A stretch of DNA of 32,975 bases from Candidatus Stoquefichus sp. (GTDB lineage Bacteria > Bacillota_I > Bacilli_A > Erysipelotrichales > Coprobacillaceae), in the NCBI GenBank assembly GCA_021768625.1, contig JAETUM010000029.1, forward strand, positions 1 to 32,975, in the 5' to 3' direction. How positions within the stretch are numbered: position 1 is the first letter of the stretch; each line of letters starts with the position of its first letter. Shown here piece by piece: positions 1-32,975 of this stretch. The translations under genes were made by a program, and so were the position numbers. The notes below the pieces were generated by a model. It was given only the letters and a program-made list of their open reading frames with translations, was not told the origin of the DNA and did not search any database.

Positions 1-51
1 TTTACATATTTCTATTTTTAATTCTTTTGAATATTGACTTTTTCTTCCCAA
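1..51 (-). CDS. IS3-family-like transposase OrfA, 5' fragment cut by the window edge
   Basis: Seventeen codons are visible on the minus strand, starting with TTG at 51 and running off the left edge. They read MGRKSQYSKELKIEICK, which resembles the start of IS3/IS150-group OrfA proteins (a basic stretch, then QYSKE-K-EI, the first helix of the helix-turn-helix). A GGGAGG ribosome site at 65-60 lies 8 bases before the TTG and supports this start. In this family OrfA binds the element ends and is completed by a frameshifted OrfAB transposase; none of that is visible here. The call rests on 17 residues, so another helix-turn-helix protein is possible. Confidence 0.55.
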   Translation of the reverse strand, partial: MGRKSQYSKELKIEICK

Positions 52-69
52 TATAAAAACCTCCCGTAT

Positions 70-91
70 CAGTGTTTAATTATTTACACTG
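70..91. repeat. Inverted repeat upstream of the transposase fragment
   Basis: CAGTGT at 70-75 and ACACTG at 86-91 form a perfect 6-bp inverted repeat with a 10-base AT-only loop. It lies between the transposase ribosome site and the end of the lipoprotein gene, so it could be part of the insertion sequence end or a weak terminator. There is no T-run directly after it on either strand, which argues against a strong terminator. Confidence 0.3.
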
Positions 92-132
92 TCTACTAGG
101 AAGTTATCATATCACATATGTTGACATCTTTT

Positions 133-1233
133 TTACTTCTCACCTAATAAGGTAAAACGAATATCCTGGTAATCTCTTATATATACTTTAGTGACTAAAT
201 AATCTCCTATAATATAAGAAATGTTGGTTTTATAACTTTGATTACCATTATAAATATATTGAATCGCAACAATAACTCTTTCATAGTTATTGAAGTTCTT
301 TATTTTATGTGTAGGTATATAGAGATAAACAAAGTTTGCATTTGTTTGAATAGAGTAACCTTTAGATAATTGAGTAGCATCTTTTGCACCATGTCCATCC
401 CATAGACTAGCATCATCTACAAATGTTTCTTCTATAGTCGTTGTTTCATTATCTTCAAATGAAGAAAAATAAATACCATTATATTCATGTAATGATGGTT
501 TTATATGTTGCTCTTGAGAATGATCAATAATATATGCTTGATTAATGTAAGGAGCATTTTTATAAATATCTTCTCCAATAGGTGAACCTAAAATATTATA
601 ATGATGAGCTGAAACATTATGAAAAGCTTCTAAAGAATAATATTGAATAAAAATTGCTTTATTGAATAAGAGCTCATTATTATTAATCGTGTGAAAATCA
701 ACATCTTGAATATATTCACAAACTACTTTCATATCATTCTTTTCTTGTATAGTGTTAAGATTATTTCCATCATAGTAATCATCAATAAGACCATTATATT
801 TTAAATTATTTAAACGATTATGACTTCCATAATATATACTATATCGATATGGTAAAGAAGGTATTTGATTTTGTATTCTTAAAAGAATATCTTGTGATAT
901 ATCCTTTAGTTGATAATTATCTAATCCTTCTGTAGACTCTTTTTTCCCAGTTATATAAACATAAAAATCAATGTTTTTATACTCCATTTCTACAAAGACA
1001 TTTCCTGTAGGAGGAGGTGTGAAATCTGGAACAGGTCCAGAGTTGTATTTTTCTGTTTTGGCATCAATAATGTTTGCTTGAAATCCATACTTATTTTGAA
1101 TGTATTTTATAGCGTTTTCTTTGGCTTGAGACATGTATTGCTCCATTTGTTGGAGTTCTTCTTCAGAATAAGAACAACCAGTAAATAAAAGAACACATGA
1201 TAAAAGAAGTAGTAACTTTATTGTTTTGTACAT
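133..1233 (-). CDS. Lipoprotein of unknown function
   Basis: The gene encodes 366 residues, beginning with a lipoprotein signal: a basic start, a leucine-rich core and the lipobox LFTGC with the acylated Cys at residue 20. The mature protein should therefore sit on the outer face of the membrane. I chose the ATG at 1233 because AGGAG at 1245-1241 lies 7 bases upstream; an ATG at 1254 has no such site. The first part after the signal (EEELQQMEQYMSQAKENAI) is probably helical; the rest is rich in Tyr, Asn and Ile and looks like a mixed alpha/beta extracellular domain. I do not recognise a family. It faces away from serC and is not in its operon. The next gene on the same strand is the transposase fragment at the window edge. 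Confidence 0.8.
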   Translation of the reverse strand: MYKTIKLLLLLSCVLLFTGCSYSEEELQQMEQYMSQAKENAIKYIQNKYGFQANIIDAKTEKYNSGPVPDFTPPPTGNVFVEMEYKNIDFYVYITGKKESTEGLDNYQLKDISQDILLRIQNQIPSLPYRYSIYYGSHNRLNNLKYNGLIDDYYDGNNLNTIQEKNDMKVVCEYIQDVDFHTINNNELLFNKAIFIQYYSLEAFHNVSAHHYNILGSPIGEDIYKNAPYINQAYIIDHSQEQHIKPSLHEYNGIYFSSFEDNETTTIEETFVDDASLWDGHGAKDATQLSKGYSIQTNANFVYLYIPTHKIKNFNNYERVIVAIQYIYNGNQSYKTNISYIIGDYLVTKVYIRDYQDIRFTLLGEK

Positions 1234-1363
1234 TTTTATACTCCTATCATACATATTTTTTTCATTATAACATAAATTTTATTGATTATAATAAGTAAAT
1301 AAAAATAGGGGTCTTTTTATATAAAATGATATTTTTTATATTATAGTAATAATAAATTATCTC

Positions 1364-1379
1364 TAATTGTATACAATTA
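1364..1379. promoter_or_regulatory. 16-bp perfect palindrome upstream of serC, GntR-type operator candidate
   Basis: TAATTGTATACAATTA reads the same on both strands. Its core TTGTATACAA matches the TNGTNNNACNA pattern of FadR/FCD-type GntR-family operators. It lies about 105 bases before the serC start. Seen: the palindrome. Inferred: a repressor site for the serine operon. Confidence 0.4.
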
Positions 1380-1395
1380 TGAATAAATTACTATA

Positions 1396-1432
1396 AAATT
1401 TGTCTTTTTTTATAATATAAGTAGACAAATTT
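1396..1432. promoter_or_regulatory. 10-bp perfect inverted repeat in the serC leader region
   Basis: AAATTTGTCT at 1396-1405 and AGACAAATTT at 1423-1432 are perfect complements separated by 17 bases that include a TATAAT at 1411-1416. As DNA it could be an operator around a promoter; as RNA it would be a hairpin in the serC leader. It has no T-run after it, so it is not an ordinary terminator. No T-box sequence is present. Confidence 0.35.
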
Positions 1433-1483
1433 GTTAAATTCAAATATAATGACTTCATATTTAAAAAAGGGAGGATGTCAAAG

Positions 1484-2566
1484 ATGACAAAGAGAGTTTA
1501 TAATTTTTCAGCAGGTCCATCAACATTACCTGTACCAGTATTAGAAAAAGTAGCAGCTCAAATGTTGAACTATAAAGATAGTGGAATGAGTGTTATGGAA
1601 ATGAGCCATCGATCATCGTCCTATTTAGAAATTTTTAATGAAACAAAAGCGTTATTAAAAAAGGTTTTAAATATACCTGATAACTATAAAATCTTATTTA
1701 TACAAGGTGGAGCGACTCAACAGTTCTCTACTATTCCATTAAATTTAATGAAAAATGGAAAAGCGGATTATATTGTAACAGGGGCTTTCTCTAAGAAAAG
1801 TGCTCAAGAAGCTAAAAAGTTTGGAGATGTTCATATTGCTTATAATGGAGCAGACAATAACTTTAAACATATTCCAACACAAGATGAGTTAGATTTAAGA
1901 GAAGATGCTTCTTATGTGCATATTTGTGCAAACAATACAATTTTTGGAACAGAATGGAAATATGTACCAGATACAAAGGGAGTACCTATTGTTGCTGATA
2001 TGTCTTCTAATATTTTGTCAAAGCCAATTCGTGTTGAAGATTATGGTATGATTTATGCAGGAGCTCAAAAGAACATGGGTATTGCAGGATGTGGAGTTGT
2101 TATTGTAAGAGAAGATCTTATTGCAGATCATAAAGAAAATATTCCAGTATTAATGGAATATAATACTATCGCTGATAATGATTCTATGTATAATACACCA
2201 CCAACTTTTTCAATTTATGTTTTAGGATTAGTTCTTGAATGGATTGATTCTATGGGTGGTTTGGAAGTTATGCAAAAGAGAAATGAAGAAAAAGCAAAAT
2301 TATTATATGATTATTTAGATACAAGTGATTTTTATAAGGCACATAGTGATAAAGATAATCGTTCATTAATGAATGTTACTTTTACTTGTCCTGATAAAGA
2401 TTTAGATGCTAAATTTGTAAAAGAAAGTATTGCTGCAGGAATGTCTAACTTAAAAGGACATCGTTCTGTAGGAGGAATCCGTGCCTCTATTTATAATGCT
2501 ATGCCTCTTGAAGGAGTACAAGCATTATTAGAATTTATGAAAAAATTTGAAGAAGAAAATAAATAG
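1484..2566 (+). CDS. serC: Phosphoserine aminotransferase SerC
   Basis: This enzyme converts 3-phosphohydroxypyruvate and glutamate to phosphoserine and 2-oxoglutarate, the second step of serine synthesis, using pyridoxal phosphate in the cytoplasm. The protein opens with YNFSAGPSTLP, typical of SerC, and carries the cofactor-binding motif YAGAQKNMG with the Schiff-base lysine at about residue 196. At 360 residues it matches the usual length. The start at 1484 is preferred because the ribosome site GGGAGG at 1469-1474 abuts the alternative ATG at 1475 but lies 9 bases before this one. serA follows 9 bases downstream, so the two form an operon. Two inverted repeats upstream suggest control at initiation. 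Confidence 0.96.
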   Translation: MTKRVYNFSAGPSTLPVPVLEKVAAQMLNYKDSGMSVMEMSHRSSSYLEIFNETKALLKKVLNIPDNYKILFIQGGATQQFSTIPLNLMKNGKADYIVTGAFSKKSAQEAKKFGDVHIAYNGADNNFKHIPTQDELDLREDASYVHICANNTIFGTEWKYVPDTKGVPIVADMSSNILSKPIRVEDYGMIYAGAQKNMGIAGCGVVIVREDLIADHKENIPVLMEYNTIADNDSMYNTPPTFSIYVLGLVLEWIDSMGGLEVMQKRNEEKAKLLYDYLDTSDFYKAHSDKDNRSLMNVTFTCPDKDLDAKFVKESIAAGMSNLKGHRSVGGIRASIYNAMPLEGVQALLEFMKKFEEENK

Positions 2567-2575
2567 GAGATTACT

Positions 2576-3724
2576 ATGTATAAAATAAAACAATTAAATA
2601 AAATTTCTAAAATAGGACTTGATTTATTTGATGATCAATATCAAGTTGTTGATGAAGCTAATGATGAAGATGGTGTTTTGGTTCGTTCTGCATCAATGCA
2701 CGAATATGATATGAATCCAAATCTTAAAGCAATTGCAAGAGCAGGTGCAGGAGTTAACAATATTCCATTAGATAAATGTAGTGAAGAAGGAATTGTTGTA
2801 TTCAATACACCAGGAGCTAATGCAAACGCTGTTAAAGAATTAGTTTTGTGTGGATTATTATTATCATCACGTAAAGTTGTTGAAGGTATTGATTGGGTAA
2901 AGACTTTAAAAGGTGATGAAAACGTTGCTAAATTAGTTGAAAAAGGAAAAAGCCAATTTGTAGGACCAGAATTAGATGGTAAGAAATTAGGTATTATTGG
3001 ATTAGGTGCTATAGGTGTGAATGTTGCTAATGCAGCAATTAAATTAGGAATGGAAGTTTATGGATATGATCCATATATTTCTGTTAATGCTGCATGGGGA
3101 ATGAGTAAATGGGTTAAAAATGCACAAAATATGGATACTATTTTCAGTGAATGTGATTATATTACATTACATGCTCCAAGCACAAAGGAAACAAAAGGAA
3201 TTATTAATAAAGACAGTATTGCTTTAATGAAAGATGGGGTTAGAATCTTAAATTTCGCAAGAGCTGATCTTGTTGTATCACAAGATGTATTAGAAGCTGT
3301 CAAAGAAGGAAAAATAGCAAAATATGTTACTGACTTTGCAACACCTGATATTGTCGATGTTGAAAATGTTATTGCTATGCCACATTTAGGTGCTTCAACT
3401 CCTGAATCAGAAGATAATTGTGCTCGTATGGCTGTTAAAGAAATGCGTGATTATTTAGAAAACGGAAATATTGTTAATTCTGTAAACTTCCCAAGTATTA
3501 ATGAACCACGTACAACAAAGTATCGTATTTGTTTAATTCACAAGAATGTACCAAATATGCTTGCACAATTTGCAACACTCTTTGCAAATCAACAAATTAA
3601 TATTGAAAACATGGTCAATAAAGCAAAAGGCGATTATGCTTATACAATTATTGAAACAAATGATGTTGTGGGGATAGAAGAATTTGATACTTTAGAAAAT
3701 GTTGTAAGAGTAAGAGTTGTTTAA
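2576..3724 (+). CDS. serA: D-3-phosphoglycerate dehydrogenase SerA (short ACT-domain type)
   Basis: SerA oxidises 3-phosphoglycerate to 3-phosphohydroxypyruvate with NAD, the entry step of serine synthesis and the supplier of substrate to SerC. The substrate and nucleotide domains of a D-2-hydroxyacid dehydrogenase are clear: ARAGAGVNNIP near residue 54, the NAD loop GLGAIG at 142-147, the catalytic Arg in NFARADLV (229) and the His in MPHLGAST (270). Residues from about 316 form a C-terminal ACT domain, the usual serine sensor. The 382-residue length matches the compact form common in Bacillota, without the larger intervening domain. AGGAG at 2565-2569 overlaps the serC stop codon. A short terminator overlaps its own stop codon. 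Confidence 0.96.
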   Translation: MYKIKQLNKISKIGLDLFDDQYQVVDEANDEDGVLVRSASMHEYDMNPNLKAIARAGAGVNNIPLDKCSEEGIVVFNTPGANANAVKELVLCGLLLSSRKVVEGIDWVKTLKGDENVAKLVEKGKSQFVGPELDGKKLGIIGLGAIGVNVANAAIKLGMEVYGYDPYISVNAAWGMSKWVKNAQNMDTIFSECDYITLHAPSTKETKGIINKDSIALMKDGVRILNFARADLVVSQDVLEAVKEGKIAKYVTDFATPDIVDVENVIAMPHLGASTPESEDNCARMAVKEMRDYLENGNIVNSVNFPSINEPRTTKYRICLIHKNVPNMLAQFATLFANQQINIENMVNKAKGDYAYTIIETNDVVGIEEFDTLENVVRVRVV

Positions 3725-3748
3725 GGATCTTTTGATCCTTTTTCTTTT
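3723..3748 (+). terminator. Rho-independent terminator of serC-serA
   Basis: The stem AAGGATC / GATCCTT with a TTTT loop (3723-3740) runs straight into a T-rich tract. The left arm overlaps the serA stop codon. Confidence 0.85.
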
Positions 3749-3802
3749 ATTCTATAATTTCTCATTTTTCTATGATAGAATAAAGGAAAAGGTGATGATT
3801 TT

Positions 3803-4729
3803 ATGAAAAAAATAATAAGTGTTTTATGTGTTTTATTAATGTTAACTGGTTGCCAAGATAAAACAGAAGTTTTTGATTCATCAAAAAGTTACACAATACA
3901 AGATCAAGTAAAATTAGAGATTATCAAAACAGAAGCTATTCAAAAAATAGAACCGTCTAATAAAAATATAATGACAAGTGGTTTGCAAGCTAGAGATGAC
4001 TTTTTATTTGTAGATGTCTTATTTAAGGTTACTAATGTTTCTACTGAACAATTTAAATTACAACAAATATTTACAGGAAGATATGAAATCAATCAAATAT
4101 CTTATGATTTAAATATGATTATGGAAACAAAAAGTTATACAGGACTTACAACAACAGATACAATTAAAAAAGATGAAGAAAGATATGTTCATTTATATTG
4201 TGAAATTCCAAAAGATGAGATGAAAAAAGAAATGACATTACATTTCCAAGTAATGAACAAACAAGAATATAAATATACTTTTTCAATTGATGAAGAAACC
4301 AAAGTAAATGACAATAAACAATCAATTGGAGATACTCTTTCTTTACAACAGAGTCAAATAACTTTAAATCGGTTAGGCCAATCTAAAAAAATAGAACCTT
4401 CTAAAAAAGGACTATTTTATAGTTATATTCCAGTAGATAATCAAAATGAAACATATATTTATCTACAAATAGATATACATAATACAACAGATCATGAAAT
4501 TAATCCAAAGAATTATATATATAGTGAATATCATATAGATGATACAAAGGTAAGTTCTCAAATTATTCTTGAATCAGAAAATCATAAATCTTTAGAAACA
4601 TCAGGAAATATAGAACCTTTACAAACAAGAACCCTCTATATGATAACACCTATTAATGATTCATTATTAGATAAACAGGGATATATTCATTTGTTTGTAG
4701 AAGGAAAGACATTTCAAATCATGCCATAA
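3803..4729 (+). CDS. Lipoprotein with two similar beta-rich halves (DUF4352-like)
   Basis: This 308-residue protein begins with a lipoprotein signal ending in LTGC (Cys 17), so it should be anchored outside the membrane. The mature part seems to hold two related domains: each has a segment ending in KKIEPS or QKIEPS followed some residues later by a V-D-hydrophobic strand and an N-T or V-T turn (DVLFKVTNVST near residue 73, LQIDIHNTTDHE near residue 222). This is the look of DUF4352/telokin-like extracellular immunoglobulin-type folds. No function can be assigned. AGGTGAT precedes the ATG. It is a single gene: serA's terminator lies upstream and its own terminator follows at once. Confidence 0.8.
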   Translation: MKKIISVLCVLLMLTGCQDKTEVFDSSKSYTIQDQVKLEIIKTEAIQKIEPSNKNIMTSGLQARDDFLFVDVLFKVTNVSTEQFKLQQIFTGRYEINQISYDLNMIMETKSYTGLTTTDTIKKDEERYVHLYCEIPKDEMKKEMTLHFQVMNKQEYKYTFSIDEETKVNDNKQSIGDTLSLQQSQITLNRLGQSKKIEPSKKGLFYSYIPVDNQNETYIYLQIDIHNTTDHEINPKNYIYSEYHIDDTKVSSQIILESENHKSLETSGNIEPLQTRTLYMITPINDSLLDKQGYIHLFVEGKTFQIMP

Positions 4730-4756
4730 AAGGATACATATGTATCTTTTTTTTAT
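4729..4756 (+). terminator. Rho-independent terminator after the lipoprotein gene
   Basis: GATACATATGTATC (4733-4746) folds on itself and is followed by eight T. The stem begins directly after the stop codon. Confidence 0.8.
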
Positions 4757-4942
4757 AAATAAAATTACATAAGTTATTCATAACTATTCCAAAATTCTTA
4801 CAAATCTCCACAGTACAATAAATGTGTAGAAATTAATAGAATCATAAGAATTTATTAATAAAAGAATAATGATAGATTAATGAGAAAATAAAAAATAATT
4901 TTTAAAAATATCTATAATTATTTAAAAAGGGAGAGTTGTGTT

Positions 4943-6760
4943 ATGTGTGGAATTGTAGGGTTTAAGGATACAGAACATCAAGATGAAGTTATTTTAGAAA
5001 AAATGCTTGTGAAAATAAAACATCGTGGACCAGATGGACAGGGAAAGTTTTCTGATGGATGTGGATATTTAGGACATTGTCGATTATCTATTATTGATAA
5101 AGATAATGGTAGTCAACCTATGTTTAATGATACAAAGAGTATAGCCTTGGTTTATAATGGAGAGATCTATAATTATATAGAACTCAAAAAGGACTTAATC
5201 AATAAAGGACATAAATTCAGTACACATTGTGATAGTGAAGTGTTAATACATGGGTATGAAGAATATGGTTATGATTTTGTAGAAATGTTAAGAGGAATGT
5301 TTAGTTTTGTCATATATGATATGGATAAAAATTTGTTTTTTGGAGCAAGGGATCATTTTGGAATTAAGCCATTTTATTATTATGCTCAACATGGATTTAT
5401 ATTTGCTAGTGAAGCAAAGGCTATTTTAGAGCATCCTGATTATCATAAAGAGTTAGATGAAAAATTATTACCACTCTATTTAAAATATAATTATGTCCCT
5501 TTAAATAAGACATTATTTAAAGGTATAGAGAAATTACCAGCAGGACATTATTTTATATATCAAAATAATCATTTATCTATTCAGCGATATTTTCAATTAG
5601 ATTTTTCAAATGAAGAGGTAACACAAAAACAAATACAAGAGATTGTGAAAGATTCAGTTGAACATCATTTATTAAGCGATGTAGAAGTTGGTTCATTTTT
5701 AAGTAGTGGAATAGATTCATCATATCTTGTTGCTTTAGCAAAAGTTAATCATACATACACTGTAGGATATGAAGAAGAAAGTTATGATGAAATCCATTAT
5801 GCTCAACAATTCTGTAATCAATTACATATTCAAAATCACCATCATATTCTTAATAAAGAAGAGTATTTTGAGTCTTTGAAAAAAGTCGTTTATCATTTAG
5901 ATGAACCTCTAGGAGATCCATCAGCAGTTTCTCTCTACCATTTAGCAAAATTAGCTAGTCAGGACGTTAAGGTTGTTTTATCTGGAGAGGGAGCAGATGA
6001 GTTTTTTGGAGGATATAACTCTTATAAAATACATGCATATGATTATTTACCATTCTTTTTACGTCATATCATTGCTACTATAGCCAAAACAATGCCTCGT
6101 ATGAAAGGAAGAAATTTTTTAATAAGGCATGGAATGAAAGCAGAAGATGGATATATTGGCGTTAATTCAGTATTTAATGATGAGGAATTAAAAGAATTTT
6201 GTACTATTCATAATGAAGTAACGAATAAAGATATTTCTCAAGCTTTACTTAAAGGATATGAAAAATATAATGAATTAAATAAAAAGCAAATTATAGATAT
6301 TCAATTATGGTTAGAAAAAGACATATTCTTAAAAGGAGATCGTATGAGTATGGCAAACTCTCTTGAATGTAGAGTTCCATATAGTGATATTCAAGTTTAT
6401 AATATCGCAAAGAGACTAAAAGTTAATCAAAAGGTTAATCGAAAACAAACAAAGATATTGTTACGAGAAGCTTATCATCAAGATGTTGAATTTGCAGATT
6501 ATAATAAAAAGAAACTAGGATTTCCAGTTCCATTAAGGGAATGGATAAAAGAAGAGAAAATGAGAGAAAATATATTGAAGGCATTTGATAGTCAAACTGC
6601 TCAAAAATTCTTTAACATAGATTATTTAAAACAATTATATAACGATCATTATTGTAATAGAAAAGATAATTATAAAAAAATATGGGTAATATATATATTT
6701 ATTTTATGGTATCAAATCTATTTTGAATCCCCTGATTTTAACGGGGGGGGGTCTAATTAG
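4943..6760 (+). CDS. asnB: Asparagine synthetase B, glutamine-hydrolysing
   Basis: AsnB makes asparagine from aspartate, ATP and glutamine. The N-terminal glutaminase domain starts with the catalytic Cys at position 2 (MCGIVGF) and shows RLSIID (48-53), NGEIYNY (72-78) and CDSEVLIHGYEEYG (96 on). The C-terminal synthetase domain has the pyrophosphate loop SSGIDSS at 254-260 and SGEGADEFFGGY. At 605 residues the length is normal. GGGAGAG lies 7 bases before the ATG. After the conserved end (ILWYQIYF) the frame goes through a run of nine G at 6743-6751 and ends as NGGGSN. That tail is probably not conserved and depends on the length of the G-run, but the enzyme domains lie upstream and are intact. 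It is transcribed alone, with terminators on both sides. Confidence 0.95.
   Translation: MCGIVGFKDTEHQDEVILEKMLVKIKHRGPDGQGKFSDGCGYLGHCRLSIIDKDNGSQPMFNDTKSIALVYNGEIYNYIELKKDLINKGHKFSTHCDSEVLIHGYEEYGYDFVEMLRGMFSFVIYDMDKNLFFGARDHFGIKPFYYYAQHGFIFASEAKAILEHPDYHKELDEKLLPLYLKYNYVPLNKTLFKGIEKLPAGHYFIYQNNHLSIQRYFQLDFSNEEVTQKQIQEIVKDSVEHHLLSDVEVGSFLSSGIDSSYLVALAKVNHTYTVGYEEESYDEIHYAQQFCNQLHIQNHHHILNKEEYFESLKKVVYHLDEPLGDPSAVSLYHLAKLASQDVKVVLSGEGADEFFGGYNSYKIHAYDYLPFFLRHIIATIAKTMPRMKGRNFLIRHGMKAEDGYIGVNSVFNDEELKEFCTIHNEVTNKDISQALLKGYEKYNELNKKQIIDIQLWLEKDIFLKGDRMSMANSLECRVPYSDIQVYNIAKRLKVNQKVNRKQTKILLREAYHQDVEFADYNKKKLGFPVPLREWIKEEKMRENILKAFDSQTAQKFFNIDYLKQLYNDHYCNRKDNYKKIWVIYIFILWYQIYFESPDFNGGGSN
6743..6751 (+). 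repeat. Homopolymer run of nine G at the 3' end of asnB
   Basis: Nine consecutive G lie in DNA that is otherwise very AT-rich; I noticed no other G-run of this length in the window. A length change would alter only the last few residues: ten G gives NGGGV and a stop, eight G gives a tail of roughly 20 residues. Confidence 0.9.
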
Positions 6761-6781
6761 CCTTATAAAATTTAAAATAAT

Positions 6782-6820
6782 AAAAGGTATTCATCTTATT
6801 CAAAAGATGATACTTTTTTT
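6782..6820 (+). terminator. Rho-independent terminator of asnB
   Basis: CATCTT / AAGATG and GTAT / ATAC pair around a small bulge, extended by AAAA / TTTT, and the stem ends in a run of seven T. Confidence 0.75.
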
Positions 6821-6904
6821 ATACTAATAAGTGATTATGATAGTTTTCTATTCTTATCATAAATTAGTGTTACAGTTTTTACTTATGATTCATCTTCTAA
6901 ATAT

Positions 6905-7000
6905 TCAATATACATGATTTTGGTTTTCTGATTTTAAAGCATATACATTTAATGGATTTAATAAGAATATCATCAATAATATAATAAGTAACTTCTTCAT
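6905..7000 (-). pseudogene. Remnant of a secreted-protein gene: signal peptide followed by an early stop
   Basis: On the minus strand an ATG at 7000 opens a classic signal peptide: MKK, a leucine/isoleucine core, then NVYA as a likely cleavage site. The frame stops after 31 residues. A different frame then continues for MYIEYLEDES before a stop, the expected picture of a frameshifted small exported protein. No good ribosome site is visible. A genuine 31-residue exported peptide is an alternative. Confidence 0.4.
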
Positions 7001-7046
7001 TGTTGTAATTTTCTACTCTTCAATAATTTCCATTTCTTTATGTAAG

Positions 7047-7336
7047 TTAAGAGTTTTTTTGTTTTTTCATAAAACTGATTAAGTTTATATATTTCTCTTG
7101 CATTACATAAATAGGTCCTACCTAATCATCTAATCCTATTGTTATAGGAGATATTGTAACTACAAATATATTGTTTTTAAAGTATATTATAAATAATAGG
7201 GTAAAGAGATTTTTCATTTATATTTATAATATTATTAGAAAATTCTTCTACTAGTTTGGCAATCTTATATGCAACGAATGAGTGTGCTTAAAATAATATT
7301 TGAATTGATTTTATCCATTATAATCATCATAAAAAT
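7047..7336 (-). pseudogene. Decayed minus-strand gene of unknown identity
   Basis: Reading the minus strand here gives protein-like stretches in shifting frames broken by stops: MDKINSNII, then AYKIAKLVEEFSNNIININ followed by EKSLYPIIYNIL, then NIFVVTISPITIGLDD, a stop, and VGPIYVMQEKYINLISFMKK. Segment composition looks like a real cytoplasmic protein, and at least two frameshifts plus one in-frame stop would be needed to join them. I do not recognise the family. Chance open frames in AT-rich DNA cannot be excluded. Confidence 0.3.
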
Positions 7337-7387
7337 ATTAATATAAGTAATAAAAAATATAAATACTATATAAAACTAGGTATTATG

Positions 7388-7415
7388 TTGATGTTTATAT
7401 CAGAAATGATATAAT
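7388..7415 (+). promoter_or_regulatory. Promoter of the cre-controlled secreted-protein gene
   Basis: TTGATG (7388-7393) and TATAAT (7410-7415) are separated by 16 bases. The predicted start point at about 7422 coincides with the cre-like site. Confidence 0.55.
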
Positions 7416-7421
7416 AAATTT

Positions 7422-7435
7422 AGAAAACGTTTTCA
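7422..7435 (+). promoter_or_regulatory. Catabolite-responsive element (cre) candidate
   Basis: AGAAAACGTTTTCA matches the CcpA consensus TGWAANCGNTNWCA at 13 of 14 positions, the first base being the only mismatch, and its centre GAAAACGTTTTC is a perfect palindrome. Located at the expected transcription start, it would repress by blocking RNA polymerase. Confidence 0.6.
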
Positions 7436-7460
7436 CATTATAAAATGAAGGAGGGTTATT

Positions 7461-8109
7461 ATGATTATTAATGTAAAATTAAAGAAGAAATGTGTAATTT
7501 TGTTTTTCGCTAAATAATGTTAGAGCTGTAGAATATGATAATTCTGATGAAGAGTATCCATTAACTATACAGAAGTTGAATGATTTTTTTAATAACAGAT
7601 ACAGATTTAATATTTATAATAATGCAGGAATTGATATAACTGAAGAGTTTTATGCAAGAAACTATGAGTTTTACATGATCAAGGATACAGAAAGTATACT
7701 AAAAGATTATTTAGAAAATGTAAACTGTATGGTTGAGGATATTGAGGAGGTTCAACCATTATTAAATACAAACGTAACAAAAAGAAGTAGTTTATGTTAT
7801 ACTGTGTTAAAGATAAAGGGTGTTGCCACATCAGCAGAATTTGCTTTCTATGTAAGTGGAAGAGCTAGTTTTAATGAGGGAACAGGAAAGTATACGTCTA
7901 TGAGTCCTCCAAGCATTAGTATTTATCATGTGCCAGGTTTTGATAAATATGATTATACTGTAACGGGAGATTATGGATTCAAAAATAATAAAAGGACAGT
8001 CTATTATAAAAACATAGTTGTTACTTTGTGGGCTATTGTTTCAGGAGGTAATACATCTACAAGGGTTTATTATGATCCAATAAGACCAGGGATAACTTTA
8101 GAATTTTAA
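7461..8109 (+). pseudogene. Secreted protein of unknown function, frameshifted in its signal peptide
   Basis: AAGGAGGG at 7448-7455 sits 5 bases before an ATG at 7461 that opens MIINVKLKKKCVILFF, a signal-peptide start, but this frame stops at 7515. The rest of the gene is open in the next frame from about 7498 to 8109 and reads through NNVRAVEYDNSDEEYPL, a plausible cleavage site (VRA). Dropping one T from TTTTT (7503-7507) joins both parts into about 215 residues. A TTG at 7576 could start a shorter protein but has no ribosome site and would lose export. The mature part is beta-rich with no recognised domain. The hydrophobic core is short even after repair, so an extra in-frame deletion is possible. 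Sequencing error at the T-run is an alternative. Confidence 0.6.
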
Positions 8110-8297
8110 GTTAAAAATTAATATTAGATTTATTTTGATTTAAAGATAGGGATATTTTAAATCATTTATATATTATTGAGATTGATTTTAAAATTTTAAA
8201 GTAGACAATTCATTATTATATATAAAAATTAAATACTTTCTCAAAAGTGGCGGAAAATCAAGGGCTTAAGCCACTTTGAGAGGAAAAACAGTTGAGT
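8110..8297. other. Non-coding left flank of the mobile element
   Basis: No gene is visible. Positions 8110-8235 are plain AT-rich DNA after the secreted-protein gene. At 8240-8251 and 8270-8280, CTCAAAAGTGGC and GCCACTTTGAG form an 11-bp stem with one bulged base. GGCTTAA and CACTTT in this hairpin recur in the same order on the minus strand of the right end (14642-14664), suggesting imperfect terminal inverted similarity. The exact left boundary is not resolved. Confidence 0.4.
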
Positions 8298-8316
8298 TTT
8301 ACTACACATTTACTAC
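8298..8316 (+). repeat. Left-end integrase arm-site candidates
   Basis: TTTACTAC occurs at 8298-8305 and again at 8309-8316. The same motif is paired at the right end, downstream of the integrase gene, matching the DR-2-type arm sites of Tn916 in arrangement. Confidence 0.5.
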
Positions 8317-8351
8317 AAACGAAGAGCCTTGTTTATGACAAACTAAAAATA

Positions 8352-8393
8352 TGCCAATCCCTATACCGCAGGTACTCGAAAAGTTAGGATTGA
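8352..8393. repeat. Nested hairpin near the left end of the element
   Basis: CAATCC (8355-8360) pairs with GGATTG (8387-8392), and inside it TACC (8364-8367) pairs with GGTA (8371-8374). The branched single-strand fold is reminiscent of single-strand origins on rolling-circle elements, but no known type is recognised. Confidence 0.3.
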
Positions 8394-8410
8394 CATAAAC
8401 AGAATATACA

Positions 8411-8456
8411 AAAGGGATATTTCATTCATTCGTATTGAAATATCCCTTGATTTTTT
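8411..8456 (-). terminator. Bidirectional terminator after the cargo gene
   Basis: AAGGGATATTTCA (8412-8424) and TGAAATATCCCTT (8436-8448) form a perfect 13-bp stem. T-runs follow on both strands, so it ends the minus-strand cargo transcript and insulates the element from the left. Confidence 0.8.
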
Positions 8457-8476
8457 ATATTCGTGAAGTACTGTAA

Positions 8477-9136
8477 TTAACGGCGGGCACCGCAGTCGCA
8501 GTATTCGTAGTCGACATAGGTCTCGTTGTGACCATGGTCTTCCTGATGGGAACCGACTTGAACCTGTTTCGTTTCGTAGATGGTTTCTGTACGGTAGTTG
8601 CCGATGTAACCAGCTTTAATAAGCTCTTTGGCATGAGCCTTTGCGTCGTCGATGTTACTTGCAATATATCCATCTTCAGCGAAGATGAAGTTTGTTCCTA
8701 CAGCGACCTTTTGTGTCTCATAGTCGGGAACCGTCACCATGTTGGATACCCACTTCTGTGCGGTGTGCTGTTTCCACGAATGCTGGTGAGCAGGTTTGCT
8801 CGGCTTGTCGGAACCGCTGTTTCCAGAGTTTCCAGAATTGGAGCTGGAAGAGTCTTTTTTATTGGAATCTGTTGAACTGTTGTTATTATCTTTAGTAGTT
8901 GAAGTGGTATTGGAATTATCCGTATTTTTATCGGTTTTGCTATTTTCCTTTTCCTCTTTCTTATTGTCACTTTCTTTTGAAACATCAACTTTTTGTTCTG
9001 TTTGGGTTTCGGAATTCTTATTATCATTTGGTTTTGAAACAAAATAAATTCCTATTATCAATGATAATATAATCAATACTATAACTGTAATTACTATTTT
9101 CTTATTTTTGTTGATCATGTTTTTAAATTTATCCAT
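8477..9136 (-). CDS. Membrane-anchored cargo protein with a low-complexity linker and C-terminal Cys motif
   Basis: The 219-residue protein has a basic N-terminus, one transmembrane helix (about residues 14-33), then a linker of about 75 residues made almost only of Ser, Asn, Lys, Asp, Glu and Thr, and a C-terminal domain from HQHSWKQHTAQKW (about 117) to the end. That domain has repeated pairs of Tyr/Thr-rich strands and finishes with CDCGARR, a Cys-x-Cys-Gly motif that may bind metal together with the His residues. The topology suggests the domain faces outward. Proteins with this HSW...CDCGA layout are, as I recall, frequent on mobile elements of gut Bacillota, but I know no function. The C-terminal part is clearly richer in G and C than the linker, as if joined from two sources. 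Confidence 0.75.
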   Translation of the reverse strand: MDKFKNMINKNKKIVITVIVLIILSLIIGIYFVSKPNDNKNSETQTEQKVDVSKESDNKKEEKENSKTDKNTDNSNTTSTTKDNNNSSTDSNKKDSSSSNSGNSGNSGSDKPSKPAHQHSWKQHTAQKWVSNMVTVPDYETQKVAVGTNFIFAEDGYIASNIDDAKAHAKELIKAGYIGNYRTETIYETKQVQVGSHQEDHGHNETYVDYEYCDCGARR

Positions 9137-9192
9137 TAGAAAGTACCTCTCTTTCGTTCCTTATCTTTTCTATATAATATCATTTCGTAAAT

Positions 9193-9996
9193 TTACTTTT
9201 CTGTATAGTAATTTTTGTTATTCTGTAATCGTTCATAACTTCTTCTTACTGTAACGTTTTGCTTTTTTGTTGTCGTATCCTCTATGGAAAGTTCTTTTAA
9301 ATCAGAATCATACTTTCCACAGTGAACATAGTTGGAAATATCCTCTTTCAACAAATTTTCCTTTAATGTAAAGAATTTATTAAACAAAGCAGTTATCATG
9401 ATTTCTATTTTTCTCTCTTTAAATAATTCTTCTATTCTTTTATCTTCTGCTTTACTAGTTGCTAAAAAGTACTCATATAATTTAAGATGTTCTTTTTCTT
9501 CCTCTGTTAAATCTTCTCTCAATATCAAACCTTTCTTATGTAGCTGTTGTAATTCATCAACACGAAGATATTTTTTCTCATTGAATTGGTCAAATTGAAG
9601 AAGATACCCCTCATCTTTTGTCAAACCTACTTCATCCCATGATTTATAGATTTCATTTTCAATTTCATTAAATTCTTGTAATTGCTCTGCAACTAAAAGT
9701 TTATTTGGTCTATAATTCTTTGATTTAAAATTTCTTTGAAAATAACGAATTGTTATTTCATCATTTATATATTCTTCTACTATTTTTCTTGGATAATACT
9801 TTCGCTTTCCATTTCCGTCTTGATACGTTGCTTCTGAACTATATCTACTCTTGAAATCTCTTTGCAATTTTCTTTTCAATGCTTCAATTTGCCCAGTATT
9901 CATCTTATTTTCAATTTCAAAAACTGTTTTTAGAATTTTTATAATTTCATCTATTGAAAATAAACCATTATTCTCAAAGTCCTTGTTTTTAGCCAC
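9193..9996 (-). CDS. Element-encoded protein of unknown function
   Basis: This 267-residue soluble protein starts at GTG (9996), with AGAGGG about 8 bases upstream. It has no signal or membrane segment and is rich in charged residues and predicted helix. The N-terminal part (FSIDEIIKILKTVF ... ALKRKLQRDFKSRY) could be a DNA-binding fold. Two aromatic/basic patches follow (GKRKYYPRKIVEEYI, RYFQRNFKSKNYRPNK). It is read from a near-perfect promoter, divergently from the transfer genes, the place where mobile elements often keep a regulator. That is inference; I do not recognise the family. The cargo gene follows 56 bases downstream on the same strand and is probably cotranscribed. Confidence 0.7.
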   Translation of the reverse strand: MAKNKDFENNGLFSIDEIIKILKTVFEIENKMNTGQIEALKRKLQRDFKSRYSSEATYQDGNGKRKYYPRKIVEEYINDEITIRYFQRNFKSKNYRPNKLLVAEQLQEFNEIENEIYKSWDEVGLTKDEGYLLQFDQFNEKKYLRVDELQQLHKKGLILREDLTEEEKEHLKLYEYFLATSKAEDKRIEELFKERKIEIMITALFNKFFTLKENLLKEDISNYVHCGKYDSDLKELSIEDTTTKKQNVTVRRSYERLQNNKNYYTEK

Positions 9997-10020
9997 TATT
10001 TTCCCTCTTCTCTTTGAAAA

Positions 10021-10151
10021 TGTCGCGAATATTTTTGTGTGTCGTAATTATTATAGCTATTTTGTCTTCGTTTGTCAAATAAATGTCGTTTCCTATGCGT
10101 AAAAATAGAAATTATAATGTAATCACAATTGAAAAGCGACAAATAAATGTC
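10021..10151. repeat. TGTCG repeats in the divergent control region of the element
   Basis: TGTCG occurs at 10021-10025, 10040-10044 and 10084-10088, with CGACA at 10137-10141 and TGTC at 10148-10151. CAAATAAATGTC is present twice (10076-10087 and 10140-10151), the second copy forming an interrupted palindrome GACA-N6-TGTC. The repeats surround the minus-strand promoter. Confidence 0.55.
10050..10078 (-). promoter_or_regulatory. Strong promoter for the minus-strand genes of the element
   Basis: On the minus strand TTGACA (10078-10073) and TATAAT (10055-10050) match consensus exactly with a 17-base spacer. Transcription would start at about 10043, within the TGTCG repeat region, and lead into the gene starting at 9996. 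Confidence 0.75.
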
Positions 10152-10183
10152 ATTCATCAATTGTAGAAAGGAGAGTGCTAATT

Positions 10184-10612
10184 ATGTTAAAACACTCAAA
10201 CCGCTATGCGGCAACCCTCGTAAAGGGAGAAGATTTTTTAAAAGATACTGGAAATAAGTATCGCTTAATTAGCCAGCGACAATATAAAGGAAAACCCGAT
10301 AAGGGTATTCCCGCTGGTGTAACTGTAACGCTTCAAATTATCGAAGACAATTCCGAACCAGTTATTGATAAAGCAACTGGACAGGAAAAGGATAACAACC
10401 TCTTCGAAACATTTGATGCAACAATAGTAGGTGTATCCTATCCTTTGGCTTTTCATAAAGGCGATTACGTTGCTTTGGAAGAGTTCAAGGAAGAAATCAG
10501 CTACTATATCAATTTTAATCTGATACTTCGTTTTGGTGGTATCAGGCTGTTGAAAGCAATGAACACACAACATAATGGAGGTGGAAATAATGTTACAGGA
10601 CAGACGAAATAA
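10184..10612 (+). CDS. Small element protein upstream of the coupling ATPase, unknown function
   Basis: The start at 10184 is chosen because AAAGGAG at 10167-10173 lies 10 bases upstream; a GTG at 10175 is too close to it. The 142-residue protein is soluble, beta-rich and acidic towards the middle, with segments GIPAGVTVTLQIIEDN, ETFDATIVGVSYPLAFHKGD and a C-terminal tail rich in Gly and Asn. Its position, first in the transfer operon just before the FtsK-like gene, is where Tn916-type elements carry small DUF961-like proteins, but the sequence does not convincingly match that family by eye. Its last 23 bases overlap the ATPase gene, implying coupled translation. Confidence 0.7.
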   Translation: MLKHSNRYAATLVKGEDFLKDTGNKYRLISQRQYKGKPDKGIPAGVTVTLQIIEDNSEPVIDKATGQEKDNNLFETFDATIVGVSYPLAFHKGDYVALEEFKEEISYYINFNLILRFGGIRLLKAMNTQHNGGGNNVTGQTK

Positions 10613-11900
10613 ATTCTTTGTCCTGTTTGCTTCTGAAATTCTTATTTGTATCATTGTTGGGCTGGCAATGGCGTTTGTCATGCCAGCCCATAATTTCCCT
10701 TTACAACTGGATGTACTGAAGCAAACAGGATATACCTTATTAAGCTTATCTTTCATACAGATTTTTACATATCTAGTTTATTGGTTTTTTTACCACAAGG
10801 GATATAAAGGTATGAGATATGCCTTTGTACACGCTAATATGATGAGAAAGCTTCGTCTTATGATATTAGAAGCAAGTTCCAAACATACGACACAGGAATA
10901 TGCAGGAGAGGAGAGAGTTGCAAAACTCCCACGCATTCAAATCATATTTGATGACGGCATGACCAGAGGAAAAGTCATCATAGGAAATTCCATACGTCAT
11001 CATAAGCTGTTAGAAGATATGAACATATCTTCTGCATTAGGAAAGTATATCGTTTCTGAACAGTATTTTTCTGATGATATGAATACATATGTCTATGAAT
11101 TTGAACTTGCAGAAACAGACCAGCTTGCTTTTAAGAATTACAAAGATTTTCAGTTGTTATGTTCCAAGCAAGAAAACGGAACATTGTTCATTGACGATAG
11201 AAATAGAGTTCCACTACACCATACACTTATTGTAGGTTCGACAGGTTCAGGAAAGACATATGCAACATATTCGTTGATTTTACAGTTGTTGAATTTTTCG
11301 ACTGTACCAGAGATATATTTTGCAGACCCAAAATGTTCTGCTTTATACGTGGTTGGTAAGTCTATCTCATGTGACAAAACAGCTGGAAGTACCAATGAAA
11401 TTGTATTCCTGCTTCAGCGTTTCTATGAAGCAATGCAAAAGCGTGAACAGGAAGCACAAGAGTATCTTAACAACAAACTTGACAGTGATTTTAAGGACTG
11501 GGGTCTGCAGGCTCACGTCTTGATTATTGATGAGTTTTCTTCATTCCAGTCTGTAGTAAATACCCTTGATAAATTTACAAGAGACAGGGTCAATATGTAT
11601 CTGACAAATATTATTCAGAAAGGCAGACAGCTCGGCTTCTTCATGTGGATAATCATGCAGAAATCAGACAGCAAGATATTGCCAACATATCTTCGTGACA
11701 ATCTTGTTTTCAAGGTCGTGCTCGGACAGGCTACTGATACGACTTATCAGACAGCCTTTGAAGAATACGCTGATCTGCCGAAGCGAAATTTTCAGCAAGG
11801 GCAAGGCTTATATACGTTCCAAGGTTTGACAAGGCAACCGAAAGTGTGTTCATTCCCGACCTTGAAGTTTGATATTCTTAAAGCTGTCCGTACTCGGTAG
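10590..11900 (+). CDS. FtsK/SpoIIIE-type DNA translocase, TcpA-like coupling protein
   Basis: This 436-residue membrane ATPase would bring relaxase-bound DNA to the mating channel. Two transmembrane segments lie at about 9-31 and 47-68. The motor domain has Walker A GSTGSGKT at 216-223 and Walker B LIIDEF at 311-316, followed by an Asn/Gln-rich sensor region (IIQKGRQLGFFMWIIMQKSD) typical of FtsK-HerA proteins of mobile elements. GGAGGTGG at 10577-10584 is 5 bases before the ATG at 10590. It lacks the C-terminal gamma DNA-reading domain of chromosomal FtsK and is much shorter, which identifies it as an element protein comparable to Tn916 Orf21 or TcpA. Confidence 0.88.
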   Translation: MLQDRRNKFFVLFASEILICIIVGLAMAFVMPAHNFPLQLDVLKQTGYTLLSLSFIQIFTYLVYWFFYHKGYKGMRYAFVHANMMRKLRLMILEASSKHTTQEYAGEERVAKLPRIQIIFDDGMTRGKVIIGNSIRHHKLLEDMNISSALGKYIVSEQYFSDDMNTYVYEFELAETDQLAFKNYKDFQLLCSKQENGTLFIDDRNRVPLHHTLIVGSTGSGKTYATYSLILQLLNFSTVPEIYFADPKCSALYVVGKSISCDKTAGSTNEIVFLLQRFYEAMQKREQEAQEYLNNKLDSDFKDWGLQAHVLIIDEFSSFQSVVNTLDKFTRDRVNMYLTNIIQKGRQLGFFMWIIMQKSDSKILPTYLRDNLVFKVVLGQATDTTYQTAFEEYADLPKRNFQQGQGLYTFQGLTRQPKVCSFPTLKFDILKAVRTR

Positions 11901-11908
11901 ATAACTCA

Positions 11909-11941
11909 TTCTGCGGGGGTTATGTAATAACCCCCGCAGAA
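11909..11941. other. Candidate transfer/replication origin (oriT/dso) hairpin
   Basis: TTCTGCGGGGGTTAT and ATAACCCCCGCAGAA form a perfect 15-bp stem with the loop GTA. It is the most GC-rich spot of the element and lies directly between the coupling-protein gene and the relaxase gene. Tn916 and ICEBs1 also keep a C/G-run inverted repeat holding the nick site next to their Rep_trans-family relaxase genes. No T-run follows, so it is not a standard terminator. Confidence 0.65.
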
Positions 11942-11984
11942 CAAGAATAAGAACCAAATACAAAGAACAGGAAAGGAAAAATTT

Positions 11985-13142
11985 ATGAAATATAAATCTA
12001 CCGTGAAAGTTGGTATAGATGAAATCACACTTGTACTGTTTCCAAATGAAAAAGTCCCCCCAGATGAATGGATAATCAAAGCAGATGAAATACTGGGAAG
12101 ATTTATCGATTTATCAAAGATTGAAGAATTGTTCGGAAAAATGCAAGAGGCTCAATATGGCGTTCAGCAAGGCTATAGTACAGGACTGACCTTTGAAAAC
12201 AAACCTTGGCACATGAGCATATCATGGCATGAATACTTGCAGACTATGGGTATCTGCATAAAATTTTCCGCTTATGCTTGGTCGGTATATCAGTCTACTT
12301 TTTTTGAAAGATATGGTAAGAGAATGAACATTGCTTTATTTCTGAAAATGATACAAAGTGATTTCTATATAGCAAGACTTTCTAGGATTGATATGACTGC
12401 TGATTATTTCAACTTTCATAAATGTTTCAATCCTAACACGATATATCAGAACTTGAAAAGCGGTTCAATTATTGTCAAAGACTATAAGAACCGCAGTATG
12501 ATAAAAACATTCAATGGAGTTGATAAAAACGGCATTATCTCTACCTTATATGTCGGCTCGAGGAAATCGAATACAAGATGTTTTACACGCATATACGATA
12601 AAAAAGCAGAGCAGATTGAAACAAAAGGGTTTCGATATGAAGAAGCAATCAATTGCAAAAGCTGGATACGTCAGGAAGTCGTATTTAAGGGAACTTATGC
12701 ACACCAAATTACAGAAGAATTATTGAATATTACTGATGAAAAAGAACTTGTGCAATTTATCGCACATCAGATTACAGATAGATACAGATTTTATGATATA
12801 CAGACTAAAAAAGAAATGAAATATACAAGAGCACTTCTCTATATTATGAATAACGCTCAGTTCAATCATTTATCAACTGCAATCGCAAAAGATAATGACC
12901 TTAAGCGTTCAATAATATATCTTCTGAAAGGTTCGGGATTATGTCCCACATTTTATAAAGCTTTTGAAGTATGGGGAGAAGGTGCAGACAAAGAAATTGC
13001 AAATTATCTTTTTGAATATTATGAAAAGTTTTACATACCAGAAGCGAATCAAAAAAAGGAAATAAAGTCATGGATAAAGAAACACAGAAGCACATTAAGA
13101 CAGCAGACCATAACGGAATATCTGAAAGGAGTGTGGGTATGA
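11985..13142 (+). CDS. Rep_trans-family relaxase / replication initiator (MobT type)
   Basis: The protein (385 residues) belongs to the rolling-circle initiator family that includes Tn916 Orf20, ICEBs1 NicK and pT181-type Rep proteins. It would nick the origin, stay attached to the 5' end, and start both transfer and replication of the excised circle. Visible family signatures are RIDMTAD at 134-140 (acidic metal-binding residues) and TLYVGSRKSNT ... TRIYDKKAEQ at 187-210; Tyr 204 in RIYDK is a candidate catalytic residue, not proven by eye. AGGAAAGG precedes the ATG. The perfect hairpin at 11909-11941 immediately upstream is the likely nick region. Its stop codon overlaps the next start (ATGA), so it is translationally coupled to the excisionase. 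Confidence 0.85.
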   Translation: MKYKSTVKVGIDEITLVLFPNEKVPPDEWIIKADEILGRFIDLSKIEELFGKMQEAQYGVQQGYSTGLTFENKPWHMSISWHEYLQTMGICIKFSAYAWSVYQSTFFERYGKRMNIALFLKMIQSDFYIARLSRIDMTADYFNFHKCFNPNTIYQNLKSGSIIVKDYKNRSMIKTFNGVDKNGIISTLYVGSRKSNTRCFTRIYDKKAEQIETKGFRYEEAINCKSWIRQEVVFKGTYAHQITEELLNITDEKELVQFIAHQITDRYRFYDIQTKKEMKYTRALLYIMNNAQFNHLSTAIAKDNDLKRSIIYLLKGSGLCPTFYKAFEVWGEGADKEIANYLFEYYEKFYIPEANQKKEIKSWIKKHRSTLRQQTITEYLKGVWV

Positions 13143-13345
13143 TGAAGAACACTGTTGTTCCTGTTTGGGAAAAATATATGCTTACAATAGAAGAAGCAAG
13201 CAAATATTTTGGTATAGGCGAAAATAAGCTTCGGCGGATTGTAGATGAACATAGGGGTGAACCATTTATCTTCTACAACGGACAAAGAACCCTTATCAAA
13301 AGGAAACAGTTTGAAAATGTGTTGAATGAAATCGACACCATATAG
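13139..13345 (+). CDS. xis: Excisionase, Tn916 Xis-like
   Basis: This 68-residue basic protein carries LTIEEASKYFGIGENKLRRI, the winged-helix start of Tn916-type excisionases, and ends with a TLIKRKQFENVL wing and helix. It bends DNA at the element ends and directs the integrase towards excision. The ATG at 13139 overlaps the relaxase stop in ATGA, and AGGAG at 13127-13131 lies 7 bases upstream. Upstream in-frame codons exist but belong to the relaxase region in another frame. The integrase gene follows after a long hairpin. Confidence 0.85.
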   Translation: MMKNTVVPVWEKYMLTIEEASKYFGIGENKLRRIVDEHRGEPFIFYNGQRTLIKRKQFENVLNEIDTI

Positions 13346-13347
13346 AA

Positions 13348-13397
13348 AAAGAGCCTTGAACATGATATACTGAAAACAGTCATATTCAAGGCTCTTT
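13348..13397 (+). terminator. Long hairpin between xis and int
   Basis: AAAGAGCCTTGAA (13348-13360) and TTCAAGGCTCTTT (13385-13397) form a perfect 13-bp stem; inside it ACTG-AAAA-CAGT can add a further arm. The right arm ends in TTT only, so termination may be partial and may set the amount of integrase relative to excisionase. Confidence 0.65.
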
Positions 13398-13421
13398 CCA
13401 TAAATGAAAGGAGTTAAAAGT

Positions 13422-14600
13422 ATGGAAAAGAGAACCGACAATAAAGGAAGAATATTAAGAAACGGAGAGAGCCAAAGAAAAGACGGTAGATATGCTTACA
13501 AATATATAGAAAACGGTAAACCTAAATTTGTCTATTCCTGGAAACTGGTATCTACTGATAGAGTACCAAAAGGAAAAAGAGATTGTGTTTCACTTCGTGA
13601 AAAAGTCAAAATGATAGAAAAAGATTTATCTGACGGTATTAGTACCTCAAACAGAAACATGACAGTATCACAGCTATATGACCGTTATACAAGAAGCAAG
13701 GCAAATGTTAGAAAAGGTACACAGACTGGCAGAAAATACCTTAAAGAAGCCTTGCAAACAGATATTCTGGGGAATATGAGCATTGATAAGGTAAAACTAT
13801 CAGAAGCCAAAGCATGGGCATATAGAATGAGAGAAAAATATGCTTACAGTACAGTAAAGAATATGAAAAGAAGCCTGAATGCTACCTTTCATCTTGCGAT
13901 ACAGGACGATTTGCTTAGAAAAAATCCTTTTGATTTTGCTTTGACGGATGTTATTGAAAATGACACCAAAAAGAAAGAAGCACTGACAAAGGAAGAGATA
14001 AAAGCACTTCTTGATTTTGCAAAAACAGATAAAACCTATAAAGTCTATTATCCTGCAATCGTTATTTTATTAAATACAGGTTTGCGTATCTCTGAATTAT
14101 GCGGATTGACGCTTTCTGACATTGATTTTGATAATCGCACAATTGATATTAACCACCAATTGAAAAAGGATAAAGACGGATACTATACAGAACCACCGAA
14201 AAGTGTCAGCGGTTATCGCAAGATACCTATGACAGACTTGGTATTTCAAACTTTGCTGGAAGTTATAAAAAATAGAAAAAATACACAGCCTATTGTTGTT
14301 GACGGTTATAGCGATTTCCTCTTTTTGAACAGGCAGGGATTACCTATGTATAACGCATACTATTCATGTAGATTTTCAGCACTTTCAAAAAAGTATCGTA
14401 AATATACAGGAAAAGAACTTCCTAATATCACACCGCATATTTTAAGACATACTTTTTGTACGAACATGGCAAACAAAGGAATGACGCCAAATAATCTACA
14501 GTATGTTATGGGGCATAAGAATATTACTATGACACTAGGATATTATGCACATGGAAGCTATCAATCAGCACAAGCCGAAATGAAACGATTGACTGCATAA
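13422..14600 (+). CDS. int: Tyrosine recombinase (Tn916-type integrase)
   Basis: The integrase cuts and rejoins the element ends with the chromosome. Counting from the ATG at 13422 (392 residues), the catalytic residues are Arg 222 (TGLRISEL), His 339 and Arg 342 (HILRHTF), His 365 (GHKN) and the nucleophile Tyr 374 (TLGYYAH), a complete set. The N-terminal 75 residues form the Tn916-type arm-binding domain (KGRILRNGESQRKDGRYAYKY) and residues 80-165 the SAM-like core-binding domain. AGGAG at 13409-13413 is 8 bases before this ATG; an ATG at 13404 overlaps that site and is rejected. Direct repeats that could be arm sites begin right at the stop codon. Confidence 0.95.
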   Translation: MEKRTDNKGRILRNGESQRKDGRYAYKYIENGKPKFVYSWKLVSTDRVPKGKRDCVSLREKVKMIEKDLSDGISTSNRNMTVSQLYDRYTRSKANVRKGTQTGRKYLKEALQTDILGNMSIDKVKLSEAKAWAYRMREKYAYSTVKNMKRSLNATFHLAIQDDLLRKNPFDFALTDVIENDTKKKEALTKEEIKALLDFAKTDKTYKVYYPAIVILLNTGLRISELCGLTLSDIDFDNRTIDINHQLKKDKDGYYTEPPKSVSGYRKIPMTDLVFQTLLEVIKNRKNTQPIVVDGYSDFLFLNRQGLPMYNAYYSCRFSALSKKYRKYTGKELPNITPHILRHTFCTNMANKGMTPNNLQYVMGHKNITMTLGYYAHGSYQSAQAEMKRLTA

Positions 14601-14620
14601 TCTACTACTAAATTTACTAC
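14601..14620 (+). repeat. Right-end integrase arm-site candidates
   Basis: TCTACTAC (14601-14608) and TTTACTAC (14613-14620) mirror the pair near the left end. They begin immediately after the integrase stop codon. Confidence 0.5.
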
Positions 14621-14700
14621 TTTTTAGAACGTTAAAAAGTGATAGTTTAAGCCAAAATATAAAGCAATTTACCGAATGAAAAAATGAGAAACCCTCATAA

Positions 14701-14741
14701 AATAAGGCTTTAAGACGATATGTGAAGTTTTAAGCCTTATT
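14701..14741. terminator. Hairpin at the right edge of the element
   Basis: AATAAGGCTT (14701-14710) and AAGCCTTATT (14732-14741) are perfect complements with a 21-base loop. It may end the integrase transcript or may be the original terminator of the locus interrupted by the element. No strong T-run follows. Confidence 0.5.
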
Positions 14742-14795
14742 GTAAAAATTCATTTTATGTTTTTTATAAAAATATTATATGAGGGGAAATTAACT

Positions 14796-15185
14796 ATGAA
14801 AAAAATTTTTTTAATATATTTAAGTGTGATGATTACTTTAATTCCACTGGCTAGTAGTGTTAAGGCAGAAAATGTTTATATTACTATTGAACCTAAGGAT
14901 ATTTATGCTGAAACCACAACAAAAACAATTATTAGTTGGAATCTATCAACTACTGGAAAAGCTTTTTCAGTAGAAGCTACAATTAAGTTTAGATATAATG
15001 ATGCAAATGGAAAATTAGTAGCTGTTATAAGTACAACTGGAAAAATAAAAAGTGGACCAAATGGATTGACTATAACTAGAATATATGGGGAAAAACTTGA
15101 TGATCATACAATTAATGTCGTTTTAATAGTTAGTTATGCTACTGATTTTGATACTTGGTATGGCAGTAAAAACGTAAAAGTTTAG
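14796..15185 (+). CDS. Small secreted protein of unknown function
   Basis: The gene encodes 129 residues starting at the ATG at 14796, with GAGGGG about 10 bases upstream. A Sec signal peptide (MKKIFLIYLSVMITLIPLASSVKA) is followed by a mature domain of about 105 residues made of alternating polar/hydrophobic strands (NVYITIEPKD, TTKTIISWNLST, FSVEATIKFRY), which suggests a single beta-sandwich. No Cys, no anchor and no sorting motif are present, so it is released. By eye its second half weakly resembles the end of the secreted protein at 7461-8109 (a YG-K turn, then a V-V-L strand, then W or Y before the last strand). The next gene follows 37 bases later, probably in one transcript. Confidence 0.75.
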   Translation: MKKIFLIYLSVMITLIPLASSVKAENVYITIEPKDIYAETTTKTIISWNLSTTGKAFSVEATIKFRYNDANGKLVAVISTTGKIKSGPNGLTITRIYGEKLDDHTINVVLIVSYATDFDTWYGSKNVKV

Positions 15186-15222
15186 AATGTAAAATTTGCA
15201 AAAGAAACAAGGAGGTTTTTGT

Positions 15223-15810
15223 ATGCTTATTAATCTATATTTATATGTAATTATCATGCTTTCTTCTTATTATTTGCTTCATAAGAATAATTTATTAAAT
15301 TTTCAGGGTAAAAAGACAATCTTGATTTCTATATCTTATGTCATTATAAGCAGTGTACTTTGTCTTAATGAAACAATTAATCATATGGACTATTTTATAA
15401 AACAAGGGATTTTATTTGGAATTTTGGTTATAGCTATGATATCTATATCTAATAATAAAATGCAGTCTGTTTATTATGCATTGATTATTTTTATTATTGT
15501 ATCAAGTTTTGATTGGTTAAACTTATATTTGAAAGTGTGGTATTTTAATTTTAATAATTTGAGTATGTTAGTTAATTTACTTATCATAGTTATAATATTT
15601 GTTTTAGATAAGTACCACTTTATACAATACAGTCAATTAGGTTTGGTCTATAATATTATTTGTATGGTAGGTTGGATGTTTATATCTCGTTCATTTTTAA
15701 TTGTGGAGTCTAAGAATCCTATATATATAATTGTTTGTCTTTTGATAGGTTGGATTTTCATAAATAAGATGATTTCAGTATATAATGATAAAAAAACAAA
15801 TATAAATTGA
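15223..15810 (+). CDS. Polytopic membrane protein of unknown function
   Basis: AAGGAGG about 7 bases before the ATG at 15223 fixes the start; an upstream in-frame ATG at 15196 lacks a ribosome site. The 195-residue protein is almost entirely hydrophobic, with about six to seven transmembrane stretches, for example YLYVIIMLSSYYLLH at the start, FGILVIAMISI and LVNLLIIVIIFVL in the middle, and PIYIIVCLLIGWIFI near the end, separated by very short polar loops. There are no recognisable transporter or enzyme motifs. Its position behind the secreted-protein gene suggests a linked role such as export, protection or sensing of that protein, but this is only context. Confidence 0.7.
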   Translation: MLINLYLYVIIMLSSYYLLHKNNLLNFQGKKTILISISYVIISSVLCLNETINHMDYFIKQGILFGILVIAMISISNNKMQSVYYALIIFIIVSSFDWLNLYLKVWYFNFNNLSMLVNLLIIVIIFVLDKYHFIQYSQLGLVYNIICMVGWMFISRSFLIVESKNPIYIIVCLLIGWIFINKMISVYNDKKTNIN

Positions 15811-15822
15811 ATGGGTTAATTA

Positions 15823-15850
15823 AGGGTATCATGTGTTATGATACTCTTTT
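15823..15850 (+). terminator. Rho-independent terminator after the membrane-protein gene
   Basis: GTATCAT (15826-15832) and ATGATAC (15838-15844) pair, extended by G-T and A-T pairs, and are followed by TCTTTT. Confidence 0.7.
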
Positions 15851-15897
15851 CAGATAAAAATCATTTTAAATAAGAAATAAAAATATTTATGAAAACA

Positions 15898-15926
15898 TTG
15901 ACAAATGTTAAGAATAAGAGTATTCT
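15898..15926 (+). promoter_or_regulatory. Promoter of the feo operon
   Basis: TTGACA (15898-15903) and TATTCT (15921-15926) are separated by 17 bases. Transcription would start at about 15933, just before the first GTTAG-N6-CTAAC box. Confidence 0.7.
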
Positions 15927-15935
15927 ATTACTGTG

Positions 15936-15951
15936 GTTAGCTATTACTAAC
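15936..15951. promoter_or_regulatory. Metal-regulator box, copy 1 (GTTAG-N6-CTAAC)
   Basis: A perfect 5+5 inverted repeat with a 6-base spacer at the predicted start of the feo transcript. The TTAG...CTAA half-sites resemble those of DtxR/IdeR-family operators. Confidence 0.6.
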
Positions 15952-15969
15952 TATTATTTTTGACAGAAG

Positions 15970-15985
15970 GTTAGCTTTGGCTAAT
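15970..15985. promoter_or_regulatory. Metal-regulator box, copy 2 (one mismatch)
   Basis: GTTAG, CTTTGG, CTAAT: the same pattern as copy 1 with the last base changed. It lies 34 bases after copy 1, in the leader before feoA. Confidence 0.5.
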
Positions 15986-16014
15986 TTAAGATTGAGAAAA
16001 GGGGAGGAAATATG

Positions 16015-16224
16015 ATGCCATTATTACTAGCAAATATTGATGAAGAAAACATTATTCAAAGAGTTGGAGGATCAATAGAAACAAAACATCATTTAGAGAA
16101 CCTAGGCTTTGTGCCAGGAAGTTCTATTCGTATTGTTAATAAGTCTAATGGTAATATTATTGTCAATATTAAAGACACAAGAATTGCCATTTCTCAAGAA
16201 TTAGCAAAAAAGATTATTGTGTAG
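16015..16224 (+). CDS. feoA: FeoA-family protein (first, divergent copy)
   Basis: This 69-residue protein has the SH3-like FeoA fold pattern: a short lead-in, HLENLGFVPGSSIRIVNKSNGNIIVNIKDTRIAISQELAKKI-type strands and a final helix. FeoA proteins are small cytoplasmic partners of the FeoB iron channel and may adjust its GTPase cycle. It lacks the typical KxAPLGDP loop of the second copy, so it is a divergent member. Two ATGs occur at 16012 and 16015; GGGGAGG at 16001-16007 is 7 bases before the second and only 4 before the first, so 16015 is preferred. It is followed by the second feoA after 13 bases. Confidence 0.85.
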   Translation: MPLLLANIDEENIIQRVGGSIETKHHLENLGFVPGSSIRIVNKSNGNIIVNIKDTRIAISQELAKKIIV

Positions 16225-16237
16225 GAAGGGATTATAG

Positions 16238-16456
16238 ATGACATTAAAAGAAGTAAAAATTGGTGATACTGTAACTGTAAAAAAACTAACAGGCCAAGGT
16301 GCTACAAAACGTAGAATTATGGATATGGGTATTACGAAAGGTGTAGAAATCTATGTTAGAAAAGTCGCACCTCTTGGAGATCCAGTAGAAGTGACTGTAA
16401 GAGGATATGAATTATCATTAAGAAAAGCAGATGCTGCTATGATTGAAGTAGAATAG
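16238..16456 (+). CDS. feoA: FeoA-family ferrous iron transport protein (second copy)
   Basis: A 72-residue canonical FeoA: TVKKLTGQGATKRRIMDMGIT, then KVAPLGDPVEVTVRGYELSLRKADA, the family hallmark strands of its SH3-like barrel. It should bind or assist FeoB at the inner face of the membrane. Two tandem feoA genes before feoB occur in several anaerobic Bacillota. The copy directly before feoB is the more conserved one and probably the main FeoB partner. A third regulatory box lies between its stop codon and the feoB ribosome site. Confidence 0.92.
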   Translation: MTLKEVKIGDTVTVKKLTGQGATKRRIMDMGITKGVEIYVRKVAPLGDPVEVTVRGYELSLRKADAAMIEVE

Positions 16457-16475
16457 AATTTAATTTTATCAAAGA

Positions 16476-16491
16476 GTTAGCAAAGACTAAC
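16476..16491. promoter_or_regulatory. Metal-regulator box, copy 3, between feoA and feoB
   Basis: GTTAG-CAAAGA-CTAAC sits just before the feoB ribosome site (AAGGAGG at about 16493-16500). No strong promoter is visible right upstream, so it may act as a road-block, as an internal promoter site, or in the mRNA as a small hairpin next to the ribosome site. Confidence 0.55.
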
Positions 16492-16505
16492 ATAAGGAGG
16501 TTAAT

Positions 16506-18662
16506 ATGAGTTTAAGTGTTGCATTAGCTGGTAATCCAAATAGTGGAAAAACAACATTATTTAATGCTTTAACTGGAGCAAATCAATTTGTTGGAAACTG
16601 GCCAGGAGTTACAGTAGAAAAGAAAGAGGGAAAATATAAAGGGGATAGAGAAATTAAAATAACAGACTTACCTGGAATTTATTCATTATCACCTTATACA
16701 TTAGAAGAAGTTGTAGCTAGAGAATTTTTGTTGAATGAAAAAGTAGATGTTATTTTAAATATTATAGATGGTTCTAATTTGGAGCGTAATCTTTATTTAA
16801 CGACACAATTGTTAGAGTTAGGTATTCCAGTTGTTATTGCTGTGAATATGTTAGATGTTATTGAAAAACGTGGAGATGTTATTGATTATAATCACTTATC
16901 TCAAGAGTTAGGATGTCCAGTATTACCTATTTCTGCATTAAAGAATAAAGGTATTCAAGAAGTTATGGATAAGATTAAGGAAGTTGCATATCAACCATTT
17001 ACATCAAAAAATATCTATAGTGAAGATATAAATGAAGTACTAAGTTATTTAAGAAGTTTATTGATTGATAAAATAGATGTTTCAAAATCATTGTTTTATA
17101 GCATAAAATTGCTAGAAAGAGATGATAAAATCTTATCTGCATTAAATATTGATATGGATGAGACAAAGATAGTAACATTAGAAAAGAAATATGATGATGA
17201 TAGTGAAAGTATAGTTACAGATGCTAGATATTCATATATCACAAATATTATAGGATCTTGTTATAAAAAAGGAAGTACAGAGAAACTATCAGTATCTGAT
17301 AAAATTGATAGAATTGTGACAAATCGTATCTTAGCATTACCAATATTTGCTTTCGTTATGTGGTTAGTTTATTATTTATCAGTGAACACAGTAGGAAGTG
17401 CTGCAACTGATTTTGTTAATGATAATATATTTAGTGATGGTTTTGAATTATTTGGATCATTTATTCCAAGTATACCAGAGTTGGTCACTAATGTTTTAGA
17501 AGCTATTGGATGTGCTGCATGGTTACAAGGACTTATTGTTGATGGAATTGTAGCAGGTGTAGGAGCAGTTTTAGGATTTGTTCCTCAAATGTTAGTTTTA
17601 TTCTTATTATTAGCTATTTTAGAAGATTGTGGTTATATGGCACGTATTGCCTTCATTATGGATAGAATTTTTAGAAAATTTGGTCTTTCAGGAAAATCAT
17701 TTATTCCAATGTTAATTGGAACAGGATGTGGTGTACCAGGTGTTATGGCAAGCCGTACAATAGAAAGCGATAGAGATCGTAAAATGACTATTATGACAAC
17801 TACATTTATACCATGTAGTGCAAAATTACCTATTATTGCTTTAATTGCTGGTGCTTTATTTAATGAAGCATCATGGATTGCACCAAGCGCTTATTTCTTA
17901 GGTGTAGGAGCTATTATTATTTCAGGTATCATTTTAAAGAAAACAAAAATGTTTATGGGAGATCCAGCTCCATTTGTTATGGAAATGCCTGCATACCATC
18001 TTCCACGTGTTATGAATGTATTAAGAAGTATGTGGGAAAGAGGTTGGTCTTTCATTAAAAAAGCAGGAACAATTATCTTACTTTCTACAATTGTTATTTG
18101 GTTCTTACAATCATTTGGTTTTGAAAATGGAAGTTTAGCAATGGTAGAAGATATGAATAATAGTTTCTTGGCAATGATTGGACAAACATTTGCATGGATT
18201 TTTACTCCATTAGGATGGGGAGATTGGAAAGCAGCAGTAGCTTCTATTACAGGATTAGTAGCTAAAGAAAATGTTGTTGCAACATTTGGACAACTTTATG
18301 GATTTGCTGAAGTCGCAGAAGATGGTGCAGAAATTTGGGGAACATTGGCAGCAAGCTTCACTGTGTTATCAGCATATTCATTCCTAGCATTTAATTTATT
18401 ATGTGCTCCATGCTTCGCTGCTATTGGTGCTATTAAAAGAGAAATGAATAACAAAAAATGGACAATCTTTGCAATAGCATATCAATGTGTATTTGCATAT
18501 ATTATTGCATTAATCATATATCAAATTGGAAATCTTGTATTAAATGGTATATTTGGTATTGGAACAATTGTCGCTATTGTTTTATTGATTGGTATGATAT
18601 ACTTATTAGTAAGACCAGCTAAGAAAGCAGATAAGTTAGAAGTGGAATTTTCAGTAAAATAG
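16506..18662 (+). CDS. feoB: Ferrous iron transporter FeoB
   Basis: FeoB imports Fe(II) under low-oxygen conditions. The N-terminal G domain has G1 GNPNSGKT (9-16), the switch threonine in WPGVTVE (36), G3 DLPG (54-57), G4 NMLD (114-117) and the G5 SALK loop (143-146). A helical spacer follows to about residue 270, then the membrane part with two Gate regions: one with GFVPQMLVLFLLLAILEDCGYMAR-type sequence and the metal-contacting Cys in GTGCGVPG. At 718 residues it is the usual length for the class without a fused FeoA or FeoC domain. AAGGAGG lies about 5 bases before the ATG. It is the third gene of the operon, and a Cys-rich partner follows 17 bases later. Confidence 0.96.
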   Translation: MSLSVALAGNPNSGKTTLFNALTGANQFVGNWPGVTVEKKEGKYKGDREIKITDLPGIYSLSPYTLEEVVAREFLLNEKVDVILNIIDGSNLERNLYLTTQLLELGIPVVIAVNMLDVIEKRGDVIDYNHLSQELGCPVLPISALKNKGIQEVMDKIKEVAYQPFTSKNIYSEDINEVLSYLRSLLIDKIDVSKSLFYSIKLLERDDKILSALNIDMDETKIVTLEKKYDDDSESIVTDARYSYITNIIGSCYKKGSTEKLSVSDKIDRIVTNRILALPIFAFVMWLVYYLSVNTVGSAATDFVNDNIFSDGFELFGSFIPSIPELVTNVLEAIGCAAWLQGLIVDGIVAGVGAVLGFVPQMLVLFLLLAILEDCGYMARIAFIMDRIFRKFGLSGKSFIPMLIGTGCGVPGVMASRTIESDRDRKMTIMTTTFIPCSAKLPIIALIAGALFNEASWIAPSAYFLGVGAIIISGIILKKTKMFMGDPAPFVMEMPAYHLPRVMNVLRSMWERGWSFIKKAGTIILLSTIVIWFLQSFGFENGSLAMVEDMNNSFLAMIGQTFAWIFTPLGWGDWKAAVASITGLVAKENVVATFGQLYGFAEVAEDGAEIWGTLAASFTVLSAYSFLAFNLLCAPCFAAIGAIKREMNNKKWTIFAIAYQCVFAYIIALIIYQIGNLVLNGIFGIGTIVAIVLLIGMIYLLVRPAKKADKLEVEFSVK

Positions 18663-18679
18663 AAAGGAAAGATGACATA

Positions 18680-18871
18680 ATGAATTTATCAACATTAATT
18701 GTATTATTGATTGTTATTGGAATTGTAGGATTAGCTATGAGAACAATCATTAATGATAAAAAAAGTGGTAAGTCTTCATGTGGTGGAGATTGTGGTGGTT
18801 GTGGAAATCCATTGTGTCATAGTTCAAAAACAATAATTGAAGATTATAAAAGAGGAGAACTTCATAAATAG
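18680..18871 (+). CDS. FeoB-associated Cys-rich membrane protein
   Basis: This 63-residue protein has one transmembrane helix (about 4-22) and a soluble tail with four Cys at 34, 38, 41 and 46 in a Gly-rich loop (SCGGDCGGCGNPLCHS). That matches the small family commonly found after feoB in Bacillota, where it may replace FeoC. The Cys cluster could hold iron or an iron-sulfur centre; the role is not established. Its gene closes the feo operon, and the terminator hairpin begins inside the last codons. Confidence 0.88.
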   Translation: MNLSTLIVLLIVIGIVGLAMRTIINDKKSGKSSCGGDCGGCGNPLCHSSKTIIEDYKRGELHK

Positions 18872-18884
18872 TTCTTCTTTTTTA
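18850..18884 (+). terminator. Terminator of the feo operon
   Basis: AGAACT (before 18862) pairs with AGTTCT (18870-18875), extended by wobble pairs, and the stem is followed by a T-rich run. The left arm lies in the end of the Cys-rich protein gene. Confidence 0.6.
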
Positions 18885-18893
18885 TTATATATC

Positions 18894-18922
18894 TTGACAA
18901 ATCATGTAAAAAATATTAAACT
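18894..18922 (+). promoter_or_regulatory. Promoter of the candidate iron-regulated small RNA
   Basis: TTGACA (18894-18899) is followed after 17 bases by TAAACT (18917-18922). The distance from the -35 to the regulator box (36 bases) is close to that in front of feoA (38 bases). The -10 is weak. Confidence 0.45.
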
Positions 18923-18929
18923 GTATATA

Positions 18930-18945
18930 GTTAGCAAAGACTAAC
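18930..18945. promoter_or_regulatory. Metal-regulator box, copy 4
   Basis: GTTAG-CAAAGA-CTAAC is identical to copy 3, including the spacer. It lies outside any gene at the predicted start of a non-coding transcript. Confidence 0.6.
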
Positions 18946-19077
18946 TTTATAGATAGCTTATCATAAATATTGTTACTCTCAACTCCTATTCATCGTCATT
19001 ATAAATACAAAACCAGATAAAGACAAAACATCGAGCAATAATTAACAAGATATCTATGACGGACATAATGTAAAAAA

Positions 19078-19117
19078 GAAGCTGAACAAATTATTCCTTT
19101 TGTTCAGTTTCTTTTTA
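19078..19117 (+). terminator. Strong terminator in the feo-DeoR gap
   Basis: GAAGCTGAACAAA (19078-19090) pairs with TTTGTTCAGTTTC (19099-19111) over 13 bp with one wobble, followed by TTTTTAT. There is no gene just upstream on this strand. Confidence 0.85.
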
Positions 19118-19143
19118 TATTCTATTCGTAATAAAATAGAATA
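19118..19143. promoter_or_regulatory. Inverted repeat upstream of the DeoR-family gene
   Basis: TATTCTATT and AATAGAATA form a perfect 9-bp inverted repeat with an 8-base spacer, about 60 bases before the regulator gene. It may be an operator. Confidence 0.35.
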
Positions 19144-19204
19144 ATAATGAGTTGCATTTGAAACCTATATATGATAATCTTAAAATCGAAATGGGTGATA
19201 TATA

Positions 19205-19957
19205 ATGAAAATGTCAGAAAGACACACAAAGATATTAGATTTACTAACAAAGGAAGAAAAAATAGAAGTTGCAAAATTATCAAATATTTTTAGGGTTTCA
19301 CAAGTTACTATTCGTAAAGACCTTGATCAATTAGAAAATAAAGGACTTATTATGAGAGAACATGGATTTGCGACATTAAATTCTAAAGACGATATCAATA
19401 ATAGATTAGCATATAACTATGATATTAAACAAAAGATTGCACAACTAGCAAGTGAAGATGTACACGATGGAGAAACTCTTATGATAGAATCTGGGTCATG
19501 TTGTGCTCTATTAGCTTTACAGATAGCTCAAACAAAAAAAGATATCACAATTATTACAAATTCAGCTTTCATTGCTGATTATGTAAGAAAGATTCCACAA
19601 ACAAAGATTATTCTTTTAGGTGGCGAATATCAAAATGAGTCACAAGTTTCAGTAGGACCAATTGTAAAAAAATGTGTAGAGACATTTTATGTTGATAAAT
19701 TTTTTATTGGAACTGATGGTTTTTCTGAAGTTTCTGGTTTCACTGGAAATGATTATATGCGTAGTGAAACAGTAAGAGATATGGCAAAGCAAGCAAAACA
19801 AGTTATCGTTGTTACAGATTCTAGTAAATTTAATCAAATAGGTGTTGTTAATCTGTTGCCAACTCAAAATATTACAAGTGTTGTGACTGATAATAATATT
19901 CCTAATTGTTGTGAAAGTTATTTAATTGAACAAGGTATTACTGTTAAGAAAATATAA
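19205..19957 (+). CDS. DeoR-family transcriptional regulator
   Basis: At 250 residues it has the standard DeoR layout: an N-terminal helix-turn-helix (IEVAKLSNIFRVSQVTIRKDLDQLENKGLI, about 20-50) and a sugar-phosphate-binding DeoRC domain with DGETLMIESGSC near 91, TIITNS near 119, LLGGEY near 139 and FIGTDGFS near 170. These proteins usually repress a catabolic gene until a phosphorylated sugar or related effector binds. GGGTGAT is 6 bases before the ATG. It converges on the activase gene and neighbours the glycyl radical enzyme, so that enzyme is its likely target; near-identical GAATGAAA boxes around that promoter fit a DeoR-type site. Confidence 0.9.
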   Translation: MKMSERHTKILDLLTKEEKIEVAKLSNIFRVSQVTIRKDLDQLENKGLIMREHGFATLNSKDDINNRLAYNYDIKQKIAQLASEDVHDGETLMIESGSCCALLALQIAQTKKDITIITNSAFIADYVRKIPQTKIILLGGEYQNESQVSVGPIVKKCVETFYVDKFFIGTDGFSEVSGFTGNDYMRSETVRDMAKQAKQVIVVTDSSKFNQIGVVNLLPTQNITSVVTDNNIPNCCESYLIEQGITVKKI

Positions 19958-19983
19958 ATAATAAAAAGGACTAAAGAGTCCTT
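19953..19983 (-). terminator. Terminator of the activase gene
   Basis: AAGGACT (19966-19972) and AGTCCTT (19977-19983) form a 7-bp stem with loop AAAG. On the minus strand it is followed by TTTTTATTAT. It overlaps the activase stop codon and lies 9 bases after the DeoR-family gene. Confidence 0.75.
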
Positions 19984-20875
19984 AAAAGAAACAATCTATC
20001 CCTTGATCTAAGAAAACTTGTTGGTAATCTTTCAAGTCTTCTGGATGAAGGGCCTTTATGTTTTTATAAGCATATTCTTTGTTTAAGAGTTCATATTTTC
20101 TTTCTCCAAATTGATGAAATGGAAGAAGTTGAACTTTTTGTAATCCAATACTTTTAAATAAATGAGTTATTCCCTTAGCATCGTCTAATGAATCGTTAAA
20201 GTGAGGAATAATTGGAATACGTGGTAAAATATCAATGTTGTGATCAACAGCCCATTTTAAATTATTAATGATAAGATCATTGTAAACATGAGTCCCTTGA
20301 AAATGTTTATCTCTATCATAATGTTTTATATCAAATAATAATAAATCAAATAATGGAGCTAGATCTTTAAATGTTTGAGATTGAATATAACCAGTAGTTT
20401 CTATAGCTAGATGAATATTATGTTGTTTAAGTTCTGTAACTAGTGCCTTCAAAAATGTGGGTTGACTCATTCCTTCACCACCAGAAATTGTCACTCCTCC
20501 TTGAGATTCATCATAGAAATCTTTATCCTGTAAACAAATATCAACAATTTCTTTAACCTCTTTATATTCTCCTTCATAACTTAGAGCCTGAGATGGACAA
20601 TTATCTATACAAGTTAAACAACCCTGACATTTTTCTTGATTAATAGTGATACGCCCATCTTTGGCATCAATAGAATGATGAGGACAAACTTCTATACATT
20701 TAAAACAATGAACGCATTTTTGAAAATCATGAAGAATTTGAATATCTGTTAATTGAGATTCAGGATTAGCACACCATTGACATTGAAGAGGGCACCCCTT
20801 TAAGAAAACAGTTGTTCTAACTCCTGGACCATCATGAATGCTAAATTTTTGAATATTAAAAATAATACCTTTCAT
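19982..20875 (-). CDS. Glycyl radical enzyme activase (radical SAM, PflA-like)
   Basis: The activase uses S-adenosylmethionine and a [4Fe-4S] cluster to place a radical on the glycine of its partner enzyme. The radical SAM motif C-x3-C-x2-C is at Cys 28, 32 and 35 (KGCPLQCQWC). Between residues 54 and 93 come two ferredoxin-type clusters (C54, C57, C60, C64 and C83, C86, C89, C93), absent from true pyruvate formate-lyase activase but typical of activases of glycyl radical dehydratases, lyases and decarboxylases. SGGEGMSQP follows near 131. At 297 residues the length is typical. AAGGAG lies 8 bases before the ATG. The gene diverges from the radical enzyme gene across a shared 186-base control region. 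Confidence 0.93.
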   Translation of the reverse strand: MKGIIFNIQKFSIHDGPGVRTTVFLKGCPLQCQWCANPESQLTDIQILHDFQKCVHCFKCIEVCPHHSIDAKDGRITINQEKCQGCLTCIDNCPSQALSYEGEYKEVKEIVDICLQDKDFYDESQGGVTISGGEGMSQPTFLKALVTELKQHNIHLAIETTGYIQSQTFKDLAPLFDLLLFDIKHYDRDKHFQGTHVYNDLIINNLKWAVDHNIDILPRIPIIPHFNDSLDDAKGITHLFKSIGLQKVQLLPFHQFGERKYELLNKEYAYKNIKALHPEDLKDYQQVFLDQGIDCFF

Positions 20876-20898
20876 ATTGTTTGCTCCTTTGTAAATTT

Positions 20899-20927
20899 AT
20901 CATATCATGCTTTTTATGATTTGTAAA
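20899..20927 (-). promoter_or_regulatory. Promoter of the activase gene
   Basis: On the minus strand TTTACA (20927-20922) and TATGAT (20904-20899) are separated by 17 bases and lead into the activase leader. Confidence 0.6.
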
Positions 20928-20938
20928 TTAAAACTTAC

Positions 20939-20953
20939 GAATGAAACTAAAAT
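20939..20953 (+). promoter_or_regulatory. DeoR-type box 1 in the divergent region
   Basis: GAATGAAACTAAAAT differs by one base from the box at 21035-21049 on the other side of the enzyme promoter, 96 bases away. Confidence 0.5.
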
Positions 20954-20976
20954 ATATTGTATTTATAATAAAACAA

Positions 20977-21004
20977 TTGACAAACTAATGATATATGCTA
21001 TTAT
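20977..21004 (+). promoter_or_regulatory. Promoter of the glycyl radical enzyme gene
   Basis: TTGACA (20977-20982) and TATTAT (20999-21004) are spaced by 16 bases. DeoR-type boxes lie on both sides. Confidence 0.7.
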
Positions 21005-21012
21005 ATATTTGT

Positions 21013-21049
21013 AAACGAAAGATTAAAATGTTATGAATGAAATTAAAAT
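21013..21049 (+). promoter_or_regulatory. DeoR-type boxes 2 and 3 downstream of the promoter
   Basis: AAACGAAAGATTAAAAT (from 21013) and GAATGAAATTAAAAT (21035-21049) are related copies about 20 bases apart, between the start point and the ribosome site GGAGGAT. AACGAAA and ATGAAA match the GAAA-centred half-sites common for DeoR-family repressors. Confidence 0.5.
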
Positions 21050-21061
21050 GGAGGATATAGT

Positions 21062-23473
21062 ATGAAAAATGTTGAACATTTTGGTGATTTAACACCAAGA
21101 ATGCATGAATTTAGAGAAAGTGTCTTGAATAAAAAACCATATATTTGTGCAGAAAGAGCATTATTAGTGACAGAAGCATATCAAAGGTATCAAAACCAAC
21201 CAGCAGTTATGAAACGTGCTTTAATGTTAAAAAATATTTTAGAGAAGATGTCTATTTATATTGAAGATGAAACACTTATTGTTGGAAATCAAGCTGCTTC
21301 AAATAGAGATGCACCTATTTTTCCAGAGTATACATTAGAGTTTGTTATTAATGAATTAGATTTATTTGAAAAAAGAGATGGAGATGTTTTTTATATTACT
21401 GAAAAAACAAAAGAGGATTTAAGATCAATTGCTCCATTTTGGGAAAATAATAATTTAAGATCTAAGGGAGCTGCTTTGCTACCTGATGAAGTCAGTGTGT
21501 TTATGGAAACTGGATTCTTTGGAATGGAAGGTAAATTGAATTCTGGAGATGCACATTTGGCTGTTGATTATAAACAGTTATTGAAAGTAGGATTAAAGGG
21601 TTATGAAGAAAGAACGAGACAATTAAAAGAACAATTAGATTTGTGTATTCCTGAGAATATTGATAAATATCATTTTTATAATGCTGTTTTAATTGTTATT
21701 GAAGCTGTAAAAACATATGCTCATAGATTTTCTGAACTTGCTCAAGAAATGGCCAAAAATGCTCAGGGGAAAAGAAAAGATGAATTGTTGAAAATAAGTC
21801 GTATATGTTCTAAAGTTCCTTATTATCCTGCTGAAAGTTTTCATGAAGCTGTTCAATCTACATGGTTTATTCAATTAATTTTACAAATTGAGTCTAATGG
21901 ACACTCATTATCATATGGGCGTTTTGATCAATATATTTATCCATATTATATTAATGACTTTAAGAATCATAAAATAACAGAAGAATCTGCTGTAGAATTA
22001 CTTACAAATCTATGGATAAAAACTCTTACAATCAATAAAGTAAGAAGTCAAGCACATACTTATAGTAGTGCAGGAAGTCCAATGTATCAAAATGTGACTA
22101 TTGGAGGACAAACAAAAGATAAAAAAGATGCTGTTAATGAATTATCATATCTTGTTCTAAAATCAGTTGCTCAAACAAGACTCCCACAGCCAAATTTGAC
22201 AGTACGATATCATAGGGAATTAGATAAAAAATTTATGGATGAATGCATCGAAGTTATGAAATTAGGGTTTGGAATGCCTGCTTTTAATAGTGATGAAGTC
22301 ATTATTCCTTCATTTATTGAAAAAGGAGTCAAAGAAGAAGATGCCTATGATTATAGTGCTATTGGATGTGTAGAAACTGCAGTTCCGGGAAAATGGGGCT
22401 ATAGATGTACAGGTATGAGTTATATGAATTTTCCTAGAATTCTTTTGATTACAATGAATGATGGAATTGATCCCACATCAGGAAAGCGTTTTGTAAAAAG
22501 TTGTGGACATTTTAAAGATATGACATCATTTGAAGAACTACAAATTGCGTGGGATCATGTAGTTAGAGAATTAACACGCATGAGTGTGATAGTAGAAAAC
22601 GCTATAGATTTAGCATTAGAAAGAGATGTTCCAGATATTTTATGTTCTACATTAACAGAAGATTGCATTGGTAGAGGAAAGACAATTAAAGAAGGTGGAG
22701 CAATTTACGACTTTATTTCAGGACTTCAAGTTGGAATAGCAAATATGGCAGATAGTTTAGCTGCTATTAAAAAGCTTGTCTTTGATGAAAAGAAAATTAC
22801 ACCAACACAATTATGGGATGCATTAGAAGACAATTTTACAAGTGAAGAGAGTCAAAGAATTCAAAGAATGTTAATCAATGATGCACCTAAATATGGAAAT
22901 GATGATGATTATGTAGACAATCTTATTGTTGAAGCATATAACAGTTATATTGACGAAATGAAAAAATATCCAAACACACGTTATGGAAGGGGTCCAATTG
23001 GGGGAATACGTTATGCAGGAACATCTTCTATTTCAGCTAATGTAGGACAAGGATTAGGAACTCTTGCAACACCTGATGGAAGAAAAGCGAAAACCCCACT
23101 TGCAGAAGGATGTTCACCAGCTCATGCAATGGATAAGTGTGGACCAACAGCAGTCTTTAAGACAGTTTCAAAACTACCAACTCATGAAATTACAGGTGGA
23201 GTATTACTTAATCAAAAGGTAACACCAGCAATGCTTTCAACAGAGGAAAATAAAACAAAATTAGAAATGATTATTAGAACGTTCTTTAATAGATTAGATG
23301 GATATCATGTTCAATACAATGTCATTGACAAAGAAACAATGCTGGATGCACAAATTCATCCAGAAAAACACCGTGATTTAATTGTAAGAGTTGCAGGATA
23401 TTCAGCATTCTTTAATGCGTTATCAAAAGCGACACAGGATGATATTATTGGAAGAACAGAACAAGAACTATAA
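21062..23473 (+). CDS. Glycyl radical enzyme, dehydratase/lyase type, substrate unknown
   Basis: An 803-residue oxygen-sensitive enzyme. The radical glycine lies in RVAGYSAFF, at residue 779. The thiyl-radical Cys is Cys 436 in SAIGCVETAVPG, with the acid Glu 438 two residues on. A single Cys here, instead of the adjacent Cys-Cys pair of pyruvate formate-lyase, together with Cys-x-Glu, places it with the eliminases (glycerol, propanediol and hydroxyproline dehydratases, choline lyase and relatives) and not with formate acetyltransferase. The following segment KWGYRCTGMSYMNFP is not one I can tie to a characterised substrate. There is no propanediol, choline, proline or microcompartment gene nearby. 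Its activase is divergent. GGAGGAT precedes the ATG. Confidence 0.9.
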   Translation: MKNVEHFGDLTPRMHEFRESVLNKKPYICAERALLVTEAYQRYQNQPAVMKRALMLKNILEKMSIYIEDETLIVGNQAASNRDAPIFPEYTLEFVINELDLFEKRDGDVFYITEKTKEDLRSIAPFWENNNLRSKGAALLPDEVSVFMETGFFGMEGKLNSGDAHLAVDYKQLLKVGLKGYEERTRQLKEQLDLCIPENIDKYHFYNAVLIVIEAVKTYAHRFSELAQEMAKNAQGKRKDELLKISRICSKVPYYPAESFHEAVQSTWFIQLILQIESNGHSLSYGRFDQYIYPYYINDFKNHKITEESAVELLTNLWIKTLTINKVRSQAHTYSSAGSPMYQNVTIGGQTKDKKDAVNELSYLVLKSVAQTRLPQPNLTVRYHRELDKKFMDECIEVMKLGFGMPAFNSDEVIIPSFIEKGVKEEDAYDYSAIGCVETAVPGKWGYRCTGMSYMNFPRILLITMNDGIDPTSGKRFVKSCGHFKDMTSFEELQIAWDHVVRELTRMSVIVENAIDLALERDVPDILCSTLTEDCIGRGKTIKEGGAIYDFISGLQVGIANMADSLAAIKKLVFDEKKITPTQLWDALEDNFTSEESQRIQRMLINDAPKYGNDDDYVDNLIVEAYNSYIDEMKKYPNTRYGRGPIGGIRYAGTSSISANVGQGLGTLATPDGRKAKTPLAEGCSPAHAMDKCGPTAVFKTVSKLPTHEITGGVLLNQKVTPAMLSTEENKTKLEMIIRTFFNRLDGYHVQYNVIDKETMLDAQIHPEKHRDLIVRVAGYSAFFNALSKATQDDIIGRTEQEL

Positions 23474-23481
23474 ATAAAATC

Positions 23482-23524
23482 AAACTATAACAAATGATGA
23501 TTGATCAGGAGTTATAGTTTTTTT
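23482..23524 (+). terminator. Terminator of the glycyl radical enzyme gene
   Basis: AAACTATAAC (23482-23491) pairs with GTTATAGTTT (23511-23520), followed by TTTT. Confidence 0.8.
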
Positions 23525-23550
23525 AATATAATGATAATTTCTTTAATAAA

Positions 23551-23578
23551 TTTACATATTCTTAACTCATATTAAACA
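23551..23578 (+). promoter_or_regulatory. Pho-box-like direct repeats upstream of pstS
   Basis: TTTACA (23551), TTAACT (23562) and TAAACA (23573) recur every 11 bases. This resembles the TTWACA-type repeats with 11-bp period bound by PhoP dimers in Bacillota. A TATAAA at 23609-23614 may be the -10. Confidence 0.5.
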
Positions 23579-23660
23579 AAATATTGCTATTTTGTTAATA
23601 AAAAAAGATATAAACTGTAGGTGTCTTGAAAGACAAGGTATAAAAAGGAAGGATATAAAA

Positions 23661-24503
23661 ATGAAAAAATTAGGAATTTTATTATTAACATGTTTATTAG
23701 CTGTAGGTCTAGTAGGATGTGGAGAGGATAATAAAAATGATTCTACTTCTACAGATAATACAGAATTGAGCGGTAAAGTAAGTTTAGATGGTTCAACTTC
23801 AATGGAGAAGTTTGTTAATGGGTTAAAAGAGGCAATGGCTGAAAAGTATCCAAATTTATTATTAGAACCACAGTTTACAGGATCAGGAACAGGAATCCAA
23901 TCATGTATTGCTGGAACAGCAGATATTGGTAATTCATCAAGAGCATTAAAGGATGAAGAAAAGGCACAAGGATTGGTGGAAAACATTGTGGCTATTGATG
24001 GAATTGCAGTTGTTGTTGATAAAGACAATACAATAGGCAGAGTGACAAAAGATCAATTAATAAAGATTTATACAGGTCAAATTAAAAATTGGAAAGAGAT
24101 TAATGGAAAGGATCAAAAAATTGTTGTTATTGGACGTGAAGCTAGCTCTGGAACAAGAGGTGCATTTGAAGAAATCTTAGATGTTGAAGAGAAATGTCAA
24201 TATGCTCAAGAATTAAATGAAACAGGAGCAGTTATGGCTGCTGTTGCAGCAACTCCAGGAGCTATAGGATATGTTTCATTAGATAATGTCGATGATTCAG
24301 TTATAGCTTTACAATTAGATGGTGTAGCCCCTAGTGAGGAAACAGTTAAAGATGGAACTTATGCATTACAAAGACCATTTGTAATGGCTACAAAAGGATC
24401 AATAGAGGAACAAAATGAACAAGTGAAAGCTATATTTGATTTTATTGATAGTGAGGAAGGTCAAGAGGTTATTAAAGCAGTTGGTCTTGTTTCTCCAAAA
24501 TAA
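23661..24503 (+). CDS. pstS: Phosphate-binding lipoprotein PstS
   Basis: PstS captures phosphate outside the membrane and passes it to the PstCA channel. The start at 23661 follows AAGGAAGGAT, and a lipoprotein signal ends in VGCG (Cys 20); an ATG at 23592 would bury the signal and is rejected. Motifs of the family are GSTSMEKFVNGL near residue 44, FTGSGTGIQSCIAGTADIGNSSRAL near 74 and GREASSGTRGAF near 157, whose Ser, Thr and Arg residues contact phosphate. The 280-residue length is usual for the short clostridial-type PstS. It heads the pst operon behind a Pho-box-like array. A stable hairpin after the gene probably lowers expression of the following genes. Confidence 0.95.
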   Translation: MKKLGILLLTCLLAVGLVGCGEDNKNDSTSTDNTELSGKVSLDGSTSMEKFVNGLKEAMAEKYPNLLLEPQFTGSGTGIQSCIAGTADIGNSSRALKDEEKAQGLVENIVAIDGIAVVVDKDNTIGRVTKDQLIKIYTGQIKNWKEINGKDQKIVVIGREASSGTRGAFEEILDVEEKCQYAQELNETGAVMAAVAATPGAIGYVSLDNVDDSVIALQLDGVAPSEETVKDGTYALQRPFVMATKGSIEEQNEQVKAIFDFIDSEEGQEVIKAVGLVSPK

Positions 24504-24511
24504 GTATTTGT

Positions 24512-24546
24512 AAATAAGGGATTTTAACAATCCCTTATTTATATAA
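24512..24546 (+). terminator. Hairpin between pstS and pstC, partial terminator
   Basis: AAATAAGGGATT (24512-24523) and AATCCCTTATTT (24529-24540) form a 12-bp stem with a 5-base loop. The T-tract after it is broken (ATATAAAG), so it probably lets some transcription through and stabilises the pstS message. Confidence 0.75.
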
Positions 24547-24635
24547 AGTTAATATCAATTAAACAAGCATGAGATATTGAAAATATATAAAAAGAAAATA
24601 CTTATTAAAATCATTATAGAAAAAGAGGTTATTTT

Positions 24636-25571
24636 ATGGAAAAAGAAGTTATCTCTATTATTGCAAATAGAAAAACAAAGTCTATGGTAGAAAAAGTTGC
24701 ATCAATAATTTTTGTTTGTTGTGCTATTGTCTCTATCGTTGCAGTTATTTCTATTACAGGATATATGATTATATCTGGAACACCTGCTATCTTTGAAGTA
24801 GGACTATCAGATATTCTTTTTAGCAATGTATGGGCACCAACAGCGAGTCATCCACAATTTGGTATTTTAAATATTATTTTAACATCAATTATAGGTGTAT
24901 TTATGGCTATTTGTATTGGTGTACCTATTGGAGTATTAACTGCTGTTAACTTGGCAGAGATAGCGAGCCCCAAAGTCAAAAAAATTATCAAATCAGCAAT
25001 AGAACTTTTAGCAGGAATTCCATCAGTTGTATATGGTTTATTAGGAATACTGATTATTAATCCATTAATGTATCAATTAGAACTATTAATCTTTAAAGAT
25101 TCTACAACACATCAATTTACAGGTGGATCAAATTTAATTTCAGCTATTATTGTATTAGCTATTATGATATTACCAACACTTATTAATATTACAGAAACAT
25201 CATTAAATGCAGTACCAGATGATTATCGCAAGAGTTCTCTTGCTTTAGGAGCAAGCCAAATGCAAACAATATTTAGGGTTGTACTTCCTGCTGCAAAAAA
25301 TGGAATTATGTCAGCAATTGTACTAGGAGTAGGACGAGCAATAGGAGAGGTTATGGCAATATTGCTTGTTGCAGGAAATTCAGTCAATTTTCCATTACCA
25401 TTCAATTCAGTTCGTTTTCTTACAACTGGAATTGTTTCAGAGATGGGGTATGCGTCAGGAACTCATAGAGAGGTATTGTTTACAATTGGATTAGTGTTAT
25501 TTGTTTTTATATTAGTCATTAATCTTGTATTAACATATATTTTGAAGAAAGGTGACGAAAATGGAAAATAG
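24636..25571 (+). CDS. pstC: Phosphate ABC transporter permease PstC
   Basis: PstC is one of the two channel subunits of the phosphate importer. The protein (311 residues) has about six transmembrane helices and the permease coupling region ELLAGIPSVVYGLLG (about residue 123), followed by ALGASQMQTIFRVVLPAAKNGIMS (about 201), the EAA-type loop that contacts the ATPase. AGAGGTTA precedes the ATG. pstA overlaps its last 11 bases, so both subunits are probably made in equal amounts. Confidence 0.94.
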   Translation: MEKEVISIIANRKTKSMVEKVASIIFVCCAIVSIVAVISITGYMIISGTPAIFEVGLSDILFSNVWAPTASHPQFGILNIILTSIIGVFMAICIGVPIGVLTAVNLAEIASPKVKKIIKSAIELLAGIPSVVYGLLGILIINPLMYQLELLIFKDSTTHQFTGGSNLISAIIVLAIMILPTLINITETSLNAVPDDYRKSSLALGASQMQTIFRVVLPAAKNGIMSAIVLGVGRAIGEVMAILLVAGNSVNFPLPFNSVRFLTTGIVSEMGYASGTHREVLFTIGLVLFVFILVINLVLTYILKKGDENGK

Positions 25572-26424
25572 TCTTTTTAATAAAAAAAGTAGAATAAGTG
25601 ATAAAATACTTAATATTTTAATACAATTTTCTACTTTGATTTCAGTGAGCCTTTTGGTTGTTATTATTGGATATATATGTATAAGAGGTATACCATGTTT
25701 CCGTTTTGATTATTTAATCAATACAACAAGTATATTAAAAAACACAGTAGGTATTTTACCAAATATTATTAATACCATTTATATCATTCTTCTAACCTTA
25801 ATTATTGCTGGACCAATAGGAATAGGTGGAGCTATATATCTTAATGAATATGCAACAAATAAAAAAATTGTGGAAATCATTTCATTTACAACAGAAGTAT
25901 TAGCAGGAATTCCTTCTATTATTTATGGATTATTTGGAATGTTGTTTTTTGGAAATTTATTTAATTTAAGTTATTCAATTTTAACAGGTGCATTAACATT
26001 ATCAATTATGGTTTTACCAATTATTTCACGTAATACACAAGTAGCTTTAGAAGCAGTTCCAAAAAGCTATCGAGAAGCAGCTTTGGGAATTGGTGCAACA
26101 AAATGGTATATGATTCGTACAGTTCTATTGCCAAGTGCTATTCCTGGAGTTTTAACAGGTGTCATTTTAGCTATGGGAAGAATTGTTGCTGAATCTGCAG
26201 CATTATTGTTTACGGCAGGAAGTGTAAGTGCATTACCAATAAATATATTTTCTCATATTTTTTCTAGTGGTGGAACTTTAACAATTCAACTTTATTTAGA
26301 AATGGCTAAAGCTCATTATGAAGTTGCATTTGTGATAGCATTGGTATTAATTATTATAGTATTAGCACTTAATTTTATAGCAAAATGGATATCTCAAAAA
26401 TTTGATGTAAATAAGGTAGGATAG
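25561..26424 (+). CDS. pstA: Phosphate ABC transporter permease PstA
   Basis: PstA pairs with PstC to form the channel. It has about six membrane helices, EVLAGIPSIIYGLFGMLFF near residue 111 and the ATPase-contact loop ALGIGATKWYMIRTVLLPSAIPGVLTG near 178. The start at 25561 (287 residues) is preferred because AAAGGTGA lies about 5 bases upstream; a GTG at 25552 is part of that site. pstB follows 3 bases after the stop codon. Confidence 0.93.
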   Translation: MENSLFNKKSRISDKILNILIQFSTLISVSLLVVIIGYICIRGIPCFRFDYLINTTSILKNTVGILPNIINTIYIILLTLIIAGPIGIGGAIYLNEYATNKKIVEIISFTTEVLAGIPSIIYGLFGMLFFGNLFNLSYSILTGALTLSIMVLPIISRNTQVALEAVPKSYREAALGIGATKWYMIRTVLLPSAIPGVLTGVILAMGRIVAESAALLFTAGSVSALPINIFSHIFSSGGTLTIQLYLEMAKAHYEVAFVIALVLIIIVLALNFIAKWISQKFDVNKVG

Positions 26425-26427
26425 ATT

Positions 26428-27183
26428 ATGGATATAAAAATTCAAGCAAAACATTTAAATCTTTTTTATGGAACAAAACATGCTTTAAAAGATGTTGATC
26501 TAGATATAAAGAAAAATGCTATTACAGCATTTATTGGTCCATCTGGATGTGGTAAATCTACATTTTTAAAGACTTTGAATAGAATGAATGATTATGTAAA
26601 AAACGTTAAAATAACAGGAGAAGTTACTTTAGATAAAGAGAATATCTATGATTCTAGAGTAGATACAACAATTCTTAGAAAAAAAGTAGGTATGGTTTTT
26701 CAACAACCTAATCCCTTTCCTATGAGTATTTATGACAATGTTGCTTATGGACCAAGGATTCATGGTATTAAAAATAAAAAACAATTAGATGATATTGTAG
26801 AACGAAGCTTAAAGGCAGCAGCATTATATGATGAGGTTGCAGATCGATTGCATACTTCAGCATTAGGATTGTCTGGTGGACAACAACAACGTTTATGTAT
26901 TGCAAGATGTTTGGCTGTTGAACCTGAGGTTATTTTATTAGATGAGCCAACAAGTGCTCTTGATCCTATTTCAACTTTAAAGATTGAAGAACTATTAATG
27001 GAATTAAAACAAAAATATACAATTGCGATAGTGACTCATAATATGCAACAGGCATCTCGTATTGCAGATTATACAGCATTCTTTTTAGTAGGAGAAATGG
27101 TAGAATACGGAAAGACAAATGATGTTTTTTCAATGCCTAAAGATAAAAGAACAGAGGACTATATTACGGGACGTTTTGGTTAA
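26428..27183 (+). CDS. pstB: Phosphate ABC transporter ATPase PstB
   Basis: PstB drives phosphate import by ATP hydrolysis at the inner face of the membrane. All nucleotide-binding motifs are intact: Walker [10 protein letters not shown] at 37-45, the Q-loop in [16 protein letters not shown] (about 90-105), signature LSGGQQQR at 148-155, Walker B VILLDEP at 168-174 and the switch His in [15 protein letters not shown] and NRMND are hallmarks that set PstB apart from other ABC ATPases. At 251 residues the length is standard. Confidence 0.97.
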
Positions 27184-27228
27184 TATTGCGTTTTATATCA
27201 AAAACAAATATAATGGAGGTAGAAAATT

Positions 27229-27885
27229 GTGAGAAAACAATTTGATAACGAATTAAATAAATTGAATAAAGATTTAATAGAAATGGGGCATCTTGTAGAA
27301 ACTGCTATTGAAAATATGATAGATTCATTTAAGCACCAAGATAAAGCTTTAGCTAAAGAGATTATTGCAAATGATCGTATAATTAATGATAAAGAAAGAA
27401 GTATAGAATCAAGAGCATTTCGTTTAATTCTAACTCAACAGCCTATTGCAACAGATTTAAGAAATGTCACAACTGCATTAAAGATTGTTACAGATTTGGA
27501 ACGTATTGGAGATCAAGCAGCAGATATTGCAGATATATTACTTCACTTTGATGGAGAACACCTTTATAGAACAGTTGAACATATTCCAAAAATAGCAAAA
27601 AAAGCAAAAATCATGGTACATGAGGCAATTGATGCTTTTATTCAAAAGGATTTAGCTACAGCAAAAATAGTTATTGAAATGGATGATGAAATAGATAGAT
27701 TGTTTCAAGAAGTTAAACAAGAGGTTGTTGAAATTCTTCAAGAAAATAGAGAGAAGGCAGATTATTGTATTGATTTCTTAATGATTGCTAAATATTTAGA
27801 AAAAATAGGGGATCATGCAGTTAATATTTGTGAATGGTTAGAATTTAATCGAACAGGAACACTTAATGAACAAAGGTTGATTTAA
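27229..27885 (+). CDS. phoU: Phosphate signalling protein PhoU
   Basis: PhoU links the Pst transporter to the PhoR kinase and keeps the regulon off when phosphate is plentiful. The 218 residues form two three-helix PhoU repeats; the first holds ANDRIINDKERSIESRAFRLI and QPIATDLRNVTTALKIVTDLERIGDQAADI, the second EMDDEIDRLF and IAKYLEKIGDHAVNICEW, with the metal-binding E-x3-D-x3-N/D pattern in each. It begins with GTG, with GGAGGT 8 bases upstream. It stands between pstB and phoP, where it can connect transport and signalling. Confidence 0.95.
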   Translation: MRKQFDNELNKLNKDLIEMGHLVETAIENMIDSFKHQDKALAKEIIANDRIINDKERSIESRAFRLILTQQPIATDLRNVTTALKIVTDLERIGDQAADIADILLHFDGEHLYRTVEHIPKIAKKAKIMVHEAIDAFIQKDLATAKIVIEMDDEIDRLFQEVKQEVVEILQENREKADYCIDFLMIAKYLEKIGDHAVNICEWLEFNRTGTLNEQRLI

Positions 27886-27896
27886 GGAGGATAGAA

Positions 27897-28583
27897 ATGA
27901 ACGAAAGCATATATGTGATAGAAGATGATGAAAATATTCAAGAAATTGTTAAATTAGCTTTAGAATCAAATGGCTATCAAGTGAAAGTTTATGATAATGC
28001 TATTGATGCAATTGTAGATATCAATAACAATATGCCAGATCTTGCTATTTTTGATATTATGTTACCTCAGATGGATGGAATAACAGCAATCAAAAAGATT
28101 AGAGAAACAAATACGCATATGCCAATACTTGTTTTGAGTGCTAAAGATAGTGAAATAGATAAAATTAGAGGCTTAGACAATGGTTGTGATGATTATATGA
28201 CGAAACCTTTTGGAATACTTGAACTATGTGCAAGAGTTCGTACATTATTAAGACGTGTTCAACCTAAGAATAAACTGATGAATACACCAACTCTTTCTAT
28301 TGATAAATCAACATATACTATTAAACATAATAATAAGATTATAGATTTAACACACAAAGAATATCAATTATTAGTATATCTTATTGAAAATAAAGATAGA
28401 GTTGTAACAAGAGATGAATTATTAAATACAATTTGGGGTTATGATTTTATTGGAGAATCAAGAGCTTTAGATGTGCATATTAGATCATTAAGAAAGAAAT
28501 TAGATGATAATGGAGAAAAATATATTAAAACAGTACGTTCTGTAGGTTATAGATTTATAGAAAAGGAAGATAATCATGACTAA
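27897..28583 (+). CDS. phoP: Response regulator PhoP (OmpR family)
   Basis: The 228-residue protein has a receiver domain with the acidic pair Glu 9/Asp 10/Asp 11, the phosphorylated Asp 53 (AIFDIMLPQMDG) and the conserved Lys in MTKPFG, and a winged-helix DNA-binding domain from about 130 (DLTHKEYQLLVYLIENKDRVVTRDELL, then DVHIRSLRKKL and TVRSVGYRF). It would activate the pst genes under phosphate limitation by binding the repeats before pstS. GGAGG is placed close before the ATG. It overlaps the kinase gene by 8 bases, forming a standard two-component pair. Confidence 0.92.
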   Translation: MNESIYVIEDDENIQEIVKLALESNGYQVKVYDNAIDAIVDINNNMPDLAIFDIMLPQMDGITAIKKIRETNTHMPILVLSAKDSEIDKIRGLDNGCDDYMTKPFGILELCARVRTLLRRVQPKNKLMNTPTLSIDKSTYTIKHNNKIIDLTHKEYQLLVYLIENKDRVVTRDELLNTIWGYDFIGESRALDVHIRSLRKKLDDNGEKYIKTVRSVGYRFIEKEDNHD

Positions 28584-30258
28584 ATCAATTTTACGTTATT
28601 TTGTTGTTGTATTGATTATTACTCTTTTGAGTACAAGTCTTTTATCAGCAACTCTTATCTCTAATGGTTTGTTAGCAACGACAAAAGAAAACATGGTATC
28701 TTCTTTAAAACTTATAGATTATGCAATTGATTTTCATAAACCATTTTCTCAACAGGTCAAAGAATTAAATCCTTTAACTTATAGTCAAGAAACAAGACTG
28801 AGTATTATAGATAAAAATGGTAATGTTATTGCAGATACAGATTCTCAAGACATATCAAAGAATCATATTGATCGTCAAGAAATTCAAGAAGCATTAAAAA
28901 CAGGAATAGGATATGCACAAAGAAAGTCAGAGACAACAGGAAGAAACATGTTGTATACTGCTTATTATCATCATGATTATATTATTCGACTATCAATACC
29001 ATATAATGGTATTGTGGATTATATACCTGCACTTATTCCTGCATTATCTATAAGTGCAGTTGTTTCATTTATAATAGCGCTTCTTTTATCACGACGATTA
29101 GCATATCGTATATCTAAGCCTATCTTAGAAATTGGAGAGGGTTTAGATCATATGACGAAAGATTTTCGTTTTGATTTAAAAACATATGATTATCAAGAAT
29201 TCAATGTTATTGTTGATACAATTCATAATCTGTCTCATCGTTTAAGAAAGTCAATGCGAGAAGTACGTTTAGAAAAACTGAAAATAGATGAAATACTTAG
29301 ACAAATGAGTGAAGGATTTGTTTTATTAGATGAAAATTATAAAATTCTAAGTATCAATGCTCAAGCAACAAGTCTATTAGGAAATCTTAAAATATATGAT
29401 TCTTTTATAGAATGTTCAAAAAATGAAAAAATCATAGAAGCTCTTAAAAACGGTGCTTATAAGCAAATGATAGAACTCAATATAGATGATAATATATATG
29501 CTTGTTTTATTTCGAGGGTGGATTTAGGAACAACATTATTATTTGTTGATATAACAGCTAGTAAAAAGGCAGAAAAAATGAGAAATGAGTTTTTTTCAAA
29601 TGTTTCCCATGAATTAAAAACACCTTTAACATCTATTAAAGGATATAGTGATTTGTTAGTTCAAGATTATATTCAAGATGAAGAAAAGAAAAAACAAATG
29701 TTATATAAAATTCAAAATGGAGTTAATAATATTTCAACATTAATTAATGATATTCTTATGTTGTCTAAAATAGAGAATATGGATAATAAAGTAGAAATGA
29801 CTACACTAAAGATAAAGAATATGATAAGTGATGTATTAGAAAGTTATGTTGGGGAAATGAAGCAACATGATATTCATATTCATTATGATTTTAAAGATAT
29901 TCTTTATATGGGTGATTATCAACAAATTTATATGCTTTTTAATAATTTGATTGGAAATGCTATAAAATATAATAAAGATCAAGGACATGTCTATATTGAT
30001 GTGGAAGAAGTAGAAAATGCTATGAAAATCACAATCAAAGATACAGGCATTGGAATTCCGTTAGCGGATCAATCACGTATATTTGAACGTTTTTATAGAG
30101 TTGATAAAGGAAGAAGTAGAGAAAGAGGTGGAACAGGATTAGGTTTAGCAATTGTCAAACATATTGTTTCTTATTATAAAGGAACAATATATTTAGAAAG
30201 TGAATTAAATATAGGAACGACAATTGAAGTTGTTTTGCCTCAACAATCAGAAGTTTAA
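28576..30258 (+). CDS. phoR: Sensor histidine kinase PhoR
   Basis: This 560-residue membrane kinase senses phosphate status with PhoU and Pst and phosphorylates PhoP. Transmembrane helices lie at about 8-30 and 148-170, with an extracytoplasmic PAS-like domain between. A HAMP segment follows (RRLAYRISKPILEIGEGLDHMTKDF), then a cytoplasmic PAS domain (about 235-330), the HisKA motif FFSNVSHELKTPLTSIKGY with His 345, and the ATP-binding domain with NLIGNAIKYNKD, DTGIGIPLADQSRIFERFYRVD and GGTGLGLAIVKHI. Its order and length match PhoR of Bacillota. It ends the operon, with a terminator over its last codons. Confidence 0.92.
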   Translation: MTKSILRYFVVVLIITLLSTSLLSATLISNGLLATTKENMVSSLKLIDYAIDFHKPFSQQVKELNPLTYSQETRLSIIDKNGNVIADTDSQDISKNHIDRQEIQEALKTGIGYAQRKSETTGRNMLYTAYYHHDYIIRLSIPYNGIVDYIPALIPALSISAVVSFIIALLLSRRLAYRISKPILEIGEGLDHMTKDFRFDLKTYDYQEFNVIVDTIHNLSHRLRKSMREVRLEKLKIDEILRQMSEGFVLLDENYKILSINAQATSLLGNLKIYDSFIECSKNEKIIEALKNGAYKQMIELNIDDNIYACFISRVDLGTTLLFVDITASKKAEKMRNEFFSNVSHELKTPLTSIKGYSDLLVQDYIQDEEKKKQMLYKIQNGVNNISTLINDILMLSKIENMDNKVEMTTLKIKNMISDVLESYVGEMKQHDIHIHYDFKDILYMGDYQQIYMLFNNLIGNAIKYNKDQGHVYIDVEEVENAMKITIKDTGIGIPLADQSRIFERFYRVDKGRSRERGGTGLGLAIVKHIVSYYKGTIYLESELNIGTTIEVVLPQQSEV

Positions 30259-30272
30259 AAACTTCTTTTTTT
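30249..30272 (+). terminator. Terminator of the pst-pho operon
   Basis: AGAAGTTT and AAACTTCT (30249-30266) pair around a short loop and are followed by TTTTTTT. The left arm overlaps the phoR stop codon. Confidence 0.8.
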
Positions 30273-30297
30273 GTCTATAATACAATGGGTGATAGAA

Positions 30298-31662
30298 ATG
30301 AATCAATCATATTGGCAAAAAACAACAAGAAAAAGAACAGAAAAAGTGCTCAATAAAGATATCACAACAGATATTGTTATTATAGGTGGAGGTTTGGCAG
30401 GAGTATCATTAGCTTATCAATTAAAAGATAGTCCTTATCGTATTATTGTGTTGGAAAAAGATGCAATGGGAAGTCATACGACAGGACATACAACAGCTAA
30501 GTTAACAACATTGCATGGACTTCTATATCAAAAAATAACAAAAAATTACGATATACATCAAGCTTATTTATATTATCGTTCTAATGATAAAGCATTAAAA
30601 GAAATACAAAACATTATAAAAAGAGAAAGTATATCTTGTGATTATCAGGAAAATTCTTCTTATATATATACAGATGATCCTCAGTATGTTAAAGATATTG
30701 AAGAACAGAAAAAAATATTGGAATCATTACGTGTAGAGGTTGTAGAAGATAACCAACATCTAGCATCTATTGGTTTAAAAAATCAAGCAATCTTTCATCC
30801 ATTAAAGTATTTGTTTGCATTAATACAGAGTTGTCAAAAAAGTGGAGTTCTATTTTTTGAATATAGTCAAGTCACACATATTGAAAGAAAGAATAAATTA
30901 TTTACTTTGAGTGTCAATCATCATAAAGTGAAATGTCAATATCTTATTCATGCGACAAGATATCCATTTATAAAAAAAGGAATATACTTTATGAAACTTT
31001 TTCAACAAAGGGAATATGTTGATTATAAAGAAACACAAAAAGGAAAAGATAGTTATTTATGTATTGATCAAACTTGTAGTTATCGCCCCTTAATGAATGA
31101 TGATTTACTAATGATTGATAGAGATGCAAAAGATTGGTATGCTCAAGATAGTATTCCATTAAGAGGTATTCCATATATTGGAAGAATTCATCAATATCAA
31201 CAAGAATTTATTATTTATGGATTTCAAAAGTGGGGGATGACATTATCGCAAGTTGCTGCGAGATTAATTGCTGATTTGATTTTGGAAAGAGATAACCCCT
31301 ATGAAGAACTTTATTCATGTCATTATTTTTCTATTGCTTCAGCAAAGCAATATACTCAAAAAATAATAAATAATGTGACAAGAGGTTATTGGAGTCAAAG
31401 ATTTCATACAAGAAGTATACAAAGCTTAGATGTTAAAGAAGGTGCAATTGTTAAGGTGGATGGACATTTAACAGCAGTATATAAGGATGGGCAAGAGAAA
31501 CTTCATTACTTTTCACCATATTGTCCACATCTTAAGTGTTTAGTGCATTTTGATAAAAAAAGTCAAACTTGGGTGTGTCCTTGTCATCAATCTGTCTATG
31601 ATGCATATGGACAACTGATTGAAGGACCTAGTATATTTTCACTTCATAAGCGTAAAAATTAA
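30298..31662 (+). CDS. FAD-dependent oxidoreductase with a C-terminal Rieske domain (YhfW-like)
   Basis: The 454-residue protein joins a DAO-type FAD domain to a Rieske iron-sulfur domain. Near the N-terminus DIVIIGGGLAGVSLAYQL is the dinucleotide fold. GSHTTGHTTAKLTTLHGLLY follows, a segment I associate with the YhfW-type group. The last 75 residues carry a Rieske [2Fe-2S] site: CPH, 15 residues, then CPCH, that is C-x-H ... C-x2-H with all four ligands present. Electrons probably pass between cluster and flavin in the cytoplasm; substrate and partner are unknown. GGGTGAT precedes the ATG at 30298; a TTG at 30271 lies in the preceding terminator and is rejected. The gene stands alone after the phosphate operon. 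Confidence 0.88.
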   Translation: MNQSYWQKTTRKRTEKVLNKDITTDIVIIGGGLAGVSLAYQLKDSPYRIIVLEKDAMGSHTTGHTTAKLTTLHGLLYQKITKNYDIHQAYLYYRSNDKALKEIQNIIKRESISCDYQENSSYIYTDDPQYVKDIEEQKKILESLRVEVVEDNQHLASIGLKNQAIFHPLKYLFALIQSCQKSGVLFFEYSQVTHIERKNKLFTLSVNHHKVKCQYLIHATRYPFIKKGIYFMKLFQQREYVDYKETQKGKDSYLCIDQTCSYRPLMNDDLLMIDRDAKDWYAQDSIPLRGIPYIGRIHQYQQEFIIYGFQKWGMTLSQVAARLIADLILERDNPYEELYSCHYFSIASAKQYTQKIINNVTRGYWSQRFHTRSIQSLDVKEGAIVKVDGHLTAVYKDGQEKLHYFSPYCPHLKCLVHFDKKSQTWVCPCHQSVYDAYGQLIEGPSIFSLHKRKN

Positions 31663-31683
31663 ACTTTCTTTTTATATGAGAAT

Positions 31684-31707
31684 CCCTTATACTATAAAGT
31701 ATAGGGG
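31684..31707 (+). promoter_or_regulatory. Hairpin or operator covering the ribosome site of the zinc-ribbon gene
   Basis: CCCTTATACT (31684-31693) pairs with AGTATAGGGG (31698-31707) over 10 bp with one wobble and the loop ATAA. The GGGG is the ribosome site for the ATG at 31716. As RNA it would hide that site; as DNA it overlaps a TATACT -10 candidate. Confidence 0.45.
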
Positions 31708-31715
31708 ATGATTTT

Positions 31716-32513
31716 ATGAAATGTGATGTGTGTCAAACAAAGATTCCATTAGGACAAGACACTTGTCCTAATTGTGGATATAAGATGAGAGTGAGTCATG
31801 CTAGTGCATATGATGCAAGTGGGAAAACACATAATCATATTCAAGTGAATAAAGACTATACAAGGGTAAGAACAAGAGCAAGAAATAAAAGTCATAAATT
31901 CAAACAAATCTTTATGGTAGTCATTGTTGTATCTTTAATTGTTCCAGTGACTTCATTTATTGTCTTTATATTAGGAAATATTTCTACTGAAGAACCATCA
32001 TATCAAATACAAGAAGAAATTTATCAACAATATATAGATGATGAGACAGTAGAGGAAGCATTAAACTTTGAACAAGACTTCGTTCAATATTTATCAGATA
32101 ATGATTATTCAGATATTTTTGTTAAAGAGGAATTAAAAGAAGTGAATGACTCTTATGCTACAACAACGACAATAGATTGTGAAAAATTTGGTTTCCATTA
32201 TACAGTTCAAACAATACATCAACAAGAAAATATAGAGAATATACAATTAAATATTTCTGGTAATATAGACTCAGAAATAGATAGAGATGAATTTTATATA
32301 GAAGAGGATCAAATCAATGAAATAGCTGATTATATACAATTAGATGATGTATATTCACTTTTCAAGGATTCTCGTACAAAGATGAAGAAACAAGATAGTA
32401 ATTATTTATATAGTGAATCCTTAGATTCTCTATATATTTATATGACTGAAGATGATTTTGATGATAGTTATTACTTTTATTATGGAGTTATAAAAACATA
32501 CGGGAGAAGATAA
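31716..32513 (+). CDS. Zinc-ribbon membrane protein of unknown function
   Basis: The 265-residue protein begins with a zinc ribbon, C3-x2-C6 and C17-x2-C20 (CPNCGYKM), then a His/Arg-rich cytoplasmic linker, one transmembrane helix at about 65-88 (FMVVIVVSLIVPVTSFIVFI) and an acidic extracellular part of about 175 residues rich in Asp, Glu and Tyr. This order, ribbon inside and helix then a soluble domain outside, is common among uncharacterised Bacillota membrane proteins. No enzymatic motif is visible. It has its own terminator and is probably transcribed alone. Confidence 0.8.
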   Translation: MKCDVCQTKIPLGQDTCPNCGYKMRVSHASAYDASGKTHNHIQVNKDYTRVRTRARNKSHKFKQIFMVVIVVSLIVPVTSFIVFILGNISTEEPSYQIQEEIYQQYIDDETVEEALNFEQDFVQYLSDNDYSDIFVKEELKEVNDSYATTTTIDCEKFGFHYTVQTIHQQENIENIQLNISGNIDSEIDRDEFYIEEDQINEIADYIQLDDVYSLFKDSRTKMKKQDSNYLYSESLDSLYIYMTEDDFDDSYYFYYGVIKTYGRR

Positions 32514-32531
32514 AAAATCTTCTTTTTTTTA
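32505..32531 (+). terminator. Terminator of the zinc-ribbon protein gene
   Basis: AGAAGAT (32505-32511) and ATCTTCT (32517-32523) pair and are followed by a run of T. The left arm overlaps the stop codon. Confidence 0.8.
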
Positions 32532-32624
32532 TTGCTATATTTAAATGCAATCATGATTATACGTTACAATCAATGTAATGTGTTTCTTTGTATTAGTTAT
32601 ATATTTAAAGGATAGAGAAGATAT

Positions 32625-32632
32625 GCTAGAAT
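32625..32632 (+). promoter_or_regulatory. Extended -10 promoter of the secreted protein at the right edge
   Basis: TGC followed by TAGAAT (32627-32632) is an extended -10. Transcription would start at about 32640 and give a leader of about 80 bases that includes the stem TGTTGCT (32666-32672) / AGCAACA (32684-32690). No known riboswitch class is recognised. Confidence 0.4.
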
Positions 32633-32721
32633 GAGCCCGTCAAATAATTAAGGTTTTATGATGAGTGTTGCTATAAGTTCTAAAGCAACATTATTCTTAT
32701 AAAAAAGAAAGGGATATAAAT

Positions 32722-32975
32722 ATGAAAAAAATTAAGAAAGTATTGATGTGTTTTTTGGCTTTATCAATGGTATTCAGTTTCTATATTATGAATACCAATG
32801 CAGTGGAAGAAAATGTTATTTCTTTCCCTGTAGAGTTCTTTGATATTGATGCAGACGGCTTGTTTTTTGAATATTTTCTAGGAGATGGAATGGACACATT
32901 CGGATTCAAGAATTCCGATAATGTCGGTCCAACATTAGGATTGGTATCTCCACAATTAGGTGATGATGGCAATCC
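32722..32975 (+). CDS. Secreted or surface protein, N-terminal part, cut by the window edge
   Basis: An ATG at 32722, with AAAGGGAT about 7 bases upstream, opens a reading frame that runs off the right edge (84 full codons seen). It begins with a signal peptide (MKKIKKVLMCFLALSMVFSF ... TNA), then continues VISFPVEFFDIDADGLFFEYFL and GDGMDTFGF. The DxDADGLFFEY stretch recalls PA14/fibro-slime-like domains near the start of large surface proteins of clostridia-like bacteria, but the visible part is too short to be sure. Codon use becomes less AT-rich after the signal peptide, which may mean a transferred or repeat-rich adhesin gene. Confidence 0.7.
   Translation, partial: MKKIKKVLMCFLALSMVFSFYIMNTNAVEENVISFPVEFFDIDADGLFFEYFLGDGMDTFGFKNSDNVGPTLGLVSPQLGDDGN

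Follow-up and report, generated by a model that had tools for sequence, protein, structure and literature searches.

A probable transfer and replication origin with a GT'AA nic core, and complementarity of bases across the nick in Rep_trans origins

Results

Gene layout around the hairpin

The window, by which we mean the whole stretch of 32,975 bases that was analysed, carries a run of genes and one hairpin in the order tcpA, hairpin, Rep_trans relaxase, xis and int (Table 1). This order is the one seen in compact integrative mobilizable elements (IMEs), and the gene content places the element in the TcpA/MobT class. No T4SS genes were found among the open reading frames of about 8.2-14.7 kb, and a weak match to VirB4_CagE (TIGR00929, 17.4 bits against a cut-off of 643) falls on the ATPase of TcpA.

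Table 1. Features of the element and of the hairpin (the apostrophe marks the nick; bases are numbered from it)
Feature	Position	Strand	Basis or sequence
Small protein at the site of the DUF961/OB-fold helicase-processivity genes in Tn916-type elements	10175..10612	+	Place only, without family match
TcpA/FtsK-like coupling protein, 441 aa	10575..11900	+	PF01580, 27.8 bits, cut-off 24
5' arm of putative origin hairpin	11909..11923	+	TTCTGCGGGGGTTAT
Loop GTA	11924..11926	+	Predicted nick T11925/A11926, relaxase-coding strand, placed from the T'AA position as in 74/86 Rep_trans loci
Putative nic core GT'AATAAC	11924..11931	+	G11924 (-2) complementary to C11931 (+6); A11930 is +5
3' arm of putative origin hairpin	11927..11941	+	ATAACCCCCGCAGAA
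Rep_trans relaxase / rolling-circle initiator, 385 aa	11985..13142	+	PF02486, E 1.3e-15
Excisionase, Tn916-Xis family	13070..13345	+	PF09035, E 2.3e-19
Tyrosine integrase, Tn916 type	13404..14600	+	PF00589, E 1.5e-37; PF02920, E 9.5e-31

The presumed ends of the element, at about 8.24 and 14.65 kb, are guesses, and no clear direct repeats marking them were found. Similar TACTAC..ATTTACTAC motifs lie near both presumed ends (about 8300-8318 and 14604-14622), as do AAAAGTG words (~8240-8330 and ~14600-14650), and together these resemble integrase arm sites. On the minus strand, the left part of the element carries two genes: 8477-9136 encodes a secreted-looking protein rich in lysine and serine, and 9193-9996 a protein of 267 aa without family matches. 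In a relative from S. suis (L004), a gene on the minus strand (3055-3984) occupies roughly the corresponding position. Also near the left end, at 8412-8448, a perfect 13-bp hairpin with an 11-nt loop is followed by a T-rich stretch and is a likely terminator. Elsewhere in the same genome a VirB4/TraG-like ATPase of 613 aa is encoded (L093; G000 contig 74; PF19044, 39.7 bits, cut-off 25.8), which possibly marks a helper conjugation system. At the thresholds used, no further copies of the element were found among 43 genomes of the family, 315 of the order and 392 of the phylum, which returned only the window itself and one match at 31% identity.

The relaxase and its relatives

The relaxase gene is the only Rep_trans gene in this genome. 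All five active-site motifs listed for the family (D; RxD; T/SxY/ExG; YxKxxE; W/LxRxE; PMC5714925) are present, as D12, R134xD136, T187xY189xG191, Y204xK206xxE209 and W227xR229xE231, and D12, R134, D136, Y204, K206, R229 and E231 were invariant across 16 aligned proteins. By motif, these positions correspond to the residues reported to matter in RelSt3 (D72, D177, Y252, K254, E257 and E280; PMC6499999). A small profile found RepSTK1 (4CIJ) at E 4.9e-11, and when an AlphaFold2 model of the protein (pLDDT 71, pTM 0.69, with the C-terminal 100 residues poor) was compared with the PDB, the only matches up to E 0.001 were RepSTK1 (4CIJ, 3.5e-13) and RepDE (4CWC, 2.9e-9). The N terminus gave no HTH family match, and the model opens with a strand (residues 6-20) of the catalytic domain.

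The closest relaxase, at 40% identity, is encoded on a contig from a viral collection (L054) with FtsK and integrase genes alongside. It is followed by those of S. suis elements (L004-L006, 33-35%) and of plasmid copies from E. faecium and Bifidobacterium (about 28%); further relatives are found on small FtsK-bearing staphylococcal plasmids. The phage records searched gave no matches, no relatives of two other relaxases were found in viral contigs, where the exact hairpin also gave 0 matches, and two more order-level searches, of 8 genomes each, added 0 new loci.

A perfect inverted repeat between tcpA and the relaxase gene

A sequence-only reading of this DNA had described a perfect 15-bp, GC-rich hairpin with loop GTA at 11909-11941, lying between coupling-protein and relaxase genes and followed by no T-run. 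All of this was borne out. The arms are 100% complementary, the coupling-protein stop lies 8 bases from the hairpin and the relaxase ATG 43 bases from it, and no T-run follows on either strand; 'GC-rich' is true relative to the surroundings, each arm having 8/15 G+C in a window of 29.5% G+C. No other perfect inverted repeat with a loop of 3-12 nt in the whole window is as long (the runner-up has 13 bp), and the hairpin is the sole strong one in the gap between the two genes; the longest arms in shuffles of the whole window (n=20) were of 9-12 bp. Folded with its flanks as single-stranded DNA it reached -21.3 kcal/mol, compared with -8.7 +/- 2.6 in shuffles (z -4.9; 0/200 at least as stable). 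The loop in this longest fold is of 3 nt, which weighs against reading it as a nic hairpin. An intrinsic terminator was rejected, the GC stem being without a T-run, and the hairpin is absent from the terminator scan. The motif CTAA does not occur in the hairpin on either strand.

Hairpins with T'AA in the loop at Rep_trans loci

A first set of 86 Rep_trans loci was assembled from bacterial genomes and plasmids, including pT181, pC221 and Tn916-type elements. Origins were called automatically from hairpin stability and the presence of T'AA in the loop only, ignoring bases -2 and +5, in the range -300 to +200 of the relaxase frame. A GC-rich hairpin with T'AA in the loop on the relaxase-coding strand was called in 74/86 loci, 12/86 being without a call, and in 1/86 of the controls, which were the 3' ends of the same genes. 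Scores of at least 14 were obtained in 67/86 real regions and in 27/1720 shuffled ones. Given such hairpins in 74 loci against one control, that of the window is most likely an oriT or double-strand origin, which supports the earlier proposal of a transfer/replication origin of a Rep_trans relaxase: place, GC-rich arms and T'AA loop are the same across these loci.

The caller picked the known origin hairpin in pT181 and pC221 (CT'AATAG; L081/L082), whose origins are established (PMC4797284). In Tn916 (CT'AACAG) the known hairpin was matched after a stronger neighbouring hairpin had been set aside; the published Tn916 oriT deletion removes CCCCCCGTATCTAACAGGGGGG (PMC11658703), and the hairpin at locus L091 is the same one. 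Near kin of the window share its design, with GT'AATAAC in S. suis (L004-L006) and GT'AATCAC in E. faecium (L017).

Complementarity across the predicted nick

The core CT'AA has been published as conserved in MOBT origins (PMC9371924) and the nic sequence has been described as well conserved (PMC12614216). In 51 non-redundant origins, base -2 was C in 27, G in 22 and T in 2. These origins comprise one per 60% cluster with a nic site (L021 standing for L022) together with L007 and L017. The state of base -2 followed a rule, in that it complements base +5 unless that base is A, in which case it complements +6; this was obeyed in 49/51 origins. Where +5 is not A, -2 was complementary to it in 34/34 (20 C:G and 14 G:C); where +5 is A, -2 was complementary to +6 in 15/17, counting as complementary L054, which has T at -2 and A at both +5 and +6, and leaving L055 and L021 as the two failures. 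The pair states under the rule are thus C:G, G:C and, rarely, T:A, and the window obeys it with G11924:C11931.

These counts depend on some choices of site. Overlapping TAATAA ties were moved to the upstream T'AA in up to nine named loci, a published-type CT'AAC site was put in place of a stronger hairpin in five Tn916-type loci (L025, L026, L029, L031 and L091), the nic sites of L035 and L067 were added by eye, and L036 and L061, which by eye read GT'ATAAC, were excluded. A fully automatic count over the same 86 loci, with the upstream tie-break and no manual fixes, gave 67 that obey the rule, 7 that do not and 12 without a call. The rule was obeyed by chance in 49/246 calls in shuffles (about 20%) and in 5/24 on the reverse strand.

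After the rule had been fixed, 29 further loci were obtained from two order-level searches, leaving aside rows already in the first set and one match below the cut-off (L107). They yielded 22 calls, of which 22/22 obeyed the rule, and 7 loci without a call; four of the proteins are 87-99% identical to ones in the first set, and in clusters below 60% identity to it the rule was obeyed in 16/16.

The link between -2 and +5 was among the strongest between any columns (z 17.3), and the remaining top-ranking links belonged to the stem arms. A relaxase tree of 56 clusters, 'quick' and with long branches, requires no fewer than 12 changes of the C/G state, and no fewer of the partner base. Twelve contrasts were available on all branches of the tree, and in the independent contrasts on well-supported branches both bases had changed together in 7/7 (sign test p 0.016). 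No relaxase residue followed the C/G state, the best column carrying 0.43 bits with no clean split. Because no relaxase column follows the state, pairing fits these data better than a reading of the base by the protein.

The sequence-only reading had suggested that the site might be of a new specificity, and had proposed comparing the same gap in related elements for co-variation with the relaxase. The first suggestion stands in so far as GT'AATAAC differs from CT'AACAG, and falls short in that GT'AA is common (22/51 non-redundant origins). The comparison did reveal covariation, which runs across the nick between -2 and +5/+6; no column of the relaxase tracks the C/G state.

Two other sources for the base at -2 were tried and rejected. 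Arm polarity, that is whether a G-run or a C-run follows the nick, is broken as a cause of G or C at -2 by 13/51 origins (9 C:C and 4 G:G); in L062, L080, L015 and L008, for example, G at -2 and C at +5 are followed by a G-rich arm. Simple extension of the stem accounts poorly for the rule, since in the 34 origins with a base other than A at +5 no single stem position did better than -7, complementary in 21/34, against 34/34 for -2, and +5 was without a partner in the stem register in 11/34.

Discussion

Interpretation and comparison with known origins

The hairpin is very probably the nic-bearing part of oriT in a small integrative mobilizable element, where it would serve at the same time as the double-strand origin of replication. 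It sits, in the gene layout described above, next to a relaxase with intact catalytic motifs, and place, hairpin and T'AA are conserved across the family. Judged from the position of T'AA, the nick is most likely between T11925 and A11926 on the plus strand. As an origin it belongs to a known kind, of which it is a variant: the state of its nic core differs from the published CT'AA. As far as sequence comparison can tell, it is the sequence of the loop and the complementary bases on either side of the nick that matter, rather than a perfect stem of 15 bp.

The MOBT origins of Tn916, ICEBs1 and ICESt3 share with the window a GC-rich hairpin between coupling-protein and relaxase genes, 5' of the relaxase, with T'AA in the loop on the relaxase-coding strand, a PF02486 relaxase and Tn916-type Xis and Int. 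They differ in the nic core, which is CT'AACAG with C at -2 instead of GT'AATAAC with G, and in the 3' arm, which is G-rich where that of the window is C-rich. Unlike theirs, the relaxase of the window has no N-terminal HTH, and the element has neither mating-channel genes nor an IR2 of the TGTCAC type. In ICESt3 the bind site is IR2, with TGTCAC, downstream, and can itself extrude (PMC9371924); neither TGTCAC nor GTGACA occurs in 11801-12300 of the window. The absence of the HTH and of TGTCAC counts against the origin reading, as do the 12/86 loci without a call, the lack of further copies of the element in the genomes searched and the lack of a relaxase residue that tracks the C/G state. The double-strand origins of pT181 and pC221 have CT'AATAG (L081/L082) where the window has GT'AATAAC, and both have AATA after the nick and an inner A/T palindrome. 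Their origin lies inside the rep frame, whereas that of the window lies outside it and is accompanied by coupling-protein and integrase genes. In the pT181 family, discrimination between plasmids is described as residing in a separate bind site (PMC4797284). No clear inverted repeat of the ICRIII type, which is bound by Rep in the pT181 origin, was seen in 11942-11984. Direct repeats of AGAAC at 11938, 11950 and 11964, which extend from the 3' arm in the direction of the relaxase ATG, are a possible bind site for the relaxase. The order of TcpA, relaxase, excisionase and tyrosine integrase is that of streptococcal IMEs of class 1 (Rel_PF02486/MobT with TcpA; PMC5357655), which belong to another host lineage.

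Proposed mechanism

Following excision, the supercoiled circle would extrude the inverted repeat as a hairpin; a need for extrusion is supported by pC221, in which nicking requires negative supercoiling and is about 10-fold slower with ICRII scrambled (PMC5775427). Tyr204 of the relaxase would then attack the T11925-A11926 phosphodiester in the loop and stay bound to the resulting 5' end (AATAACCCCC...), rolling-circle copying would be primed by the 3' end left free (...TTATGT), and TcpA would hand the strand over to the mating channel of some other element. With the loop engaged, G11924 is predicted to pair with C11931, the first G/C past the AAYA run, closing a small nic loop. The nic nucleotides would be presented in a five- or six-base loop T'AAYA(A), while 3-5 bases on the 5' side would form a bulge.

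From the covariation of these bases we infer that -2 and +5/+6 form a base pair that closes the nic loop, as in the unrelated relaxase TrwC. In TrwC of R388 a contact between nic nucleotides 22 and 25 gives the substrate its shape and holds a U-turn, and transfer lost by G22C is restored by G22C/T25G (PMC4176350). Both cases would involve an intramolecular contact at nic, the evidence being experimental for TrwC and comparative here; TrwC is an HUH enzyme of unrelated fold, and the spacing of the pair and its place relative to the cut differ. A wider proposal, the chances of which we put at about even, is that Rep_trans enzymes recognise not a fixed CT'AA but a closed loop N T'AAYA(A) N′, in which N:N′ is a Watson-Crick pair, C:G, G:C or rarely T:A, and the 5' side carries a 3-5-nt bulge. 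The pair would act as a lock for cleavage and correct rejoining, convergent with the 22:25 lock of TrwC, and could be swapped freely in evolution, GT'AATAAC of the window being a natural swapped version. Neither a GT'AA core nor the -2:+5 rule was found in the open-access papers searched, and a pairing rule across the nick appears to be unreported.

Alternative explanations

The rule could also reflect, in place of a base pair, a 7-8-mer that is nearly palindromic and is recognised by both subunits of a dimeric relaxase. CTAATAG and GTAATAC are indeed near-palindromes, RelSt3 is reported to be dimeric in solution (PMC6499999) and the Reps of the pT181 family to act as dimers (PMC4797284). The state has nevertheless changed at least 12 times on the tree with no relaxase column following, and a shift of the partner to +6 in origins with A at +5 is not expected of a rigid palindrome; we consider a dimer reading less likely than pairing, though still plausible.

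The remaining alternatives concern the hairpin itself. It might be a binding site of the relaxase or a lagging-strand (single-strand) origin, with the nick elsewhere, given that IR2 of ICESt3 is a bind site able to extrude (PMC9371924) and that GC-rich triloop hairpins stand beside the nic hairpin in L007. The single strong inverted repeat in the gap nevertheless has T'AA in its loop as in the established nic hairpins of pT181, pC221 and Tn916, and the region offers no second candidate with such a loop, making a nick elsewhere improbable. A transcription element between tcpA and the relaxase gene (a terminator, an attenuator or an mRNA-processing hairpin) would suit a hairpin placed between two closely spaced genes in a series that all read in one direction, yet neither strand has a T-run after the hairpin, and across loci the loop keeps its sequence where arms and location vary, even inside the rep frame in pT181 and pC221; this we consider highly improbable. 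Only the small loop speaks for an inverted repeat arisen by chance, which is hardly credible against the fold energy (z -4.9), arms beyond the 9-12 bp of shuffled windows and the 74/86 versus 1/86 of the survey.

Implications and further observations

On these data the 'conserved core' CT'AA would give way to a rule in which base -2 has two main states and its partner base covaries with it. Such a rule provides a sequence signature for unannotated origins of Rep_trans plasmids, ICEs and IMEs, a family that carries much Gram-positive resistance, and single and double base swaps offer a clean way to ask how a non-HUH relaxase family recognises its cut site.

Some of the surveyed loci had features of their own. 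The E. faecium element (L017) has an intact nic hairpin and a relaxase annotated as three fragments, and probably needs help in trans. In an element of Marinilactibacillus (L007), whose relaxase gene is broken, two more hairpins, likewise GC-rich and with GTA loops, are arranged in tandem immediately before the nic one, at 5794-5840. About 155 bases ahead of their nic hairpins, three small staphylococcal FtsK/Rep_trans plasmids (L019, L021 and L023) have in common the inverted repeat GCAACGTAAA...TTTACGTTGC.

Follow-up and report, generated by a model that had tools for sequence, protein, structure and literature searches.

A putative feo-regulon small RNA in Candidatus Stoquefichus and its relatives, derived from a FeoB-associated gene and predicted to target rubrerythrin mRNAs

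Many bacteria make iron-sparing RNAs (RyhB, FsrA) under the same regulator as their iron uptake genes. We propose that positions 18929-19117 of a 32 975-nucleotide contig from Candidatus Stoquefichus sp. (the window) encode a trans-acting, iron-repressed small RNA of the feo regulon that would block Shine-Dalgarno sequences and spare iron by way of rubrerythrins; we give this reading a probability of about 0.7. With iron plentiful, a metal-sensing repressor would sit on a GTTAG-N6-CTAAC box and stop transcription of the RNA. With iron short the RNA would be made, and its open loop (ACUCCUAUUCAUC) would pair with the extended Shine-Dalgarno sequences of messages that encode iron-rich proteins, chiefly rubrerythrins, blocking their translation as an iron-sparing response. 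Iron control, repressor action, transcription and repression by the RNA are what we infer from the DNA sequence. The features are as follows, with the strand where one applies.

15936-15985, two operator boxes before feoA, one exact and one with a single mismatch (palindrome search)
16012-18662, plus strand, feoA, feoA and feoB (gene annotation)
16476-16491, operator box before feoB, identical to GTTAGCAAAGACTAAC
18680-18871, plus strand, annotated element 3' of feoB (gene annotation and neighbourhood comparison)
18894-18922, plus strand, putative sigma-70-type promoter of the small RNA, TTGACA-N17-TAAACT (sequence scan; counterparts in eight other genomes)
18929-19117, plus strand, predicted small RNA of about 189 nt (start placed from the promoter)
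18930-18945, operator box GTTAGCAAAGACTAAC at the RNA start site, also the first hairpin of the RNA (same as the box before feoB)
18947-18974, plus strand, predicted 5' arms of the display stem, helices 18947-18955 and 18968-18974 (fold prediction, arm comparison)
18975-19000, plus strand, predicted open loop with the conserved antisense core ACTCCTATTCATCGTCATT at 18982-19000, a relic of transmembrane-helix codons of a FeoB-associated protein gene (fold and alignment)
19034-19059, plus strand, predicted 3' arms of the display stem, 19034-19040 and 19051-19059 (fold prediction, arm comparison)
19073-19116, plus strand, intrinsic terminator, 18 pairs and a T-run (terminator scan)
19205-19957, plus strand, DeoR-family regulator gene, found beside the RNA in all related genomes but G021

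The order in the window is feoA-feoA-feoB, the FeoB-associated Cys-rich gene, a terminator at 18846-18885 that closes the feo operon, and then the RNA unit. A Tn916-type integrase gene at 13404-14600, shortly upstream of the feo operon, suggests an adjoining integrated element. The preliminary description of this stretch had noted a TTGACA, a 17-base spacer and a weak -10, and these are present (-35 at 18894-18899, -10 TAAACT at 18917-18922). A simple promoter scan finds 47 promoter-like sites in the region versus 46.7 in shuffles, so the match by itself proves nothing; upstream of the RNA in eight other genomes there is a matching TTGACA (TTGGCA in one) with TATACT, TATTCT or TATTAT. The terminator with its T-run was likewise found again, and we judge it to be real, with six terminator-like sites observed versus 1.7 expected. 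The roughly 130 bases described as having no usable frame indeed hold no gene: between the feo operon and the DeoR gene there is no ORF of at least 60 aa, and the short frames of the interval share no conserved start codon across the homologues. The RNA folds better than 200 of 200 shuffles (z = -4.8). On these grounds the interval is predicted to be a separate transcription unit, with its own promoter, Feo-type operator and intrinsic terminator, between the feo operon and the DeoR gene. The comparative data below bear out the proposed new RNA of about 190 bases as a conserved structured RNA under the feo operator, whose transcription we infer.

The operator links the RNA to the iron-uptake genes. 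The box at the RNA start is identical to that before feoB, as the preliminary description had claimed, and similar to those before feoA; the spacing from -35 to box is also nearly the same, at 36 nt for the RNA and 38 nt for feoA. The window contains three exact and two one-mismatch GTTAG-N6-CTAAC palindromes versus 0.73 expected, and no shuffle reached five. In the whole genome there are just four exact copies, not above the six of a reversed-pattern control, so it is the positions of the boxes that are telling: every one lies at Feo-type genes. The fourth precedes a second FeoB-associated/HMA-type gene (L004, positions 1124-1486, G000:C28), a further member of the regulon. We take the box to be unlike the Fur consensus, and a literature search on its regulator motif found nothing.

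The preliminary description suggested a covariance search of related genomes, and comparison by sequence shows that the unit recurs in other genera. The CTCCT stretch gave BLASTN matches among 40 related genomes, and a sequence-only model of this stretch located the unit in G016, G040, G041 and G042 (genus g17), G006, G022 and G048 (g7), and G005 and G021 (g6). With the window's own genome (G000, g1), this makes 10 genomes in four genera of one family, the G021 copy being diverged; the same model applied to 316 genomes of the order outside this family yielded a single marginal match. The usual order is FeoB-associated gene(s), RNA, DeoR; in G041 the RNA and DeoR lie together apart from feo, and in G021 the RNA adjoins feo without DeoR. 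A promoter and one or two boxes accompany every copy but that of G021. The G021 homologue (L035), with no visible promoter or box, sits at the end of the feo operon and may derive from a 3' UTR; the changes in its core (C to U, A to G) preserve pairing with the antisense pattern through G-U pairs. The DeoR gene of G040 (L030, G040:C1:927080-927550) matches only residues 14-170 and has an internal stop, and may be broken.

The 19-nt core ACUCCUAUUCAUCGUCAUU is identical in 7 of the 10 genomes (G000, G016, G040, G042, G006, G022, G048); of the other three, G005 differs by one change and G021 by three, and G041 carries a deletion in the 3' half. In the adjacent DeoR gene, fourfold sites share only 32-57% identity from genus to genus and are saturated, so a core that stays unchanged over such a distance is under selection. 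In Rfam, its families of iron-responsive RNAs included, neither the window nor eight homologous loci gave a match at the gathering score, and the sub-threshold matches were weak and centred on the terminator hairpin. We conclude from these comparisons that this is a conserved predicted RNA family without an Rfam match.

The core is predicted to be displayed in an open loop closed by a covarying helix. In predicted folds, the mean unpaired probability of the core loop over 13 nt is 0.77-0.89 in 9 of the 10 homologues (0.48 in G041), and the closing helix ends exactly 8 nt 5' of CTCC in eight of them. RNAalifold on plain MAFFT alignments gave no result because the 3' arms misalign, and we therefore compared the arms by duplex energy and in a hand-anchored alignment. 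Paired with their own partners, the arms average -21.1 kcal/mol, versus -11.0 with partners taken from other genera, and out of 120 permutations the cognate set comes first. The weakest pairing is that of the window's arm (-14.5), which has a slight preference for the partner from G005. In the hand-anchored alignment, whose 32 columns were fitted to the helix and are hence biased in its favour, all 48 cells of the inner helix are standard pairs, and three of the eight pairs have changed on both sides.

The RNA arose from a FeoB-associated gene (PF12669). Weaker matches to the model fall inside the intact FeoB-associated genes of G018 and G013. Read in the ancestral frame, the core gives IVALILLFIVI and then SQIKSRHT, matching STIIVAVILLIIVIMIIKHQIQTRHTC of G018, and several RNA copies share their terminator with the G018 gene; together these indicate that the RNA is a decayed FeoB-associated gene. 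The lesions of the frame vary with the genus: the window has a deletion of 1 nt, g7, G042 and G005 have stops that differ, and G041 has an insertion. An open PF12669 frame with its Cys motif is lacking, the frame being broken in the window and nearly all relatives; the best one left, 35 codons still open from a TTG in G040, matches nothing in Pfam.

A possible objection is that nothing else remains here: the gene has decayed, its promoter and terminator are left over, and the locus has no function today. The core clearly does descend from a FeoB-associated gene, and the frame lesions vary between genera, as such decay would have it. Yet the core is unchanged where neutral sites of the same age are saturated, the stem covaries, and nine of the 10 copies retain operator and promoter; we consider a functionless relic very improbable. 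A decayed gene with no conserved structure had been named beforehand as the finding that would count against the RNA; the decay proved correct, and the lack of structure did not, since structure and core are kept. The locus is thus a decayed gene and, at the same time, a structured RNA.

Nor do we expect, at slightly longer odds still, that the product is a short peptide translated today, for example from the ancestral frame or from the +1 frame that reads PHTPIHRH. The 35-codon frame of G040 and the ATG starts found in some frame of G016, G022 and G040 would allow it, but the homologues share no start codon, which several of them lack altogether, and the conserved stretch is itself interrupted by 1-nt indels; indels of 1-2 nt together with differing stops exclude a conserved peptide.

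In a tree of the DeoR protein, a single gene with modest support, G018 and G011, which have intact genes, nest among RNA-bearing genomes, suggesting that the frame was lost more than once while the RNA core was kept. We suggest tentatively, at somewhat below even odds, that the ancestral FeoB-associated mRNA was bifunctional, serving as both peptide message and antisense RNA, and that the peptide frame died independently in several genera with the RNA part kept, so that a protein gene of iron uptake would have become an iron-sparing regulator of rubrerythrins. In G013 an intact FeoB-associated gene (L034) keeps nearly the entire RNA core (TATACTCCTATTCATCATC) and is a candidate bifunctional mRNA. 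The literature searched offered no clear precedent for small RNAs born from dead genes, which is not proof of absence.

In genomes that carry the RNA, rubrerythrin-family genes have extended ribosome-binding sites (GATGAATAGGAGG type) to which the core is antisense. The reverse complement of the core, G-U pairs permitted (GRTGRRTRGGRG), is present 38 times in the 10 RNA-bearing genomes (nine of these being the RNA itself) versus eight for the reversed pattern; 12 genomes lacking the RNA have 12 occurrences. Those at ribosome-binding sites number 18 in the RNA-bearing genomes versus four in the 12 others; among the 18 are rubrerythrin (G022, G048), reverse rubrerythrin (G042), glyoxalases (G040, G042) and a putative iron-sulfur aldo-keto reductase (G042, named by eye). 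Leaders of reverse rubrerythrin carry TGAATAGGAGG throughout g17 and AATAGGAGG in the genome of the window; in other genomes most have a plain site of the AAGGAGG or GGAGG type. Rubredoxin-type rubrerythrin leaders carry GATGAATAAGGAGG or similar in g17 and GATGAATTAGGAGG in G006. In g7 we found no reverse rubrerythrin; the antisense site lies instead on the classical and rubredoxin-type rubrerythrins. Classical rubrerythrin was rejected as a universal target, its leader complementarity being merely ordinary outside g7.

Over 94 rubrerythrin-family leaders, the mean core-leader duplex energy is -13.3 kcal/mol in RNA-bearing genomes versus -9.46 where no RNA was found, and this holds even with G043 counted as lacking the RNA; P is about 1e-5 with species as non-independent data points, and 0.009 with one value per genus. 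In 300 trials with the flanks shuffled and CUCCU kept, no core reached a difference of that size, G043 here being counted as RNA-bearing. That genome has target-like leaders though neither RNA nor DeoR gene was found in its 87% complete assembly. The effect stems from g7 and g17, with g1 (the window) and g6 near background. In the window's genome the best rubrerythrin leader, AATAGGAG, is weak (8 bp, about -11 kcal/mol), and the sites examined, including one-mismatch antisense sites, yielded no strong iron-protein target; an rpoC site there at -27.7 kcal/mol is probably chance. Thus an exposed C-rich seed antisense to iron-protein translation starts is predicted in g7 and g17, where the evidence for targets is strong; in the window's own genome that evidence is weak. 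The proposal that the CTCCT stretch could mask ribosome sites gains from this, mainly through the relatives, as the stretch is predicted to lie in an open loop and is complementary to iron-protein ribosome-binding sites. The seed, suggested around 18975-19000, lies nearer 18975-18995.

The two g6 genomes have antisense sites at the ribosome-binding sites of livF (L211, L115) and galactose mutarotase (L114, L213), not iron proteins. These sites in G005 and G021, and the want of a strong rubrerythrin site in the window's genome, would suit a conserved small RNA of the feo regulon that acts mainly on mRNAs other than those of rubrerythrins (in g6, for example, those of transport or sugar genes) and whose role is not iron sparing. 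We hold this to be unlikely, though less so than a functionless relic or a peptide, given the enrichment of the rubrerythrin family in two genera and on three different paralogues.

The iron-sparing RNA proposed here best compares with FsrA or IsrR in function, probably without common descent. IsrR of Staphylococcus is iron-repressed and acts on mRNAs of iron proteins through C-rich single-stranded regions, of which two lie in hairpin loops (PMC9410917). Both are Gram-positive small RNAs with C-rich single-stranded regions and operator boxes at the promoter, iron repression being predicted here. They differ in having no synteny, in Fur boxes versus GTTAG-N6-CTAAC, in targets (nitrate respiration enzymes for IsrR, rubrerythrins predicted here), and in the gene-relic origin of our RNA and its want of an Rfam match to any known family. 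The predicted mode, a C-rich stretch against the Shine-Dalgarno sequence, is that of FsrA of Bacillus subtilis; Fur control and the FbpABC helpers are features of FsrA, and here too Rfam gave no match. RyhB and PrrF of Proteobacteria share the proposed iron-sparing logic but are Hfq-dependent, belong to a different phylum and find no Rfam counterpart here. The Feo-associated Cys-rich protein genes (PF12669; PMC8749426) are the parent of the core and share its place at the operon end, whereas the RNA has lost the reading frame and has its own operator as a separate gene.

In the literature searched, no iron-sparing RNA turned up in Erysipelotrichales, a common gut order. The origin of the RNA bears on an open question, whether translation of the small ORFs associated with FeoB yields functional peptides (PMC8749426). 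Since the parent gene is intact in two other genomes of the family, the change from gene to RNA and the matching change of target sites can be traced and tested. The RNA family has a readable ancestry, from protein gene to regulatory RNA, with a matching change in the ribosome-binding sites of its predicted targets.
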